64,000 nt of DNA. Source: Bacillus sp. Marseille-Q1617. Lineage in GTDB: Bacteria > Bacillota > Bacilli > Bacillales > Bacillaceae_B. The stretch is from contig NZ_CAHJXM010000001.1 of the NCBI RefSeq assembly GCF_903645295.1, positions 682,001-746,000 of the forward strand, in the 5' to 3' direction. Of this stretch, positions 1 through 64,000 are shown one piece after another. The notes under the pieces are model-generated. The model saw nothing but the letters and a program-made list of their open reading frames with translations. It did no database searches and was not told the DNA's origin. The position numbers and the translations under genes are program-made. Numbering within the stretch: position 1 is the first letter of the stretch; every line of letters starts with the position of its first letter.

Positions 1-734
1 GTATCATCGATGAAACAGGTTTTTCAGAAGCGGCCATCCGGGACATCGTCTGGGGGAAATTCCTTAATGCGGGACAAACGTGCATTGCGCCCGACACCCT
101 GTTTGTCCATGAGTCCATTTTTGAAAAAGCGCTGAATGACATTTCTGCTGTGATCACCGCGTTCTATGAGGACCGGCCGCAGGAAAACAGTGATTATGGC
201 CGGATTTGTACCGATGCCCATTTTGAAAAAGTGGTCGAGTTTATCGGTGAAGGTGATGTCCGTCACGGTGGTGCGCATGATCGGAGTGGTCGGTTCATTG
301 CCCCTACCGTGGTGACGGATATGATACCGGGAAGTGCGATTTTGCAGGAAGAAATCTTCGGCCCGGTCCTTCCCGTCATTCCCTATAGGGATTTACACAC
401 GCTATTATCCAGTGGAATGATTCAGCGGGATGCACTTACGGGATACATGTTCAGTAAAGACAAGAATGGAATCCAGCGGTTCAAGGAACACATGCAGTCA
501 CCGACCATCAGCATCAATCAAGTGATCCATCATGCCGCGAGTCCCCATATCGCATTTGGCGGGAAGGGGAGGAGCGGATACGGTGCTTATCACGGTAAAG
601 CAGGTTTTCTGGCATTCAGTTATGAGAAAACAGAATACAGAGCGCATTATTTCATCCGTGTCAGGGGGAAATTCCCGCCGTATTCCGAGCGAAATATGAA
701 GGCATTGAAGAAGTTGAGGAAGTGGCTGTTGTAA
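1..734 (+). CDS. Aldehyde dehydrogenase, C-terminal part (5' end outside window)
   Basis: The open frame enters from the left edge (first full codon at position 3) and stops at 732-734. It encodes the catalytic and C-terminal half of an NAD(P)-dependent aldehyde dehydrogenase of the class-3-like type. The motif GQTCIAPD contains the catalytic cysteine (codon 81-83), and EEIFGPVLP follows further on. Next come the CrtN-like desaturase and the CrtQ-like glycosyltransferase on the same strand, so it probably oxidises the C30 apocarotenoid aldehyde to the carboxylic acid that the transferase glycosylates (inference from staphyloxanthin-type pathways). The late 'INQVIHHAASP' and 'FGGKGRSGYGAYHGKAGF' segments fit class-3-like ALDHs. 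The N-terminal cofactor region is not visible. Confidence 0.88.
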   Translation, partial: IIDETGFSEAAIRDIVWGKFLNAGQTCIAPDTLFVHESIFEKALNDISAVITAFYEDRPQENSDYGRICTDAHFEKVVEFIGEGDVRHGGAHDRSGRFIAPTVVTDMIPGSAILQEEIFGPVLPVIPYRDLHTLLSSGMIQRDALTGYMFSKDKNGIQRFKEHMQSPTISINQVIHHAASPHIAFGGKGRSGYGAYHGKAGFLAFSYEKTEYRAHYFIRVRGKFPPYSERNMKALKKLRKWLL

Positions 735-815
735 TAGAAAAAGATTGGACACAATGGTACGTGTGAAGATTGATAAATACGGAGTTTTTTTAGGGGAACG
801 ATCGGAGGGATTCAC

Positions 816-2342
816 ATGAGCAAGAAAGTTATTGTCGTCGGTGCAGGTGTCGCAGGGCTTGCCAGTGCCATAAGACTGCAGCATGCGGGGTACGAGGTGG
901 AAATCTATGAAAAAGCATCGACACCCGGTGGCAAGATGAATCGGATTGAACTGGATGGCTACACATTTGATCTCGGGCCAAGTATCGTCATGATGCCGGA
1001 CTTATATCGGGAAATCTTTGAACTATGCGGCCGCGATCCTGATGATTATATTCCCATGGAAAAATTGGACCCGATTTATCGGGCTTATTTCAGTGATATT
1101 CCCGACCAGCCTTTTGATATCTCCTCGGACCTTACCGAACTCACCAAGACGATTGAATCGATCAGCGAAGAGGACACGGCAGGTTTTTTTCAATACCTGC
1201 ATGAAATTTACGAACGCTTTGTCATCGCAAAGCATCATATCCTTCAACGGCCGTTCCGCAAGAGGTCTGATTTTTATAACCTCCCCATGTTGAAGAAAGC
1301 GTTGAAACTGAAGCCATACGACACGGCCGATACGTTTATAGGAAAATATATTAAGAATGAACGGCTGAAGCAGCTGATCAGCTTTCAAACGCTGTACATA
1401 GGCATTTCCCCTCTTAAAAGTCCATCTTTTTACACCATGATCCCGATGATTCAGTTTTTATATGGAGTATGGTTCATCAAAGGCGGCATGTATACGATGG
1501 CACTTGCCATGGAAAGGCTCTTCAAGGAACTTGGCGGGACGATTCACTACGGCAAGGATGTGCAGGAAATCAGCATTGGAAATCGCAGGGCGGACGGGAT
1601 CATCGTGGACGGGGAAAAAACCCCTTCGGACTATGTCGTCTGTAATGCAGACTTTCCGTATGCCATGAAACATCTGGTCAAAGACAAGACGGCCAAGGGG
1701 AAATACAATGATAAAAAGATCGACAGCATGAAATACTCGTGCTCGTGTTTTCTCTTATATCTCGGTATGGACCGGAAATATGAAGAAATCGACCATGTAC
1801 ATAATTTTATTTTTAATGAAAACCTGAATCAGAATCTGGAAGATATTTTTGACGGGAAGAAACTGACGGATGCATCCTTCTATGTGTACATCGCTTCAAA
1901 AATGGATCCTTCCCTTGCACCAGAGGGGAAAGATGGATTGTATATCCTGATGCCGGTCTCGAATATCGCTTCAGCAAACTATGACTGGGACGAGGAAACC
2001 ATTTCTTATTATCGCAGCTACATTTTAAGTGAATTAAAGAAAATCCGTGGTTTTGAAAACGTTGAAAATGAGATTGTCACTGAAACGTATACCACACCAC
2101 GGGACTTTGAATCCAAATTCAATGCCTATAACGGCGCCACGTTTGGATTGCAGCCAAGCCTGGACCAAAGCAACCACTACCGTCCGCAAAGCAAGGCGAC
2201 TCATTGTGAAAATTTGTACTTCACCGGAAGCAGCACACATCCCGGCGCCGGTGTCCCGATCGTGTTATTATCGGCGAGGATCACTGCGCAGGAATTGATA
2301 CAGGATGATACAGGGGAGCTCTATGATTATTCGGTAAAATAG
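816..2342 (+). CDS. crtN: 4,4'-diapophytoene desaturase-like carotenoid dehydrogenase
   Basis: This 508-residue FAD-dependent phytoene-desaturase family protein matches staphylococcal CrtN over its whole length by eye. It has an N-terminal Rossmann motif VGAGVAGLASAIRL, a second dinucleotide segment GGKMNRIELDGYTFDLGPS, the internal QTLYIGISPLKSPS block, and the C-terminal signature GSSTHPGAGVPIVLLSARI. CrtN introduces double bonds into dehydrosqualene (4,4'-diapophytoene) to give 4,4'-diaponeurosporene. The start is supported by a CGGAGGGA ribosome binding site about 10 bases upstream. It lies between the aldehyde dehydrogenase and a glycosyltransferase, forming part of a C30 carotenoid operon. 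A CrtP-type oxygenase is a paralogous alternative, but the sequence resembles CrtN more. Confidence 0.9.
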   Translation: MSKKVIVVGAGVAGLASAIRLQHAGYEVEIYEKASTPGGKMNRIELDGYTFDLGPSIVMMPDLYREIFELCGRDPDDYIPMEKLDPIYRAYFSDIPDQPFDISSDLTELTKTIESISEEDTAGFFQYLHEIYERFVIAKHHILQRPFRKRSDFYNLPMLKKALKLKPYDTADTFIGKYIKNERLKQLISFQTLYIGISPLKSPSFYTMIPMIQFLYGVWFIKGGMYTMALAMERLFKELGGTIHYGKDVQEISIGNRRADGIIVDGEKTPSDYVVCNADFPYAMKHLVKDKTAKGKYNDKKIDSMKYSCSCFLLYLGMDRKYEEIDHVHNFIFNENLNQNLEDIFDGKKLTDASFYVYIASKMDPSLAPEGKDGLYILMPVSNIASANYDWDEETISYYRSYILSELKKIRGFENVENEIVTETYTTPRDFESKFNAYNGATFGLQPSLDQSNHYRPQSKATHCENLYFTGSSTHPGAGVPIVLLSARITAQELIQDDTGELYDYSVK

Positions 2343-2428
2343 TGGTTGTTTAAGTTGTGTTTGGACATGTAGATAAAGGCTGATCGTAAATAGTTGCATG
2401 CTAACTCAAAGAAAGGAGGCAGGTTTTT

Positions 2429-3535
2429 ATGGCAGCATCAGAAGTGATTAATCTCGCTATTGGGTTCCTTGCAGTGGTGATTGGCATCCTCGTGTTCTGG
2501 TCCTTGCCGGTTCCTGGTTTGACCTCCAAAAATGCTGCCGGTCTCCCGTTACTGTCCATCATCATCCCTGCCAGGAATGAAGAGGGCAGGATCTCACCGT
2601 TATTGCAATCATTACAGGAGCAGCGTTTCAAACAATTTGAAATACTGGTTGTGGACGACGATTCATCCGACAATACGGTGGCTGTCGCGGAAAGATATGG
2701 CGCGACGGTCCTGAAGAATTCAGGGGCAGGAAAGTCGTCTGCCTGCTGGCTCGGTGCCGAGCATGCAAAAGGAAGCTGGCTGTTGTTTTTAGATGCAGAT
2801 ACGAGATTCACTAGTGTGAATGGTATAAGCAACCTGCTGCATTTCTACCAGGCAAAAGGAGCCCGGGGCATCGTCGCATTACAGCCATTTCATACAGTGA
2901 AGCGGTTGTATGAACACCTCTCCGTTGTCTTTAATATCATTGTTGTGGTGGGGATGAACCTGTTTACGGTCTGGGGGGCGCGGTTTAAGACCGCCGGCTC
3001 GTTCGGTCCATGCATACTTTGCAACCGGGACGATTACTTTTTGTCGGGGGGGCATCTGGGAATCGAGGGGGCCATCATGGATGATCTCGCACTGGGGGAG
3101 GCTTTTCTTGATAAAAATCTCCCGGTCCGCTGCCTCGGCGGCAAAGGGATCATCTCCCTGCGCATGTACCCGGAAGGCTTGGGCACCCTGATCGAAGGCT
3201 GGTGCAAAAGTTTCGCCGTTGGATCCAAGTCTACTCATCCAGTCGTTATGCTGATGGTCATCATCTGGATTTCCGGCAGCTTAACCACTGCAGGTGCATT
3301 CATTACTTCTTTAGTTGAACGGGACCCTGCCACGATGATATTGAGCGGAGTTTTATATATCCTGTTTACGATTCAAACTGCATGGTTTGCCCGTAGGGTC
3401 GGTGATTTCAGATGGACGGTGTTTCCTTTTTATCCGGTGCTGTTTTTGTTTTTTGCAGGGGTTTATTTGTATTCCTTTATCCGGGTGAATGTGTTTCATT
3501 CGGTGAAGTGGAAGGGGCGGAAGTTCAAGGTTTGA
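2429..3535 (+). CDS. Glycosyltransferase family 2, CrtQ-like (diaponeurosporenoate glycosyltransferase)
   Basis: A 368-residue membrane-bound GT2 enzyme. An N-terminal membrane segment (about residues 8-28) is followed by the GT-A fold start LLSIIIPARNEEGRI, the acidic VVDDDSSDNT motif, the metal-binding DADT motif and, near the end, three hydrophobic segments. The order 'HTVKRLYEHLSVVFNI', 'VVGMNLFT', 'SFGPCILCNRDDYF' and a C-terminal KWKGRKF resembles staphylococcal CrtQ, which transfers glucose to 4,4'-diaponeurosporenoate. The start follows AAAGGAGG (2411-2418). It is the last gene of the carotenoid operon, with a terminator at 3592-3630. The acceptor is inferred from context. Confidence 0.82.
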   Translation: MAASEVINLAIGFLAVVIGILVFWSLPVPGLTSKNAAGLPLLSIIIPARNEEGRISPLLQSLQEQRFKQFEILVVDDDSSDNTVAVAERYGATVLKNSGAGKSSACWLGAEHAKGSWLLFLDADTRFTSVNGISNLLHFYQAKGARGIVALQPFHTVKRLYEHLSVVFNIIVVVGMNLFTVWGARFKTAGSFGPCILCNRDDYFLSGGHLGIEGAIMDDLALGEAFLDKNLPVRCLGGKGIISLRMYPEGLGTLIEGWCKSFAVGSKSTHPVVMLMVIIWISGSLTTAGAFITSLVERDPATMILSGVLYILFTIQTAWFARRVGDFRWTVFPFYPVLFLFFAGVYLYSFIRVNVFHSVKWKGRKFKV

Positions 3536-3591
3536 AACATCTTATACATGTTTAAACAGTCGCCGATTTTCCACTTGGTTATAAATATTTC

Positions 3592-3630
3592 AAAAAGAAG
3601 CGCAGGGAGGGATCCCGCGCTTCTTTTTTA
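3592..3630 (+). terminator. Intrinsic terminator of the carotenoid operon
   Basis: GAAGCGC and GCGCTTC arms with an inner GGGA/TCCC pairing, flanked by an A-run on the left and TTTTTT on the right. It can work in both directions; it ends the crt genes. Confidence 0.85.
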
Positions 3631-3695
3631 CAAGGAATAATATTGTTAACGATTTAAAGTAATACTAACGTAAAAGAGATTGCTGGAGTGGGTAG

Positions 3696-4289
3696 ATGTT
3701 GATTACTAAGGAGCAGGGAAAGCGGCTGAATGAGATACAAAATGCAGAAGAAAAGATAAACACCTTGTGGGTGGACTATTGGAAAGACTTTTCTGGTTTT
3801 GATACAGTCCCGTTTTGGGTCATTATTGGGATGCTCGTTTTGCCTCTTGTTCTTACTTTATTTAAAATAGATAGAACAAAGGTTTTTCAAATTGGATTTT
3901 TCGGATTCAATATACATACATGGTTCACTTATTCAGATGCGATCGCAATCAGGACAGGCCATGTATATTACCCGTACCAAGTGATACCCGTTTTGCCCGT
4001 TAACTTTGCCCTGGATGCTTCACTTGTGCCTGTTACCTTCTTGCTGGTATATCAGTGGTGTATCAATAACAATAAGAATGTATTCCTTTATGGTCTCTTT
4101 ACTTGTGCTTTCTTCGCTTTCTTCTTCAAACCTGTCATGACTGCATGGGAATTCATCAAACTGGATAAGGGTATGAATTTCTTTTATCTCTTTCTCAATT
4201 ATGTTGGCATTTTAATTATGTCGATTGTCATTACAAAGGTGTTTCTATATTTAAAACACCATCCCAAAAAAGATAGGAAGATTAATTAG
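3696..4289 (+). CDS. CBO0543-like integral membrane protein of unknown function
   Basis: A 197-residue protein with a short cytoplasmic N-terminus and about five predicted membrane segments (roughly residues 40-57, 64-75, 108-128, 132-150, 165-187). It ends in a lysine-rich tail. The layout, with a short charged N-terminus, an aromatic-rich YYPY region and a C-terminal membrane hairpin, resembles the uncharacterised CBO0543 family common in Bacillus. No function is known. The start is supported by GGAGTGGG just upstream. It is monocistronic, between two terminators. A remnant of what looks like a related protein lies at 17703-17900 on the other strand. Confidence 0.7.
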   Translation: MLITKEQGKRLNEIQNAEEKINTLWVDYWKDFSGFDTVPFWVIIGMLVLPLVLTLFKIDRTKVFQIGFFGFNIHTWFTYSDAIAIRTGHVYYPYQVIPVLPVNFALDASLVPVTFLLVYQWCINNNKNVFLYGLFTCAFFAFFFKPVMTAWEFIKLDKGMNFFYLFLNYVGILIMSIVITKVFLYLKHHPKKDRKIN

Positions 4290-4344
4290 ACAGGAAGATT
4301 GACGATATGGGAGCTATGCATCTCTGGCGGAATTTATAATAATA

Positions 4345-4384
4345 AAGAGCCTCAACCCGTTTTGGTTTTAAGGCTCTTATTTTA
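4345..4384 (+). terminator. Intrinsic terminator
   Basis: AAGAGCCT / AGGCTCTT stem with an inner AACC/GGTT pairing, followed by ATTTTATTT. It terminates the membrane protein gene. Confidence 0.85.
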
Positions 4385-4439
4385 TTTATAAGGAGTCCAG
4401 GGAAGTTTCTCTTTTAACAAAAACCAAATCCGTGCGTTG

Positions 4440-4695
4440 TATTTTGGTTATTTCTGTTAATTTCAGCATAAATCCAAAAAAGTCAGCATAAATCCTCAAA
4501 ACATCAGCATAAAACATAATGGAACCCGGCTCTAAGGGATTTGGAGAGCCGTGGAGGTCATTCTTGCAGCTGCTAATAACGCGATTCAATTCAATATGTG
4601 CCTTTTTCAAGCAAATTTTTAAAAATACATGCCACTTTCCCAATTTACATTCCGCATTTTGATTTTTCATTCCACTTGTCGAAAAATCCTTAAGC
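4440..4695. repeat. 20-bp-period intergenic array, copy 1 (types A and B)
   Basis: No gene is supported here. CAGCATAAA cores start at 4464, 4484 and 4505 (type A). After a 100-bp linker, cores of the xCxAC type (GCAAA, GCCAC, TCCGC, TCCAC) start at 4611, 4631, 4651 and 4671 (type B), an exact 20-bp step. The same A-then-B order occurs at 15.85 kb and 46.19 kb. A 94-codon minus-strand frame crosses it but is only a translation of the repeat. Confidence 0.85.
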
Positions 4696-4730
4696 AGTTT
4701 GCGGAAAGGACGTTACTCTAATGTGGCGCG

Positions 4731-4794
4731 GGTACACGCACCGGTCCTCAATCTAATGGCTCGGGCGGGGGACCGGTGTGTATTGTACCCTTTT
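4731..4794 (+). terminator. Large imperfect hairpin, possible terminator
   Basis: The arms GGTACA + CACCGGTCC (4731-4747) pair with GGACCGGTG + TGTACC (4770-4789), followed by CTTTT. It lies downstream of putR (minus) and next to the repeat array. The direction of action is unclear. Confidence 0.5.
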
Positions 4795-4853
4795 ACTCAA
4801 GTGCGCGGGCAGACCCGCTTCCCCATGCCCAAATAAGGACGACAACCGTCCAG

Positions 4854-6128
4854 TTAACCAATCCCCTTCAAAGCCTCTTTATACCGCTGATAATAAGCTT
4901 CAACATTATTCAACAGCAGTAATTCAGTATATAGATATACTTTCATGTTGAAGTTATTGAAATCAATGGTGGTAAGCTCTTGGATTTTTTTGATTCGATA
5001 ATTCAAGGTGTTCGGATGGATGAACAATTCGTTGGCGGTCTGTTTGCCTTTTCCGTCGTTCTTCAAATAGACTTCAAGTGTCCGGAGCAGATCGGTCTGC
5101 TTTTTGACATCGTTCTTGATCAAGGACAGCAGGTCATCGCTGTAATAATCCTTTGAGGTGTTTTTTTCGTAAAGGGCAGGCAGGTACCGGTAGATGCCCA
5201 GTTGTGCGAATTCCCGCGGCATCGATTCAGGGCGCGGGCTGATGAAGTTGGCGGTTTCGATGACCTCTGACGCTTCCAGGAAGCTCTTCCTCATTTGATA
5301 GAGGGAGGTGTATTCCTTTCCGACCCCGATCAAGAAGTTATAAAATTGCTCTTCCCCTGTTTGATCTTTGACCTTTCTGGCCAAGTCCCTCGCTAATTCC
5401 AGCGATGAGAATGGTTGATCTGCTTTGCCGTATAGAACGAGGATCACCTGGTATTCTGTTTTCAACGCATAGACAGTTGTGCTGAAGGATGTTTCTTGGA
5501 CAAGCCTCTCAAGATGGTGGAGCATCGGTTGATATTGTGGTGACGTGATGGAATAGACGGCCACTGTGAACCGTTCCGGTAATGTCAGTTTGACCAGTGA
5601 TGCATCATGGCGCAGCTGGCTTTCACTTCCGTATTCATGCTGCAGGAGACGCCACAATACTTCTTCTTTTTTGTCTTTTTTAAAATTTGCCTTTGCGTAA
5701 ATATCATTGATCAGATTTCCAAGGTGAGGGGAGATCTCTTCAAGGAAGGCAAGCTCTTCACTCTGGAGAAGGCGGCCGGATTCCTGTACCCAGATATACC
5801 CGATCGTGTTCCCGAGATATTTTGCGGCGATCACGACGCGCTGGTGGAATCCCAGCTCTTCCATTGGTTGAACCCTGATCGGATCCGATTGGTTTTCAAG
5901 ACGGTGTACGATGCCTTCTTTTTTCAGCCGGTCGATGATGAAGATCGGACACTTTTTTGTGAGGATTGTCTTTTGCTGTGTTTGATCGAATTTATCGAAA
6001 GAGGAACTGTAGGAAATCAATTCAAAATTTTTGTTTTCAATGATGACGGGGTTGCCTAATTTGGAACTGATCAATTCCGTCGCTTTATGGATGTCTTCTG
6101 CCTGGAGGATTAAATCTTTTGCTTCCAT
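4854..6128 (-). CDS. putR: PucR-family transcriptional regulator, PutR-like
   Basis: A 424-residue regulator. The N-terminal part (about 1-130) is a ligand-sensing GAF/PAS-like domain, the middle (about 150-290) is a GGDEF-like PucR linker, and the C-terminus holds the PucR-type helix-turn-helix (QTANELFIHPNTLNYRIKK, about residues 365-385). In Bacillus subtilis PutR (PrcR) activates proline dehydrogenase and P5C dehydrogenase genes in response to proline. Here it lies just downstream of, and on the same strand as, those two genes, but is separated by a 570-bp gap with an inverted-repeat element and a terminator, so it is transcribed separately. The symbol rests on context plus family. The RBS AAAGGTAAG precedes the ATG. 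Confidence 0.82.
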   Translation of the reverse strand: MEAKDLILQAEDIHKATELISSKLGNPVIIENKNFELISYSSSFDKFDQTQQKTILTKKCPIFIIDRLKKEGIVHRLENQSDPIRVQPMEELGFHQRVVIAAKYLGNTIGYIWVQESGRLLQSEELAFLEEISPHLGNLINDIYAKANFKKDKKEEVLWRLLQHEYGSESQLRHDASLVKLTLPERFTVAVYSITSPQYQPMLHHLERLVQETSFSTTVYALKTEYQVILVLYGKADQPFSSLELARDLARKVKDQTGEEQFYNFLIGVGKEYTSLYQMRKSFLEASEVIETANFISPRPESMPREFAQLGIYRYLPALYEKNTSKDYYSDDLLSLIKNDVKKQTDLLRTLEVYLKNDGKGKQTANELFIHPNTLNYRIKKIQELTTIDFNNFNMKVYLYTELLLLNNVEAYYQRYKEALKGIG

Positions 6129-6264
6129 AGGGATCTTACCTTTCCACGAGAGTTATTACCCCTATTATAGCGTTTAATTTCTGAATGAAAAGAAAAGAGG
6201 TTGGGACAAAACTAAAAATTTGCCATATAAAGACGAACAATATCAGTGCAGGTTCTTTATACCG

Positions 6265-6520
6265 CTAATGATTTCCGTGCAAGACTACGCTTTCCGCGGG
6301 TAGCCCGTGAGCCTCCTCGGCAAGCCTGCGGGAAGAAAAGCGGAAGGGCTTTGTTTAGAGGCGGGTGGCATAAGGCGAATCGACCACGAAGGCGTTCTTT
6401 GCCTTCTTGGTCGGTTTGACTTATGACATGTGCCTCTAAGCCCTGAAGCTAGACACGTCTCACATAAGCTACTCTTCCCGCAGGAGTCTTCCTCTTGCAC
6501 TCCAATCAACCGCTAGAAAA
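6265..6520. repeat. Large inverted-repeat element (cruciform-forming, MITE-like or structured RNA)
   Basis: A 250-bp stretch folds on itself almost entirely. The outer arms contain GATTTCCGTGCAAGA / TCTTGCACTCCAATC-like ends, then CTGCGGGAAGA / TCTTCCCGCAG, GGGCTT..AGAGG / CCTCT..AAGCCC, CATAAG / CTTATG and an inner GACCACGAAGGC / GCCTTCTTGGTC with loop GTTCTT. It contains no credible gene. Similar GC-rich 'CTTTCCGCGG...TGCGGGAAGA' sequences are, from memory, repeated in many Bacillaceae genomes. Whether it is transposable or transcribed is not known. Confidence 0.75.
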
Positions 6521-6552
6521 GGCTTAAACCTATGTATTTTTTAAACAAATTA

Positions 6553-6600
6553 AAAACCCGAACTAATTTGCCTCATTGTGTGCAAATTAATTCGGGCTTT
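6553..6600 (-). terminator. Terminator of the put operon
   Basis: AACCCGAA.TAATTTGC / GCAAATTAATTCGGGCTT stem (6556-6571 with 6582-6598). On the minus strand it is followed by TTTTTAATTTG, fitting termination of the P5C dehydrogenase transcript. Confidence 0.8.
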
Positions 6601-6697
6601 ACTTAGACTAAAACACTTTTCTCCCAGCCTCTTAGTCATAAAAAGCTTATTCGATTTTGTGCATCAGCAGCGGACGTTTAGACCGCCAATTATAATC

Positions 6698-8329
6698 TTA
6701 TTCTTCATCCATAAACGGATAAGCAATGTCCGTAGTCGGAGCAAAGTTTTCTTTGATGATGCGTGGACTGGTCCAGCGAATCATGTTGAAGACAGAGCCT
6801 GCTTTATCGTTTGTACCGGAACCGCGGGAACCGCCGAATGGCTGCTGGTTGATCACGGCGCCTGTTGGTTTGTCGTTGATATAGAAGTTACCGGCTGCAC
6901 CTGATAGGCGGCGCTCAAGGTGCATGATCGCTTCACGGTCTTGTGCGAAGATCGCGCCTGTCAATGCATACATGGACGCTGTATCGACTGCAGTCAATGT
7001 GTCTTCCAATTGGTCATTTTCGTATACATAAATCGTTAATACTGGTCCGAAGATTTCTTCTGTCATCGTTTTGAAGTTTGGATTCGTTGTCACGATGACT
7101 GTCGGTTGAACGAAGTAGCCTTTAGAATCATCATACGTGCCGCCGGCGATGATTTCTGCTTCTTCAGAATCTGCCGCATAGTCGATGTAGCTTGTGATGG
7201 AATCGAAAGCCGGTTTATCGATGACCGCACCCATGAAGTTCCTGAAGTCTCTGACATCTCCGACTTTAAGCTTGGCCGTTTCTTCCAATACGCCAGCTTT
7301 CACTTCTTCCCACATACTTGCAGGGATGTAGGCACGGGATGCTGCTGAACATTTTTGACCTTGGTATTCAAATGCTCCGCGGACAAGTGCAGCGACCACT
7401 TTGTCTGCCTGCGCTGTTTCGTGGGCGAATACAAAGTCTTTCCCGCCAGTTTCCCCGACCAGACGAGGGTATGATTTGTAGTTCATGATGTTCTCCCCGA
7501 CGTTTTTCCAGATGGTCTGGAATGTGCTTGTTGATCCGGTGAAGTGGAATCCGGACATGCGAGGGTCCGTCAAGACTACCTCTGATACTTGTGAACCGCG
7601 GGAAGGGACGAAGTTGATGACCCCTTTAGGCAATCCTGCTTCTTCTAAAATACGCATGAAGTAGTAGTTTGATAGTACAGAAGTTGACGCCGGTTTCCAA
7701 ACGACTACGTTCCCCATGATGGCAGGGGCAGATGGCAGGTTCCCGCCGATTGCCGTGAAGTTGAATGGGGAGATCGCCAATACGAAACCATCCAATGGAC
7801 GATATTCCAGGCGGTTCCAGATATTTTTCATGCTATCCGGCTGCATTTGATAGATTTGGTTTGCATAATCGACGCCGAAACGAAGGAAGTCTGCTAATTC
7901 TTGTGCAGCATCAATTTCAGTTTGATAAGCTGTTTTCGATTGACCCAGCATCGTAGCCGAGTTGATGACGTCACGGTAAGGTCCGGAGATCAAATCCGCC
8001 GCTTTCAGGAAAATGGATGCACGGTGCTGCCACGGCATGTTGGCCCATGATTCTTTTGCAGCCATTGCAGCCTCTACAGCATCACGCAGCTCTTTTTCAC
8101 CAGCAAGCGAAAAGTTTGCAAGGACATGTTGATGATCATGCGGCATGACGACTTGCTTCACTGAATCCGTCTTAATGTTTTCCCCATTGATGATGACAGG
8201 GATATCGACTACTGTTTCCGATTGGCGCTTTAATTCTGCCTTTAATGTTTCTCTTTCTTTTGTACCTGGGGCATATGTATTGCCAGGCTCATTTTTAGGT
8301 GTTGGGATATTGAAAACTCCGTTACTCAT
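6698..8329 (-). CDS. putC: L-glutamate gamma-semialdehyde (1-pyrroline-5-carboxylate) dehydrogenase, long ALDH4A1-like type
   Basis: A 543-residue aldehyde dehydrogenase that oxidises glutamate semialdehyde to glutamate with NAD+, the second step of proline use. Visible motifs are the cofactor-loop and catalytic glutamate region LVGETGGKDFVF and the catalytic cysteine in YQGQKCSAASR. The N-terminus (PTPKNEPGNTYAPGT) resembles mitochondrial-type P5C dehydrogenases of about 540 residues rather than the 515-residue RocA/PutC of B. subtilis, so it belongs to a different P5CDH subfamily. The start is ATG at 8329 because the AAGGA box then has good spacing; a GTG three codons upstream (8338) is possible. 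It lies 42 bases after putB in one operon. Confidence 0.9.
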   Translation of the reverse strand: MSNGVFNIPTPKNEPGNTYAPGTKERETLKAELKRQSETVVDIPVIINGENIKTDSVKQVVMPHDHQHVLANFSLAGEKELRDAVEAAMAAKESWANMPWQHRASIFLKAADLISGPYRDVINSATMLGQSKTAYQTEIDAAQELADFLRFGVDYANQIYQMQPDSMKNIWNRLEYRPLDGFVLAISPFNFTAIGGNLPSAPAIMGNVVVWKPASTSVLSNYYFMRILEEAGLPKGVINFVPSRGSQVSEVVLTDPRMSGFHFTGSTSTFQTIWKNVGENIMNYKSYPRLVGETGGKDFVFAHETAQADKVVAALVRGAFEYQGQKCSAASRAYIPASMWEEVKAGVLEETAKLKVGDVRDFRNFMGAVIDKPAFDSITSYIDYAADSEEAEIIAGGTYDDSKGYFVQPTVIVTTNPNFKTMTEEIFGPVLTIYVYENDQLEDTLTAVDTASMYALTGAIFAQDREAIMHLERRLSGAAGNFYINDKPTGAVINQQPFGGSRGSGTNDKAGSVFNMIRWTSPRIIKENFAPTTDIAYPFMDEE

Positions 8330-8371
8330 TTTCTTCACGTTCCTTCCTTAAATTATTATCTGCAATGAACA

Positions 8372-9289
8372 TTACTTGCTGAAGATTCCCTTCAATGCAA
8401 ACGCGATGTTTGCAGGCCTTTCAGCCAGCCGTCTCATGAAGTACCCGTACCAATCTTCCCCGTAAGGCAGGTAAATACGGACTGTATACCCTTTTTTAAC
8501 GAGATCGGACTGCAATTGATTCCTCATTCCATAAAGCATTTGAAACTCGAAGCGGTCGTTCGGGATATTGTGTTCTTTCACTAACCCGATGGTGTAATCG
8601 ATCATCGCTTCATCATGGCTAGCCACGGCAGTATAATGACCGTTTAAAAGCTGCTTTTTGATGAGATGTTTCAGATTCTCATCCACTTTTTGCTTTTCAG
8701 GGAAAGCCACCTTACCTGATTCTTTATATGCACCCTTCACCAGCCTTAAATAGGGTGAGAACTGCTTGAGATCATCTACATCCTGATCTGACCGATACAG
8801 ATAGGACTGGATGACCGTCCCCACATTTTCGTACTTCTGCCGAAGGGTTTTGTAAATATCGAGGATGGCAGGGCACCTGGATGAATCCTCCATATCGAGG
8901 GTGACCGTGATTCCATATTCTTTTGCCTTGGATAAAATCAACTCCATATGTTCGAGCACCAGGTCACGACTGATATCCAATCCAAGCGATGTCAGTTTTA
9001 CAGACATTTCAGTGTCCAACTGATGGTAAGCAATTGCCTTTATACTCTCGATACACTCCCGGACATGTTCCCGTGCATCATCCACGGAATCAACAAATTC
9101 ACCTAGGTGATCGACTGTAACCTGGAATCCTTCCTGGTTCAATTGAGTAATCAATGGAATGGCCTGCGAAAAGGTTTGGCCCCCAATGATCTTGTTGGCC
9201 CCAAATTTGGATCCCCATCGCTTGGCCATTCGGTCCAATGCCTTATTGTAAGACAGATACAAGAAAAAGCGCTTACTTATGGCTTCCAA
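8372..9289 (-). CDS. putB: Proline dehydrogenase (FAD-dependent)
   Basis: A 305-residue monofunctional proline dehydrogenase, very similar to Bacillus PutB/FadM by eye: VTVDHLGEFV near the N-terminus, the barrel motif LRLVKGAYKES, the FQMLYGMR segment and the signature RIYLPYGEDWYGYFMRRLAE, which holds the paired arginines that bind the substrate carboxylate. It makes P5C, which the next gene oxidises. AAGGAGG sits at about 9300-9306, so the start is either TTG 9289 (spacing 10) or GTG 9295 (spacing 4). TTG gives the length closest to the 303-residue B. subtilis protein. The longer GTG at 9316 would place the RBS inside the gene. Confidence 0.92.
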   Translation of the reverse strand: MEAISKRFFLYLSYNKALDRMAKRWGSKFGANKIIGGQTFSQAIPLITQLNQEGFQVTVDHLGEFVDSVDDAREHVRECIESIKAIAYHQLDTEMSVKLTSLGLDISRDLVLEHMELILSKAKEYGITVTLDMEDSSRCPAILDIYKTLRQKYENVGTVIQSYLYRSDQDVDDLKQFSPYLRLVKGAYKESGKVAFPEKQKVDENLKHLIKKQLLNGHYTAVASHDEAMIDYTIGLVKEHNIPNDRFEFQMLYGMRNQLQSDLVKKGYTVRIYLPYGEDWYGYFMRRLAERPANIAFALKGIFSK

Positions 9290-9342
9290 AATCACCACAC
9301 CTCCTTGTATTGACACTGTTTCCCCTCAGTGCAGGGTGATTA

Positions 9343-9355
9343 AACGAAATTCGTT
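9343..9355. promoter_or_regulatory. Palindromic operator candidate in the put operon leader
   Basis: AACGAA-A-TTCGTT is a perfect 13-bp inverted repeat between the put promoter and putB. It lies in the leader, downstream of the predicted start point. Assignment to PutR is a guess from position. Confidence 0.5.
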
Positions 9356-9378
9356 AAACTATTTCCTCTGTTAAGAAA

Positions 9379-9408
9379 ATTATAACGACAATGGCCGATA
9401 CGAAACAA
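9379..9408 (-). promoter_or_regulatory. Sigma-A-like promoter of putB-putC
   Basis: On the minus strand TATAAT (9384-9379) is preceded at 18 bases by TTGTTT (9408-9403). The -10 is perfect and the -35 weak, which would suit an activator-dependent promoter. Confidence 0.5.
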
Positions 9409-9689
9409 CGTGCCCCAACCACAATAATGTTAGTGCTTATTTATGGTTTAGCCACAAAAGGGGGGATCGAAAGTAGAGAGTGGGGACTATTAGTAGGATG
9501 GGAACCTTCCCCAGTTAACCAGCGGTTCATAAACTGAAGTAAAAAAATCCCGGCTATCAAATAAAAGAGTTCAAACTCTGTTCCATGGACTGGAGTGTTC
9601 ATGTGTTCTTTTTTGCGTGGTGTCCCTCTAAATTAGGCTTTTACATCAGTAACAATACCCACCAAAATGACATAAATTGTTTGGGAGTG
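9409..9689. other. Intergenic stretch without a supported gene
   Basis: It separates the divergent put operon and the TOMM locus. Apart from a short GAGTT/AACTC hairpin (around 9568) I see no gene. A 70-codon frame from 9585 overlaps the precursor start, has no ribosome binding site and is not accepted. Confidence 0.5.
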
Positions 9690-9718
9690 TTCACATTTAT
9701 AGTGAATGTACCTATTAT
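9690..9718 (+). promoter_or_regulatory. Sigma-A-like promoter of the TOMM precursor
   Basis: TTCACA (9690-9695), a 17-base spacer and TATTAT (9713-9718). It sits about 70 bases before the precursor start. Confidence 0.6.
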
Positions 9719-9789
9719 AGGAATTTTTCTTAGTAGCTGTTTCTTGATTGAGAGTCAATGGCTAATTTATTTGGGAGGTAATGAAGATG

Positions 9790-10059
9790 ATGAATAATTT
9801 TCACCATGAACTTCAAGGTCTGAATGTAGGTGATTTCCAGGCAACACAGCCTGTGTCCTGGGATCAACATATGTATGATCCAAATGACGAGCGGCTGTTC
9901 CTGGGATTTGGAGGCTGTTTTGGATTTGGATTCTCATGTTTCTTTAGCTGTTTTGGCTGCGGTGGATGTTTCCGTTGCGGTGGCTGCGGCAGATGTGGAC
10001 GATGTGGCGGATGCGGCCGTTGCGGAGGCTGCGGCAGATGCGGACGCTGCGGGCGTTAA
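9790..10059 (+). CDS. Heterocycloanthracin-type TOMM precursor peptide
   Basis: An 89-residue peptide. The leader (about residues 1-38) is polar and acidic with an NNFHHELQGLNVGDFQ-like start, as in Bacillus heterocycloanthracin precursors. The core is Cys/Gly rich: 14 cysteines, of which the last 11 recur every third residue (C-x-x, with x = G, R or F), ending in CGR. Cysteines of such cores are cyclodehydrated to thiazolines and oxidised to thiazoles by the enzymes encoded downstream. Start 9790 is chosen because GGGAGG (9773-9778) is 11 bases upstream; ATG 9787 is equally possible, while ATG 9781 is too close. Mature product and activity are unknown. Confidence 0.9.
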   Translation: MNNFHHELQGLNVGDFQATQPVSWDQHMYDPNDERLFLGFGGCFGFGFSCFFSCFGCGGCFRCGGCGRCGRCGGCGRCGGCGRCGRCGR

Positions 10060-10087
10060 TCCGCTTTTAGAATATATGTTTCAAAAG

Positions 10088-10120
10088 GACCCCTGTGATT
10101 CAGTGCAGGGGTCTTTATTT
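10088..10120 (+). terminator. Terminator/attenuator between TOMM precursor and enzyme genes
   Basis: GACCCCTG (10088-10095) pairs perfectly with CAGGGGTC (10106-10113), followed by TTTATTT. Partial termination here would give more precursor than enzyme mRNA, a common arrangement in peptide clusters (inference). Confidence 0.85.
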
Positions 10121-10204
10121 ATACATATGGGACAAATTGAGATTCATAAGATGATAATGACGGTTACAAAACAATTAGGATTTAGCGGGGGAAGGAGGAG
10201 CGAT

Positions 10205-12115
10205 ATGGGGAAATTGGAGCCTTCTATGCGCTTAAAAGTAAAGAGGGATACGTTTTACCTCCCTGAACCAAACAGCGGTGTTTATTTCAGGAATAACCAG
10301 TGTTCTTTCCGGATGGAAGGAAGCGGGATCGATCAGTGGGTGGAGAAGCTGCTGCCGATGTTCAATGGGGAGTATTCGCTTGAGTATTTGACGAACGGAC
10401 TGCCTGGTCCTTATAAAAGCAGGGTGATGGAAATCGCGGAGGTTTTGCACACAAATGGATTTGTTCGGGATGTAAGCAGGGACCTTCCGCACCAGCTGCC
10501 CCGGCATGCAGTGGAAAAATTCGCATCACAGATCGAATTTGTGGATAGTTTGGCAGATTCGGGGGCATCAAGGTTTGAAACCTACCGCCATTCAAATGTC
10601 CTGGCAGTGGGGTCTGGTCCTTTTCTGGCTTCATTGGTTTCATCGCTGATTGAATCTGGAATATCAAACCTGCAGGTGCTCGTGACCGATGAAGTGCCCA
10701 CGAACAGAAGGCGGCTGCTGGAGCTTGTGGATCATGCCCGTCAAACAGATCCGGAGCTTGAGCTTCTCGAAGTCGGATTCAGTGAAGATGGATGGAGGGA
10801 GACCCTGAAGCCGTTCGATTCGGTTTTATATGTGACTCAAAACGAAAACCTTGAGAAATTGGAGCTCCTTCAAGACATTTGCAGGAAGGATAAGAAGTTG
10901 TTTGTTCCTGCAATTTGCCACAAGCAGAAAGGAATCGCAGGTCCGATCATCCATCCCGAATCAGAGGCTGGCTGGGAATCTGCATGGAGACGGATACACG
11001 CTGCGGCATTAAGAAAAGAAAATCAGGGTCCTGCCGAATCTGCGGTCCCTGGGGCGATGCTTGCGAACATGATCGTTTTTGAATTATTTAAAGAGATGAC
11101 AGGAGTGTCGAAATCGAATCAGAGAAATAGAATCTTTCTGCTGGATACAGAAACACTTGAAGGAAGCTGGCATTCCTTTTTACCGCATCCACAGGAAATC
11201 GGAAATGCAGGAGCTGAAGCTGTTCAAAGTCTGGAAGCGAGGCTGGAGCAGGGCTCAGAAAGAATTGACAGGGAAAAAATGCTGTATTTCTTCAGTCTGT
11301 TGACGTCAAAAGAGACCGGGGTTTTTCATGTATGGGAGGAAGGAGATACAAAGCAGCTGCCACTTGCTCAATGCCGTGTGCACCCGGTTGATGTACTGTC
11401 TGAAGGTCCGGCAGAACTGCTGGATGAGGTGATCTGCAGCGGTTTGACCCATGAGGAGGCACGACGGGAAGCCGGGTTGCAAGGGGTAGAAGTGTATGCT
11501 TCCAGATTGGGCCGTTCGATGGTTCCTCATCGTAACGGTGAATATGTTGCGACCTGCGCAGGGGCGACATTTGCGGAATGTGTTGGACGCGGGCTTCAGA
11601 AGTGCTTGACGGATGAGCTGAGAAAAAGGGAATGTGTTCAACAGAGTACGATTTCACGTCTTGAATTAGCTGAGATTAAGGATGAGAGATGTCATTTTTA
11701 TATTAAGGCACTGACCACCATGCAAGGGAAGCCTGAAATCGGGATCGGTGAGGATGTGGCCCGATTTCCTGTCGTCTATGTCCGAGGGAAAAATGGCTGG
11801 TATGGAAATGCAGGATTAACCCTTACCAATGCACTGAGAAACTCTCTGCAGCACGCTCTTTTTTATGCTCAGAACGGTACGGATGCTTTTGACGCAAAAC
11901 CTGTTTCCGATGTGGTAGAGGAACAGAGTGCGGAGAGAATAGACATTGCCGCCGCTGAAGACGGGATCGTGGCTGAAACCGTGAAAGATGCAATTGAAAC
12001 TTTGAAGAGGAATCAGAAGCAGTTAGCGGTTTATGAACTGGATATGGAACCCGTTTTCAAACAGGAGCTGGAAGGCGTGTTTGCTGTGCTGCTGCGAGAG
12101 GAGGAAATGCAATGA
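10205..12115 (+). CDS. TOMM biosynthesis protein, E1/ThiF-like ('putative thiazole-containing bacteriocin maturation protein')
   Basis: A 636-residue protein of the ocin_ThiF-like family that accompanies YcaO proteins in Bacillus heterocycloanthracin loci. The N-terminal part (about 1-110) is a winged-helix, leader-recognition-like region (FYLPEPNSGVYFRN... GEYSLEYL), followed by an E1-like Rossmann region (NVLAVGSGPFLASLVSSLI, about 140-160) and a second half with no motif I recognise. It probably binds the precursor leader and presents the core to the YcaO enzyme. The start is the ATG at 10205 after GAAGGAGGAG. The same frame stays open 125 codons upstream, across precursor and terminator, but that part is a shadow. 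The stop overlaps the next start by ATGA. Confidence 0.87.
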   Translation: MGKLEPSMRLKVKRDTFYLPEPNSGVYFRNNQCSFRMEGSGIDQWVEKLLPMFNGEYSLEYLTNGLPGPYKSRVMEIAEVLHTNGFVRDVSRDLPHQLPRHAVEKFASQIEFVDSLADSGASRFETYRHSNVLAVGSGPFLASLVSSLIESGISNLQVLVTDEVPTNRRRLLELVDHARQTDPELELLEVGFSEDGWRETLKPFDSVLYVTQNENLEKLELLQDICRKDKKLFVPAICHKQKGIAGPIIHPESEAGWESAWRRIHAAALRKENQGPAESAVPGAMLANMIVFELFKEMTGVSKSNQRNRIFLLDTETLEGSWHSFLPHPQEIGNAGAEAVQSLEARLEQGSERIDREKMLYFFSLLTSKETGVFHVWEEGDTKQLPLAQCRVHPVDVLSEGPAELLDEVICSGLTHEEARREAGLQGVEVYASRLGRSMVPHRNGEYVATCAGATFAECVGRGLQKCLTDELRKRECVQQSTISRLELAEIKDERCHFYIKALTTMQGKPEIGIGEDVARFPVVYVRGKNGWYGNAGLTLTNALRNSLQHALFYAQNGTDAFDAKPVSDVVEEQSAERIDIAAAEDGIVAETVKDAIETLKRNQKQLAVYELDMEPVFKQELEGVFAVLLREEEMQ

Positions 12116-14058
12116 GTTCTTTCGTGGTGATTGTCGGGGATGGGATGCTTGCGGACCGGGTATGTGCGCAAATTTCAGCACGGTATCCCGTGTTCCGGCA
12201 GGGCAGTTTTGAAAAAAGACTCCCTGTACGTGCGGATTTGGTGCTTGCCTTGGATGATACGTGGAATCCGGCTGTTCATCAGCAGGCAGAAGAAGTGATG
12301 AGGGGAGCTCAGGTCCCGTGGCTGAGAGGCTTTGTTTCGTTTGGGGAGGGGGTCGTTGGACCACTTGTTCGGCCCTGCACACCGGGATGCTCCCAATGCG
12401 CCGATCTGCGGCGTCTCCTCGGAGGGAAGGAACGCCATGAGATGCGGGAGGTACAGGGGAAACTCGCTGAAGTCGGCGGACTAACGAGGGACCCATGGGC
12501 GTCGAATTCCGGATTGATGCACATGGCTCACATCATCGCGGCGGAAGCTCGCAGGTTCCTAGAGGGTGAAAAGCCGCATTCGGAAGGCCGGATATGTTTA
12601 ACCGAACTGAAAACATTGAACAGCTCGTGGCATTCCTTCATTCCTGATTCTTTATGTGGTGTTTGCAGCAGGATTCCGGACGATTCGCCGGAATTAGCCC
12701 GGGTTTCCCTTCGGCCGAGCCGGAAAATCAGCAGGGGAAGTTTCCGCTGTACTTCCCTCGATGAACTGAAAAACGTGCTTGTAAAAGACTATCTGGATAA
12801 TCGGACGGGACTTTTTAACTCGAAGATGTATGACCTGGTGACGCCGTTTGCGGATGCAAGTGTCAATATGCCGATGTTTTCCGGGGATGAAGGGACGGCA
12901 GGCCGGACTCAAGCTTACTCGGACAGCGAGCTCACTGCCATTCTTGAAGGATTGGAACGTCATTGCGGACTGCAGCCGCGCGGTAAACGGACAGTCGTAC
13001 ATGACAGCTATCGGAATGTGAAGGAACAAGCGCTCGACCCTTTGAAGGTCGGCGTGCATACTGATGAACAATATGCCATGCCAGGATTTCCATTTGCGAA
13101 GTTCGATCCGGAGAGGGCGATTGACTGGGTGTGGGGCTATTCACTCATCGAAGAGCGTCCGATACTTGTCCCTGAGCTTCTTAGTTACTACAGCCTGGGC
13201 TGCGGCTCAGCCGGTTTTGTGTATGAGACGTCCAATGGCTGTGCGCTTGGCGGAAGCCGTGAGGAAGCGATTTTTTACGGAATCATGGAGGTCGTCGAAC
13301 GGGATTCATTCCTGTTGACCTGGTATGCAGAGCTCAACCTGCCGCGGCTTGATCCTTCTACAGCTGGTGACGAGGAGCTCCAGTTGATGATCGAGCGGAT
13401 GCAGGCGGTCGCAGGGTATGATCTCTATTTGTATAACGCCACCATGGAGCACAGGATCCCGAGCGTCTTTGCAATCGCCAAAAACAGGAAGGATTCAGGC
13501 TTGAATCTGATCCTCGCGGCAGGTGCCCATCTGGATCCTGTAAAGGCGGCAAAAAGCGCGATCCAGGAACTCGCCGGGATGATGCTGAATCTTGATGAAA
13601 AACTGGAAAAGAACAGGGAGAAATTTGAAAAAATGCTTCACGATGATTCCCTCGTGACGCAGATGGATGATCATGGCATGCTGTATGGATTGCCGCAGGC
13701 GGAAGAACGGTTAGGGTTTTTACTGAATGACAGCAGGCCATTGAGAAGTTTCCAGGAAGAGTTCAAATGGACGTCTGATCATACCGATCTTACGGATGAC
13801 CTGAAGGATATTTTGGAATCATTCCGAAGCGAGAACCTTGATGTCATTGTCGTTGACCAAACCGCTCCGGAACTTGAGAAGAACGGTCTGCACTGTGTGA
13901 AAGTCTTGATCCCCGGCATGCTTCCGATGACATTCGGGCAGCATCTTACCCGTCTGACAGGACTTGAGCGGGTCCTGAACGTCCCGGCGGAACTGGGATA
14001 CGACGACCGGCCGTTGACATTTGAAGAACTTAATCAAAAACCGCATCCGTTTCCTTAG
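12112..14058 (+). CDS. Fused TOMM cyclodehydratase: E1-like domain plus YcaO
   Basis: A 648-residue enzyme. The N-terminal part (about 1-200) is an E1-like/TOMM 'cyclodehydratase' domain with zinc-type cysteines (PCTPGCSQC near residue 88 and LCGVC near 183). The rest is a YcaO domain, with the ATP-binding region SNGCALGGSREEAIFYGIME.VVERD around residue 380-410. YcaO activates the backbone amide of Cys/Ser/Thr with ATP to form azolines. The C-terminus ends in KPHPFP, the proline-rich PxPxP end seen in TOMM YcaO proteins and important for activity in that family. Start ATG overlaps the previous stop (ATGA), indicating translational coupling. Confidence 0.92.
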   Translation: MSSFVVIVGDGMLADRVCAQISARYPVFRQGSFEKRLPVRADLVLALDDTWNPAVHQQAEEVMRGAQVPWLRGFVSFGEGVVGPLVRPCTPGCSQCADLRRLLGGKERHEMREVQGKLAEVGGLTRDPWASNSGLMHMAHIIAAEARRFLEGEKPHSEGRICLTELKTLNSSWHSFIPDSLCGVCSRIPDDSPELARVSLRPSRKISRGSFRCTSLDELKNVLVKDYLDNRTGLFNSKMYDLVTPFADASVNMPMFSGDEGTAGRTQAYSDSELTAILEGLERHCGLQPRGKRTVVHDSYRNVKEQALDPLKVGVHTDEQYAMPGFPFAKFDPERAIDWVWGYSLIEERPILVPELLSYYSLGCGSAGFVYETSNGCALGGSREEAIFYGIMEVVERDSFLLTWYAELNLPRLDPSTAGDEELQLMIERMQAVAGYDLYLYNATMEHRIPSVFAIAKNRKDSGLNLILAAGAHLDPVKAAKSAIQELAGMMLNLDEKLEKNREKFEKMLHDDSLVTQMDDHGMLYGLPQAEERLGFLLNDSRPLRSFQEEFKWTSDHTDLTDDLKDILESFRSENLDVIVVDQTAPELEKNGLHCVKVLIPGMLPMTFGQHLTRLTGLERVLNVPAELGYDDRPLTFEELNQKPHPFP

Positions 14059-14079
14059 GATACCCAGGAGGTGAGGAGG

Positions 14080-15651
14080 ATGACGCTGGAAGAATTCCTG
14101 CACAATCTGCAATTTAATATCGAGCGTGCCAATCAGCCGAACTGGGAAGCGGACTGGGAGGATGCGCCCCTTTCTTATAAGCTTTACCGGGGACTGCAGT
14201 CGATGCCATTGTCTCTAGAAGTACCGCTGTCACTCACCGGGAGCCAGTTGCCGGCCAAACCCGATGTAGAAAGGATCGGTCATTTTCTCTGGTATGTCTA
14301 TGGCATCACAGGGGTAAGCCAGTCGGTGGATGGGGGTGATTCCGGGGAAGAGGAGTCTTACCCCATCCAATCTTACCGGCGGTTTGCACCATCCGGCGGG
14401 GCGCTGTATCCGAATGAACTCTATATCTATCTGAAGTTGGATGATCTGCCCCATGGAGTCTACCATTATGATGCCGCCCGTCATCGCCTCGACTTACTTC
14501 GGGAAGGGAATTTCGATTCGTACGTGGAACGGGCACTCGGCAATCGCTGTGACATCTCATCCTGTTTCGGCACAGTCTTTGTCTCCACACGATTCTGGAA
14601 AAACTTTTTCAAATACAATAACTTTTCCTACAGGCTGCAGGCACTGGATGCCGGCGTCCTGATGGGACAGCTGCTGGAAACCTCTAAAAGATTTGGGTTT
14701 CAGTCGGGGGTGTATGTTCAATTTCTGGATTCAGGGGTCAACCATTTGCTTGGACTGGATGAGGAAGAGGAGAATGTCTATAGCGTCATCCTGCTTTCGG
14801 CTGATGTTACGAATTGGGCTGGATCGGGGATGGGCCGGGAATTAACCGGTGAGGAATTATGCCGGGAGCTGCCCGCTATTTCGGTAGAAAACTATGAACG
14901 GTCTGACAGGATTAGGGAGTTTCCGATGTTACTAGAGGTGAATGAAGCTTCTAAGATAGATTGTATAGGTGATTTCCGGAGGCTTGGGAGACAACCGCGG
15001 GTTAGGGGCGGTGAAAAAGAAATCCTGCTCCCTGAGGTCGAGGCACTGGCGTTTGATTTTGCTTCCGCATGCAAAAATAGACATTCACCGGAAATGGATT
15101 TTGCCATGGATAAGGTCAGTCAGGAGGCGCTGGGGTCTTTATTGAAGGCTGCAACTCAGTCATACTCTTTTCGAAGTGACATAGACGATGTTTTTAGCGA
15201 CAGAGAACCCCGTGTTTCAATTTGGGGCTGCTTTTATAACGTAGAAGGCATTCCGGATGGCGCATACGCATATGACAGCGGCCGCCATTCATTGCGGGAA
15301 GTCGGCACAGGGGATTATCGGCTTCAGCTGCAGTCAGGGCTGTCACTGGATAACGTAAACTTGCTTCAGGTGCCGATGTGCCTCCATATCATTGGGAATA
15401 AAGATTACGATAAAGACACCCTGGGATACAGGGGCTACAGGATCATGCAGATGGAAGCCGGCATGCTTGTACAGCGGCTGCTTTTGGCAGCTTCTGCTTA
15501 TGGATTTGGCGGACACCCGCTTCTTGGATTTGATACGACGTTGACGGATGGGATTTATAATCTGGATTCAGAGGGGAAGACTACCTTGATCCAAGTCCCG
15601 GTCGGACCTTTTCGGGAGCGGGGATGGATGAGGGGAAGTTTGTTGAGTTAG
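14080..15651 (+). CDS. SagB-type dehydrogenase, tandem nitroreductase domains
   Basis: A 523-residue FMN-dependent oxidase of the SagB family that would oxidise azolines in the modified peptide to azoles. Two nitroreductase-like halves are visible: the first (about 60-270) with RRFAPSGGALYPNELYIYL, the second (about 330-515) with a matching ...TQSYSFRSDIDDVF... and a C-terminal GGHPLLGFDTT segment. The N-terminal half keeps the S-G-G-A-L-Y-P signature that contacts FMN, while the equivalent part of the second half is degenerate. AGGAGGTGAGG just upstream fits ATG 14080 (GTG 14071 is too close). It is the last gene of the locus, followed by a terminator at 15717-15750. Confidence 0.9.
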   Translation: MTLEEFLHNLQFNIERANQPNWEADWEDAPLSYKLYRGLQSMPLSLEVPLSLTGSQLPAKPDVERIGHFLWYVYGITGVSQSVDGGDSGEEESYPIQSYRRFAPSGGALYPNELYIYLKLDDLPHGVYHYDAARHRLDLLREGNFDSYVERALGNRCDISSCFGTVFVSTRFWKNFFKYNNFSYRLQALDAGVLMGQLLETSKRFGFQSGVYVQFLDSGVNHLLGLDEEEENVYSVILLSADVTNWAGSGMGRELTGEELCRELPAISVENYERSDRIREFPMLLEVNEASKIDCIGDFRRLGRQPRVRGGEKEILLPEVEALAFDFASACKNRHSPEMDFAMDKVSQEALGSLLKAATQSYSFRSDIDDVFSDREPRVSIWGCFYNVEGIPDGAYAYDSGRHSLREVGTGDYRLQLQSGLSLDNVNLLQVPMCLHIIGNKDYDKDTLGYRGYRIMQMEAGMLVQRLLLAASAYGFGGHPLLGFDTTLTDGIYNLDSEGKTTLIQVPVGPFRERGWMRGSLLS

Positions 15652-15714
15652 GTTAGAGTATGGGTGGAGAGGTAGTGGCTTTTGGAGATGGGGTACCTGT
15701 CCCAAAGGGTTTCG

Positions 15715-16175
15715 GAGGTAGAGCGGGGGCGGGTCCCGTTCTACCTTTTTGTTTTACACTGGCAGAATCCTTACCGGCTGACGCTTAGGCAAATTATGTA
15801 GATGAGTAAAATGGGGACTACCACTGTCCAGAATTGGCTATTTCTGTAAAAGTCAGCATAAAGTGAAATAATTCAGCATAAATCTCTAAAAGTCAGCATA
15901 AACTCATTTTTTTCAGCATAAATCAAAATATTTCAGCATAAATCCTGAAAATTCAGCATAAATCGTAACAGAGCCAGTCAAAGGGGGATTTGAGGACCGA
16001 TGAACCGGTTCTTATTGCTGCAAATCAAGCAATTCATCCACTTTAAACCTTTTTCAAGCAACATTTTAAAAATACATGCTACTTTCTAGATTTACGTGCA
16101 ACATTTTGATTTTTCAAACCACTTTTCTCGATATTCATGCAACTTGTCGAAAAATCTTTAAAGAATAGCTTAGCC
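15715..16175. repeat. Long intergenic repeat element, copy 2 (hairpin + type A + type B arrays)
   Basis: This gene-free stretch starts with a terminator-type hairpin (GGTAGAGCGGG / CCCGTTCTACC), then six CAGCATAAA cores at exactly 20-bp steps (15854, 15874, 15894, 15914, 15934, 15954). After a linker, six xCxAC cores follow at 16037, 16058, 16078, 16098, 16118 and 16139. It is nearly identical to 46062-46495. The 5-mer and 9-mer cores are conserved while the bases between drift. Confidence 0.9.
15717..15750 (+). terminator. Terminator after the TOMM locus
   Basis: GGTAGAGCGGG pairs with CCCGTTCTACC, followed by TTTTTGTTTT. It is carried inside the repeat element and recurs at 46.06 kb. Confidence 0.8.
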
Positions 16176-16306
16176 TAAGGAGGGATTCTCTTACATCGGG
16201 AGTAAGAGAACCGTCCCTGGTCACCTCGGTAGACCTGTAACAAGCAGTATAAAAAACGTCCATTTGGGAAGAACTGATAAGAAAATTCTCTTCATAAAGG
16301 TGAAAA

Positions 16307-17095
16307 ATGGACAATTATACGAATGACAACACGGCTAGGAGGTACAGGGCTCACGTAAGCCTTCTTGGAACCACACAGATTCATCTTAGAAACCCCTACA
16401 TCATTGCTTGGTGGAGTGCGGCATTCCCCGGCTTCGGCCACCTTCTGTTATCGAAATATCTCAGGGGATTTGTCTTATTCATTTGGGAGGTTCTCGTAAA
16501 TTTACAAGCAAATGTGAATACTGCAATGATTTATTCTTTTCAAGGAGAAATTGAATTGGCGAAAGAAGTCCTGGATACACGCTGGCTGCTGATATACATA
16601 CCAGTATATATATTCGCTATTTGGGATAGTTATCGTACTACAGTTGATCTGAATAAAATCTATGTGTTAGCTGATCGTGAAGAACATAAGATTAATTCTT
16701 TTAGTATAGGGGCACTTGAAATTAATTACTTGGATAAGAGAAATCCAGTCATGGCTGTCCTTTGGTCAGCATTTATACCAGGATTGGGACAGCTTTACAT
16801 ACACAGGATCGTTACGGCCTTTTTCGTCATTATTTGGACGGTGCTCTTCTTTTATTATTCTCATGGATTGGAAGCCATTTCGCTATTGTTTTTAGGGGAG
16901 ATAAAGCTGGCAACAGCAGTAGTTAAATCTGATTGGTTATTATTTTTCCCTTCTCTGTATGGGTTTGCTGTTTTTGATTCATATAGTAATACCATTGAAA
17001 ACAATAAATTATATGACAAAGTACAACGTAAATATTTTGTGGAGAGGTACCAATCTCCATCATTTAAGATTCGTAAGGGGCAGAAGGTGGAGTAG
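16307..17095 (+). CDS. Membrane protein with internally duplicated domain, unknown function
   Basis: A 262-residue protein made of two tandem copies of about 100 residues (about 28-122 and 148-240). Each starts with RNP....WSA..PG.G.L, contains two hydrophobic segments, then a GEI.LA / D/SDWLL.. stretch and ends with A.WDSY / AVFDSY, about 20 polar residues and NK.Y. Four membrane segments are therefore likely. I do not recognise a family beyond a resemblance to TM2-like 'P-G-x-G' hairpins. It is followed three bases later by the next gene, so the two are probably co-transcribed. It is the first gene after the TOMM locus; a role in immunity is possible but unsupported. RBS AAAGGTGA. Confidence 0.75.
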   Translation: MDNYTNDNTARRYRAHVSLLGTTQIHLRNPYIIAWWSAAFPGFGHLLLSKYLRGFVLFIWEVLVNLQANVNTAMIYSFQGEIELAKEVLDTRWLLIYIPVYIFAIWDSYRTTVDLNKIYVLADREEHKINSFSIGALEINYLDKRNPVMAVLWSAFIPGLGQLYIHRIVTAFFVIIWTVLFFYYSHGLEAISLLFLGEIKLATAVVKSDWLLFFPSLYGFAVFDSYSNTIENNKLYDKVQRKYFVERYQSPSFKIRKGQKVE

Positions 17096-17098
17096 ACC

Positions 17099-17557
17099 AT
17101 GCAACTCTTCTCAACATTTGAACATACGGTTCATATAGAAATGGCTGTGGCGACGCTGGAGAAAAAGGGAATTGCTCAGCAAGATATATTTATCGTCCCT
17201 TTGGATAACATGACGGAGGAACGTAAGGTATTCGATGATATCCATCGCTCTGATGGAACTTCTTTAATTGATGTAGGAGCCGCACTTGCGACTGCATTTG
17301 CCGTCATCGGGGCAAGTATTGGATTTGAGTTGGAGTGGGGGCCGATCTATTGGGGACTGATTGGTGCAGCCTCCGGATTTTTGAGTGGCTTTGCTATTCG
17401 CCTCTTTACGGAAAAAGTGTTGAAAAAGAAAAGAAGATTGTTGAAAGGCTTTCATTCTGAAATCATCATGATCGTCGACTGTGAAGAGTCAAAGGGAGAG
17501 TTGGTAGAAAATATATTGTTCAAGCATTATGCGTTGGGAGTGGCAAAAGTGAAGTGA
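17099..17557 (+). CDS. Small membrane protein, unknown function
   Basis: A 152-residue protein. Residues 1-50 look like a soluble alpha/beta domain (QLFSTFEHTVHIEMAV... IFIVPLDN), residues 58-105 form a Gly/Ala-rich membrane hairpin, and the C-terminus returns to a soluble SEIIMIVDCEESKGELVENIL segment. This split ferredoxin-like arrangement with an inserted glycine-rich hairpin resembles bacterial stress-type 'general stress protein' architectures, but no family can be named. It begins three bases after the stop of the preceding membrane protein. A strong terminator follows. Confidence 0.72.
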   Translation: MQLFSTFEHTVHIEMAVATLEKKGIAQQDIFIVPLDNMTEERKVFDDIHRSDGTSLIDVGAALATAFAVIGASIGFELEWGPIYWGLIGAASGFLSGFAIRLFTEKVLKKKRRLLKGFHSEIIMIVDCEESKGELVENILFKHYALGVAKVK

Positions 17558-17608
17558 TGACGTTAACCAGAGAATGGTAGGCACGGTTGACTTTACTATA
17601 TACAGAAC

Positions 17609-17638
17609 AAGAGACTCGTCAATTGACGAGTCTCTTTT
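17609..17638 (+). terminator. Intrinsic terminator
   Basis: Perfect palindrome AAGAGACTCGTCAA/TTGACGAGTCTCTT followed by TTGT. Confidence 0.88.
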
Positions 17639-17702
17639 GTATTATCGCTGTCAACAAAAGTGCCAATAAGCATGAAATTTTAGCTTTTGAAAAAATACCT
17701 TT

Positions 17703-17900
17703 TTAGCTATTTCCTTCTTTTTTTAATAGTACCTTTTCAAGCAGGAACTTAATAACCATTGCTTTGAGAATATAGATTGGTACGGAATAAGTGTATTTCC
17801 AATTGGTTAACTCATAAATTTTTATTTTCACGAAGAAAGGTTCGGCTATGTAGGAGTTGAAAAGAGCGACCACAATGTTTGCGATAATAAAGGGTTTCCA
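17703..17900 (-). pseudogene. C-terminal remnant of a CBO0543-like membrane protein
   Basis: On the minus strand a frame ending with TAA at 17705-17703 reads TKWKPFIIANIVVALFNSYI...TNWKYTYSVPIYILKAMVIKFLLEKVLLKKEGNS. It has two hydrophobic segments and a basic tail like the end of CBO0543-family proteins. Upstream the frame runs into sequence that looks like intergenic repeat (GGGACAAGCAGGCACC...) with no start or ribosome binding site. So it appears to be the end of a gene whose front was lost. Confidence 0.55.
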
Positions 17901-18201
17901 CTTTGTGCTGGAGACCCCGGGGTGAGGTATGGTGCCTGCTTGTCCCCAAATATTACTTTCGATGGAACGGAAATGGTTCCCTGCTCTACCCTTCCGTTTT
18001 TTTTAAGATAACAAGAGTCCTCCCCCACGCTCCTCATACAAGAACTCACCCAAAATTAGATTGGAACCGTCCCTCAGTTTTCATGTGAGCCCAAAATAAT
18101 AGTAATATTATACTCTTTTATATTGGTTTGCCAATTTTTGTTTTATTAGCTGTTTAGAGGGAAAACGCCGAATAGAATGCCAAAACACTTCAAGGAGAGT
18201 T
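17901..18201. other. Intergenic stretch, no supported gene
   Basis: It holds the repeat-like sequence that truncates the remnant on the left and an AT-rich region with a possible TATACT/TATATT promoter area. Nothing else can be supported. Confidence 0.4.
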
Positions 18202-18318
18202 TTGATTAGCCATCAGCAAGAACTCCAGTACGAAGGTAAGGTGGAAAGTTCGGATTCTGCATACGTAAGTCATATCCATAGAGGAATAACATCTGATGAA
18301 ACGGAGGTTATAATATGA
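18202..18318 (+). CDS. Possible very small protein (38 aa), TTG start
   Basis: AAGGAG (18192-18197) precedes a TTG at 18202 with short spacing. The 38-codon frame ends in TGA overlapping the next small gene's start as ATGA, which suggests coupling. The peptide is polar (start ISHQQELQYEGKVESS). I do not recognise it. The weak start makes this tentative. Confidence 0.35.
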   Translation: MISHQQELQYEGKVESSDSAYVSHIHRGITSDETEVII

Positions 18319-18440
18319 GTGAAAAAAAGGACAAGGACTCAGTTGAACAGCAAAAAAAGAAAGAGGAAGGCCAGGATATTGATCCCCAGCGTGATACGGA
18401 CAAGCCTGCACACAGCAAGAATGAAAAGACCGACAAATAA
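18315..18440 (+). CDS. Small highly charged hydrophilic protein (41 aa)
   Basis: ACGGAGG sits 7 bases before the ATG. The 41-residue product begins MSEKKDKDSVEQQKKK and is almost all charged or polar (Lys, Glu, Asp, Gln), with DIDPQRDTDKP in the middle and no hydrophobic core, so it is probably disordered. Such small charged proteins are common in Bacillus and several are sporulation or stress linked, but there is no sequence evidence for a role. A good terminator follows directly, showing that this is a real transcription unit. Confidence 0.62.
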   Translation: MSEKKDKDSVEQQKKKEEGQDIDPQRDTDKPAHSKNEKTDK

Positions 18441-18472
18441 CTTTCCGGATTTGAACGATAGTACGAATCACT

Positions 18473-18518
18473 AAATCCCTCCTGATAGGTAACATCATCT
18501 GATCAGGAGGGATTTGTC
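18473..18518 (+). terminator. Intrinsic terminator
   Basis: AAATCCCTCCTGAT (18473-18486) pairs perfectly with ATCAGGAGGGATTT (18503-18516). Confidence 0.82.
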
Positions 18519-18569
18519 TAACTCAGAGAATTCCCCAGGTTGTAAATCCTTGAAAAGGAGGAATGGACA

Positions 18570-19337
18570 ATGGACAAGAAGATCCCTGTCACGTCAGTAA
18601 AATCAGGCCAACTGATTGAACCGGCACCCGGGATTCATCAATACACCAATCAGGTAGTCAATCTTTTTTTTATTGGTGATTACAACCGATGGGTGCTGAT
18701 TGATGCGGGCATGCCAAAGTCCGCAGACGAGATCATGGAACAGGCAGAGAAGCTTTACGGAAAGGGTGCGCGACCGGAAGCCATCTACCTGACACACGGT
18801 CACTTTGACCATATCGGCAGCCTTGAAAAGCTGATCAGCGTTTGGGATGTGCCTGTCTATGCTCATAGGGAAGAGTTTCCGTATTTAACAGGTGAGCTTG
18901 ATTATCCTACACCTGACCCGAAGGCAGGCAGAGGCATGGTTGTGAAGCTGTCTCCTATGCTTTTCCCACATGAGGGGATTGACATAACTGGGAAGATTCA
19001 TTCCTATTCAGATGATCATCAACTGCCCCACCTGCCTGGATGGCAATGGATCCATACGCCGGGGCACACACCGGGACACGTCTCGTTTTATCATCACGAC
19101 AGCAGGGTCCTTATCGCAGGCGATGCACTAATTACTGTAAAACAGGAATCAATAGCCCATGTACTCACTCAAAAAAAGGAACTTGACGGTCCACCGGATT
19201 ATCTGACCCAAGATGAGGATTTAGCTGTCCAGTCTATGAAAATCATCTTGAACATGAAGCCGGATCTTCTTCTCAGCGGCCATGGCATGCCGATGACGGC
19301 GGATGAATTGAATAAGAGTATCGAGGGTTTGATTTAA
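18570..19337 (+). CDS. MBL-fold metallo-hydrolase
   Basis: A 255-residue metallo-beta-lactamase superfamily hydrolase. The zinc motif THGHFDH gives H76, H78, D80 and H81; later metal ligands are in the TPGHTPGHVSF, IAGDALI and SGHGMPM segments. The glyoxalase-II-like layout, without a signal peptide, indicates a cytoplasmic thioesterase- or lactonase-type enzyme, but the substrate cannot be told. AAAGGAGG lies 9 bases before the ATG. It is monocistronic, between terminators at 18473 and 19369. Confidence 0.88.
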   Translation: MDKKIPVTSVKSGQLIEPAPGIHQYTNQVVNLFFIGDYNRWVLIDAGMPKSADEIMEQAEKLYGKGARPEAIYLTHGHFDHIGSLEKLISVWDVPVYAHREEFPYLTGELDYPTPDPKAGRGMVVKLSPMLFPHEGIDITGKIHSYSDDHQLPHLPGWQWIHTPGHTPGHVSFYHHDSRVLIAGDALITVKQESIAHVLTQKKELDGPPDYLTQDEDLAVQSMKIILNMKPDLLLSGHGMPMTADELNKSIEGLI

Positions 19338-19368
19338 GTTCGCGCGTCCTCAACAGTTGTTTTTTTAT

Positions 19369-19413
19369 AAAAGGTGAAGCTCTTCTGAATCAGGGAGGGG
19401 CTTCACCTTTTTA
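19369..19413 (+). terminator. Intrinsic terminator
   Basis: AAAAGGTGAAGC / GCTTCACCTTTT stem followed by TTA. Confidence 0.85.
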
Positions 19414-19543
19414 GGCGACTCATACACCGTGCTTCTTGATTGAAGAGAAGAAATAGCATAATAATATCAGGCTTCAGGTCCACCTTCCCGCCAACTTATG
19501 ATACTATCTCAATAAGAAGAACAGTGCAGGACAGGAGGCAACC

Positions 19544-20263
19544 ATGCCAAAAACGAAATACATAGAAATCTATGAAGACCTAAAACATAAAATTGAACAG
19601 AATATGTATGAATATCAGCAGCTGCTGCCTTCGGAGAATACGCTGGTAAAGGAGTATGAGTGCTCGCGGAATACGGTGCGGCGCGCGATCGGGAATCTGG
19701 TGAGCGACGGGTATGTCCAGACGAAACACGGCCAGGGTGTGCGTGTCATTTATCAGGATTTCAAGCAGAATGAGTATATGTTCGGGGAGACGGAGTCGTT
19801 CAAGGAGTTTGCCCGGCGGAATCATAAAAAACATGAGACGAAGGTGATAGTGTTTGAGGAGCTGACGGTGGATGACGAGCTTCATGCGCTTACCCTGATT
19901 CCGGCCGGGGTTGAGGTGTATCATCTGAAGCGTGTCCGTTACCTTGAAGGAAATCCTGTCATCATGGACCACAACTATTTCAGGAAAGATGTGGTGAAGG
20001 GGCTGACGGTCGAGATCGCGGAGGATTCGATTTATGAGTATCTGGACCGGGAACTTGATCAGCGTGCGGTCACCGCCAAGCGGAAGATGGTGGTGGAACG
20101 TACGACGGAAGCTGATGAGACGTATTTGAATCTGGATGGTTTCAACAGCGTGGTGGTGGTGACGAGCCATATCTTCAATTCGGATGGTGTCATGTTCGAG
20201 CGTACCCAGTCGCGTCATACGCCTGGGAATTTTGTTTTCTTTGATCAGACACAGCGGAAGTAA
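19544..20263 (+). CDS. treR: GntR/HutC-family trehalose operon repressor
   Basis: A 239-residue regulator with an N-terminal winged helix-turn-helix (LPSENTLVKEYECSRNTVRRAI, about residues 28-49) and a C-terminal UTRA effector domain (about 85-230). By eye it follows B. subtilis TreR: MFGETESFKEFA, DHNYFRKDV, EDSIYEYLDREL, and a C-terminal ESRH-like SRHTPGNFVFFD. TreR represses trehalose uptake and cleavage genes until trehalose-6-phosphate binds the UTRA domain. The trehalose PTS gene is 4 kb downstream, separated by lysS and a convergent hydrolase. AGGAGG precedes the ATG. Confidence 0.85.
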   Translation: MPKTKYIEIYEDLKHKIEQNMYEYQQLLPSENTLVKEYECSRNTVRRAIGNLVSDGYVQTKHGQGVRVIYQDFKQNEYMFGETESFKEFARRNHKKHETKVIVFEELTVDDELHALTLIPAGVEVYHLKRVRYLEGNPVIMDHNYFRKDVVKGLTVEIAEDSIYEYLDRELDQRAVTAKRKMVVERTTEADETYLNLDGFNSVVVVTSHIFNSDGVMFERTQSRHTPGNFVFFDQTQRK

Positions 20264-20310
20264 GAAAAGCGAAGGCGCTTTAGCCCCAAATAGTAATTTC
20301 ATCATTGAAT

Positions 20311-20339
20311 TTGACTTGCCAATTTATTCATTGTAAAAT
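20311..20339 (+). promoter_or_regulatory. Sigma-A promoter of the T-box leader/lysS
   Basis: TTGACT, a 17-base spacer and TAAAAT, about 30 bases before the T-box leader begins. Confidence 0.75.
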
Positions 20340-20370
20340 ATTCTTAATTTTCTATATGAAACAATTGGCT

Positions 20371-20657
20371 ATGAAGAGAAGAGTAATTTTGATTCATTAT
20401 TTTCAGAGAGCTCCGGCTGGTGAAAAGGAGTAATAATAATCTTAATGAAAAAAGACTTGGAGCTTCGTGCGGATTTAAGAATTTTCTTAATGATGCGGCG
20501 ACGGGATCTCCCGTTATAGAGATAGGGTATAATCAAACATAAAATTGCCGTACCCGAAGAGGTTGATATGGTGACATATCAATAAACTGAGGTGGTACCA
20601 CGGAGATATAACTCCCGTCCTCAAGATGAATAATCTTGGGGGTGGGAGTTTTTTTGT
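20371..20657 (+). promoter_or_regulatory. T-box riboswitch (lysine type)
   Basis: Stem I begins with GAAGAGAAGAGTAA and includes the AGAGAGCTCCGGCTGGTG region. Its 3' side holds GAAAAAAGAC, whose AAA or AAG triplet is a plausible lysine specifier. The T-box sequence TGAGGTGGTACCACGG lies at 20588-20603, and the competing terminator, with arms AACTCCC and GGGAGTT plus a T-run, ends at 20657. Uncharged tRNA-Lys should stabilise the antiterminator and switch on the lysyl-tRNA synthetase downstream. Confidence 0.9.
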
Positions 20658-20714
20658 TGTTTAAAAGGAACAATCCAATGATTTATAAAAAACTAAAAGA
20701 ATGGAGTGATATGT

Positions 20715-22175
20715 ATGAGTAATGAACAAACAGAGGGCAGAATGGAGAAGTTAGAGACATTAAGATCTAATGGAATTTCAGTATACCCAGAAAGGTTTTC
20801 CACTAATTATGAACTTTTTGAAGCCTCTCAGCTTGAAGACGGTACTTCTGGTGTCCGAGTGGCGGGTAGGATCATGAGTATTAGAAACTTCAACAAATTA
20901 ATTTTCATAACCATTTCAAACATTCAAGGCAGTTTACAACTACTTTTAAAAAGGGATGAGGTTGGTCAGCTGCTGTTTAAGCAATTTAATGATGTAGTAG
21001 ATATAGGAGATTTTATTGGCGTGACAGGTCGAATGTATACTACCAGGACGCAAGAAAAAACATTACGAATCGAAAGCTATGTTTTTCTTGGGAAAGCATT
21101 GCGGAGCCTTCCAGAAAAATGGCACGGCTTAAGCAATATTGAACTTCGATATAGACAGCGTTACTTAGATTTAATGATGACAAAAGAGACACAAAATCGA
21201 TTACTGTCCAGGAGCAAAATGGTCCGGGCGATTCGCAGGTTTTTTGAAGACCAAGAATTCCTGGAAGTAGAAACGCCAGTGTTGCAGCATACTTCATCAG
21301 GTGCCATTGCGAAACCTTTCAGGACCTATCATCATTCATTAGATACTGAATTAAACTTACGGATTGCTCCGGAAACTTATTTGAAAAGGTTAATCGTAGG
21401 TGGTTTTACGAAAGTATTTGAATTGGCAAAATGCTTTAGGAATGAAGGGATAAGCCCTCAACATCTTCAAGAATTTACAATGGTCGAAGGTTACGCAGCA
21501 TACTGGAATTATGAAGATACAATGAAATTAATGCGCGAGATGGTATTGTTTATTTTAAGGGAAACTTTTCATACCACAACGATTACATTAAAAGGACAAA
21601 CGATTGATTTTTCACTTGAATGGGAAGTGATCTCCTTCAGGGATATAATTCACAAAGAAACAGGAATAGATATAAACCTTTATCCTGATGTAAAAGATCT
21701 ATACCAGGAAACGAAAAGAAGAAATATTGAACTGGATCATACTGAAATTAATTCTTTAGGGAGAGGTAACTTCATTGATTTACTGTATAAAAAAACGTGC
21801 CGGCCTCAACTTGTAAAACCAACATTTTTAATTCAGCACCCTATTGATTTATCCCCACTCGCCAGAGCGAATGATGAGGATCAAACTCTTACCGATCGTT
21901 TCCAATTAGTCGTAAATGGTGCCGAAATTATTAATGCTTATTCTGAACTTGTTGATCCGGTTGAACAAAGAAAAAGGCTGGAAGCTCAAGCCATTCTAAA
22001 AAGTAATGGGGATTCAGAAGCTATGGAGATGGATGAAGATTATTTAACAGCTATGGAATATGGGATGCCTCCTATTTCCGGATGGGGATTTGGAATTGAA
22101 AGGTTATTAATGGTACTAACGGACAGCGATACAATTAAAGAATGTACATTATTCCCTTTGACTAAAAAGTTATAA
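20715..22175 (+). CDS. lysS: T-box-controlled class II lysyl-tRNA synthetase paralogue
   Basis: A 486-residue class II LysRS: N-terminal OB-fold anticodon-binding domain (about 30-135), then a catalytic domain with motif 2 starting FELAKCFRNEGIS and motif 3 GWGFGIERLLMVLTDS. Several usually fixed positions differ: the common HNPEFT after motif 2 is HLQEFT here, and GA.ARPF is GAIAKPF. It therefore looks like a divergent second LysRS rather than the housekeeping enzyme, and its base composition is visibly more A/T rich than its neighbours. GGAG sits 8 bases before ATG 20715; GTG 20706 lacks a site. It is inserted between treR and the trehalose permease. Confidence 0.88.
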   Translation: MSNEQTEGRMEKLETLRSNGISVYPERFSTNYELFEASQLEDGTSGVRVAGRIMSIRNFNKLIFITISNIQGSLQLLLKRDEVGQLLFKQFNDVVDIGDFIGVTGRMYTTRTQEKTLRIESYVFLGKALRSLPEKWHGLSNIELRYRQRYLDLMMTKETQNRLLSRSKMVRAIRRFFEDQEFLEVETPVLQHTSSGAIAKPFRTYHHSLDTELNLRIAPETYLKRLIVGGFTKVFELAKCFRNEGISPQHLQEFTMVEGYAAYWNYEDTMKLMREMVLFILRETFHTTTITLKGQTIDFSLEWEVISFRDIIHKETGIDINLYPDVKDLYQETKRRNIELDHTEINSLGRGNFIDLLYKKTCRPQLVKPTFLIQHPIDLSPLARANDEDQTLTDRFQLVVNGAEIINAYSELVDPVEQRKRLEAQAILKSNGDSEAMEMDEDYLTAMEYGMPPISGWGFGIERLLMVLTDSDTIKECTLFPLTKKL

Positions 22176-22268
22176 CGGCACTGTATATAAGCGAATATGC
22201 CTCTGAATAATACTAGCTAATTGATCATACAATACTTCACTCCGTTAAAGGGGGATAGAATGGAATAA

Positions 22269-22314
22269 GACAAAGAAAACCCCAGAACCAAAAGATTCTG
22301 GGGTTTTCTTTGTC
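22269..22314. terminator. Bidirectional terminator between lysS and the GH63-like gene
   Basis: A 19-bp perfect stem, GACAAAGAAAACCCCAGAA with its complement, shared by the convergent genes. Confidence 0.92.
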
Positions 22315-22340
22315 TAAATAACGTTCAAAATAGACCTTAA

Positions 22341-24068
22341 CTATCCAGCCAGCTTCCCAGCCAAATGAATAAACACACTCGAGGTCCATGTGTGCGCAAG
22401 ATCTCGTAATCCTTCGCCTGTCTCAGCATGGAAGTTCTCCGCAAATCCGCCATGCTTGCAAAGGTCAAGGAATTTCCAGGCTACCTCTTTCGCCAGTTCA
22501 TGTTCCCCGCATTCTTCAAATGCTTCCACGAACAGAAGGGTGGTCGGGGCCCATATTGGACCGCGCCAGTAGGCATCCTCTTCATAGAGAGGACTGTCGA
22601 TGGCTTCCGAAGCAATTCCCCATTTGGTAAGATAGCGGTCGCTCTTCAGTGTGTCGATCATTTTTCTGCGGGCGGCTTCCGGCAGTTTATCGGAAAGGAT
22701 GATGGAAACCAGCGGCAGATATCCTTCGCTTTCAATCGCTTTGCCGTCCCTTGTGAAGCGGGCGACGGGCAGGTCGTCGACTAGGAAGTATTCGCAGAAT
22801 TTCTCTGTGTATCTGTCCGTTTCTTTTTCCCAGTGAGCTTGGTCTTCTGACCGGCCCAGTTTTCCTGCTACGACTGCGAGCATGTCCATCGACTTGATCA
22901 GGAACGCTGTCAGGTCGGGTGAATCGATGATGTCGGCATCCCTGAACACGGTGCTGTTGTCCTGGCCGGAGTCATTGCCGTGATGGTATTCGCAGATGCC
23001 GTCGCGGTTGAAGTCTTTGTAGTGAAGATAGAATTCTACGTGTCTCTTAATCTGTGAAAAAATGGTCTCCAGCTGTTCGGTGGAGAGGGTCATCTTTTCC
23101 ATCATCTTCAGGACGAACAAACCTTGCACCGGCGGCTTGGAGAAGTTCCATCGGATGGTCGAGTCGCTGACGGACCCCGGGATCTGGCCTTTGTCGTCCT
23201 GGTGGTCGAATAACAGCTGGATTTGATCCCAAGCGAGCTGATCGTCGACACCGGCAAGGGCCAGTCCGTTGAAGGCGTTGTCCCAGCTCCATACACCAGG
23301 GAAGTTGGCATTCGACATATACATCGCTTTTCGTTTTAACAGGCCTTGCTCATTGACGATGCAGGTCCAGTTCAGATACGCGGCTTCTCTCAGTGTTTGT
23401 TCATATCCCTCAGGGACAGCCGGCTGTTTTTCCAAGAATGATAGAAAATGATTCGTGCTTTTATCGAGTGCGGCCTCGAATGAGTATTCTCTTTCTTCAG
23501 GGAAACCGCCATTGGTCGGCACGTCTTCGATGACACATAGGAAGTCCCCAGCGCCTTCAAGTTGGGTAATATGAATAGAGGACAGATTATCCGCCTCGAC
23601 CGTGCTCCCGGTTGTGTCCATGAAGACATTCTGCTGAAGGGAGACGTTGCCGTCCGGGGCAAAGATCATGTACTTGGTGAGATTCTTGTAGCTGTTGATC
23701 AGGCAGAATTCTTCACCCGGGTTTCCTAATAGATAGTTATATTCGAAGTTGAAGACGGGCTGGGTGTCGAGGATGAGCCCGACGTTGTCACCGCTCCCTT
23801 TTACAAAAATACGCTCGGAATCTTCGAAGCAGAGATGAAGTTCCCCGCCGTCGAATGAAAGGGAGATCCGGAATTCGTCTGCTTCATATGTGTATGGTAC
23901 GGGGGTGCCGTTCACGGCCGGGATAATCTTTAGGGCATTTTGATGCTGCTTGGATTTCCCCCGAACCGAGTTCAGGTACAATCCGTTTTTCTCAGGCGTT
24001 TCGCTTTCCTGGAAGGTGAGGGCCATATAGGAACCGAAATGGCTCATCGGTGTAATTGTGATATCCAT
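22341..24068 (-). CDS. GH63/MGH1-like glycoside hydrolase, candidate trehalose-phosphate hydrolase
   Basis: A 575-residue cytoplasmic enzyme (no signal peptide) with an N-terminal beta domain (about 1-200) and an (alpha/alpha)6 catalytic domain. The motifs GVWSWDNAFNGLALAG, FRDADIIDSPDLTAFL and DAYWRGPIWAPTTLL are those of the GH63/mannosylglycerate-hydrolase-like (MGH1) group, which act on alpha-linked glucosides or mannosides. It is divergent from the trehalose PTS permease and shares with it a perfect palindrome at 24137-24154, while no GH13 phosphotrehalase (TreA) is present here. That suggests it cleaves the imported phospho-trehalose or a related alpha-glucoside. AAAGGAGAG precedes the ATG. 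Confidence 0.8.
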   Translation of the reverse strand: MDITITPMSHFGSYMALTFQESETPEKNGLYLNSVRGKSKQHQNALKIIPAVNGTPVPYTYEADEFRISLSFDGGELHLCFEDSERIFVKGSGDNVGLILDTQPVFNFEYNYLLGNPGEEFCLINSYKNLTKYMIFAPDGNVSLQQNVFMDTTGSTVEADNLSSIHITQLEGAGDFLCVIEDVPTNGGFPEEREYSFEAALDKSTNHFLSFLEKQPAVPEGYEQTLREAAYLNWTCIVNEQGLLKRKAMYMSNANFPGVWSWDNAFNGLALAGVDDQLAWDQIQLLFDHQDDKGQIPGSVSDSTIRWNFSKPPVQGLFVLKMMEKMTLSTEQLETIFSQIKRHVEFYLHYKDFNRDGICEYHHGNDSGQDNSTVFRDADIIDSPDLTAFLIKSMDMLAVVAGKLGRSEDQAHWEKETDRYTEKFCEYFLVDDLPVARFTRDGKAIESEGYLPLVSIILSDKLPEAARRKMIDTLKSDRYLTKWGIASEAIDSPLYEEDAYWRGPIWAPTTLLFVEAFEECGEHELAKEVAWKFLDLCKHGGFAENFHAETGEGLRDLAHTWTSSVFIHLAGKLAG

Positions 24069-24097
24069 GTTGAACTCTCCTTTTTTTCAAAATTGTC

Positions 24098-24125
24098 TTG
24101 ACAATAATTGATAACAATTTATACT
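24098..24125 (+). promoter_or_regulatory. Promoter of the trehalose PTS gene
   Basis: TTGACA (24098-24103), 16-base spacer, TATACT (24120-24125). Confidence 0.7.
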
Positions 24126-24136
24126 GTACTATAACG

Positions 24137-24154
24137 AACTTGTTTAAACAAGTT
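24137..24154. promoter_or_regulatory. TreR operator candidate
   Basis: An 18-bp perfect palindrome AACTTGTTTAAACAAGTT just after the -10 box, placed to block the permease promoter and perhaps the divergent hydrolase. Confidence 0.7.
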
Positions 24155-24163
24155 GAAAATTTT

Positions 24164-24179
24164 ATGAAAGCGATTAATC
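24164..24179. promoter_or_regulatory. Possible cre (CcpA) site
   Basis: ATGAAAGCGATTAATC matches most of the catabolite-responsive element consensus, in the leader of the PTS gene. Confidence 0.45.
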
Positions 24180-24194
24180 GAGGAGGTCAAGGTG

Positions 24195-25688
24195 ATGGGC
24201 TTTAAGGAAAATGTTTCTGACATTATAAAGAATATAGGCGGCGCCGGGAACGTTAGCAGTGCTTCGCATTGTGTGACAAGGCTGCGCCTGGTGCTTGTGG
24301 ATGAGAGTTTGGTAGATTTAGAGGCCCTTGAGGCAAATGAACTTGTGAAGGGGACGTTCTCAGCGAGCGGACAATTCCAGGTGATCATTGGTCCGGGCAT
24401 GATTGAAAGGGTTTACAGCGAATTTGTCACGCAAACCGGTGCGGAGGCCGTGACGAAGGACGATATGAAGAAGGAAGTGGCCGAGAAGGGGAATGTCATC
24501 CAGAAAGGTGTCAGGGTGCTTGCGGATATCTTCATCCCGATCCTGCCGGCGATCGTTGCGGCCGGTCTATTGCTCGGGCTGAATAATATGCTCGCCAATC
24601 CAGGCATCTTCTATGATAAAAAATCACTGCTTGACGTTCACACTGGCTGGACAGGTTTTGCCGAATTTATCAATGTGATTGCGAATACAGCGTTTACATT
24701 CCTGCCGGTGCTCATCGCCTGGTCGGCTGCGAAGAAGTTCGGCGGAAGCCCGCTGCTTGGGATCGTACTTGGTTTGTTACTAGTTCACCCATCACTTATG
24801 TCCGCTTATGCGTATGCGGAGAATCCGGGGGACGTTGAATACTGGAGCCTGTTCGGATGGGATATTGCGAAGATCGGGTATCAGGGTCAGGTACTGCCGG
24901 TCATTTTTGCCACATGGATCTTGACCTGGTCTGAAAAGCAATTGAAGAGGGTCATCACGGATAATTTACAGATGATTTTTGTGGCACCGCTTGCATTGGT
25001 GTTCGCGGGGCTGTTGACGTTCGGAGTCATCGGACCGATCACGATGACAGGTTCGAACTGGATCACGGACGGCATCCTGTATCTCTTTGAAGTATCGCCT
25101 GTCATTGCCGGGGCCGTGTATGGATTCATCTCCGGTCCGCTTGTGATCACAGGGATGCATCACATCTTCTTGGGTGTCAACTTACAAATGGCCGGAACGC
25201 TTGGCTACGTTACACTATGGCCGATCGGGGAAACGGTCACACTTGCACAGGGTGCTGCAGCATTAACAATGTTCTTCATCATTAAGCAAAACAAGAAGCT
25301 GAAAGGTGTGTCCCTGACAGCAACCCTTTCAGCATGGCTCGGTGTAACGGAACCGGCCATCTACGGAATCAACCTCCGATTCCGCTACCCGTTCATCGCA
25401 GTGATGATCGGAAGCGCCGTTGGAAGTGCGTACCTGGCAGCCCAGGGAGTGAAAGCGACATCCGTCGGAGTGGGCGGCGTGCTATCGTTCCTGTCCGTTT
25501 ATCCTGAACACTGGGCATTCTACTTTACCGGAATGGCCATCACGTTTGTCATCACGGTTGGATTGACGTTTGGGTTCTTTAAGAGTAATTTCTTTAAGGC
25601 AGGAATGACGGCTGATGGAAAAGCTGGTGCTAAGAGCAGTGCTGGTGTGAAAGGTGAGAAGTTGAAGGCTGAGAATGCATCGGTTTGA
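24195..25688 (+). CDS. treP: PTS trehalose permease, EIIBC
   Basis: A 497-residue phosphotransferase permease. The EIIB domain has its phosphocysteine in SSASHCVTRLRL (C26). The EIIC domain (about 105-470) has about ten membrane segments and the substrate motif GVTEPAIYG; NP..FYDKKSLLDVHTGWTGF.EFIN is typical of trehalose permeases. It imports trehalose as trehalose-6-phosphate. No EIIA domain is fused, so it must borrow the glucose EIIA. The ATG at 24195 fits AGGAGGT (24181-24187); GTG 24192 is closer. The C-terminal tail is Lys/Ala rich and non-conserved. Expected control is by TreR and CcpA. Confidence 0.9.
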   Translation: MGFKENVSDIIKNIGGAGNVSSASHCVTRLRLVLVDESLVDLEALEANELVKGTFSASGQFQVIIGPGMIERVYSEFVTQTGAEAVTKDDMKKEVAEKGNVIQKGVRVLADIFIPILPAIVAAGLLLGLNNMLANPGIFYDKKSLLDVHTGWTGFAEFINVIANTAFTFLPVLIAWSAAKKFGGSPLLGIVLGLLLVHPSLMSAYAYAENPGDVEYWSLFGWDIAKIGYQGQVLPVIFATWILTWSEKQLKRVITDNLQMIFVAPLALVFAGLLTFGVIGPITMTGSNWITDGILYLFEVSPVIAGAVYGFISGPLVITGMHHIFLGVNLQMAGTLGYVTLWPIGETVTLAQGAAALTMFFIIKQNKKLKGVSLTATLSAWLGVTEPAIYGINLRFRYPFIAVMIGSAVGSAYLAAQGVKATSVGVGGVLSFLSVYPEHWAFYFTGMAITFVITVGLTFGFFKSNFFKAGMTADGKAGAKSSAGVKGEKLKAENASV

Positions 25689-25697
25689 TAGAAGGAG

Positions 25698-25730
25698 AAC
25701 GGGGTGCCCGGATGGGTGCCCCGTTTTTTG
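25698..25730 (+). terminator. Terminator of treP
   Basis: AACGGGGTGCCC / GGGTGCCCCGTT stem then TTTTTT. Confidence 0.88.
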
Positions 25731-25741
25731 TGCATTATTTT

Positions 25742-25797
25742 AAGGCCCGTCCCAGCGCGCGTTAATGCGTTAATGTATGTTGGGACGGGCTTTAAAG
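25742..25797. terminator. Second hairpin downstream of treP
   Basis: AAGGCCCGTCCCA (25742-25754) with TGGGACGGGCTTT (25781-25793), a tandem back-up terminator. Confidence 0.65.
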
Positions 25798-25968
25798 TTT
25801 TGCAGGGGCATAGGATTATGTTAGTTATGACACTTCTAGATATATTAGGGATTTTTCCTGCTCTCCCTCTCTTTCAGTCTTTTTACCCACCTGATTCTAT
25901 GGTAACTTTAATAAAATAATAGTTTTATTTTTCAAACAATAAAATTACGCAGTTACCATGGAGGCGCT

Positions 25969-27756
25969 ATGTTTTTCTCACTTCGCAACCGATTATTTAT
26001 GATTTTCACTTTGCTGCTGACCTTTCCATTTCTAGTTCTATCAATCTTAATTCCCAACTGGTTTACGTCTATCATGGAAGAACGCACGACAAGTTCGACG
26101 ATTGAAATGATGGAGCAGTATTCGTTGTATATTGATTCGATCACGTCACAGGCAGAGGATTTAGGAAAGCAAGTACTGGTGAACCCTACCACTCAGGAAT
26201 GGATTAAGTCTGAGGAGAATGACAGGGAGGCAGGGAGTGCCGAACGTCTCCTGATGAAGAACCAGTTGAAGGCAGAATTATCTTCCATGATGATCAACAA
26301 TTCCAAATCGATGTCTGTATCGGTTTTTCTCAACGATGGGACGGGGACTGCGGGAAATCTTCCTCCGCTAGAAAAAACGATATGGTTCGATGATTTCTAT
26401 AAAAACGATCAGCGCTGGCTCCGGTCACATAATGATTTGATGGCTGATCACGTGAACAGTTACCTTCTTCCCCTCTTTGATATCAACACGCTTGATTTAT
26501 CCGGGGTCATCAAAGTGAACTTTCCATCGTCCCTCCTTGAGAAAGCATTAAGCAAGATCAAGCTGGGGGAGAAAGGGAGAGTCTATCTCCTGGACAGGCA
26601 CGGCAGAAATGTGCTGACCGGGAGTATTGATACACCTGAGAAGGTATTAAAAGAAAGTTTAAACACCATAAAGACAGAGCCCAAAAAGTCAGGATTAATA
26701 GAGGTCCCTTTCGAGAAGGAAGAGTATATGCTTTTCTATCAGAAGGCAAGGGTCGGGGAATGGATACTGGTCAGCGAAATTACCAAGTCCGAATTGTTCT
26801 CCCGGATCAATGAGCTTCAGAAGAACCTTCTTTTGACAAGCGGCTGGATATTCTTATTGACGATTATGGCGTCTTATCTGCTTTCTTCAACGATTGTAAA
26901 ACCTTTAGGGAAATTGACCGGTGCCATGAAGCTGGTTGAAACGGGAGATTTTAAGAAAGCCAAGCAATTGATCCCTTTCATTAAGACAGCAAATGATGAA
27001 ATTGGCTATGTGGTGGATGTGTTCGGCCAGACGACCAACCGTTTGGACACCCTGATTGAAACGGAATATGAAGCCAATATACGCAGGAGGGATGCGGAGT
27101 ACAAAGCGCTGCTGCTGCAGATCAACCCTCATTTCCTCAATAATACCCTGGAGACCATCGGCGGGCTTGCAGCTCAAGGGAAGAACAAAGAGGTGATCGA
27201 TGTGACGATTCATTTAGGGAGAATCATGAGATATTCCCTTAACACGGAATCGGATACGGTAACCCTCGGTGAAGAGATGACCTATATACGGAGGTTTTTG
27301 GAAATTCTGAAGCTGCGATATGAAGAGGCCCTTTCAGTTTCCATTGAGGAAGATCCAAAAGCTTCTGCGCTCCCAATCATAAAGTTTGTCATCCAGCCTC
27401 TCGTGGAGAATTCTGTGAAATACAGCTTCATAGAAAAGACGGAGGCAGTTCTTCGTATCTCGACCAAGAAAGTGGATGACTGGGTGGAGATAAAGATCGA
27501 GGACAATGGAATTGGAATTCCTGAGTCCATTGTGAAGGAATTGAAGCGAGACCTGGGCGGTCACGAATCGCGGGCTGTATGGGTAAGCAAAGGACGCAGC
27601 ATCGGACTTAAAAATGTCCTGGGGCGTTTGAAGCTGTATTACGGAGAGAATTTTACCTATCACATTACATCTGAAGAGAATCAAGGCACAACCATTTCCT
27701 TGTGCATAAAAAGTGGAGAGGGGGATCATCATGCTGAAGGTGATTCTGGTCGATGA
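25969..27756 (+). CDS. Sensor histidine kinase, YesM-type
   Basis: A 595-residue membrane kinase: TM1 (about 8-30), an extracellular dCache-like sensor (about 35-280), TM2 (about 284-307), HAMP (about 305-365), His_kinase domain with phospho-acceptor H388 in INPHFLNNTLE, and a HATPase with ENSVKYSF and EDNGIGIP. Kinases of this type work with AraC-type response regulators to control carbohydrate uptake in Firmicutes. It overlaps the response regulator by 26 bases, and downstream are a membrane-anchored solute-binding protein, an ABC importer, GH32 and fructokinase. The ligand is thus probably a fructan-derived sugar, sensed through the binding protein (inference). TGGAGGCGC precedes the ATG. 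Confidence 0.9.
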   Translation: MFFSLRNRLFMIFTLLLTFPFLVLSILIPNWFTSIMEERTTSSTIEMMEQYSLYIDSITSQAEDLGKQVLVNPTTQEWIKSEENDREAGSAERLLMKNQLKAELSSMMINNSKSMSVSVFLNDGTGTAGNLPPLEKTIWFDDFYKNDQRWLRSHNDLMADHVNSYLLPLFDINTLDLSGVIKVNFPSSLLEKALSKIKLGEKGRVYLLDRHGRNVLTGSIDTPEKVLKESLNTIKTEPKKSGLIEVPFEKEEYMLFYQKARVGEWILVSEITKSELFSRINELQKNLLLTSGWIFLLTIMASYLLSSTIVKPLGKLTGAMKLVETGDFKKAKQLIPFIKTANDEIGYVVDVFGQTTNRLDTLIETEYEANIRRRDAEYKALLLQINPHFLNNTLETIGGLAAQGKNKEVIDVTIHLGRIMRYSLNTESDTVTLGEEMTYIRRFLEILKLRYEEALSVSIEEDPKASALPIIKFVIQPLVENSVKYSFIEKTEAVLRISTKKVDDWVEIKIEDNGIGIPESIVKELKRDLGGHESRAVWVSKGRSIGLKNVLGRLKLYYGENFTYHITSEENQGTTISLCIKSGEGDHHAEGDSGR

Positions 27757-29323
27757 TGAAATTCAAATTCGAAAAGGGCTGAAGTGGAAAGTGGATTGGG
27801 AAGAGGAGGGCTTTGTTATTGCCGGTGAAGCTGCGAATGGCAATGAAGCGCTGCAGGTCATTGAAGAGGTGAAGCCCGATCTGGTCCTGACCGATGTTAG
27901 AATGCCGGTAATGGACGGGATGCAGCTTGTGAAAGTGTTATCGGCTAAGTACACGGATATCAAGGTGATTGTCCTGTCTGGATACGCGGATTTCGAGTAT
28001 GTACGTTCCTCTTTAGTCGGAGGAGTGAAGGATTATCTGCTTAAGCCTGTTGATCCCGTTGAACTGACGGCAGCACTTAGGAAAAGCAGTGGCGAAATTA
28101 AGGCGGAAAGGCAGAAAATGATGGAAACGGACAGAATGAACCAGGCTCATGCAGAAGAAATGAGGGAACAATACCTGCTTCATTTGGTGAAGGATGAATG
28201 GGCCGGGATGAATATTGCCAAAGAGAGACTCAGTCAGCTGCAGCTTGATATGCTGGCAGGTGAGAACGCTGACGTACAATTCATTACCGTAGAAATACGA
28301 AGCAGTGAACGAGAACAGGTCAGGGAGTTGTTTCTTCCATTCAAGATGCTTTGCAGGGAATTATCCTATGAGTATGAAGGAATCACGTCCTTCTACGACG
28401 CGAGCTACCCGACCATGATTCATTTCCTTTGCCATCATAACCCAGGAGAAAATCAAGTCCCTGGCTTTGTCCAGAAGCTTCAAAAGAGTGTCAGCGCCTA
28501 TTTGAACCTGGAAACAGTCATCGGGCTGGGGAAAATGGTCAGGGGTTTATCACAATTAAAGACTGGTTACATTTCTGCGCTTCTCTCCTGGAGCCAAAGT
28601 TCAGCTGATGCCACATCCCAGCTAATAGATGGAACCATGAGTAAACAAACCATCGAATTCACCGAGGATGTAGAATGGAAGCTATCCAACAGTTTGGAGC
28701 AAGGGGAATTCACCTCCTTCAAAAACCATCTTTTGGCTGCCTTTGACAAATGCCACCGGCAATCGGTGATGTCTTATTCCTTTGCAGCAAGCCGTGTGCT
28801 CTTCATGCTGGGGGCAGCAGCAAGAAAGTATGATCTTTATTCGGATGATATGAAGAAAAAGATGTGGAATTGTCAACTTGGCATATGGGAGTTAACCTCC
28901 CGTGAACGGGTCAAGGGAGAATTGCTGGAGCTGGCTGGGGTCATTACGGAGAAGGTGACTGAAACCCGTCATTCCCCAAATGGAACGGCCATCGTGGAAA
29001 ATGTAAGACAATATATGGACAGGCATTACGCAAATGAAATTTCATTAACGTCCCTAGCTGAACAATTTCATATCAACTCGGCCTATTTATCTGAGATGTT
29101 CAAAGAACTGGTCGGGCAGAATTTCAGTGATTACCTCGTGAATCTCAGGATGGACAAAGCACGTGCCTTGTTGAAGGATGAACAGCTGAAGATCATCGAA
29201 ATCGCCCACCTTGTCGGGTATTCCAATTCAGGTTATTTCAGCACGGTGTTTAAGAGGCGCTTTGGGCAAAAGCCGCTTGATTACCGGAAATCCATGACTG
29301 CGGATGAGGGGGGAGTGCGATGA
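27731..29323 (+). CDS. AraC-type response regulator, YesN-type
   Basis: A 530-residue regulator: receiver domain with phospho-acceptor D55 in VLTDVRMPVMDG, a long middle region (about 125-420) of unknown fold, and two C-terminal AraC helix-turn-helix motifs (ISLTSLAEQFHINSAYLSEMF and IEIAHLVGYSNSGYFSTVFKRRFG). It starts at ATG 27731 inside the end of the kinase gene, preceded by GGAGAGGGGG; the upstream GTG 27713 has no site. The stop overlaps the next gene by ATGA. It probably activates the ABC importer operon at 30.8 kb. Confidence 0.9.
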   Translation: MLKVILVDDEIQIRKGLKWKVDWEEEGFVIAGEAANGNEALQVIEEVKPDLVLTDVRMPVMDGMQLVKVLSAKYTDIKVIVLSGYADFEYVRSSLVGGVKDYLLKPVDPVELTAALRKSSGEIKAERQKMMETDRMNQAHAEEMREQYLLHLVKDEWAGMNIAKERLSQLQLDMLAGENADVQFITVEIRSSEREQVRELFLPFKMLCRELSYEYEGITSFYDASYPTMIHFLCHHNPGENQVPGFVQKLQKSVSAYLNLETVIGLGKMVRGLSQLKTGYISALLSWSQSSADATSQLIDGTMSKQTIEFTEDVEWKLSNSLEQGEFTSFKNHLLAAFDKCHRQSVMSYSFAASRVLFMLGAAARKYDLYSDDMKKKMWNCQLGIWELTSRERVKGELLELAGVITEKVTETRHSPNGTAIVENVRQYMDRHYANEISLTSLAEQFHINSAYLSEMFKELVGQNFSDYLVNLRMDKARALLKDEQLKIIEIAHLVGYSNSGYFSTVFKRRFGQKPLDYRKSMTADEGGVR

Positions 29324-30657
29324 AGTATAAATTAACCCTCCTCTATGTAATAGCATCGTTACTCGTATTGACAGCAGGGATCTACAGTATCTTCTATTTC
29401 ACTTCCTTCCAGGAAACCAGCAGGGAGAAGGCTGGCGGGGAAATGGATGAACAAGCAAAAATCCGCCTGACATTCTGGAGAAATAGTGGGACAAAACTTG
29501 AAAATCAGGCGTATGAAGAGCTGGTGGCTGACTTCAATGAAGAGCATCCCACAATCGAAGTGGAGATGGTCCCTGTACCTTACGGGGATTATGAGTTGAA
29601 GCTGAGAACTGAGATGGCAGCTGGAGACCCCCCTGATGTTTTGACAATCGATACGCCGACCCTCGCCCTTTATGCCAGTGCGGGCAGTCTTATGTCCCTC
29701 GACGATTATATGAGGGAAGAAGGCAACATAGAGGATCTGGCAGCCCCTACGCTAAAGGGGATCACATATGAGGACGAAATCTACTTATCTCCTATTGCAG
29801 AATCTAGTGTCGCCCTTTTTTACAATATTCATTTGTTTGAAAAAGCAGGGGTGCCCCTCCCTTCCAGAAATCCACATGATCCAATGACGTGGGACGAGGT
29901 TCTGGAAGCAGCTAAGAAAATTTCTGCTTTATCCCCTGAGATCACAGGAATCGACCCAGCTCAGGGATTCCCGGATGGGGAGTCGCCTTCTTACTTCAAG
30001 ATGCCTATCCTTTGGCAATTTGGAGGAGGTGTATTAGATCAAAGCAATCAGACAGCGAGTGGGTATTTGAATTCTCCTGCGTCACTGCGAGCTCTACAGT
30101 TTTATCAGGATCTATACCAGAAATACCGGGTGGCCAAGGTCGAACTTCCCCAGGAAGCATTGGAGACCAATAAGCTCGGTATGACCGTCCTGGGTTCCTG
30201 GATGCTGGAGAGTCTCAGTACGATGAATCCTGATTTTCGGCTGGGTGAGGATTTCGGGATTACCGCCCTGCCAAAAGGGAGCCAGCAGGCGGTCCCAAAC
30301 GGAGGATGGGCCCTCGGTATTTCCTCTGAAACCGACTATCCCGATGAAGCCTGGGAGTTCGTCCGATATATCACAAGCTTTGAAGGAGCAAAGAAATATG
30401 TAGAGATTACCGGGGATGTTCCAGCACGCTATTCTGTTGCAGAAGCCTTTCCCGAGTTCAGTGAGTATCCAAAAAATATTTTTGTGGAACAGGCACAAAA
30501 GTACTCCAGGAATAGACCGATTACCCCTGCTTATCCAGTCGTAAGTGATGCAGTCAAAACTCTTTTTGAAGACGTGGGAATTGGAGGAAAGGATGTTCGA
30601 ACATCGGCGGAAGAGGCGGTTAAAAAGATTAATGATGAACTGAATGATCTGGAATAG
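29320..30657 (+). CDS. Membrane-anchored sugar-binding protein of the two-component operon
   Basis: A 445-residue ABC-type solute-binding protein (family 1 sugar type). The N-terminus has an uncleaved-looking hydrophobic segment (about residues 5-28) and no lipobox cysteine, unlike transport lipoproteins. The mature part starts with IRLTFWRNSG and contains GDPPDVLTID and WALGISSETDYPDEAWEFVRY. The gene overlaps the response regulator by ATGA and is followed by a terminator, so it belongs to the sensing operon and not to the transporter operon. Most likely it binds the sugar and presents it to the kinase, making a three-component sensor. A transport role with the downstream permeases cannot be excluded. 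Confidence 0.85.
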   Translation: MKYKLTLLYVIASLLVLTAGIYSIFYFTSFQETSREKAGGEMDEQAKIRLTFWRNSGTKLENQAYEELVADFNEEHPTIEVEMVPVPYGDYELKLRTEMAAGDPPDVLTIDTPTLALYASAGSLMSLDDYMREEGNIEDLAAPTLKGITYEDEIYLSPIAESSVALFYNIHLFEKAGVPLPSRNPHDPMTWDEVLEAAKKISALSPEITGIDPAQGFPDGESPSYFKMPILWQFGGGVLDQSNQTASGYLNSPASLRALQFYQDLYQKYRVAKVELPQEALETNKLGMTVLGSWMLESLSTMNPDFRLGEDFGITALPKGSQQAVPNGGWALGISSETDYPDEAWEFVRYITSFEGAKKYVEITGDVPARYSVAEAFPEFSEYPKNIFVEQAQKYSRNRPITPAYPVVSDAVKTLFEDVGIGGKDVRTSAEEAVKKINDELNDLE

Positions 30658-30658
30658 G

Positions 30659-30688
30659 AACCTTTGGCAGATGCCAGAGGTTTTTTTG
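30659..30688 (+). terminator. Terminator between sensing and transport operons
   Basis: AACCT..GGC / GCC..AGGTT hairpin followed by TTTTTTT. Confidence 0.82.
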
Positions 30689-30730
30689 TGCGGTAAACTC
30701 CCAAAAAAATTAAACTGTCTTACCCAAAAA

Positions 30731-30746
30731 AAGTAAACGTTTTCAT
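30731..30746. promoter_or_regulatory. cre site upstream of the fructan importer
   Basis: AAGTAAACGTTTTCAT matches the CcpA cre consensus at 15 of 16 positions. Placed about 100 bases before the first permease gene, it predicts glucose repression. Confidence 0.75.
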
Positions 30747-30843
30747 CCTGTTATTCTTGTAAAGTGAAATCAACAGACAGCCTCACCTTAGTGGACAGGG
30801 TAGTTCTTCTAAACAACTTGATTTTATAAAGGGGGTCAAAAGA

Positions 30844-31809
30844 TTGCAAGAGCTTGCCAAAGCAGATACACAAGTCATATCTGAAACAAAGAAAAATACG
30901 AAACTCAAAACCAAGCTCCACTACATGAAGAAAAACTATATTCTCTATTTGTTTCTTGCACCGGCTATCATTCTTACAATCATCTTCAAGTATGTTCCTA
31001 TGTACGGTGCATCTATTGCCTTTAAGGATTTCAGTCCCATCAGGGGCATCAATGGCAGTGAGTGGGTTGGACTCAAGCACTTTACCGACTTTTTATCGTC
31101 TCCAAATTTCATGGATATCCTGATCAATACTCTTAAATTGAGTTCCTTCGAGCTCCTGATCGGGTTTCCCATACCGATCATACTCGCACTCATGTTGAAT
31201 CAGCTCCGAAAAGCAGGGGTGAAGAAGAATATTCAACTCATCCTTTATGCACCACACTTTATTTCAGTCGTCGTCATCTCAGGAATGATTTTTCTGTTTC
31301 TGTCACCTACGGGTCCTATTAACGCGATGTTGTCGGTTTTTACGGATAAACCAATTTCATTTATGTCGGATCCCGATGCTTTCAGAAGCATCTATATCTG
31401 GTCAGGGGTTTGGCAGGGCGCAGGATGGGCCTCCATCATTTATGTTGCGGCACTCGCCAATGTGGATCCCCAGCTTCATGATGCTGCAACCGTGGATGGT
31501 GCGTCACTTCTGCAGCGCATTTGGCATATCGACCTTCCGACGCTGAAGCCTGTGATGGCAGTATTATTCATCCTGGCTGCCGGGGGCATCATGGCCATTG
31601 GTTTTGAGAAAGCCTACCTGTTACAAACGTCTATGAACCTGCCAACCTCGGAAATTATTTCGACTTATGTATACAAGCGGGGATTACAGGCTGGAGACTA
31701 TTCATTCGCTACGGCAGTGGGATTGTTCAATGCTGTCATCAATGTCATCTTGCTGGTTTTCGTCAACCGGGTGGTAAAGAAATTAAACGAAGGCGAAGGT
31801 CTTTTATAG
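30844..31809 (+). CDS. ABC sugar permease, LplB-type
   Basis: A 321-residue inner-membrane permease with six predicted membrane segments after a 35-residue cytoplasmic start. The ATPase-docking EAA-like loop is DAATVDGASLLQRIW (about residue 215-230). MYGASIAFKDFSP is typical of the LplB/YteP group that imports oligosaccharides. It uses a TTG start at 30844 with AAAGGGGGT upstream. The partner permease and binding protein follow; no ATPase gene is present, as in MsmX-dependent systems. Confidence 0.88.
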   Translation: MQELAKADTQVISETKKNTKLKTKLHYMKKNYILYLFLAPAIILTIIFKYVPMYGASIAFKDFSPIRGINGSEWVGLKHFTDFLSSPNFMDILINTLKLSSFELLIGFPIPIILALMLNQLRKAGVKKNIQLILYAPHFISVVVISGMIFLFLSPTGPINAMLSVFTDKPISFMSDPDAFRSIYIWSGVWQGAGWASIIYVAALANVDPQLHDAATVDGASLLQRIWHIDLPTLKPVMAVLFILAAGGIMAIGFEKAYLLQTSMNLPTSEIISTYVYKRGLQAGDYSFATAVGLFNAVINVILLVFVNRVVKKLNEGEGLL

Positions 31810-31824
31810 AAAGGAGGAGACGAA

Positions 31825-32703
31825 GTGTATCAATACACCAGGTCAGATAAAATCATTCTATTCATCAACAAAATCCTGCTTGGGGGAATTGTCGTCATTG
31901 TTCTTTTTCCGTTGATCTATGTCCTTCTATCCTCGGTTCTTGAGCCGAATGTGCTGGTCAAAAAAGGTTTATTCATAAGCGGCTCGGATTGGACTTTTGA
32001 AGGGTATAAACGGATCTTTGAGGATGGGACCATTGTCAAAGGATTCATTAATTCTATTCTCTACTCTGTCGGGTTCACACTCGTCACCGTGCTTGTTTGC
32101 GTCTTTGCAGGGTATTCACTCTCCGCTGAAGGACTTGTAGGCCGGAAATTCATCATGGTGTTTTTTCTTATCACAATGTTTTTCAACGGGGGCTTAATCC
32201 CTACGTATATGGTAGTGAAGGACTTAGGCATGCTGAACACGATTTGGGCGATCATCATTCCTAATGCCATCAATGTGTGGTTCATCATCCTTGCGAGAAC
32301 CTATTTCAAGTCGATTCCGAATGAGTTGAAGGAAGCTGCCAGGATTGACGGAGCATCGGAATTCAGGATATTCCTAAACATTGTGTTTCCTTTGTCAAAG
32401 CCGATTATCTTTGTCATCGCGCTGTATGCGTTCATCGGGCAGTGGAATTCATATTTCGATGCGATGATCTATCTTGAGGACCGGGACTTGTACCCGTTAC
32501 AGCTCGTCATGCGCTCGATCCTCATCCAGAATGAGGTACAGCCGGGAATGATCGCGGATCAGCAGGCGGCCGCGGAACTTCAAAGAATATCAGAAATGAT
32601 CAAGTATTCATCTATCGTCTTAGCTAGCCTGCCACTGATCATTATGTATCCATTCTTCCAGAAATACTTTGAAAAAGGTGTTATGGTGGGATCTTTAAAA
32701 TAA
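31825..32703 (+). CDS. ABC sugar permease, LplC-type
   Basis: A 292-residue permease with six membrane segments and an EAA loop ELKEAARIDGASEFRIF around residue 170. FNGGLIPTYMVVKDLGM and the C-terminal KYFEKGVMVGSLK are characteristic of LplC/YtcP-like subunits. It forms the heterodimeric channel with the preceding LplB-type permease. GTG start at 31825, with AAAGGAGG immediately upstream. Confidence 0.9.
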   Translation: MYQYTRSDKIILFINKILLGGIVVIVLFPLIYVLLSSVLEPNVLVKKGLFISGSDWTFEGYKRIFEDGTIVKGFINSILYSVGFTLVTVLVCVFAGYSLSAEGLVGRKFIMVFFLITMFFNGGLIPTYMVVKDLGMLNTIWAIIIPNAINVWFIILARTYFKSIPNELKEAARIDGASEFRIFLNIVFPLSKPIIFVIALYAFIGQWNSYFDAMIYLEDRDLYPLQLVMRSILIQNEVQPGMIADQQAAAELQRISEMIKYSSIVLASLPLIIMYPFFQKYFEKGVMVGSLK

Positions 32704-32731
32704 TCTACTTTAAAACAATGGGGGTTTGAAA

Positions 32732-34342
32732 ATGGGTAAAAAGATCAATAAAATGTCGGCGCTTCTGATGTCAGGTATGCTGCTTGCAGCAGGCTGCAGC
32801 AACAATAGTGAAAGTGCTTCTTCTGAGAATTATGAATTAGAAAATGTGAAATTCCCTTTGGAAGAACAGGTGACTCTTAAGATGATGACATCTAGTTCAC
32901 CGCTTGCTCCTGACGATCCAAATGAAAAGCTGATCTTCAAAAGACTCCAGGAAGAAACGGGTGTGAAAATCGACTGGACCAATTATACAGCAGGAGAAAC
33001 CTTCAATGAAAAACGGAACCTGGCCGTCGCCAGCGGAGAACTTCCAGACGCAATCATGAATGCGGGCTACAGTGATTATGAGCTGTTAAAGCTTGCAAAG
33101 GATGGAGCGATTGTCCCTGTTGAGGATTTGATTGATGAGCATATGCCCAATCTGAAAAAAGTCTTGGAAGACGCGCCTGAATATCGTGCGATGATGACAG
33201 CTCCCGATGGACATATTTACTCCTTCCCTTGGATTGAAGAACTTGGTTCAGGAAAAGAGAGCATCCACTCCGTCGATGACTTCCCTTGGATAAATGTAGA
33301 GTGGCTAAATAAATTGGGCCTTGAAATGCCTAAAACAACAGATGATCTGAAAGAAGTCCTTAAGGCATTCAAGACACAGGATCCAAACGGAAACGGAGAG
33401 GCGGATGAAATCCCGATGTCCTTCATCATTAATCATGGAGGGGAAGATGTCTCCTTCTTGTTCGGATCATTCGGACTGGGGGAAAACTGGGATCACACCG
33501 TCGTTACAAATGATGGGGAGGTAAAACTGACGGCAGCCGATGAAGGGTATAAGGATGCCATCAATTATTTGAATGAGTTATACAAGGAAGATTTAATCGA
33601 TGTAGAAGCCTTTGAACAAGATTGGAACACCTACCTGTCGAAAGGAAAAGAAGGACGTTACGGCTTGTACTTCACGTGGGATAAAGCAAACATCACGGGT
33701 ATGAACGATAAATACGATCTGATGCCTGCGCTTGAGGGACCTGATGGAACGAAGAATGTAACAAGAACGAACGGAATGGGATTTGACCGGAACCGAATGG
33801 TCATCACGAGTGCTAACAAGAACCTTGAATTGACGGCGAAATGGATTGATCAATTTTATAGTCCGCTTCAATCGGTTCAAAATAACTGGGGAACCTACGG
33901 CGATGACAAGCAGCAAAATATCTTTGAGATGGATACTGCAAGCAATTCATTAAAGCACCTTCCATTAAAAGGAACGGCGCCTGTAGAGCTTAGGGAAAAA
34001 ACATCGGTCGGCGGTCCGCTGGCAATCCTGGACGAATATTATGGAACCGTGACGACGAAACCGGATGATGCTGCCTGGAGACTGGGGCTTATGAAGGATG
34101 TCATGGTACCGGATATGAAGGCGGAAAACATCTACCCGCGAGTATTTTTCTCTCTTGAAGAATTAGATAAGCTTTCAAAGATCGAAACCGATTTGCTTGC
34201 TTATGTGAAGCGTAAAAAAGCAGAATGGATCACAAATGGGAAAGCAGATGAAGAATGGGCAGATTATTTAAAAGAACTTGATCGTCTCGGATTGCAGGAA
34301 TGGCTGAAAATCAAACAGGATGGATATGATCGAAACCAATAA
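32732..34342 (+). CDS. ABC oligosaccharide-binding lipoprotein, LplA-type
   Basis: A 536-residue lipoprotein with signal peptide and lipobox LLAAGC (about residues 17-22), followed by a Ser/Asn-rich linker. The mature domain has DPNGNGEADEIP, the calcium-loop-like motif usual in LplA/YtcQ binding proteins. It captures the oligosaccharide for the two permeases upstream. Start ATG 32732 fits GGGGGT six bases upstream; the TTG two codons earlier is too close. A terminator follows, with GH32 immediately downstream. Confidence 0.9.
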   Translation: MGKKINKMSALLMSGMLLAAGCSNNSESASSENYELENVKFPLEEQVTLKMMTSSSPLAPDDPNEKLIFKRLQEETGVKIDWTNYTAGETFNEKRNLAVASGELPDAIMNAGYSDYELLKLAKDGAIVPVEDLIDEHMPNLKKVLEDAPEYRAMMTAPDGHIYSFPWIEELGSGKESIHSVDDFPWINVEWLNKLGLEMPKTTDDLKEVLKAFKTQDPNGNGEADEIPMSFIINHGGEDVSFLFGSFGLGENWDHTVVTNDGEVKLTAADEGYKDAINYLNELYKEDLIDVEAFEQDWNTYLSKGKEGRYGLYFTWDKANITGMNDKYDLMPALEGPDGTKNVTRTNGMGFDRNRMVITSANKNLELTAKWIDQFYSPLQSVQNNWGTYGDDKQQNIFEMDTASNSLKHLPLKGTAPVELREKTSVGGPLAILDEYYGTVTTKPDDAAWRLGLMKDVMVPDMKAENIYPRVFFSLEELDKLSKIETDLLAYVKRKKAEWITNGKADEEWADYLKELDRLGLQEWLKIKQDGYDRNQ

Positions 34343-34349
34343 CATATTC

Positions 34350-34385
34350 AGGCTGTACCTTGCTTAGGCAATCGTACAGCCTTTT
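34350..34385 (+). terminator. Terminator or attenuator before GH32
   Basis: AGGCTGTAC / GTACAGCCT hairpin followed by TTTT, placed between the binding protein and GH32 so that it may tune relative expression. Confidence 0.75.
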
Positions 34386-34405
34386 GAATGAAAAGGAGGA
34401 TTCAT

Positions 34406-35911
34406 ATGACAAACGATTATCAAGAAAAAACTACTTTATATTCAGAAACCCATCGTCCACAATTTCATTTTTCCCCAAAGGAAAAGTGGCTGAATGATCC
34501 CAATGGGATGGTCTATTTTGAAGGGGAATATCATCTCTTCTTTCAATATCATCCTCATGGGACTACGTGGGGTCCGATGCACTGGGGGCATGCGGTGAGT
34601 CGCGATCTGATTCATTGGGAGGAGCTGCCGGTCGCCCTGTATCCTGATGAGCATGGTGCTATTTTCTCCGGTAGTGCGGTGGTCGATTGGAAGAATACCT
34701 CAGGTTTCTTTGAAGAAGGGAACGGGGGGCTGGTAGCCATTTATACAAATGCGGACACCTATCCGGATTCCGATCGACCGAGACAGAGACAAAGCCTTGC
34801 GTTTAGCCGTGATAAGGGCAGGACGTGGGAAACATACAAAGGTAATCCTGTCCTCTCAGATGAAGACATTACCGATTACCGGGATCCAAAGGTATTCTGG
34901 CACGAAGAATCTGAACGTTGGGTAATGGTGCTGGCGACGGGTCAAACGATTACGATTTATACGTCCCCTAACTTGATTGACTGGGAGTTCGCGAGTGAAT
35001 TTGGTCAGGGCGAAGGGGCCCATACAGGGGTATGGGAATGCCCCGACCTGTTTCCACTTATGGTCGACGGAAATCCCGATCATGTGAGATGGGTGATGCT
35101 GGTGAGTATCGGTGATAACCCTCATCATAAGGAAGGTTCAAGGACCCAGTACTTTGTTGGAGATTTTGACGGCAAGACGTTTATCAATAGCTATGATGGG
35201 GACACCATTTTCTGGCTTGATCACGGAAGGGACAATTATGCCGGAGTGAGCTGGTCCGATATCCCTGAAAAGGACGGCAGACGCATTTACCTTGGATGGA
35301 TGAACAACTGGAGATATGCAAACCATGTCCCGACTGAGTCATGGAGAGGAGCCATGACGCTGCCTCGAGAGCTGAACTTGATCTCAACTGCAGAGGGTAT
35401 TCAGCTTTTACAAAAACCTGTATCCGAGATAAATGAAATCAGAAAAGAACCGCAGATCTTCAAGGTAATTGGATTGACAGAAAAAGGGTACTCGATCGAT
35501 GTAAATCATGAATTAGTGGAAGTGAATCTTTCTGTAACGTTTGAAGATGCACAAGAGTTCGAGCTGGTTATCAATCATTCAACAGATGAATTAACCAGTG
35601 TGAATTATAATCGATTCACCGGCATGTTATCGGTCGATCGGACTCAATCAGGGAAAAGCGGGTTTTCGGATTCCTTTTCTGGAATCTCCGAGGTCTCTGT
35701 GGATTTACTGGACGATACACTCATCCTTCAGCTATTCCTGGACGCTTCTTCCCTGGAGGTATTCGCACAAGGGGGCAGGAAGGCATTGACCAACTTGATT
35801 TTCCCGAAGCAAACAAAGTGCACCCTTTCCCTTTCTGCACTTGGGGGCGGGGCCATGGTTGAAGAGATCTCGATTACCAAACTATCCTCTATATGGGGAA
35901 AGGGAGTTTGA
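34406..35911 (+). CDS. GH32 beta-fructosidase (cytoplasmic levanase/inulinase/invertase type)
   Basis: A 501-residue glycoside hydrolase family 32 enzyme: nucleophile D31 in WLNDPNG, transition-state aspartate D160 in YRDPKVFW and acid/base E211 in WECPDLF, then a C-terminal beta-sandwich with DASSLEVFAQGG. There is no signal peptide, so it acts inside the cell. Because sugar enters through an ABC system without phosphorylation, it most likely hydrolyses short fructo-oligosaccharides or sucrose rather than sucrose-6-phosphate. AAAGGAGG precedes ATG 34406. The fructose released would be phosphorylated by the kinase encoded four bases later. Confidence 0.92.
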   Translation: MTNDYQEKTTLYSETHRPQFHFSPKEKWLNDPNGMVYFEGEYHLFFQYHPHGTTWGPMHWGHAVSRDLIHWEELPVALYPDEHGAIFSGSAVVDWKNTSGFFEEGNGGLVAIYTNADTYPDSDRPRQRQSLAFSRDKGRTWETYKGNPVLSDEDITDYRDPKVFWHEESERWVMVLATGQTITIYTSPNLIDWEFASEFGQGEGAHTGVWECPDLFPLMVDGNPDHVRWVMLVSIGDNPHHKEGSRTQYFVGDFDGKTFINSYDGDTIFWLDHGRDNYAGVSWSDIPEKDGRRIYLGWMNNWRYANHVPTESWRGAMTLPRELNLISTAEGIQLLQKPVSEINEIRKEPQIFKVIGLTEKGYSIDVNHELVEVNLSVTFEDAQEFELVINHSTDELTSVNYNRFTGMLSVDRTQSGKSGFSDSFSGISEVSVDLLDDTLILQLFLDASSLEVFAQGGRKALTNLIFPKQTKCTLSLSALGGGAMVEEISITKLSSIWGKGV

Positions 35912-35915
35912 TAAC

Positions 35916-36860
35916 ATGAATGAACCATCGATCCTGTGCATTGGTGAATTGCTCATCGATTTCTTTTGTACCGATATCGATACCGACCTGGTTCAGGGAC
36001 AATCCTTTTCAAAGCAAGCAGGAGGGGCTCCAGCCAATGTGTGCGCCGCCATTTCCACACTTGGGGGGAGCGCCAGATTCCTGAGTAAGGTTGGAAATGA
36101 TCCGTTCGGCCATTTCTTGATACAGACCATGAAAGATCTTGCCATCGATGAATCATCCATTCTTCTAGATGATGATCATCCTACGACATTGGCGTTTGTG
36201 TCATTGAAAGGGGATGGGGAAAGAGATTTTGTGTTTAATAGGGGGGCTGATGCCCAGCTGAGCCTCAAAGAGCTTCATGAAAGCGACTGGAGGGAATCTT
36301 CGATCATTCACTTCGGTTCCGCAACTGCCTTACTGGAAGATCCCTTCAAGTCGGCATACGTATCCTTCATTCAAACGGTCAAAGAAGCAGGCAAATTCAT
36401 CTCCTTTGATCCGAACTTTCGAAAGGATCTGTGGAAAGGGAGAGAAGGGGACTTTGTGGCGCTGGCCGAACATTGCATAAGTCAAGCTGACTTCGTCAAA
36501 GTAAGCGAAGAGGAATGTAAGATTATATCTGGATTCACACAGCTATCAGATGGAGTTGAATGTCTTCATACGCTGGGAGCGAGTACCGTAGCCGTCACCT
36601 TGGGGAAAGATGGAACCCTGATTTCAAACGGAAAAGAGTCGTGTATTGTCCCAAGCATCCCCGTTCATTCCGTCGATTCGACAGGGGCAGGGGATGCATT
36701 TGTTGGAGCGGCTCTGTATCAATTCAATCACTCTCAGGATCCGAAAGTACTCGTGGAGAATTTCACTGAATTAAAGAGCATCATTTCCATCAGTAATCGC
36801 GTGGGGGCAGCTGTTTGTACAAAAATGGGGGCAATCAACGCAATCAGAGAAATAAAGTGA
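35916..36860 (+). CDS. PfkB-family fructokinase
   Basis: A 314-residue sugar kinase of the PfkB/ribokinase family. The N-terminal signature QAGGAPANVCAAISTLGG and the C-terminal STGAGDAFVGAALYQ, with the catalytic Asp, are both intact. It should convert fructose to fructose-6-phosphate. It starts four bases after the GH32 stop, with AAAGGGAG overlapping the end of that gene. The longer frame from 35841 overlaps GH32 and lacks a site. Confidence 0.9.
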   Translation: MNEPSILCIGELLIDFFCTDIDTDLVQGQSFSKQAGGAPANVCAAISTLGGSARFLSKVGNDPFGHFLIQTMKDLAIDESSILLDDDHPTTLAFVSLKGDGERDFVFNRGADAQLSLKELHESDWRESSIIHFGSATALLEDPFKSAYVSFIQTVKEAGKFISFDPNFRKDLWKGREGDFVALAEHCISQADFVKVSEEECKIISGFTQLSDGVECLHTLGASTVAVTLGKDGTLISNGKESCIVPSIPVHSVDSTGAGDAFVGAALYQFNHSQDPKVLVENFTELKSIISISNRVGAAVCTKMGAINAIREIK

Positions 36861-36923
36861 TGGGATTCTTATAGGTTACTTTATGGAAGCTCATTGGAGA
36901 GCTTTTCTCTGCAATTGGTTTTA

Positions 36924-36952
36924 GGCCAGGATATTTCCTGGCCATATTTGTT
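36924..36952. terminator. Weak terminator after fructokinase
   Basis: GGCCAGGA / TCCTGGCC stem with a 4-base loop, followed by ATATTTGTT. Confidence 0.55.
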
Positions 36953-36966
36953 CCTAATGATATGTT

Positions 36967-37779
36967 CTACCCCAACCAATGCCGTGGCTTATCCAAGTAA
37001 TCCGGAAGTTTAGTATGAATATCGCCGATTGCTGAATTGACTTGTGATTGTGTCAGGAAGAGCGTATCTGTTAGGTCAGCACCGCGTAAATCGGCATCTC
37101 TAAGGTCGGCACCGATAAAGTCAGCCTTCTTTACATCACTATTTCTTAAGTTTGCACCAATCATTAATTTTCCGCGAAAATCTTCACCTTGAAGGTTTAA
37201 TCCTTTTAGATTCGCTCCCAATAAGTCTCTATCTTTCTTGATTCTAATCCTCTTAACTTTATGATTCAGGTCGCTTCTATATAGTTTGCTAGTCTCTATT
37301 AATAGTGCATTGACTTTGCTTCTATGTGCAGGAACATCTATTTCTATCATTTCCTTTGGATTTTTTATGGTTAGCTCCATCGTTTCTTCGTAACTTATTT
37401 GAAGGCTGGATTGAATCGATTGAGTTTCTTTTAGATTTAAGGCTTGCTGGAGATACCAGAGCATTTCATGCAGCTGCTGGACAATAGGATAAACAGCAAG
37501 CATTTCTTCTGCTTGTTCAGCATCTTCACGCCAATCCCTTCCGTTATAAATAGACTGGGAAACATGCTGGCCAGCACCGAAACACTCATAAGATACACAA
37601 CCACGGAAGCCTTTTTCCCTCAATTGGCCGTGTATAGCACACAAGTTGTCTGAACATAAATTTCTGCAAGGCTCTCCACCATCTTTGTTCAAAGGGAAAT
37701 CAGCAGATTTTCCATAAGGTAACGCCACGCAGCATAACCCAAAGCAATTTTTACAATCCGACTTTAATTCATGTAACAT
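36967..37779 (-). CDS. Pentapeptide-repeat protein with N-terminal cysteine cluster
   Basis: A 270-residue protein. The N-terminal 75 residues hold about eight cysteines (CKNCFGLCC, PCRNLCSDNLC, CVSYEC), like YkgJ-type metal-binding clusters. The middle (75-185) is helical, and residues about 188-245 form pentapeptide repeats of the A(D/N)LxG type (LLGANLKGLNLQG, DFIGADLRDADLRGADL). Its role is unknown. The repeats are too few to mimic DNA fully as Qnr-type proteins do. AGGAAG sits before ATG 37779; the GTG three codons upstream is less likely. It is monocistronic. Confidence 0.8.
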   Translation of the reverse strand: MLHELKSDCKNCFGLCCVALPYGKSADFPLNKDGGEPCRNLCSDNLCAIHGQLREKGFRGCVSYECFGAGQHVSQSIYNGRDWREDAEQAEEMLAVYPIVQQLHEMLWYLQQALNLKETQSIQSSLQISYEETMELTIKNPKEMIEIDVPAHRSKVNALLIETSKLYRSDLNHKVKRIRIKKDRDLLGANLKGLNLQGEDFRGKLMIGANLRNSDVKKADFIGADLRDADLRGADLTDTLFLTQSQVNSAIGDIHTKLPDYLDKPRHWLG

Positions 37780-37981
37780 CTTCAGCACTTCCTATATTTT
37801 ATATATTGAAATTGTTAGTCATTCAGTAGTTTTTTTGAGTTTATATCCTTACACACTACGAATAAATTGAATATTATTATATTCCATATATTAACATAGG
37901 GCAGCGGGAAGAGGGGACAGGTGATGTGGCCCATTTTTAGAGGGGGGTTGCCGGTCACATTCTCCCGTTTAAAAAGCTTTA

Positions 37982-38036
37982 AAAAAAGAGTTGGTTTATC
38001 AGTTATCCGTCATACTGCTAAGCCGGCTCTTTTTGT
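37982..38036. terminator. Orphan terminator-like hairpin
   Basis: AAAAAGAG..GG.TTA / TAAGCC..CTCTTTTT arms. No plus-strand gene ends just before it, so it may insulate the frl promoter. Confidence 0.6.
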
Positions 38037-38110
38037 ATTACATAAAACATAACTGAAAAACATGTCGTAATTTGTATATTGAAAATAGTATGAAAATTTT
38101 AAATAAACTG

Positions 38111-38142
38111 TTTACATATAACGTCATATGACGTATTATAAT
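38111..38142 (+). promoter_or_regulatory. Promoter of the frl operon
   Basis: TATAAT (38137-38142) with TTTACA at 38111-38116. The 20-base spacer is long, so the -35 assignment is uncertain. An operator palindrome lies in the spacer. Confidence 0.5.
38121..38134. promoter_or_regulatory. FrlR operator candidate 1
   Basis: ACGTCATATGACGT, a perfect 14-bp palindrome between -35 and -10. It shares the pattern AYGTCAYATRACRT with operator 2. Confidence 0.75.
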
Positions 38143-38152
38143 TATCAATATG

Positions 38153-38166
38153 ATGTCACATAACAT
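38153..38166. promoter_or_regulatory. FrlR operator candidate 2
   Basis: ATGTCACATAACAT inside the longer ATGATGT-N6-ACATCAT palindrome, 32 bp (three helical turns) from operator 1, just after the expected start point. Confidence 0.75.
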
Positions 38167-38190
38167 CATAAAATCTCGGAGGTGCTTTTC

Positions 38191-39216
38191 ATGACACATT
38201 CATTATCTCAATCAGCAATCAAAAACAATGGAAAGGAGGGAATGAAACAAGAGCATGTAAATCAAATTCAAAATGCCATTAACGCAATTGAGAAGAAAAA
38301 TATTCAAAATGTATTTTTCGTAGCCTGCGGCGGATCCATGGCGTCCTTATCGTTTGGCGACTACTTCGTTACGAAAGATACTGGAAAACCAAGCTTCGTT
38401 TATACTTCTAACGAATTTGTCCATTCCGAACCTAAAGGGTTAAATGAAAACAGTCTGGTTATCTTGCGTTCTCACTCTGGAACAACACCGGAAACAGTTA
38501 AAGCAGCTACATATGCTAGAAATATAGGTGCCTTGACTGTTGCCATCTCGATGGATACAGAATCCCCGCTTTGCAAAGAAGCAGAATATGTCCTTCACTA
38601 TAATTACAAAGATGGATCAGATGCCATTGATGGTGAAATCGGTATTTATTACACATTTATTTTCAAATTGTTAAAAACCCTTACAGGTGACGAAAAGTAT
38701 GATAGAGGAATTGATCAGTTAAGCAATCTTGAAGGATTAATCGAAACGAATCAGGAGAAGCATAAAGATGCGGCTTTTGAATTCGGTAAGCGGAATAAGA
38801 GAGAGAAAACCATTTATACGATGGCAAGCGGCGCGTATATCCATCATGCATACTCGTTCACCAGCTGCCTGTTGATGGAAATGTTATGGATCAATTCAAA
38901 TGCGATTCATTCAGGTGAATACTTCCACGGTCCGTTTGAAATCACGGATTATGATGTTCCATTCCTGCTGATTGTCGGTGAGGGTCCTAGTAAGCCTTTG
39001 GATCAGCGTGCGCTGGATTTCGTCACAAAATACAGTGAGAAAGTAGAAGTGGTAGACGTCAGCAAATTCGATTACAGCGGTGTGGATGATGATTTGAAAG
39101 AGTATTTTGGTCCAGCCTTGGCAGGTCCTGTCATGCGCCTGTATGCAGATGGTTTGGCAGAGCACACAGGTCACCCGCTGTCTGTTAGAAGATACATGTG
39201 GAAAATGGAGTATTAA
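38191..39216 (+). CDS. frlB: Fructosamine-6-phosphate deglycase (SIS domain)
   Basis: A 341-residue SIS-domain enzyme that by eye follows B. subtilis FrlB throughout: VFFVACGGSMASL, SHSGTTPETVKAA, ESPLCKEAEYV, the active-site-like LLMEMLWINSNAIHSGEYFHGPFE and the C-terminal HPLSVRRYMWKMEY. FrlB releases glucose-6-phosphate and the free amino acid from fructosamine-6-phosphates made by FrlD. It is the first gene of frlBONMD-frlR. CGGAGGTGC precedes ATG 38191; GTG 38182 is inside the RBS. Confidence 0.93.
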   Translation: MTHSLSQSAIKNNGKEGMKQEHVNQIQNAINAIEKKNIQNVFFVACGGSMASLSFGDYFVTKDTGKPSFVYTSNEFVHSEPKGLNENSLVILRSHSGTTPETVKAATYARNIGALTVAISMDTESPLCKEAEYVLHYNYKDGSDAIDGEIGIYYTFIFKLLKTLTGDEKYDRGIDQLSNLEGLIETNQEKHKDAAFEFGKRNKREKTIYTMASGAYIHHAYSFTSCLLMEMLWINSNAIHSGEYFHGPFEITDYDVPFLLIVGEGPSKPLDQRALDFVTKYSEKVEVVDVSKFDYSGVDDDLKEYFGPALAGPVMRLYADGLAEHTGHPLSVRRYMWKMEY

Positions 39217-39276
39217 TTGTCATTCACTTGGTGTAAAATCTATTAAAAAAATAACGGTATGGATGAGGGGATATTA

Positions 39277-40554
39277 GTGAAAAAAATGTTGAGCTTTCTT
39301 CTAGCAGGCTTTACCGCTGCCAGTCTTCTGGCAGGGTGTAACTCATCTGACTCAAGTTCCGCATCTAAAGAAGGGGAAGTCGTTATTGATTTCTTTCACC
39401 GTTGGCCAAATGAGCCCAGAAAATCATTCTATGATGAGAAAATCAAAGAGTTTGAAGAATCGCATCCTGGTGTCACCATAAATGTCGATTCTGTTTTGAA
39501 TGACTCTTATAAAGAAAAGGTAAGAGTTTTAGTATCAAACGATGGCCTGCCTGATATTTTCTCTTCATGGTCAGACTCCTTTGCTGAAAATCTGGTCAGC
39601 TCCGGCCGGATAAAAGAGCTGGATGACATCATTAGTGAAGACCAAGAATGGAGCGGAAATATTCTTGAATCCCAGTATCAAGGGTTTACCTTTGATGATA
39701 AAACATATGGAATTCCTTTCACAGTAGATGGAAAAGCCTTCTTCTATAACAAACAGATCTTTGAAAAACATAATATTGAGGTTCCAAAGACTTACGATGA
39801 GATGCTTAAAGCATTGGATCAATTAAAGTCAGCTGGCTATGAAACTCCTCTTGTCGAAGGGTTAACAAATGCCTGGGCAATTTCTCACTATATGGGTACG
39901 ATCTTTGACCGCGTTGTGGATCCTGAAGTCCGCGAGGCAGACTATAAGCTGGAGAGTACTTCCCCTTTTACAGATGAAGGATATATTAAAGGGTTGGAGA
40001 TGTTCCAAGAGCTGACGGGTTATATGGGAGAAGTCTCTACCGCCATTGATCACGAAGCAGCACGAAATATGTTTGCCGCTGGAGAAGTGCCTGTTCTTTA
40101 TATGCAGTTTGCTGAAGTAGGGTTGGTTCAAGAGATTGGGGATGTAGAAATTGGTTTCTTCAACTTCCCTGAAGTAACGGATGGAGAAGGACGGGCGGAT
40201 TCCCTGACCGGTGCTCCTGAAGGCTGGATGCTTAGCAAGGATGCTCCTGAAGAAGCGGTTGAATTCCTGAAATTCTTGACTTCCGAGGAAACAGCTCAGG
40301 AATTCACGAAAGCAGACGGCCAATTAAATGCCGTGAAAAATGGCGTCACTGAAGAAAACACGAGTCCTACCAGCTATGAAGCGTATCAAATTGTGTTAGA
40401 TGCATCCAATACAGCACCATGGTTTGATAATGCGGTTGATATTACGATTGCAGATATCTTCATGCGTGGCGGTCAGGAACTGGCAACGAAACAAAAAACA
40501 CCAGAAGATATTATGAAAGAGGTTCAAAAAGAAGCAGCGAAAATGAGTGAGTAA
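39277..40554 (+). CDS. frlO: Fructosamine-binding lipoprotein
   Basis: A 425-residue ABC solute-binding lipoprotein with signal peptide and lipobox SLLAGC (about residues 16-21) followed by a Ser-rich linker. The type 1 sugar-binding fold starts at VVIDFFHRWPNEPRK. Its position between frlB and the two permeases equals B. subtilis frlO. It captures fructosamines (Amadori products). GTG 39277 fits the GAGGGG box upstream; the ATG at 39259 has no site. A hairpin after the gene probably boosts its relative level. Confidence 0.88.
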   Translation: MKKMLSFLLAGFTAASLLAGCNSSDSSSASKEGEVVIDFFHRWPNEPRKSFYDEKIKEFEESHPGVTINVDSVLNDSYKEKVRVLVSNDGLPDIFSSWSDSFAENLVSSGRIKELDDIISEDQEWSGNILESQYQGFTFDDKTYGIPFTVDGKAFFYNKQIFEKHNIEVPKTYDEMLKALDQLKSAGYETPLVEGLTNAWAISHYMGTIFDRVVDPEVREADYKLESTSPFTDEGYIKGLEMFQELTGYMGEVSTAIDHEAARNMFAAGEVPVLYMQFAEVGLVQEIGDVEIGFFNFPEVTDGEGRADSLTGAPEGWMLSKDAPEEAVEFLKFLTSEETAQEFTKADGQLNAVKNGVTEENTSPTSYEAYQIVLDASNTAPWFDNAVDITIADIFMRGGQELATKQKTPEDIMKEVQKEAAKMSE

Positions 40555-40562
40555 AAGGGAGG

Positions 40563-40591
40563 GCCCTGACATTCGGGTGTCGGGGCTTTCT
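40563..40591 (+). terminator. Intercistronic hairpin after frlO
   Basis: GCCCTGACA (40563-40571) pairs with TGTCGGGGC (40578-40586), then TTTCTC. Partial terminator or mRNA stabiliser giving more binding protein than permease. Confidence 0.75.
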
Positions 40592-40617
40592 CATTAACAT
40601 GAAAGTGGGTGACACGC

Positions 40618-41502
40618 TTGAATTTTAAAAAAATGTCTTTAACGCCAATTTTGTTCCTTCTGCCAACCGTCCTATTTTTAGGTATTTTCATTTACATACC
40701 ACTCATTCAAAACTTTTATAACAGCTTCTTTGATTTCAATGTGTTTTCAGATTCAAAAGAGTTTGTAGGTTTAAGCAATATAAAAGAATTATTTCGGGAT
40801 GAAGTGATCGGGATAGCATTCTTAAATAACCTGAAATATGGAGCGATATCGGTGATCTTTCAGATATTCTTTGCCTTGATACTGGCTAGTATTCTAGAAG
40901 ATAAGTTGTTTCGGAGAGTCGCTCCAGCACTGAGGGTCATTTATTTTATCCCTGTCATGATCTCCATTTCGGTCATCGCTCTGTTATTTGGCTTTGTATA
41001 CAACCCGCAAATCGGTTTGTTAAACAGCTTTCTGGAGTTAATCGGACTCGGTGATCTTGCAAAACCCTGGCTTGGTAATTCGACGACTGCGATCTACAGT
41101 GTCATTGCCATGTCACAATGGCAGAGTATCGGCTTAATCACGATGCTGTTCATTGTCGCTATTCAAAAAATCCCTGCTGAATTGTATGAAGCCTCCCACA
41201 TAGATGGTGCCGGGAAGATCCGTCAGTTCTTTCATATTACACTACCCCAAGTAAAGGAAACCATGTTTGTCAATCTGTTGATTACAGTCACTGGTTCCAT
41301 CCTGGTCTTTAATGAACCCTATATTTTAACCAATGGCGGACCTGGCAACGGTTCGATGACACTAGCCGTCCATATGTATCAAAATGGATTTTTCAAGGAC
41401 AATATGGGTTATGCTTCTTCAATCGCAACACTGATGTTTTTATTGTCAGCAATCTTTGCATTAGTCCAAATCAAAGTGTCTAAAACTGGAAAGGAGGATT
41501 GA
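40618..41502 (+). CDS. frlN: Fructosamine ABC permease
   Basis: A 294-residue permease with six membrane segments and the EAA loop YEASHIDGAGKIRQFF (about residue 190-205). The sequence before the start, AAAGTGGGTGA, closely resembles a full Shine-Dalgarno and fits TTG 40618 best; GTG 40609 lies within it. It pairs with FrlM. No ATPase gene is in the operon, as in B. subtilis, where MsmX energises the Frl system. Confidence 0.87.
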   Translation: MNFKKMSLTPILFLLPTVLFLGIFIYIPLIQNFYNSFFDFNVFSDSKEFVGLSNIKELFRDEVIGIAFLNNLKYGAISVIFQIFFALILASILEDKLFRRVAPALRVIYFIPVMISISVIALLFGFVYNPQIGLLNSFLELIGLGDLAKPWLGNSTTAIYSVIAMSQWQSIGLITMLFIVAIQKIPAELYEASHIDGAGKIRQFFHITLPQVKETMFVNLLITVTGSILVFNEPYILTNGGPGNGSMTLAVHMYQNGFFKDNMGYASSIATLMFLLSAIFALVQIKVSKTGKED

Positions 41503-41507
41503 AGAAG

Positions 41508-42395
41508 GTGAAACTGGAAAATCTTACAACCGAAAAAACACTTTTACCTGCTCCTCAAAGAAACTACATGCCGCTCAAAACGCGTATATCGAGAAATATC
41601 GTTTTTCTTGGATTATTGATTTTCGCCTTGATGATTCTATACCCGCTTTTTTGGATGTTTATCTCTTCTTTTAAAAGTTATCAGGAAATTTATTCAAACG
41701 TTTGGGCACTTCCGAGTGAATGGCATTTTGAAAATTATGCATTGGCCTGGGAAAAAGGGATTCAAAACTATTTCTTGAATAGTGCTTACGTTACTGGCTT
41801 TTCAATCCTCCTTACGGTGATGTCAGGGACGATGGCTGCCTTTGTCCTGGCCCGGCACCGTAATCGCTGGATTGATGCGGCTCTTCTATTCATCATTGGC
41901 GGTTTAATGATGAATCCAGAGGTTGCTCTCATTCCTTTGTTTGAAATTCTAACATTCTTTAACTTAATCGATACGAGATGGGCGTTAATCTTAACGTATG
42001 TGGCTTATAGACTTCCTCTTACGATTATCCTCATCCGCGCTTTCTTTATCACAGTACCAAAAGAGCTATCAGAATCTGCTTTAATCGATGGATGCAGTGA
42101 GTTTGGGATCTATTGGAGAATCTACTTGCCTATGTCCATCCCGATCGTCATTACTTCCGTTATTATCAACGCATTTTATGCATGGAATGAATTTCTGTTT
42201 GCGACGGTATTTATCAATTCCAGTGAATTGAAAACGATCCCATCCGGATTGATGGTCTTCAGAGATGCTTTGAGAACCGATTGGGGTGTCTTATTATCTG
42301 GAATGGTGATTGCATCAGTACCGATGGTGATTCTATTGATTGTTCTACAAAAATATTTAGTACGAGGCTTATCTGAAGGCTCGGTGAAAGGATAG
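41508..42395 (+). CDS. frlM: Fructosamine ABC permease
   Basis: A 295-residue permease: cytoplasmic N-terminus of about 30 residues, six membrane segments, EAA loop SESALIDGCSEFGIYWRI (about residue 185-205) and C-terminal KYLVRGLSEGSVKG, typical of MalG-like subunits. GTG 41508 is chosen because AAAGGAGG (about 41490-41497) then has a 10-base spacing; TTG 41499 is too close. Confidence 0.88.
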   Translation: MKLENLTTEKTLLPAPQRNYMPLKTRISRNIVFLGLLIFALMILYPLFWMFISSFKSYQEIYSNVWALPSEWHFENYALAWEKGIQNYFLNSAYVTGFSILLTVMSGTMAAFVLARHRNRWIDAALLFIIGGLMMNPEVALIPLFEILTFFNLIDTRWALILTYVAYRLPLTIILIRAFFITVPKELSESALIDGCSEFGIYWRIYLPMSIPIVITSVIINAFYAWNEFLFATVFINSSELKTIPSGLMVFRDALRTDWGVLLSGMVIASVPMVILLIVLQKYLVRGLSEGSVKG

Positions 42396-42401
42396 AAACC
42401 T

Positions 42402-43217
42402 ATGAACCTAATTACGATTGGTGACAATGTTGTAGACTGCTATTTGGATCGTAACGAATATTTTCCTGGGGGGAATTGTGTGAATGTGGCTGTAAATGCC
42501 AAACGCAATGGCGCAAGCACGGTTGCTTACATTGGTATCTTTGCTACGGATGGACCTGCTGACCATATAAAGGCGGCCCTGCAAGAAGAGGGAGTAGACT
42601 TCCGGTTCTCACGGGATGCTATCGGCATTACCGGCCAGCCGAAAGTGGCGCTTACAGAAGAGAACGACAGAGTATTTATTGGCGGTCCTAAAGACACTGT
42701 CCAACATCGCTTTAAAATCCAACTTATTCAGGAAGAAGTGGACTACCTTAAACAATTCGACCTATGTCATGTGAGCTGCTATTCCTCCATGGAAAGTGAG
42801 CTGGCTAAGATTGCGAAAGAAATTAAGGTTTCGTATGATTTTTCAAATCGGAAAGATCTGGAATACATCGCATCCATTGCTCCATATGTGTCCTATGCTT
42901 TCTTCTCGGCTGCAGAACTATCCCAAGCAGAACTGAATGAATTTGTTGAAAGCCTGGCCCCGTTTAACTTTGATATTATAGGGTTGACACGTGGAGGAGA
43001 GCCTGCTGTATTTGTTCATAACCAGACCATTTACAAACAAACATTACGAAGCATAGAAGTGGTCGATACGATGGGTGCAGGAGACAGTTTGATTGCCGGC
43101 TTTCTAACTGAATATGTGAAAAACAACGACATCGAAAAGGCAATTGAAAAAGGGACCTTCTCAGCAGAAAAGACATGTCAGGTGTACGGCGGATTCGGCT
43201 ACCCTGCAAAGATGTAA
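42402..43217 (+). CDS. frlD: Fructosamine kinase (PfkB family)
   Basis: A 271-residue PfkB kinase that phosphorylates fructosamines at C6 for FrlB. It matches B. subtilis FrlD by eye: IGDNVVDCYLDRNEYFPGGN, NVAVNAKRNGA, SYDFSNRKDLEYI, YAFFSAAELSQAEL and DTMGAGDSLIAGFLT with the catalytic Asp, plus a short C-terminus ending in GGFGYP. AAAGGAT sits 8 bases before the ATG. It is six bases after frlM in the operon. Confidence 0.93.
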   Translation: MNLITIGDNVVDCYLDRNEYFPGGNCVNVAVNAKRNGASTVAYIGIFATDGPADHIKAALQEEGVDFRFSRDAIGITGQPKVALTEENDRVFIGGPKDTVQHRFKIQLIQEEVDYLKQFDLCHVSCYSSMESELAKIAKEIKVSYDFSNRKDLEYIASIAPYVSYAFFSAAELSQAELNEFVESLAPFNFDIIGLTRGGEPAVFVHNQTIYKQTLRSIEVVDTMGAGDSLIAGFLTEYVKNNDIEKAIEKGTFSAEKTCQVYGGFGYPAKM

Positions 43218-43282
43218 TTCATTTTATTTCAACAGAGGTTCATGTATAATTATTGTAAAATTGAGATATTGAGGCGTTGACA

Positions 43283-44026
43283 ATGGAAAAAGATAATCTA
43301 AATCGAGATCAGCTTTATTTATATGAAGAAATCATGACTGGCCTTAAACAATATATTGATAACCATGGATTAAAAGAAGGGGATCGGATCCCTACTGAAA
43401 AAGAGCTGGGAGATTTGTTTAATGCCAGCCGGATATCCATCAGACGTGCCATCAAGGAATTAGTGGAGGAAGGCACGCTGAAAATTGTCAGAGGTAAAGG
43501 AACATTTGTAAGTGCTCCAAGAAAAGAAATTCATTTGTTGGATTTGCAAGGTTTTTCAGAAGGACTGACCACCGATAATGATATCATCACGAAAGATATC
43601 ATTTCTATCCAGAGAGTGGAAAGTAATGAGGAATTAGACAGGATCTTCGAAAATCAATACGATGAATATATTGAACTGGTTAGAAAAGTTTATCGCAATG
43701 ACCAGGAGTTAAGTCTGGACTTTGCGTATTTACCGACAGACCTTTATCCTGGCATCGAAGAAAAAATTACTCCTGAAAGTTCAACCTTCGCCATCATCCA
43801 TGATGATTATGGAATAAAGTTTAAAAGAGTAAATAAGAACTTGGAGTTTGTTCATCCTGATGAAGAACTGCAAAGACACTTAAAGGTGAATAGCTTACAG
43901 TTGCTCGTGTCGGTTGATAAAGTGATCTTTGGTGAAAATGATGCCCCCGTCCATTACTCGAAATACTATTTAATTGCGGAACGGGTGAAATTGAGTTTGG
44001 AGCATATTATAGACCAAAATGAATGA
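43283..44026 (+). CDS. frlR: GntR/HutC-family regulator of the frl operon
   Basis: A 247-residue regulator: winged helix-turn-helix (IPTEKELGDLFNASRISIRRAI, about 35-57), the wing GKGTFVSAP, then a UTRA sensor domain (about 85-240). In B. subtilis frlR lies beside the frl operon and represses it. Here it directly follows frlD, so it would be autoregulated with the operon; a TATAAT box at 43.24 kb may give it a second promoter. Likely targets are the two palindromes at 38121 and 38153. GAGGCG precedes ATG 43283. Confidence 0.82.
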   Translation: MEKDNLNRDQLYLYEEIMTGLKQYIDNHGLKEGDRIPTEKELGDLFNASRISIRRAIKELVEEGTLKIVRGKGTFVSAPRKEIHLLDLQGFSEGLTTDNDIITKDIISIQRVESNEELDRIFENQYDEYIELVRKVYRNDQELSLDFAYLPTDLYPGIEEKITPESSTFAIIHDDYGIKFKRVNKNLEFVHPDEELQRHLKVNSLQLLVSVDKVIFGENDAPVHYSKYYLIAERVKLSLEHIIDQNE

Positions 44027-44041
44027 AAGAGGGTGAAGGGA

Positions 44042-44722
44042 ATGTATAAAGCAGTTATTTTTGATTTTGATGGATTGATCTTAGATACGGAAACCCTTCA
44101 TGTGGAAATTTTTGAGGAAATGTTTAATGACCATGGTATCGAATTTCCTTTTGGAGATTGGATTGAACATATCGGAACAAAGAGCAACTTCACCATCTTT
44201 GATCTATTAGAAAGGGAGCTTGCCTCGGTGAAAGTAGACCGTGAGCTTTTAAAAGCCCAAAACCACAAGAAATTTTCAGAACGGGTACGCGTACTCGAGG
44301 CACGGCCGGGGGTTCTTGAATACTTGAAGGACGCGAAAGCCGAAGGACTAAGGATTGGACTGGCATCAAGCTCTAACAGAAAGTGGGTTTCGGAACATTT
44401 AACGAACCTTGATCTGATTGATTATTTTGAAACCATACGAACGGCAGACGATGTGGAATTCGTAAAGCCGGATCCTGCTTTATATCAGTTGGCTGCAGAA
44501 GACTTAGGTGTTACGCCGTCAGAGTGCATTGCCTTTGAAGATTCTGCAAATGGAGCATTGGCTGCTGTTGAGGCTGGTTTAACATGTATCATTGTCCCCA
44601 ATCATACGACCCGGCATTTGAAGTTTCCAAATGTGAAACAAAGATTGAACTCCATGAGTGACGTATCTTTCTATCAACTGCTGGAAGAAATGAATATCCA
44701 TTTTGGTAAGGAAAATAGGTAA
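44042..44722 (+). CDS. HAD-superfamily phosphatase/phosphomutase-like
   Basis: A 226-residue HAD hydrolase of the beta-phosphoglucomutase-like subfamily. Motif I is FDFDGLILDTET with the nucleophile Asp, motif II is GLASSSN, motif III lies around VKPDPALY and motif IV is AFEDSANG. The family includes YhcW of Bacillus. It follows frlR by 15 bases and may dephosphorylate sugar phosphates from the pathway, but the substrate is unknown. GAGGGTGAAGG precedes ATG 44042. Confidence 0.85.
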   Translation: MYKAVIFDFDGLILDTETLHVEIFEEMFNDHGIEFPFGDWIEHIGTKSNFTIFDLLERELASVKVDRELLKAQNHKKFSERVRVLEARPGVLEYLKDAKAEGLRIGLASSSNRKWVSEHLTNLDLIDYFETIRTADDVEFVKPDPALYQLAAEDLGVTPSECIAFEDSANGALAAVEAGLTCIIVPNHTTRHLKFPNVKQRLNSMSDVSFYQLLEEMNIHFGKENR

Positions 44723-44781
44723 TTCATTTTGTACAATTATTCCCCGTAAACTTCATGAATTTCTACAATAAACTGTATGCG

Positions 44782-44811
44782 GTCTACATGTAAATCCCGG
44801 TACATGTAGAC
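44782..44811. repeat. Perfect 11-bp stem palindrome
   Basis: GTCTACATGTA, 8-base loop, TACATGTAGAC. It is not followed by T residues, so it is not a typical terminator and may be an operator or RNA hairpin. Confidence 0.55.
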
Positions 44812-44868
44812 AAGTATCCCCTCTAAATAAAATAGGATTGCCACTTTATATACTTCTATTAATTTATT

Positions 44869-44926
44869 GTTCCTGCCCCCCTGCATGGTGGAGATTTAGT
44901 ATGGAGGGAGGCAGGAACCGTTTTCT
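44869..44926 (+). terminator. Long hairpin after the frl cluster
   Basis: GTTCCTGCC.CCCT.CAT pairs with ATG.AGGG.GGCAGGAAC, followed by CGTTTT. Probable terminator. Confidence 0.6.
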
Positions 44927-45013
44927 AAACCTTCATAAATGCTGTTATGTTTAGTCTTTCACAAACCAGGATAAACCCTCTATATGACTAACCATATAGG
45001 AGGCTTTTCAAAA

Positions 45014-45838
45014 ATGGGAAGACTGAATCAGAAAATTACCGTGATCACAGGGGCGGCAACCGGAATCGGGGAAGCCACTGCCAATGTTTTTGCAGAAGAA
45101 GGGGCTGTCGTCATCTGCGCAGATGTGGATGAAGTGCAGGTGAGGAAGACGGCTGAACATATCAAGTCTGAGGGCGGAACGGCAGAAGCGTATCACCTCG
45201 ATGTATCCAGCGAAGAGAGCGTGAAGAATTTTGCCGGGTATTTGAAGGACACGTACGGTAAAATCGATGTTCTGTTCAATAATGCAGGTGTGGATGAACA
45301 GGGAGGGAAGGTCCATGAATACCCTGTGGAGCTCTTTGATAAAATCATCGCGGTCGATCTGAGGGGGACTTTCCTCGTCAGTAAATATCTTATCCCATTG
45401 ATGCTCGATAACGGGGGTTCCATCATCAATAACGCCTCGATGTCCGGCCATGCAGCCGACCTTGACCGCTCGGGTTATAATGCGGCAAAAGGCGGCATCA
45501 TCAACTTTACGAAGGCGATGGCCATCGATTATGCACGCCACGGCATCCGGGTGAACTCCTTGTCTCCGGGTACGATTGAAACCCCGCTCATTGATAAACT
45601 CGTAGGCAGCAAACAGGACGAAATGGGCCAGAAATTCAGGGATGCCAACAGATGGATCACCCCGATGGGCCGCCTCGGCAGCCCGCGCGACATGGCAGCC
45701 GTCGCCCTGTTCCTGGCCTCGGATGACAGCGCGTATGTGACCGGTGAAGACATCAAGGCGGACGGCGGTATCATGGCATATACATGGCCTGGAAAAATGT
45801 TGATTGAAGAGGATGAGTGGAAGAAGGGGACGGAATAA
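45014..45838 (+). CDS. SDR-family NAD(P)-dependent oxidoreductase
   Basis: A 274-residue classical short-chain dehydrogenase: cofactor motif TGAATGIGEA, NNAG around residue 90, catalytic Ser in NNASMSG and the YNAAKGG (YxxxK) pair, with SPGTIETPL after it. DADVDEVQ-type acidic residues after the second strand (ADVDE) suggest NAD preference. The substrate is unknown. AGGAGGC precedes ATG 45014; the ATG at 44984 has no site. It is monocistronic with a terminator after it. Confidence 0.87.
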   Translation: MGRLNQKITVITGAATGIGEATANVFAEEGAVVICADVDEVQVRKTAEHIKSEGGTAEAYHLDVSSEESVKNFAGYLKDTYGKIDVLFNNAGVDEQGGKVHEYPVELFDKIIAVDLRGTFLVSKYLIPLMLDNGGSIINNASMSGHAADLDRSGYNAAKGGIINFTKAMAIDYARHGIRVNSLSPGTIETPLIDKLVGSKQDEMGQKFRDANRWITPMGRLGSPRDMAAVALFLASDDSAYVTGEDIKADGGIMAYTWPGKMLIEEDEWKKGTE

Positions 45839-45913
45839 ATAAGGAAGTCATGGGATTGTCATTTGGATTCCGGTGCTTTTTTAATACAAGAAATATTCAT
45901 ATTCAAAATGAAG

Positions 45914-45946
45914 AAACTCGCCAATTTCTATGGCGGGTTTTTCTTA
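45914..45946 (+). terminator. Intrinsic terminator
   Basis: AAACTCGCCA / TGGCGGGTTT stem then TTCTT. Confidence 0.85.
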
Positions 45947-46061
45947 TGGTAGGGATTTTCTCTACTCCTACGTTAATAAATACTTGTAACAAGGCGGAGA
46001 GGGAATAAGAAGAGATCCATAAGCATATGGCCAAACCGATGGTGTTTTTCCTGAATTTTTG

Positions 46062-46495
46062 GTAGAGCGGGGACGAGCCCCGTTCTACCTTTATATTTTA
46101 CACAGGCAAAATCCTTACTGGACGCTTAGGGAAATTAAGTAAAATTGGCACCACCGCTGGTCTGGATTGGTTATTTTTGTAAAACTCAGCATAAAGTGAA
46201 ATAATTCAGCATAAATCTCTAAAAGTCAGCATAAACTCATTTTTTTCAGCATAAATCAAAATATTTCAGCATAAATCCTGAAAAGTCAGCATAAATCGTA
46301 ATAGAGCCAGTCAAAGAGGGGATTTGAGGACCGCTGAACCGGTTCTTATTGCTGCCAATCAAGCAATTCATTCCACTTTGAACCTTTTTCAAGCAACATT
46401 TTAAAAATACAAACCACTTTCTAGATTTACGTGCAACATTTTGATTTCAATCCACTTTTCTCGATATTCCTGCAACTTGTCGAAAAATCTTTAAT
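46062..46495. repeat. Long intergenic repeat element, copy 3
   Basis: Near-duplicate of 15715-16175. The hairpin GGTAGAGCGGGG / CCCCGTTCTACC comes first, then six CAGCATAAA cores at 46187, 46207, 46227, 46247, 46267 and 46287 (exact 20-bp step), a linker, and xCxAC cores at 46372, 46393, 46413, 46433, 46451 and 46472. No gene is supported between 45839 and 46747. Confidence 0.9.
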
Positions 46496-46559
46496 TAATT
46501 GCTGGAGAATGGCGGATTCTCTTACTTCTGAAGCACCCTATGCTTTTCGCGAGACCATT

Positions 46560-46606
46560 GGGACAGGTGCGTTGGTTCATTTTTTTGGACCGTGGTACCT
46601 GTCCCT
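46560..46606. repeat. GGGACAGGT palindromic hairpin
   Basis: GGGACAGGT (46560-46568) and ACCTGTCCC (46597-46605) form the arms. The same half-motif is seen alone at about 15693, 37915 and 62333. Confidence 0.65.
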
Positions 46607-46747
46607 CTGGTTTGTTAATACGTTAACCAGGGGGGGATAAAAGCGACGCCAGATGCATATGTCCCAACCGATGGCACTTTTCCTTCGTTTCTTGTATGAT
46701 TTTAATTGTATATGTAATTTGTAGTTTTAGAGAAACGAGTGGTCATC

Positions 46748-47782
46748 ATGGAACAAATCAGAAGTTTAAAAGTCATCAATCCTGCTGCAGGTGCCATTGT
46801 CATGGCATTGGGGATTTTTTTATATTCGACAGTTGATGTCATCCCTTGGCTAGAGGAAATCGCCAATGTTCTGGTCATCCCGTACTTGCTCTTATCACTT
46901 ATCATATTTCTGGCTATATTATTTCAGGTGTTTCAGCCGGGATTCATCACGCCTTTCATTCATAATCCCGTAAACTCTTTTGTCATGGGATCCTGGGTTG
47001 CCGGTTTTTCCATCGTATGTAATGTGATTCATAAATTTATACCTGGAACCGATACATTGATTTTTGGGATGGCAATTCTGAACTCGATTATTTTTGTCAT
47101 TTTTCTAGGTTTTTATATTCGTAATTTCAAGGAACTGGTCAGCACACCGGCTAAATATACGATTCACGGAGTTGTGTTACTATCAACTGTTTCAACCCAG
47201 TCCATAGTGATTCTGTGGATTAAACTGGTCCCTTCGTTGTCGAACATCATTTTTATCATTGGTATCTCGCTTGGTCTTTGCTTTTACCTCTGCGGTGTCG
47301 CTTTAATAGCTAAAAGATATTTCTTTTCCAAAGACTGGTCGCTTTCCGAGGATTGGGCGAATACCAATTGCATCTTGCATGGCGCATTATCCATTTCCGG
47401 TTTAGCCCTGGTGTTATCACACTGGATCTCGCCTTCCGGGTTAACGCTTTACTGGCTTGCAGTATTTATTCTTTTAATCATAATAGAAACAATTGAAATC
47501 CTGAGAGCAGTGGTGAGGGTGAAGGGACTTGGTTGGAGAAAAGGGGTCTTTACCTATCAAATCAGTCAATGGTCAAGAAACTTTACGTTCGGTATGTTTT
47601 TCGCTTTTACGAATACGATGGCTGCGGATCCTATGTATGCAAATATAGACCTTCCATTTCAACGCCTTGTCCTGAGCAGCCTTCCTTGGATTATTCTTGT
47701 CCTGCTGATTGTGGAGATTTATTTGTGGATCGACTCTAAGGTAATGGGAAAGAGGATAGTGCGGGGACAATTCTATTTCTAA
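46748..47782 (+). CDS. TehA/SLAC1-like (TDT family) membrane transporter
   Basis: A 344-residue protein with about ten predicted membrane segments throughout. The N-terminal INPAAGAIVMALGIFLYST resembles the first helix of tellurite-resistance/dicarboxylate transporter (TDT) proteins, and FTNTMAADPMY lies near the C-terminal helices. Family members are anion channels or malate/sulfite exporters. Substrate unknown. ATG 46748 is used, though the ribosome binding site is weak (AGAGAAACGAG); GTG 46739 is an alternative. Confidence 0.65.
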   Translation: MEQIRSLKVINPAAGAIVMALGIFLYSTVDVIPWLEEIANVLVIPYLLLSLIIFLAILFQVFQPGFITPFIHNPVNSFVMGSWVAGFSIVCNVIHKFIPGTDTLIFGMAILNSIIFVIFLGFYIRNFKELVSTPAKYTIHGVVLLSTVSTQSIVILWIKLVPSLSNIIFIIGISLGLCFYLCGVALIAKRYFFSKDWSLSEDWANTNCILHGALSISGLALVLSHWISPSGLTLYWLAVFILLIIIETIEILRAVVRVKGLGWRKGVFTYQISQWSRNFTFGMFFAFTNTMAADPMYANIDLPFQRLVLSSLPWIILVLLIVEIYLWIDSKVMGKRIVRGQFYF

Positions 47783-47808
47783 TACTGGTTTTCGGATAAA
47801 TAGTTTGA

Positions 47809-47901
47809 TGCCTGACCCCCTTCATAGTTTATCCGGGGACCGGGCATTCTTTTGTCCTGATCCCCGGCACGGTGAAGCTTTGGTGTACCGGGGGTCAGGC
47901 A
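47809..47901. repeat. Nested palindromic element (TGCCTGACCCCC arms)
   Basis: Outer arms TGCCTGACCCCC (47809-47820) and GGGGGTCAGGCA (47890-47901), inner arms CCGGGGA (47833-47839) and TCCCCGG (47861-47867). It lies between convergent genes and could act as a terminator for both, but the size and nested arms suggest a mobile or REP-like unit. Confidence 0.75.
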
Positions 47902-47942
47902 ACATTTACATCTAGAATCTAGTATTGCTTTCTCTTTTTACT

Positions 47943-49721
47943 TTATTGGATTGCTCCATTAACAATAAGAACAGGCGACAGTTCACCACTTCCTCCTCCA
48001 TAAAACTCGATTTGGTTCGTGGAAAAGCCTGGCGTGGTCACGGCTTTCAATCTGAATTGCGTTTTTCCATTTTTATTGATTTGCGCCAATGCGCTGGCAG
48101 GCAGCTCGAGATCGATATAACCGGAGGCAGGAGGAGACTGGATGCCTGTAACGTTACTCAAGCTGGCAAGCGCTGAGTAATCGCTTTGTTCAATCCCCGC
48201 GGTCCCGAAGGTTCCATTTTTTATATCTGCAGAAATTGATGATACCGTGCCCGTGAGTGACTTAATGTAAAGACGGACGGTGGCCGACTCAACAGTGGTT
48301 TGCGCCAGGCTGCTTGTATCGAAAGAAAGAATTCCTCTGAACGTGTCTGTGTTATACATTCCTTTATCCCCAACTTTGATGTCCCCGGTACCTTTGCCAT
48401 CCGCCGTGAACTGGCCGGCGAATCCATCTTCCAAGGAGATGGAAGGGGTGGTGATGCCTTCACCTGGCGGGACCGATTCATCGATCACATAGATTTCTTG
48501 TTTGATGGATTCCGTGTTTCCTGAAGTGTCCCTGCTGAAGAAACGGAGGGTGGTATCCCCGTTGATTTGGATCGGACCTGTGTATAAAGCGGAGTGAGTG
48601 GTCGGGTCCGAGCCGTCTGTTGTGTAGTAGGTGGATGCCTCTTCATTTGCCTGCAGGGATACTTCTACCGGTTCGTTGTAGGTGCCTCCTTTTGGAGAGG
48701 CAGCGGTGACCGGTGCGGTGGTGTCGTTTTCACCGCCGTTATCATTGAAAGAATCAAAGAAATCAAACATCATCCGGCTCGCATCAGGACCTTGCGGATC
48801 GGTATAGCTGCCCTGTGAACTGCCGCCAGACCAGGCATGGCCCATGCCCTGTACCTTCACTTTCCTCATCCACACCTGTCCGTCCCCGCCTTCGAAAGCA
48901 CTGACGCTGTAACTTCTGCCTCCAGAAACAGTGGAGTTCTCGGTCCGTTCAGGCTGGTCATCAATCCAGCCGTCAGCCGTCCCGTTATGAGCTAAATCAT
49001 TGGTGACGGCCCACTGAGAAATGACCTGATCCCCGTTAACCGGATAGACCGTGTAATCGGAGGTTCCATGAAAGACCATGACGGGCATTACCTTAGCACG
49101 GCTTCCCATTGCCTGATAAGCCAGATTTCCTTGCTGTGCCGGGTTCGGTCCGCCGCTGGACATTGCTGTAAATGCACCTGTCATATTGGTCGCTGCCTTA
49201 TACTCAAGGCCGGCCCCGACGCCAATCCCGGAAAAGATGTCAGGATAAGTGGCCCCCATGATCACACTCATGGCAGCCCCTGCTGACAGTCCAGCTGCGT
49301 AAACGTGATCACCCTGGATTGAATAGGAATTCTTAATGGTGTTCACCATACCGGCAATTACAGCCGGTTCCCCGCTTCCGCGTGACTGATGGGCAGGTTC
49401 AAACCAGTTCCAGCATTTATTTGAATTCGCGCTGCTCGTTTGCTCCGGATAGAGAACAAGGAACCCTTTTTCATCAGCAAGTGCATTCATCTTCGTACCG
49501 GTGGCAAATTGACCCGCATCCTGTGTGCAGCCATGGAGCATGACATACAAAGGGTAGCTGATGCTTGAATCGTACCCGTTTGGAACATAGAGCTTATATG
49601 GCTTGCCGCCATAAGAACCGTCCAGGAACTGACCTGCAGCCGAGGAGGAAACTGGAAACAGTGTTCCTGCAAAAATCAACATCAAAGCAACCGTCATCAT
49701 CCACATCCGTTTACCTGTCAT
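47943..49721 (-). CDS. Secreted PHB-depolymerase-family esterase with C-terminal beta domains
   Basis: A 592-residue modular secreted protein. Signal peptide about 1-29 (ends SSSAA), then an esterase of the PHB-depolymerase group with Ser146 in AAGLSAGAAMS, Asp in HGTSDYTVYP and His in GMGHAWSGG. Residues about 320-405 are a chitobiase-C-terminal-like beta domain (YYTTDGSDPTT), and the last 180 residues form a DNRLRE-like beta-sandwich. Substrates may be polyhydroxyalkanoate, feruloyl or acetyl esters. A Cys in MLHGCTQD, near the oxyanion hole, is typical of the family. It is transcribed alone on the minus strand. The ribosome binding site GGAAGGGG is 13 bases upstream, so a later start at 49706 is possible. 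Confidence 0.87.
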   Translation of the reverse strand: MTGKRMWMMTVALMLIFAGTLFPVSSSAAGQFLDGSYGGKPYKLYVPNGYDSSISYPLYVMLHGCTQDAGQFATGTKMNALADEKGFLVLYPEQTSSANSNKCWNWFEPAHQSRGSGEPAVIAGMVNTIKNSYSIQGDHVYAAGLSAGAAMSVIMGATYPDIFSGIGVGAGLEYKAATNMTGAFTAMSSGGPNPAQQGNLAYQAMGSRAKVMPVMVFHGTSDYTVYPVNGDQVISQWAVTNDLAHNGTADGWIDDQPERTENSTVSGGRSYSVSAFEGGDGQVWMRKVKVQGMGHAWSGGSSQGSYTDPQGPDASRMMFDFFDSFNDNGGENDTTAPVTAASPKGGTYNEPVEVSLQANEEASTYYTTDGSDPTTHSALYTGPIQINGDTTLRFFSRDTSGNTESIKQEIYVIDESVPPGEGITTPSISLEDGFAGQFTADGKGTGDIKVGDKGMYNTDTFRGILSFDTSSLAQTTVESATVRLYIKSLTGTVSSISADIKNGTFGTAGIEQSDYSALASLSNVTGIQSPPASGYIDLELPASALAQINKNGKTQFRLKAVTTPGFSTNQIEFYGGGSGELSPVLIVNGAIQ

Positions 49722-49972
49722 AAAATGAAATCAACCCCTTCCACTTGGTAACCAAATTGTATAAGGGGGGAGTTACAAACGAGTTACAATGCTTATCTAT
49801 CAAGTAACTCTAAAAGTTGCATTTTGGGTTGTTTCACCAACCTTGTTATATTAAAAAATAAATATCTCTTTGGAGAAGAGCTGAGGAATATAAAGGAATA
49901 TATATTTCTATTATTTTACAAATCTTGTGTTAAACTAATTAAAAATAGAATGTGCGAAAAGGGTTGAACTAA

Positions 49973-50704
49973 ATGGAGTATAGAGGAGCAAGTGCATATG
50001 ATCAGGAGGATTTCTTTTCAACTTATATGAAACGCAGGGATCGGAAGGACAGCCCCAATAACGCAATCGAGGGTCCGATCATCAAGGAGCTTCTTGGAGA
50101 CGTTCATCACAAAGACATCCTGGACTTAGGCTGCGGGGACGCTTCGTTTGGTAAGGAATTATTGGACCGGGGTGCAGCCTCATATACCGGGTTAGAGGGT
50201 TCGAAACAAATGGCGGCAGCCGCCCAGCGGAATGTGGCTGATAAAAATGGGACGATCATCCGCGAGAGTATGGAATCATATCAATATCCAGCGGCAGCCT
50301 TTGATATCGTCACTTCCCGTTTTGCCATCCACTATGTATCTGATTTCCAATCTTTGTGTCAACACGTACATAAAGCGCTAAATGAGAATGGAAAGTTTAT
50401 ATTCAGTGTGCAGAATCCGCTCACCACTTCCTCGTTTGCAAGCAAGAAAACCGGGGACAGGCGCGGGGACTGGATCGTGGACGACTATTTTCTAGAAGGG
50501 GAAAGAAAGGAACCCTGGATCGATCAGGTGGTGGTGAAATATCACCGGACGATTGAGCAGTATTTTCGCACGCTTCCCACTTGCGGTTTTAAAGTGGAAG
50601 ATCTGCGTGAAGGTACCCCAAAGCGCGTGCATTTCAGCAGTGACGAAGAGTTTGGGAGGAGACAGAGGATTCCGATTGTGCTTATTTTTTCCTGCAGGAA
50701 GTGA
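49973..50704 (+). CDS. Class I SAM-dependent methyltransferase
   Basis: A 243-residue methyltransferase with motif I DILDLGCGDASFG (about residue 47-60), the post-I acidic residue in GLEGS and motif II AAFDIVTSRFAIHYV. The YDQEDFFSTYMKRRDRKDSPNN N-terminus resembles small-molecule methyltransferases of Bacillus. Substrate unknown. AAAAGGG precedes the ATG. The following small membrane proteins are on the same strand but spaced by about 70 bases. Confidence 0.85.
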   Translation: MEYRGASAYDQEDFFSTYMKRRDRKDSPNNAIEGPIIKELLGDVHHKDILDLGCGDASFGKELLDRGAASYTGLEGSKQMAAAAQRNVADKNGTIIRESMESYQYPAAAFDIVTSRFAIHYVSDFQSLCQHVHKALNENGKFIFSVQNPLTTSSFASKKTGDRRGDWIVDDYFLEGERKEPWIDQVVVKYHRTIEQYFRTLPTCGFKVEDLREGTPKRVHFSSDEEFGRRQRIPIVLIFSCRK

Positions 50705-50774
50705 AAGGTTTGGGAATATAATTGAGTGATCCAGATGAGAGTGTATATGCCTTATTTCAAAGGGGCTGAAACCA

Positions 50775-51179
50775 ATGTTTCTAAGAAAAAAGATAAAGTC
50801 AGAAAAGAGCCCAATTAAAAAATCAGTCTTCCTGACTACGGACCTGATTTTATGGATAATCATTCTTTCTAGCCTTTTCCTGATGGGAAATCTGCTTCTT
50901 AAGATAAGTACATATGGCGTGAAGATAGTAGTGAAGAGTACGGCCCTTACACTGAAAATGCTCACAAAACCGCTGTTTTCTCCATTTATATGGTCGTCGG
51001 ATCCAGAAAGCAGTGTTCTTCATTTCGTGATGAACATGGGGATTTTTTTTGTGGTATTTACCTTTGGGTTCTGGGTGAGGCAGTATAAAAAAGTGATGGG
51101 CGTGATCTTATTGCTGGTCTTTTTCATCGCAACAGGTATTTGGTATTATGTTTATATTTTAAGTGAGGCAGTGATGTAA
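50775..51179 (+). CDS. Small membrane protein, unknown
   Basis: A 134-residue protein with a Lys-rich start and three or four hydrophobic segments (about 20-44, 84-101, 107-130). No family recognised. AAAGGGGCTGAAACC precedes the ATG. It is followed by two further membrane-protein genes on the same strand. Confidence 0.65.
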   Translation: MFLRKKIKSEKSPIKKSVFLTTDLILWIIILSSLFLMGNLLLKISTYGVKIVVKSTALTLKMLTKPLFSPFIWSSDPESSVLHFVMNMGIFFVVFTFGFWVRQYKKVMGVILLLVFFIATGIWYYVYILSEAVM

Positions 51180-51248
51180 ATCAGCATATCGTTTCTCGCT
51201 TAATGTAACGTGAAAACAAGGTAATTCCATTTAAAAGGAATGGTGAAG

Positions 51249-51455
51249 ATGGTAGTTAAGATTAGTGAATTACCTGAAAAGCTGGCATTTACAATAGGGT
51301 TATCATTGATCCTAGTCAGTCCAATCGTCTTATTTGTCATACCATTTGGTAAATGGATGGGCATGATCGTGCAAGCGGTTATTTGGTTTATTGCTGTCTT
51401 ATTTATTCTAAGTGCTGCTGATAAAAGACATTCAAGAACCGGGAAAGGTAAATGA
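51249..51455 (+). CDS. Small two-helix membrane protein, unknown
   Basis: A 68-residue protein with two predicted membrane helices (about 14-33 and 38-57) and a basic tail. AAAAGGA lies about 10 bases before ATG 51249; the in-frame ATG 51240 directly abuts that box. No function known. Confidence 0.6.
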   Translation: MVVKISELPEKLAFTIGLSLILVSPIVLFVIPFGKWMGMIVQAVIWFIAVLFILSAADKRHSRTGKGK

Positions 51456-51483
51456 GATACTAGTGCAGTGAGGAGGGGTCCGC

Positions 51484-52245
51484 ATGATTCTACGAAAAAT
51501 CCTGGCCACTCTGGTGTCCACCCTCATTTGTTCATTGATCTTAAGCCTGTTCGCAACGTTCGACGGGAACGATCCCGGGTCCAATTCAGGCAGCCAGCTG
51601 ATCGGCTGGTCGGTGGTTTATTTTATGTATATCGGAGCGATCATCCTCCTATACGGAAATATCGTGTCAATAGCCGTTGAGTATCTTCAGAGGAAATGGT
51701 TTGAAGACCGGGACTGGCTGTACGTGCTGATCCTCGGGATGTTCGGTTTAGCAAACGGGCTGCTGTTCAATGAAATCCTGATGGCTGTCAGCGGTATGGT
51801 CGCGGCTGTGATGTATGGCGTGGTGGACAAATGGATCGCTGCGAAAATGAAGAGAAACCGGAGCATCAAGATGTTCGTGATTGCCCCGGCCTGTATGTAT
51901 CTCCTTGCGTGGGGTCTGGGGCAGGCGCTTTCACCGCCTATGCCGCCTTTCACGAAAGAAGATGCGGTTGAGTTCGCCACATCCGGCAGGGGGACTTCCA
52001 TCGAGCATTTCCCTGATGAAATCGGCACCTGGGCAGGCAGCGTCAACGGATATCGGGTGAAAAGGGAAACCCTTGTAAAAGAAACAAGAAGCGAAACATA
52101 TATTGTCACGTTCAAAGAGGACTGGGATTCAGGAACGGATAAAGGTACTTATTCCATTTCGTATAAAGTGAAGCGGGGGAGTTCGACTTTAAGCGGGCAG
52201 ACAGGGGAAATGCCGCCTTATTATCAAACTGTCATTATTCAGTAA
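51484..52245 (+). CDS. Membrane protein with C-terminal soluble domain, unknown
   Basis: A 253-residue protein: four to five predicted membrane segments in the first 150 residues (e.g. ILATLVSTLICSLILSLFA at the start), followed by a soluble beta-rich C-terminal 100 residues with KRETLVKETRSETYIVTF. No family can be named. GAGGAGGGG precedes the ATG. It lies 29 bases after the previous small membrane gene. Confidence 0.72.
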   Translation: MILRKILATLVSTLICSLILSLFATFDGNDPGSNSGSQLIGWSVVYFMYIGAIILLYGNIVSIAVEYLQRKWFEDRDWLYVLILGMFGLANGLLFNEILMAVSGMVAAVMYGVVDKWIAAKMKRNRSIKMFVIAPACMYLLAWGLGQALSPPMPPFTKEDAVEFATSGRGTSIEHFPDEIGTWAGSVNGYRVKRETLVKETRSETYIVTFKEDWDSGTDKGTYSISYKVKRGSSTLSGQTGEMPPYYQTVIIQ

Positions 52246-52362
52246 GAATGTGAAACAGAGCCCTTCGATAAAAAAGTGGGCAGGCAGGATAACTCAACAC
52301 TGGAACCAGCACATATGATAAAATCAGAATTGTATAAAAAATCCCCTAATAGGAGAGATAGG

Positions 52363-52716
52363 ATGTCAAAACCTGTATTAAATCAAATCGGAACGACCTT
52401 TATTCCTGTTCGTGATATTGAAAAAGCGCGCGATTGGTATTGTGACATATTGGGACTACCATCAGATGGTGAGATTTTATTTGGGCATCTCTACATACTG
52501 CCTATGAACGGAACAGGTATCGTATTGGACAGCAAAATTTTTTCGGAAGAAACAGTATATAAAGTTCCGCCTTTTCACTTAAACACCCATAATATCGAAC
52601 AAGCTTTTCAATACATGAAAAGTAAAAACGTAGAAATCACCACAAACATTGAAGATAATCATTGGTTTAATTTTAAAGACCTGGACGGTAATCATTTAAT
52701 GATTTGTCAATGTTAA
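52363..52716 (+). CDS. VOC-family (glyoxalase/bleomycin-resistance-like) protein
   Basis: A 117-residue vicinal-oxygen-chelate fold protein: TTFIPVRDIEKARDWYCDILGL at the start and WFNFKDLDGNHLMICQC at the end are the two beta-alpha-beta-beta-beta halves. Function unknown; members include glyoxalase, dioxygenase and antibiotic-binding proteins. AGGAGAGATAGG precedes ATG 52363; the longer frame from 52276 has no site. Confidence 0.82.
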   Translation: MSKPVLNQIGTTFIPVRDIEKARDWYCDILGLPSDGEILFGHLYILPMNGTGIVLDSKIFSEETVYKVPPFHLNTHNIEQAFQYMKSKNVEITTNIEDNHWFNFKDLDGNHLMICQC

Positions 52717-52852
52717 TTGTTTTATAAAGGGTACTGTTGTTCACTGCTTGTAGTGGGGCGGATCATTCATCGACCGTCTAAAAAAACAAATTCTTCATAT
52801 TTATTCCCATCCCTGCGCACGATATAAACAAAATGCAAAGGGTGGTGAAAGA

Positions 52853-52975
52853 ATGTCTAAACAGAAGAATAAGGACCGTCAGAATAATAAAGCGATGCCG
52901 AAGACCGATGTGGAATTTGCACAAAATGGTCTTGAGAAGCTGGCACTGAAGACGGAGGAAAGAGAGAATAAGTAA
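52853..52975 (+). CDS. Small hydrophilic protein (40 aa)
   Basis: GGGTGGTGAAAGA precedes an ATG starting a 40-residue peptide, MSKQKNKDRQNNKAMP..., rich in Lys, Asn, Glu and Gln, with VEFAQNGLEKLALKTEERENK as a likely helix. Too small for most gene finders. A strong terminator follows at 53010. It resembles minor spore- or stress-type small proteins of Bacillus in composition only; function unknown. Confidence 0.65.
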   Translation: MSKQKNKDRQNNKAMPKTDVEFAQNGLEKLALKTEERENK

Positions 52976-53009
52976 GAGTGGTTGAGGGTTACTTCCAATA
53001 AGCAGTAAG

Positions 53010-53053
53010 AAGAGCGATGAGTTTAAAACGATAAACTGCATCGTTCTTTTTTT
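53010..53053 (+). terminator. Intrinsic terminator
   Basis: AAGAGCGATG pairs with CATCGTTCTT, followed by TTTTTT. Confidence 0.88.
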
Positions 53054-53153
53054 ATTCCTGTAGGTATTTCGTAGGGTTTCGTTTTTTGTAAAAGGAGTTC
53101 CTGGTTCGGATGTAGAAAAAACTAGAAGGATAAGCCTATATGTATGGTTTTTT

Positions 53154-53169
53154 TAGAAAGCGTTTTCTT
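53154..53169. promoter_or_regulatory. cre-like site upstream of the GH16 gene
   Basis: TAGAAAGCGTTTTCTT matches 14 of 16 positions of the CcpA cre consensus. Confidence 0.55.
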
Positions 53170-53201
53170 TTTGAAAGAAGAAACGTTTACCTTTTTGTTC
53201 T

Positions 53202-53223
53202 AAAACGAAACCGGTTCCGTAAT
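53202..53223. promoter_or_regulatory. LacI-type operator copy 1
   Basis: AAACGAAACCGGTTCCGTAA; it shares 20 of 22 bases with the second copy 89 bp downstream. Confidence 0.65.
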
Positions 53224-53290
53224 TTAGGGGAATTTTACACTGGAATAAAAGTAGGTGATCACCCCGATTGGACCAATCTTTTTTTAAATT

Positions 53291-53312
53291 AAAACGAAAG
53301 CGGTTTCGTAAT
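53291..53312. promoter_or_regulatory. LacI-type operator copy 2
   Basis: ACGAAA-GCGG-TTTCGT palindrome flanked by AA and AAT as in copy 1. The pair brackets the likely promoter region. Confidence 0.65.
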
Positions 53313-53380
53313 CTGAAAAACGGTGCTAAGAGGGACTCCAATCCTTCTTCACATATACAAACAAAGGGAGGAAACAAGGA

Positions 53381-56300
53381 ATGCGAAACAAAGTGGTGAT
53401 GGTGATGCTTGTGTTGGTGCTGGCGTTGTCGGTTGTACTGCCTGCCGGAGCGAAGGGGCCAGTCGGCGGTGCGGATGAGGCGATGTTGAAGCGCTGGGAG
53501 GAACGGGGGATCTTCAAGGGGAAAGGAAAACTGAAGAAAGATCCTCATGAGGCGTTGTCTAGGCTGGATTTTGCTGCACTTATTCATAGGTTGGTTGGTA
53601 GCGGTAAGGAAGGAATGCCTTCAAATAAGGAGAGTGTCTTGAAGTATGCCAAGGAGCTTGGATACTGGGATGAAGTGTTCGGTGAAGGGGCGGATGAAAA
53701 TTCTGTTGTGAAGAAGGAAGAAGCCCATGAGGTTATGGAGTTTTTGCTTCCGGGAAGCGGTTCCGTACCTGGTGAGGAAGGCAGTCAGCCGCTGAAGTTG
53801 TTAGACGTGATCCAGCTGTTCAATGAAAAGGCAGATGGTTTTTATCATAAGGCTGGTGTGTATTCCGGAGAGACTATTAAAGGGAATGTGCTTGTGAATC
53901 ATGGGAATGTGACCCTCACGGATGTGAAGATCAATGGTAATCTTTACATAACTGCGGGCGCTCAGACGGGGAATGTCCTGTTGAAAAATGTTCGTGTCGA
54001 TGGGAAGGTTTATATGGATGAGAAGGTGCAGAACCAGGTGCGTTCGGAAGGGTCGAAGCTTGGACAGGTCACGGTGTACCAGCCAGGGGCAGTCGAGTCG
54101 GACTGGACGCTGGTGTGGTCTGACGAATTCATTTCAAATGAGATCGATCCTGAGAAGTGGACATATGATATCGGGAACTGGATCGTGGGTGAGGATGGGA
54201 GTCCAATTTCTCCAGGCTGGGGAAATAACGAGCTTGAATATTACACGGATTCCCCTGAGAATTCCTTCATCCGCGACGGAAATCTTGTAATCAAGGCAAA
54301 GAAGGAAAGAAGACCGATCACCGATGAGTTTGGATCGTATGATTATACTTCCGCCAAGCTGAAGACGAAGGGCTTGTTTTCAAAAAAATATGGGAAGTTC
54401 GAGGCGAGGATGAAGCTTCCGGAAGGAAAGGGATTCTGGCCGGCATTCTGGATGATGCCTGAAGATAGTGTGTATGGCAACTGGCCGACTTCCGGGGAGA
54501 TCGACATCATGGAATCAGCCGGAGGTGATACGAGCAAGATCGGCGGCACGATCCATTATGGAGCGGAGTATCCGAATAACACATATACGGGTGCTGAGTA
54601 TCATTTTCCAGAAGGAGAGGATGCGACCGGCTACCATACCTATGCGATTGAATGGGAGCCCGGTGAAATCCGCTGGTACGTAGACGGGCAGCTGTATCAG
54701 ACGCTGAATGACTGGTTCAGCCAGGGAACGAATCAGGCTGATAAATATGCTTACCCGGCGCCATTCGATCAGGAGTTTTATCTGATCCTGAATCTGGCGG
54801 TCGGGGGCTGGTATGGCGGTGATCCTGACCGGACTACTCCTTTCCCGGGTGAGATGGAAGTGGATTATGTCCGGGTGTATGAGCTGACGGGCCGTGACTA
54901 TATGGAGCCCGTGGAGCCTGAACAGGTGAAGGAAGAGCTTCCGGAAGGGGCAAAGTTCCCGCTTGAGGATGGCAATTATATTTATGATGCAGGTTATACG
55001 GAGCCGTTCACGGTGGTGGATGCTTCCGGCGAAACGCTGGACGGGACGTACTGGAATTTCGTGACGCTTCCGGACTTCGGGGGAAGCGGAACAATCACGA
55101 AGGAAGAGGCAGACGGCGTTTCTTTTGCCAAAACAGCGGTGACGAATCCTGGAAATGCGTTATGGGCGCTGCAATTAATTCAAAACGTGTCGATCGCGGA
55201 AGGCGGTATGTATAAGGTTAGCTTTGATGCGAAGTCGGATACGAACCGTGCGATGATGTCCAAGGTGTCGGGCGGTGCCGAAAGAGGTTACGCTAATTAT
55301 TCTGGCGAGCAGACGATTCAGCTGACGAGTGACGTGCAGTCGTATGAGTATACGTTCACACACCGCCAGGATACGGATATCGCGGCAAGGCTCGAGTTCA
55401 ACATGGGTGCGAACGGGAATGCGCCGGTGTGGATCGGGAATGTCCGCGTGGAGGGAGCGGAGCCGGTCGATTCCGGTCAAGCTTCGAAAACCCCGCTGCC
55501 GGACGGGAACCACGTTTATAACGGCACCTTTGATCAAGGCGATATGACGCGGATGAATTATTGGGATGTTGTAGTGAATGAGACTGCAGCGGCAACGGCC
55601 AATGTGTCAGAAGAAGCAAGGGAGCTGCATGTCGGGATTACGGACGGAGGTTCGGCTGCCGGTGATGTTCAGGTGAAGCAGACAGGCTTGCAACTTGATG
55701 CGGGTGCGGATTATGAGTTGACGTTCGATGCTCGTGCCTCTGCTGACCGGGCAATCGAGGTTGAGTTCGTGAGTGAGGACGGTACGGTGAGTTATATGGA
55801 TTCGGTACCAGTTGAGTTGAATGGAGAAATGGAATCACATACGGTTGCGTTTACGATGCCGGAGGGACAGAGTGAGGAGTTTGGTCAGCTGGTGGTTAAG
55901 CTTGGCGGTGTGAGCGGGGATGTGTATATGGATAATGTGAAGCTGTTGAAGACGTCGATTGATGTGGAGTTGGAGCCTTTGCAGAATGGGGATTTTGTTG
56001 CCGGGCTGGATTCTTGGAGTCACTATATTCATTTTGATGCTGTGGCTGGAGTGACTGGTGAGAATGAGCAGATGAATGTTCGAATCGATAATGCCGGAAA
56101 CGAAGCGTGGAGTGTGCTGGCGGAGCAGCCGGGTCTGGAACTCGGGCAGGGGCTGACGTATGAATTGTCGTTTGATGCACGTTCGACGGTTGCGCGTGAT
56201 ATGGAAGTGACTCTTGAGAATGTGGGTTACTATCGTTATTTCGCCGACCAGATTTTCATAGATGATCAAATGAAAAACTATACCTTTGAGTTTGTAATGG

Positions 56301-56398
56301 GTGCGAATGATACAGTGTCGCTGAAATTTTTAATGGGGAAATTTAAAGGGGCACATGAAATCACAATCGATAATGTGGTGCTCCGGGTGAAGGAATAA
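53381..56398 (+). CDS. Secreted GH16 laminarinase-like beta-glucanase, multidomain
   Basis: A 1005-residue secreted enzyme. Signal peptide about 1-24; residues 30-125 look like degenerate SLH domains (ERGIFKGKGKL...LSRLDFAALIHRLVG); a short parallel-beta stretch (about 150-225) follows. The GH16 catalytic domain (about 240-505) has E373, D375 and E378 in GEIDIMES, the ExDxxE signature of beta-1,3-glucanases. Three carbohydrate-binding-type beta-sandwiches (CBM4/9-like, about 530-690, 700-860, 865-1005) complete it. It should cleave laminarin or other beta-1,3-glucans outside the cell. AAAGGGAGGAAACAAGG precedes the ATG. Operators upstream suggest control by a LacI-type repressor and CcpA. Confidence 0.9.
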   Translation: MRNKVVMVMLVLVLALSVVLPAGAKGPVGGADEAMLKRWEERGIFKGKGKLKKDPHEALSRLDFAALIHRLVGSGKEGMPSNKESVLKYAKELGYWDEVFGEGADENSVVKKEEAHEVMEFLLPGSGSVPGEEGSQPLKLLDVIQLFNEKADGFYHKAGVYSGETIKGNVLVNHGNVTLTDVKINGNLYITAGAQTGNVLLKNVRVDGKVYMDEKVQNQVRSEGSKLGQVTVYQPGAVESDWTLVWSDEFISNEIDPEKWTYDIGNWIVGEDGSPISPGWGNNELEYYTDSPENSFIRDGNLVIKAKKERRPITDEFGSYDYTSAKLKTKGLFSKKYGKFEARMKLPEGKGFWPAFWMMPEDSVYGNWPTSGEIDIMESAGGDTSKIGGTIHYGAEYPNNTYTGAEYHFPEGEDATGYHTYAIEWEPGEIRWYVDGQLYQTLNDWFSQGTNQADKYAYPAPFDQEFYLILNLAVGGWYGGDPDRTTPFPGEMEVDYVRVYELTGRDYMEPVEPEQVKEELPEGAKFPLEDGNYIYDAGYTEPFTVVDASGETLDGTYWNFVTLPDFGGSGTITKEEADGVSFAKTAVTNPGNALWALQLIQNVSIAEGGMYKVSFDAKSDTNRAMMSKVSGGAERGYANYSGEQTIQLTSDVQSYEYTFTHRQDTDIAARLEFNMGANGNAPVWIGNVRVEGAEPVDSGQASKTPLPDGNHVYNGTFDQGDMTRMNYWDVVVNETAAATANVSEEARELHVGITDGGSAAGDVQVKQTGLQLDAGADYELTFDARASADRAIEVEFVSEDGTVSYMDSVPVELNGEMESHTVAFTMPEGQSEEFGQLVVKLGGVSGDVYMDNVKLLKTSIDVELEPLQNGDFVAGLDSWSHYIHFDAVAGVTGENEQMNVRIDNAGNEAWSVLAEQPGLELGQGLTYELSFDARSTVARDMEVTLENVGYYRYFADQIFIDDQMKNYTFEFVMGANDTVSLKFLMGKFKGAHEITIDNVVLRVKE

Positions 56399-56412
56399 GA
56401 TTTATGAGAGAT

Positions 56413-56450
56413 AGGGACTGCCTGCTGCGGCAGTCCCTGTTTTTTTGTGA
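56413..56450 (+). terminator. Terminator of the GH16 gene
   Basis: AGGGACTGCC / GGCAGTCCCT stem then GTTTTTTT. Confidence 0.9.
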
Positions 56451-56459
56451 TGGGCGGAT

Positions 56460-56627
56460 TTAATCTGCATTCTGCCGCTTTTTCCTATTCAACCAATACA
56501 TAAGGAAAAAACCGAGTGTGAGTCCAACACTATATGTGACGATATAAGACATATCAAATTTGCCGATCAGTGATAATACCAGGAAGATGATGGTGCCGAC
56601 AAGGAAGGGAAAGTACCAGCGGTTCAT
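56460..56627 (-). CDS. Small membrane protein (55 aa)
   Basis: AGAAAGGAAG lies 8 bases before the ATG on the minus strand. The 55-residue product MNRWYFPFLVGTIIFLVLSL... has two membrane helices (about 6-21 and 26-45) separated by GKFDMS and ends with the basic RKKRQNAD. It is too short for the usual length cut-off but has clear coding character. Function unknown. It is convergent with the GH16 gene. Confidence 0.72.
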   Translation of the reverse strand: MNRWYFPFLVGTIIFLVLSLIGKFDMSYIVTYSVGLTLGFFLMYWLNRKKRQNAD

Positions 56628-56754
56628 TGAAAAACTTCCTTTCTAATAAAAGTAGATATATAGAACTATACCCAGTTTTTGGGTGTTCAACCTTTAAGTA
56701 ACATTTTCGTTTTGGGCTGCTTAGGGAAAAGAGTATGGATAATTTTGATAAAGT

Positions 56755-56845
56755 CAGCATTAAACGAAAAAATTCAGCATAAATTCATATTTTTCAGCAT
56801 AAATCCAAATTAGTCAGCATAAATAGCCAAAAGTCCGCATAAAAA
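56755..56845. repeat. 20-bp-period array, copy 4 (type A only)
   Basis: CAGCATAAA-type cores at 56755, 56775, 56795, 56815 and 56835 (the last is CCGCATAAA), an exact 20-bp step. No type B part follows. Confidence 0.9.
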
Positions 56846-57033
56846 ATCCAGCCAGCCCCGTATGTTTAAACTTTTGTAACATGGAGGTGGTTTTTGTTTA
56901 TATTTACCAAAAATATGAGAGAGGATTAGCAACAAGAGAATAATAGTCCTGAAAAATAACTAGATTAATCAATTCAATCAATTAAAATTAATTAAAATCG
57001 TAATCATAGGCCCTATTACCTCTTTTTCAGAAT

Positions 57034-57062
57034 TTTACAAATAAATGACATTCTATTAATAT
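57034..57062 (+). promoter_or_regulatory. Promoter with PhoP-box-like repeats upstream of the phosphodiesterase gene
   Basis: TTTACA (57034-57039), 17-base spacer, TAATAT (57057-57062). The same stretch reads TTTACA-N5-ATGACA-N5-TTAATA, three hexamers at an 11-bp step as in Pho boxes. An inverted copy ATGTCATTTATT lies at 57081-57092. Confidence 0.5.
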
Positions 57063-57092
57063 ATTTCCTTTATGATAAAGATGTCATTTATT
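57040..57092. repeat. 12-bp perfect inverted repeat around the promoter
   Basis: AATAAATGACAT (57040-57051) and ATGTCATTTATT (57081-57092), 29 bp apart, bracketing the -10 region; a possible operator pair. Confidence 0.6.
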
Positions 57093-57137
57093 GATGGATT
57101 TAATCAAAATATGGAAATGGCTATAGGAGGCTGAGTG

Positions 57138-60100
57138 ATGAGAAAGTGCTTGAAAAGATTAGTGCCTGTTGTCCTGTCACTTGCAGTTGCCGGCAGTATG
57201 GTGTTGCCCAATGTTGCAGGGGCCCTGGGTGATTTCGATTTAGATTCCAGCGTTGTACATACACCGATTAATGAATACCGGGCCGATCTTGCACCGGGTG
57301 TTATGGAGAAGCATTACAGCTTTGAAGGGACGGATGGAAAGAAGATTGAAAGTTTTGTAGTGGAAGTAGACGTTCAGAATCCGAGTGTATCGATTGAAGC
57401 GGGAACCCCGAATGACGGCGAGGAGTATGGCCTGCAGCCTGTCAGACAGCAAGCAAGTGCCGCCGATGGAGAAAACCATAAGGTGGTGGCTGCTGTGAAC
57501 GCCGATTTTTATAATATGGCGACAGGCGAACCCAATGGAATTGTATTTAAAGATGGAGTAGGGATAAAAGATCAACTACGGCAAGGGTGGGGTTTCTTTG
57601 GTATGAAGAAGTCCGGTGAAGCAGTCATTGGAAGTACAGCCGAGTATGATGTGGTCAAGGATCAGCTCCAAGAAGCCCTAGGTGGAAATGCGATTCTTGT
57701 AAAGGACAGTGAAGTCTATCAAACTCCTAAAACCGGAGCTGATAGAGAGCCTCGTACGGCTGTCGGGATCAAAGCGGATGGGACTGTATTCTTTACTGTG
57801 ATTGACGGCAGGCAGGAACCTTATTCAAGCGGAATTTCCATGCCTGATTTAGCGCAATTGATGATTGATTTAGGAGCGGTGACGGCTCTTAACCTGGATG
57901 GCGGCGGTTCATCCACTTTTACCACGCGTACACTTGGAGGGGATGATCTCGAGATTGATAATATGCCTTCTGACCGCGGAGAGCGAAGTGTGGCCAACTC
58001 ATGGCTTGTAGTCTCAGAAGAGCCTTCCGATCATACTTTTCACTCTGCGTACGTCTATCCTTATGATCAATCCTTCACTCCGGGATCTACGATTGATTTC
58101 GGTGCTAAAGGCAGAGATAAGGCCATGGCTTCAGCCCCTCTTCCAGAAGCTGACCTGACATGGGAATTATCCGATACGTCATTTGGTACTATAGATGAAA
58201 ATGGATTGTTTCAATCCAATGGAAAAACAGGTCAATTTTACGTGCTGTTGAACCATCAGGGAGTAGAGGTTGGCAAAAGCATCATTGAAATTGCTGCTCC
58301 AGATCAAATTTCTTTCTCTTCACCTGAACTGACGGCAGCCAGAAACAGTGAAATCCCGTTAGGTTTTCAAACGAAATTTGAAAAACGGATTGTCGATTGG
58401 AAGCTCGGAGACGTTGAGTTTGATATACCGGAAGGATTAGGCACGATTGATGAGGAAGGTGTGCTCCACACGGGTGAGCAGAGTGTTAGCGGCACCATCA
58501 CTGCCCGCCTGAAGGGTACAGATCTGGCGGCTCAGTTAAAAATCTCTGTAGGAATACTTCCCCAAGTGTTATTTGACTTCGAAGACGATTTGGGTACATG
58601 GAAGACGGCAACAGCGAATCGGGGAGAAAAAGGATTCCTGAGCCTGGCGGAATATCCAGAACCCGTTCGATTCGGGGATCAATCACTTAAGCTAGATTAC
58701 GATTTCACCGATGCACAAACCGGGACGACCCTCGGAGTGTATGCGGGTCCCGGTGTGAATGCCGAGATTGAAGGGGATCCGCAAAGCATCGGCATGTGGG
58801 TATATGCAACCCCGGAAGCACAGGGGTACTGGCTCCGTATGTTAGTTGTGGATGGGAATAATAAGAATCAGTCCATTAACCTGACCGCTGAGAAGCCGGG
58901 TATTGACTGGGTTGGATGGAAATACATCGAAGCCGAAATCCCATCGTCCTTCACAGGACCATTCAAAATATCCGGGACACAGGCCTTCAGAATGATGTCC
59001 ACGAAATCCGGCATCACTGGTCCTATGACAAAAGGGTCTCTTTATATTGATAATATACGTGCGGTGTACGGAGAAAAAGTTGATGACTTATATCCTCCTG
59101 TCATTGAATCCATTAATGTAGATGAGAAAGAATATACAACTAGTTCAGTGAATGTAAAGGCTGACGTTCATGAGTATGAAGACGATCCTTTCAAAACGGG
59201 TATTGACTGGGGAAAAATCAAATTGTATGTGGACGGCAAGGAATATTCCAAGCGTGAAGGACATTTCTCCTATGATATGGATGGCTCTGTCTCGCTGAGC
59301 GGATTAGAGTGGGCAGATGGGACACATCAAATTACGTTGATGGTGCCTGATAAATTTGGTAATCAGGCGGTTAAAACAGCATATTTTACAGTCAATACAG
59401 GGACTGCAAAGGTCGAAATCATTCAAGCTGAGGAGAATGCATATTTAGGTGATTCATTTGAACTGGCTGTGAAAGCGACAAATCCAGCTGAAATCTCTGA
59501 ATCTGCCTTGTCATTGAAAGTGGATCGAAATTTTCCAGTGGAAGACCTCATCTTTTCACCGGGCTTCACTGACAGTACTTCGAGCTATGACGATGAAACG
59601 GGGATTCTTACGCTACATCTTGTGAACAATGACGAGACTGGCCAAACAGCTGAAGCAGCCATCATTCCAATAAGGGTGCCGGCATCTGTAAAAGAAGGCA
59701 GCAAAGTGAATGTGGAGTTGATCAATGGAGAAGTCACCTATGTTCAACCTCGAAAGGAAACATTCATCCCGACCTATTCGATGAAACCGCTGAAGGTGGC
59801 AGTAGAGGCTGCACTTAAAGTAGAAGCGGAACCACTGTTAATAGGAGAGCCTGCCCTTATCAAAGTAATGGATCAGGAAGGTAAGCCTGTCAGTGGAGCG
59901 GACGTTTTTGCCTTAATTGATGGAAATGAAGAACTTCTTGGGAAGACAAAAGAGGACGGTTCACTCCTCGTGGATTCGCTCACAAATGAGATTAAAAACA
60001 TCAGCTTGTTTTCAGTGAAAGACGGAAGATATTCATTCAAGATGGATACGCAGACGTACCCGGCTTTAGTGGAGGAGGGTGAAATAAAAAATATTATTTC

Positions 60101-61253
60101 ACCGACCACCGATGACCCTTATAAATCGAAAAGGTTTACCTGGATGTCCAGCCCGTTAGGAAAAGATGAGACTCCGATCATTCAGTATGCAAGAAAAAAG
60201 GATTATGATAAGAATGGTGATAAGAGCCTTATCAGCGCAGAGGGATCATGGAGCAATCAAGTCTTCTCCGGTGAATTGGATATTACCAAGAATGGCATCG
60301 CACGCGTGAATCAGGTCACAGTAAAGAAGTTGAAGCAGGACACGACTTACGTATACCGGGTTGGTAATGGCGAGTCGTGGAGCGATATGCAGGAATTCAC
60401 TACGTTAAAACGACAAAACCAATTCGAGTTCGCGGTATTGGGTGACACTCAATCACCGTCCGACTTAAGCCTGTTTGATCAGATTCTTTCCGCTATCAAC
60501 GGACAGAATCCGGCATTCATGATCCATGTCGGTGATCTCGTCGATGAATCTTCTAAATTCAATCAATGGGATGATGTATTGGCAGTGATGAGTCAATATG
60601 ATAACATTCGCACGACTAATCTGGTAACAGCCCTAGGAAATCATGAATATATGGGAGACAGTGATGCCAGTACGGCAAAAGCCATTATGGGAGCACCCGG
60701 GAATGGTCCAGATGTGGATAAAGGCGGTACGTATTCCGTTGATTATCACAACATGCACATTAGTGTGCTGGGCTTTACAAGTGATGAAGATGTGCTTAAT
60801 CAGCAATTGGAATGGCTGAAACAAGACATGGACAGTTCGGATAAACCATGGAAAATACTCGTGACCCATAAGCCTCCGTACTATACCAATCCGTTCGGCG
60901 GCAATGAAATCATGAAGGAAAAGCTGCCTCCGGTCGCAGATGAACTGGGAATCGATATCGTTTTCTCTGGTCACGATCATGCTTACGGCAGAACAATGAA
61001 ACTGAAAGAAGGTACAGAACACGACAACGGCACAGTTTACGTAGTCGCAGGAACTACCGGTAAGAAGCACTACGATGCAGTGGCAGATGATAAATTTGAA
61101 TACGTCAACATGGAGAACATTGCAGTCTATATGAGTGCTAAGGTGGATAAGGATACCATCACATTCATCACCAGAACATCAGACGGAGATGTGATTGATG
61201 AGTTCAGTGTGGTGAATGAAGAGTACGATTCGGAAGAACCTGAAAAAGAGTAG
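57138..61253 (+). CDS. Secreted phosphodiester glycosidase / metallophosphatase fusion
   Basis: A 1371-residue secreted protein. Signal peptide about 1-30; the phosphodiester glycosidase (NAGPA-like) domain (about 75-295) has AAVNADFYNMATGEPNG, GREPRTAVGI-like and LNLDGGGSSTF motifs. Beta-sandwich and Ig/cohesin-like domains fill about 300-960, and a fibronectin-like plus calcineurin-like purple-acid-phosphatase domain (about 1010-1355) has GDTQ, HVGDLVD, GNHEYMG, THKPPYYTN and SGHDHAYGR metal ligands. It should remove sugars from, and hydrolyse, phosphodiesters such as teichoic acids, releasing phosphate. The C-terminus has no cell-wall anchor. AGGAGG (57125-57130) fits ATG 57138. Confidence 0.88.
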   Translation: MRKCLKRLVPVVLSLAVAGSMVLPNVAGALGDFDLDSSVVHTPINEYRADLAPGVMEKHYSFEGTDGKKIESFVVEVDVQNPSVSIEAGTPNDGEEYGLQPVRQQASAADGENHKVVAAVNADFYNMATGEPNGIVFKDGVGIKDQLRQGWGFFGMKKSGEAVIGSTAEYDVVKDQLQEALGGNAILVKDSEVYQTPKTGADREPRTAVGIKADGTVFFTVIDGRQEPYSSGISMPDLAQLMIDLGAVTALNLDGGGSSTFTTRTLGGDDLEIDNMPSDRGERSVANSWLVVSEEPSDHTFHSAYVYPYDQSFTPGSTIDFGAKGRDKAMASAPLPEADLTWELSDTSFGTIDENGLFQSNGKTGQFYVLLNHQGVEVGKSIIEIAAPDQISFSSPELTAARNSEIPLGFQTKFEKRIVDWKLGDVEFDIPEGLGTIDEEGVLHTGEQSVSGTITARLKGTDLAAQLKISVGILPQVLFDFEDDLGTWKTATANRGEKGFLSLAEYPEPVRFGDQSLKLDYDFTDAQTGTTLGVYAGPGVNAEIEGDPQSIGMWVYATPEAQGYWLRMLVVDGNNKNQSINLTAEKPGIDWVGWKYIEAEIPSSFTGPFKISGTQAFRMMSTKSGITGPMTKGSLYIDNIRAVYGEKVDDLYPPVIESINVDEKEYTTSSVNVKADVHEYEDDPFKTGIDWGKIKLYVDGKEYSKREGHFSYDMDGSVSLSGLEWADGTHQITLMVPDKFGNQAVKTAYFTVNTGTAKVEIIQAEENAYLGDSFELAVKATNPAEISESALSLKVDRNFPVEDLIFSPGFTDSTSSYDDETGILTLHLVNNDETGQTAEAAIIPIRVPASVKEGSKVNVELINGEVTYVQPRKETFIPTYSMKPLKVAVEAALKVEAEPLLIGEPALIKVMDQEGKPVSGADVFALIDGNEELLGKTKEDGSLLVDSLTNEIKNISLFSVKDGRYSFKMDTQTYPALVEEGEIKNIISPTTDDPYKSKRFTWMSSPLGKDETPIIQYARKKDYDKNGDKSLISAEGSWSNQVFSGELDITKNGIARVNQVTVKKLKQDTTYVYRVGNGESWSDMQEFTTLKRQNQFEFAVLGDTQSPSDLSLFDQILSAINGQNPAFMIHVGDLVDESSKFNQWDDVLAVMSQYDNIRTTNLVTALGNHEYMGDSDASTAKAIMGAPGNGPDVDKGGTYSVDYHNMHISVLGFTSDEDVLNQQLEWLKQDMDSSDKPWKILVTHKPPYYTNPFGGNEIMKEKLPPVADELGIDIVFSGHDHAYGRTMKLKEGTEHDNGTVYVVAGTTGKKHYDAVADDKFEYVNMENIAVYMSAKVDKDTITFITRTSDGDVIDEFSVVNEEYDSEEPEKE

Positions 61254-61257
61254 ATCA

Positions 61258-61305
61258 AAAGGTGCGAAGTCCCTTGCAATTTAGAAAGGGCTTTGCACCT
61301 TTTTA
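61258..61305 (+). terminator. Intrinsic terminator
   Basis: AAAGGTGC.AAG.CCCTT / AAGGG.CTTTGCACCTTT stem then TTAAT. Confidence 0.85.
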
Positions 61306-61486
61306 ATCTTGGAAATCTGGAGCAAATGTTGAATCGGGCAGACAGCTGAAGTCTTTTATTGCTGTAACAGAGAGAAAAAATATAAGAAGTACTTTGAAAG
61401 GAAAATCCTTGTATTTTATAGAATAGATGAAAAGATAGATATTGGTTTTCATAAGACGAGTTTCTTTTAAAGAAGGAGGTTATTCT

Positions 61487-61837
61487 ATGCTATTTATGCT
61501 TATCGTTAAAGCCTCGAAAAATTCTGAAGCCGGAAATCTCCCGAGCCCTGAACTGATGGATGCCATGACGAAGTATAATGAAGAATTAATTGAAGCTGGC
61601 GTTCGGGTCATGGCTAAGGGACTTCATCCAAGTTCACATGGAATTCGCATTTCGTATCTAAATCCTGATGAAAAGCCGATAGTTACGGAAGGACCTTTTC
61701 CGGAATCGAACGACTTGACCGCCGGATTCATTCTGATTGATGTAAAGTCTAAGGAAGAAGCGCTCAAATGGGTGATGCGTATGCCGGACCCCCAGGGACA
61801 TGGAGAGGGCCAGATTGAATTACGGCAGGTTTTTTAG
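61487..61837 (+). CDS. YCII/DGPF-domain protein
   Basis: A 116-residue protein of the YCII-related (DGPF) family: MLFMLIVKASKNSEAG start, VTEGPFPESNDLTAGFILIDV core and EALKWVMRMP. Such proteins adopt a ferredoxin-like fold and often accompany ECF sigma factors, but none is here. Function unknown. GAAGGAGGTTATTCT precedes the ATG. A RidA-like gene follows 30 bases later, so they are probably one operon. Confidence 0.85.
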   Translation: MLFMLIVKASKNSEAGNLPSPELMDAMTKYNEELIEAGVRVMAKGLHPSSHGIRISYLNPDEKPIVTEGPFPESNDLTAGFILIDVKSKEEALKWVMRMPDPQGHGEGQIELRQVF

Positions 61838-61867
61838 TGTCTTGACTGAAGACAAGGGGGAAATAAT

Positions 61868-62281
61868 ATGGACAAAAAAATAACACTCATCCGTTCTAGT
61901 ACATTAGCATCCGTCGATTATGCACACGCAAGCAGTATACCGGCGGGAATGGAGGTCCTATTTTTAGCAGGCGCCTGCCCTCTGGATAAGAAGCGGAAGG
62001 TTCCTCATCCAAGTACTTACGAGCAGCAGGCAAAATTGTGTGTGGAGAATTTAAAGGAAGTATTGAAAGAGGCTGATGCTTCTCTGACTGATATTGTGTA
62101 TACGAGAGTTCTTGTGGCGTCCGGGAACCGTTCAGATTTAGTAGCCTCTTGGAGGGCGATACGGGAGGAGTTTGATGATCATGATGTCCCCAGTACCTTG
62201 TCCGGCGTCACAGTGTTGGGATATGAACATCAATTGGTGGAAATTGAAGCGGTGGCGGCTGTGGATAGGGGAACGGAGTAG
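61868..62281 (+). CDS. RidA-family protein
   Basis: A 137-residue YjgF/YER057c/RidA-family protein: FLAGACPLDKKRKVPHPSTYEQQAK, ADASLTDIVYTRVLVAS and GYEHQLVEIEAVAAV match the family core. Canonical RidA hydrolyses reactive enamines/imines; its key arginine sits in a region that here reads YTRVLV, so it may be retained. GGGGGAAATA precedes the ATG. It ends the small YCII-RidA operon. Confidence 0.85.
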   Translation: MDKKITLIRSSTLASVDYAHASSIPAGMEVLFLAGACPLDKKRKVPHPSTYEQQAKLCVENLKEVLKEADASLTDIVYTRVLVASGNRSDLVASWRAIREEFDDHDVPSTLSGVTVLGYEHQLVEIEAVAAVDRGTE

Positions 62282-62379
62282 ATAGAAAGATAGATGTTTG
62301 GGCTGCATATTCGGCGAAGGGTATACCTTTAGGGACAGGCATTTGTACAAAATGACGGATTGGGTATTTTTATTAAAGT

Positions 62380-62650
62380 CAGCATAAAACGAATTAATTC
62401 AGCATAAATCAGAAAAAGTCAGCAAAAATGGTCTGAAAGTCCGCATAAAAGAAAAACAGCCAGGCCCCCTGCCTTGTAACAGGGGACCTGGCTTGGAAGG
62501 GTAGAGGTATTGAGCTGTAAAGAAAACTCGACAAGTGGCTCGATTATCTTACAAAGTGGCGCAATAATCAGGATTCCGGTGCAATTATCCGGAAAGCGGC
62601 TCAATTATTCTGTTTTCGGCGCAATTATCCAGAAACCGGCGCAATAAATA
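62380..62650. repeat. 20-bp-period arrays, copy 5 (type A, hairpin, type C)
   Basis: Type A cores lie at 62380, 62400, 62420 (CAGCAAAAA) and 62441 (CCGCATAAA). A terminator-like hairpin (62456-62492) follows, and then a different unit, GG(C/T)GCAATTATCC, whose GGC/GGT triplets end at 62539, 62560, 62580, 62600, 62620 and 62640, again in 20-bp steps. No gene is supported between 62282 and 62752. Confidence 0.9.
62456..62492 (-). terminator. Terminator for the minus-strand methyltransferase
   Basis: AGCCAGG.CCCCTG / CAGGGG.CCTGGCT stem. The T-run (GTTTTTC) is on the minus-strand side. Confidence 0.7.
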
Positions 62651-62752
62651 TTCGTATATTAATATTCTAGGTTTTAAAACCGTTAGCGTTTCGTTTGATA
62701 CGATTATTTTGATGAAATACGATTAAAATAAAGTAAATTTCTAAGGAAATCC

Positions 62753-63376
62753 TCATTTAACCGCAATAACAGCCACCGTCTGATACCCCCGCGAGACCGG
62801 CCCGCACACTAAGCTGACCTCTGAAAATTTCAATATCTCCATCACCGGCATCAGTTTCCTATGAATCATATGTTTAACCGAATCCCAGTCCTCCCCGTCT
62901 TTCCCATCGCAAAGTGTAATCATGACGGTGCCTCCAGGTGTCAGCACCCTGTGTATTTCCTCAAAAGATCTGAATAGATTCTCCCAAAAATAAACCGAAT
63001 GGATGCTGAACACGGCTGAAAACTGTTCATCCGGAAAAGGCAGTTCTTCAACACTGCCGGGAACTAACTCCATCCGCTTCTGTTTAAGTGCTTTTCTGTT
63101 CCGGATTGCAGCAGAGTGGAGGAGAGTCTTGGATAAATCCAACCCGGTTACATGCTGACCGCCATTCATAGAGGAGATCTGTTTGAATGCAAACCCTGCT
63201 CCGCAGCCAACCTCAAGGATATGTTGATTCTTCTGAAGTTGAAGATTGTGAAGGGTCCATAGAGTTTCCAGTTTATGCTGCCTGATCATTTTCTCCCCAA
63301 TCAGCCATCCGAGCACCCCTCTGGGCCGGCCATACTGGTTATCCATGATTTGCTGCAATGTCGTTTTCAGATCCAT
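62753..63376 (-). CDS. Class I SAM-dependent methyltransferase
   Basis: A 207-residue methyltransferase of the UbiE/Methyltransf_11 type: motif I HILEVGCGAGFAFKQ (about 52-66), the acidic post-I residue in VTGLDLSKTLL, motif II PFPDEQFSAVFSIHSVYFW and motif III HRVLTPGGTVMIT. Substrate unknown. AAAAGGAGTG precedes the ATG. It is divergent from the LysR gene at 63494, which is a likely regulator of it (inference from orientation). Confidence 0.86.
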   Translation of the reverse strand: MDLKTTLQQIMDNQYGRPRGVLGWLIGEKMIRQHKLETLWTLHNLQLQKNQHILEVGCGAGFAFKQISSMNGGQHVTGLDLSKTLLHSAAIRNRKALKQKRMELVPGSVEELPFPDEQFSAVFSIHSVYFWENLFRSFEEIHRVLTPGGTVMITLCDGKDGEDWDSVKHMIHRKLMPVMEILKFSEVSLVCGPVSRGYQTVAVIAVK

Positions 63377-63493
63377 ATAAAAGCACTCCTTTTGTTCATC
63401 GTGTATTTACACTATAATTTTCATATATCTATTAAACAATCGTATATAACTTATAGTTACTATTAAATATTTTTATAGTAAGGAGGGGTTAAA

Positions 63494-64000
63494 ATGGAAC
63501 TTAATCAGCTAAAAGCATTTGATCTTGTGGCAAGGCTGGGGTCATACAGCAAGGCCTCGAGATACCTGGATGTGTCTCAGCCGACAATCAGTCTACGGAT
63601 AAAAGAGTTAGAGAAAGATGTGGGCGGATATCTTTTTGTTAGGTCAGGTAAACAGATGGTGATGACCGATTTAGGAAAAGGATTCCTTCCATATGCCAGG
63701 CAGGCGCTCGAAATTCTGACTAAAGGGAAAGAAAGGGCACTGGCGATAAAAGAAGGCACAAGAGGGGAAATCACGATTGCAACGCTCCCGACTTTTACAA
63801 CCGGACCTTTCACCTCCATCGTTATGAACATGCAACATCGTTTTGCTGAGATCGATTTGACCATCCATACCGGTCATAACCAACAAATCATCGACATGCT
63901 ATATGACGGGTTCGTCAAACTGGGGTTGATCACCTCCCCGTTTTTTAATAAGGATCTGAAGAAGCTTCATACGATAAAAGAACAACTGGTCTTCGTTGTC
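63494..64000 (+). CDS. LysR-family transcriptional regulator (3' end outside window)
   Basis: The first 169 residues of a LysR regulator: the N-terminal helix-turn-helix ELNQLKAFDLVARLGSYSKAS... SQPTISLRIKELE is complete, followed by the start of the substrate-binding domain (EITIATLPTFTTGPFTSIV). GTAAGGAGGGG precedes the ATG. It is divergent from the methyltransferase gene, with an A/T-rich 117-bp shared promoter region. Confidence 0.9.
   Translation, partial: MELNQLKAFDLVARLGSYSKASRYLDVSQPTISLRIKELEKDVGGYLFVRSGKQMVMTDLGKGFLPYARQALEILTKGKERALAIKEGTRGEITIATLPTFTTGPFTSIVMNMQHRFAEIDLTIHTGHNQQIIDMLYDGFVKLGLITSPFFNKDLKKLHTIKEQLVFVV

What the first reader, a model, noticed from the sequence alone, without database searches (positions are those of the whole stretch)
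15715..16175. Modular 20-bp-period intergenic arrays with A and B units
CAGCATAAA cores repeat at exactly 20 bp (six times), then, after a linker, a different core (xCxAC, mostly GCAAC) repeats at 20-21 bp six times. Cores stay fixed while the bases between vary, which suggests selection on a binding site every two helical turns on one DNA face, not simple replication slippage. The step is not a multiple of three, so it is not coding. I know of no described family like this, but I cannot search.
Basis: partly seen in the sequence, partly recalled or inferred. Interest (0 to 1): 0.78.

Follow-up and report, generated by a model that had tools for sequence, protein, structure and literature searches.

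The report
Phased 20-base DNA arrays between genes
Between genes of Bacillus-like bacteria lie many short DNA arrays whose key motif recurs every 20-21 bases; they look like sites for proteins that read one face of the double helix, although no such protein is known and past copying as mobile repeats is not excluded.

Summary
Six identical CAGCATAAA cores lie at exact 20-bp steps, followed by six degenerate cores at 20-21 bp. It is not a local oddity. The 64-kb window holds five CAGCATAAA arrays; 15717-16161 has a second copy (90%) and a partial third (75%). In a related genome, [Bacillus] enclensis (contig 1, 1.55 Mb), a motif-free scan gives 23 arrays at lag 20 and 16 at lag 21 (38 after merging); most other lags give none. 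They form several dispersed families with different core words, 35 of 38 between genes, over-represented between convergent genes. No RNA structure of the arrays was found. In one family, anchor sites before and after the array sit at near-fixed distances across weakly conserved linkers, which points to a helically phased protein-DNA scaffold. Arrays are usually better conserved between two genomes than the DNA beside them (six of nine pairs), but dispersed copies are as alike as positional counterparts, so homogenising or copying may contribute. IS21/DDE, REP/RAYT and TIGR-Tas readings were tested and not supported. The binding protein and the function are unknown. I call it a new variant of interspersed intergenic repeats; a non-autonomous mobile element is the main rival.

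The parts
15714..15748 (+). intrinsic terminator-like hairpin upstream of the array (15 pairs, then TTGTTTT)
   Evidence: a similar hairpin at 46061-46089
15853..15972 (+). A array: six 20-bp units, TCAGCATAAA + 10 variable bases
15973..16036 (.). linker between the two arrays; in the block compared (15966-16036) 68 of 71 aligned columns match the copy at 46 kb
16037..16146 (-). B array: six degenerate units, AAAGTGG-type on the - strand, steps 20-21 bp
16147..16161 (-). leader of the B array (AAAGATTTTTCGACAA-type on the - strand)
   Evidence: 14 of 14 aligned columns match the 46-kb copy, 2 gaps
46061..46089 (+). terminator-like hairpin of the second copy
46186..46305 (+). A array of the second copy, six units; in the block 46177-46298, 119 of 122 bases match the first copy
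46371..46495 (-). B array and leader of the second copy
4463..4513 (+). A array, three units (steps 20 and 21 bp)
4600..4690 (-). B-type array and leader of the third, diverged copy
56754..56843 (+). A array, five units, the outer ones degenerate
62379..62450 (+). A array, four units, some degenerate; the orthologous locus in G022 aligns with a 20-nt (one-unit) gap
62516..62645 (+). third family: leader with TCGACAAG, then GTGGCGCAATTATC-type units every 20-21 bp; conserved at the orthologous locus of G022

Best explanation
Each array is probably a helically phased DNA scaffold. A sequence-specific DNA-binding protein, perhaps a different one per family, contacts one core per 20-21 bp (two turns), so that several molecules line up on one face; a leader site anchors one end. 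The arrays sit between genes and would act at the DNA level, for example as chromosomal landmarks, insulators or supercoil/nucleoid sites, in the way BIMEs are thought to (recalled). Shown here: phase, families, intergenic placement, near-fixed geometry across weakly conserved linkers in one family, conservation above neighbouring DNA in most pairs compared, no RNA-structure signal for the arrays. Inferred: that a protein binds, that binding is cooperative, that selection rather than copying keeps the arrays alike, and the function. The copies were spread at some time by an unknown process.
For: Lag 20/21 dominates the motif-free scan of G002 C1: 23 and 16 arrays; the other lags from 11 to 60 give 0-5, apart from the harmonics 39-42 (3, 14, 6, 7); order-4 Markov sequence gives none. 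G022, 400 kb: 8 and 4; other lags up to 39 give 0 or 1. TTGATAAT family, 19 elements: palindrome ATAC-N8-GTAT in 15, followed by a 22-nt linker in 13 of 15 (21 in 2); unit steps 20, 21, 20, 21 in 13 of 19; then 20 nt to AATACC/ATACCC in 13 of the 17 that have it (19 in 3, 21 in 1); in G022 linker identity is 0.37-0.39 against 0.26-0.27 shuffled, array identity 0.81. Placement, n=35 intergenic: convergent 13 (5.0 expected by bp), divergent 1 (6.8 expected). Six of nine G002-G022 pairs have arrays 0.81-0.93 identical, mostly above their flanks; the window's 62.4-kb arrays persist at the orthologous locus of G022. RNA fold z averages about 0 on both strands; RNAalifold finds no array structure.
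Against: No binding protein identified; no experiment. Dispersed copies are as alike as positional counterparts: for G022 element 378231 the positional match is 0.91, other G002 copies 0.89 and 0.88; for TTGATAAT elements non-positional copies often match as well or better (up to 0.95). So conservation above the flanks need not mean selection at each site. Pooled, the contrast is modest: arrays 871/1020, flanks 1095/1437; three of nine pairs show none (299352; AAGATTA with flanks 0.85; 324363, where G022 has no element), and one has a flank at 0.92. The best pair (342488, 0.93) is syntenic on one side only, across gaps of 3115 and 42 bp. TTGATAAT linkers are slightly above random in G022, and G002's copies are weaker (array 0.57, linkers 0.44). 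Copies are patchy: G017 has no TTGATAAT pair; G002, G022 and G025 have 91, 136 and 88. If a host protein reads each core, each genome needs several; no candidate was found.
Confidence: 0.45

Rival explanations
1. The arrays are recognition sites of non-autonomous mobile elements (MITE-like), copied in trans by an unidentified enzyme; intergenic placement reflects purging elsewhere.
For: Dispersed copies are homologous unit by unit and as alike as positional counterparts; two copies in the window are 90% identical over 447 aligned columns; sister genomes differ in copies, e.g. GTGG 324364 is in G002 and absent at the matching site of G022; copies in a cluster share orientation, e.g. G025 C1 nine + at 729-885 kb, then six - at 970-1300 kb (capped list); IS21 ends carry repeated transposase sites (PMC11208146, passages).
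Against: No target duplication or terminal inverted repeat was noticed in the copies that I inspected by eye; no systematic search was made. Linkers inside the TTGATAAT element have diverged at near-constant length, which simple copying does not give. Among the 14 largest clusters of 231 genes flanking 119 arrays, none looks like a transposase by eye (no domain search). DDE rve: 0 matches in G022, G013 and G018; a strong IstB match only in G001.
Confidence: 0.3
2. The arrays help gyrase or a nucleoid protein wrap DNA where convergent transcription piles up supercoils; the AT/GC phase matters more than the word.
For: Excess between convergent genes; terminator-like hairpins upstream of the two window arrays tested; different core words in one genome share a GC-then-AT layout by inspection.
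Against: Wrapping alone does not demand nine identical bases in every unit, nor conserved spacers.
Confidence: 0.1
3. Neutral tandem arrays made by replication slippage.
For: Whole-unit gaps of 20 nt between related arrays; 41-42 bp and longer higher-order repeats in some arrays.
Against: Fixed cores beside variable spacers; nearly one period only, with many different sequences; near-fixed distances to anchor sites.
Confidence: 0.06
4. Orphan TIGR-like guide arrays or another structured RNA.
For: TIGR arrays also alternate two 8-12-nt repeats with 9-nt spacers (PMC12045711, passages); here adjacent units often alternate too, by inspection. Some single elements fold better than shuffles: 4 of 26 GTGG forward strands have z below -2, and so does 1 of 18 other arrays on its reverse strand.
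Against: Nop domain 0 of 6 genomes; spacers conserved among paralogues; GTGG orientation does not follow the flanking genes; mean z -0.45 forward and +0.46 reverse; no consensus structure beyond a 4-bp hairpin.
Confidence: 0.05

Closest known systems
REP/BIME elements with RAYT transposases
   Same: Short, dispersed, mostly intergenic repeats in families with varying words; each of seven genomes searched has 2-3 Y1 transposase matches
   Different: REPs are palindromes; 0 of 10 Y1 loci hold a 20/21-bp array. Of four Y1 loci printed, L231 and L235 carry GGGACAGG repeats; L234 carries 25-bp-step palindromic arrays
IS21-family transposon ends (IstA sites L1/L2, R1/R2)
   Same: Repeated, closely adjacent transposase sites (PMC11208146, passages)
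   Different: Typically at least two sites per end there, 3-8 units here; no rve match in G022; strong IstB only in G001
Plasmid iterons and operators (recalled)
   Same: Direct repeats of about 20 bp on one face plus an inverted-repeat site
   Different: Many chromosomal copies between ordinary genes; no rep gene was noticed next to them (no domain search)
TIGR arrays
   Same: Alternating short repeats with roughly 9-nt spacers (PMC12045711, passages)
   Different: No Nop-domain protein, spacers conserved among copies
BOX elements of pneumococcus (recalled)
   Same: Leader plus a variable number of internal units
   Different: boxB is 45 bp (recalled); here no RNA fold of the arrays was found

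Membership tests
IS21 transposon ends | istA/istB genes in the genome | tested here: not met
   PF01695: one strong match, in G001 (227 bits); best in G002, G017 and G022 are 35, 34 and 34 bits, all over the 24.1 cut-off but far weaker. PF00665: 0 in G022, G013, G018; 3 in G002, 2 in G001, 2 in G025, 1 in G004
IS21 transposon ends | paired inverted ends around transposase cargo | tested here: inconclusive
   Two same-family inward-facing pairs in G002 C1 were looked at; one flanks ordinary genes, one no called gene. Others not examined
REP/RAYT | palindromic unit | tested here: not met
   Units are direct repeats; mean RNA fold z about 0
REP/RAYT | repeats flank the RAYT gene | tested here: not met
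   0 of 10 Y1 loci (2.4-3.3 kb each) have 20/21-bp arrays
TIGR-Tas | Nop-domain Tas protein | tested here: not met
   0 of 6 genomes; control positive in 4 of 14 known genomes, all archaea
TIGR-Tas | variable spacers | tested here: not met
   TTGATAAT spacer 1 is 0.85 identical among 11 G022 paralogues
TIGR-Tas | transcribed and cut to 36-nt RNAs | not testable with these tools
   needs RNA sequencing
CRISPR | repeats of 24-48 bp with unique spacers | tested here: not met
   10-bp identical core, 20-bp step; repeat size from PMC3733652 (passages)
Iteron-type binding array | direct repeats with a constant helical phase | tested here: met
Iteron-type binding array | bound by a Rep-like protein | not testable with these tools
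   needs binding assays
Rfam RNA families | match to a covariance model at gathering score | tested here: not met
   Only a T-box at 20362-20625 in the window

The most novel reading that the evidence does not exclude
Bacillaceae chromosomes, and perhaps members of other phyla, carry a large, undescribed class of DNA elements: dozens of copies per genome in several families, each with its own core word but the same 20-21-bp two-turn phase and fixed-distance anchor sites, each read by its own protein and kept by selection as chromosome-structuring sites.
Probability: 0.3. Interest if true: 0.88.

Novelty: new variant of a known kind. Interest (0 to 1): 0.7.

Why it matters
If the arrays are protein scaffolds, they are a class of chromosomal DNA sites with several families per genome, whose readers are unknown and can be fished out directly with the array as bait. 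They also offer a natural series of sequences in which core, spacer, phase and number vary separately, so that helical phasing can be tested. If they prove mobile instead, they point to an unidentified copying enzyme in Bacillus-like bacteria.

Tried and rejected
Replication-fork polarity (Ter-like or KOPS-like): a dif-like site was found once in each of four genomes and GC skew changes sign across each. In G025 the TTGATAAT orientation changes between 885 and 970 kb, while 15 of 19 skew slices from 680 to 1280 kb are negative (those at 950 and 965 kb are positive), so polarity by replication alone probably does not hold. The strand bias of the GTGG family (13 of 13 clusters on + in G002 C1) remains unexplained.

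RNA element: GTGG forward strands looked strongly folded, but dinucleotide shuffles gave mean z -0.45 forward and +0.46 reverse, n=26, with 4 of 26 forward strands below -2; of 18 other arrays one (L115, reverse) was below -2. RNAalifold on 16 TTGATAAT copies found only the 4-bp ATAC/GTAT hairpin (energy -0.59 against -0.01, sd 0.03, in column shuffles), which a palindromic protein site would give as well; on 22 GTGG copies it found nothing.

Phage or plasmid origin: 541 bases of the locus had no match in the plasmid or phage collections, nor did 171 bases of the third family in plasmids. Three family patterns had 0 hits in viral contigs. The short CAGCATAAA pair pattern had 18 viral hits; 15 looked like coding or trinucleotide-type repeats on reading, but L010, L019 and L025, which resemble one another, have three or more such cores at about 10- and 20-bp steps in AT-rich DNA and were not followed.

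Other phyla: the one genome-contig scan gave seven stretches; three are Bacillaceae. The Coriobacteriaceae, Nitrospinota, Bacteroidales and Cyclobacteriaceae ones show look-alike 19-21-bp arrays, not followed further.

Literature: ten searches showed no description among the papers listed. In one search the 9-mer stands in 257 papers, of which 20 were listed and none read. Subscription papers are mostly missing from this library.

Array-neighbour genes: 119 arrays and 231 flanking genes (some loci counted twice because G022 stretches overlap); the 14 largest clusters were printed and are orthologues, spurious ORFs read from the arrays, or common families, judged by eye.

Changed on re-checking: one search showed that dispersed copies match as well as positional ones, so I lowered the scaffold reading from 0.5 to 0.45 and the novel case from 0.33 to 0.3, and raised the mobile rival from 0.27 to 0.3. 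An earlier count said 14/17 for the 20-nt right linker; one search gives 13 of 17.

Full report
Observation. The array at 15854-15962 has six CAGCATAAA cores at exactly 20 bp. In register, TCAGCATAAA is invariant in 6 of 6 units and none of the other ten columns is; the longest chain in 2000 mononucleotide shuffles was 2. The second series (16037-16139) has six cores at 20-21 bp but is degenerate. On the - strand it is an AAAGTGG-type array with a leader AAAGATTTTTCGACAA at its outer end. The window holds four more A arrays (4464, 46187, 56755, 62380) and a third array type at 62536-62645, GTGGCGCAATTATC. The stretch 15717-16161 recurs at 46061-46494 (89.9% over 447 aligned columns), and part of it at 4461-4677 (75%). 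Between the first two copies the A array is 119/122 identical, the linker 68/71, the B array 102/108, and the part before the array 98/116.

A class, not a locus. No genome is held for the window. The pattern of three CAGCATAAA cores at 19-21 bp gave seven genome-contig stretches, three in Bacillaceae: Metabacillus mangrovi twice, [Bacillus] enclensis once. In 101 relatives of G002 (itself included) an exact pair of cores occurs in 3. Because a motif search sees only its motif, I fetched contig 1 of G002 (1,554,029 bases) and searched for any tandem array of at least three units (9-mer, at most one mismatch between successive units, low-complexity filter). Counts: lag 20, 23; lag 21, 16; lag 25, 5; harmonics 39-42: 3, 14, 6, 7; lag 60, 4; lags 15, 18, 22, 24, 27, 33 and 48: 1, 1, 1, 1, 2, 1 and 2; every other lag from 11 to 60: 0. 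Order-4 Markov sequence of the same length: 0 at every lag. The window gives 5 at lag 20, 1 at lag 27 and 3 at lag 40; 400 kb of G022 gives 8 at lag 20 and 4 at lag 21, with 1 each at 24, 27, 33 and 48 and 5, 10, 1 at 40-42; 144 kb of relatives' loci fetched by DNA similarity gives 3 at lag 20, 2 at lag 21, 3 at lag 25, 2 at lag 40 and 1 at lag 42; 50 kb of E. coli K-12 gives none. The E. coli sample is small.

Families. The core words in these genomes include CAGCATAAA, GTGG(C/A)NYGTAWWT, GGATCRTAWWT, GGAGCATAAAT, GTGGCGCAATTATC, TCGCCCTTAWAT, TTGATAATA, AAAGATTA and, in M. mangrovi, GTCAGCAATTA. By inspection they share a layout of a GC-bearing word followed by an AT block, and adjacent units often alternate (GTAAAT/GTATTT; 20, 21, 20, 21). 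Families have leaders: AAAGATTTTTCGACAA before GTGG arrays (the search required its core), a TCGACAA leader before 4 of 5 GCGCAATTA arrays and one GATC array; an AGAATNATTCT palindrome before 10 of the 19 GATC/GAGC rows.

Placement. Of 38 merged arrays in G002 C1, 35 lie between genes called by a home-made gene finder. By intergenic bases one expects 5.0 convergent, 6.8 divergent and 23.3 same-strand; observed 13, 1 and 21. In the overlapping motif-based list, 21 of 61 clusters are convergent and 3 divergent. In the window, the 15.8-kb and 46.2-kb arrays follow a terminator-like hairpin; the other three were not tested. GTGG clusters are + in 13 of 13 whatever the flanking genes.

Conservation. 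Nine G002-G022 pairs were aligned: 871/1020 identical in arrays, 1095/1437 in the adjoining flanks, and 0.67-0.71 for unrelated DNA under the same aligner. Six pairs have arrays at 0.81-0.93; the clearest are 313024 (0.92 against flanks 0.76 and 0.75) and 342488 (0.93 against 0.79 and 0.71; syntenic on one side only). Against the trend: pair 324363 has no element in G022, the AAGATTA pair has flanks at 0.85, pair 299352 (0.78) does not stand out, and 254141 has a right flank at 0.92. A check made last limits the inference: dispersed copies match as well as positional ones. For GTGG, the positional partner is the best or joint best match for 4 of 6 G022 elements, often by a small margin; for TTGATAAT, where 3 of 12 G022 elements have a positional partner, non-positional copies often reach 0.90-0.95. 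Homogenising or recent copying could therefore produce part of the contrast. The securest orthologue is the window's own 62.4-kb locus, which has the same gene families on both sides in G022. There the GCGCAATTA array is 0.70-0.90 identical per 30-column block while most intergenic blocks outside the arrays are 0.23-0.60, and the A array differs by a 20-nt gap.

Fixed geometry. For the TTGATAAT family I took all 19 elements with at least four units in G002 C1 and the G022 stretch. A palindrome ATAC-N8-GTAT (one variant ATGC/GTAC) lies upstream in 15 of 19. Its distance to the first core was not imposed; it is 22 nt in 13 of 15 and 21 in 2. Downstream, AATACC or ATACCC follows in 17 of 19, at 20 nt in 13, 19 in 3 and 21 in 1. 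In G022 the linkers are 0.37-0.39 identical (shuffled 0.26-0.27) and the arrays 0.81 (shuffled 0.34); in G002 the contrast is weaker (arrays 0.57; linkers 0.44, the right ones no better than shuffled 0.45). Near-constant length with little sequence conservation is what protein contacts at a fixed helical phase would leave; copying of whole elements or slippage alone would not. This is the strongest argument for a scaffold, and it rests on one family.

What it is not. RNA structure: no overall signal (exceptions listed under Tried and rejected); no Rfam match at gathering score in the arrays. IS21/DDE. RAYT: 2-3 Y1 matches in each of seven genomes, but 0 of 10 loci with 20/21-bp arrays. At one Y1 locus (L234) I saw palindromic arrays with a 25-bp step, so REP-like arrays exist separately. 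TIGR-Tas: Nop 0 of 6. Phage and plasmid collections: no match to the window's arrays; three other family patterns absent from viral contigs; three related viral contigs with short CAGCATAAA runs were not followed.

Mechanism. I favour a helically phased protein scaffold acting at the DNA level (0.45). The steps from sequence to binding to function are inferred. The main rival is a non-autonomous mobile element (0.3): copies are dispersed, homologous unit by unit, patchy between sisters, and share orientation within clusters. The two may both be true in part: copied in the past, kept by selection now.

Papers. PMC11208146, PMC3733652 and PMC12045711 were seen as passages returned by term search. 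Statements on iterons, BIMEs, gyrase wrapping and BOX elements are recalled.

Noticed in passing
L234 about 1211 and 2052; G002 C1 (joined text) 103283, 183298, 183423, 1256550, 1520630; L101 14393: A second class of arrays with a 25-bp step made of short palindromes with varying words (TGTGCCTGGCACA, TGAGCCTGGCTCA, TGTACCAGGTACA); two of them lie at a Y1 (RAYT-like) transposase locus.
   Followed up: partly
L181-L183, L190: 25-bp-step arrays with TCAGCTGCTGA-type palindromes in other relatives, perhaps the same REP-like class.
   Followed up: no
L231, L235; window 15690 and 46595: GGGACAGG/CCTGTCCC palindromic repeats beside Y1 transposase genes in relatives; GGTACCTGTCCC also stands near two arrays in the window.
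   Followed up: partly
L010, L019, L025 (viral contigs): Three related viral contigs have short runs of CAGCATAAA cores at about 10- and 20-bp steps in AT-rich DNA.
   Followed up: no
G022:C74:282728, G025:C1:517536, G002:C2:888273, G013:C1:1982303: One dif-like site per genome, with a GC-skew sign change across each.
   Followed up: yes
G025 C1 729-885 kb and 970-1300 kb: TTGATAAT arrays are all + in the first stretch (9 loci) and all - in the second (6 loci), apparently within one replication arm; unexplained.
   Followed up: partly
L001, L002, L004, L007: Look-alike 19-21-bp arrays in Coriobacteriaceae, Nitrospinota, Bacteroidales and Cyclobacteriaceae contigs; L004 also has two adjacent arrays with different words.
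   Followed up: no
window 20362-20625: T-box leader (RF00230, 110 bits).
   Followed up: no
L103 9781-10100: Higher-order repeat of about 119 bp that mixes GATC and GAGC units, a sign of block duplication.
   Followed up: no
L112 10277: A 21-bp array ATTCCATCACCTCCGCCCATC of another composition in M. mangrovi.
   Followed up: no
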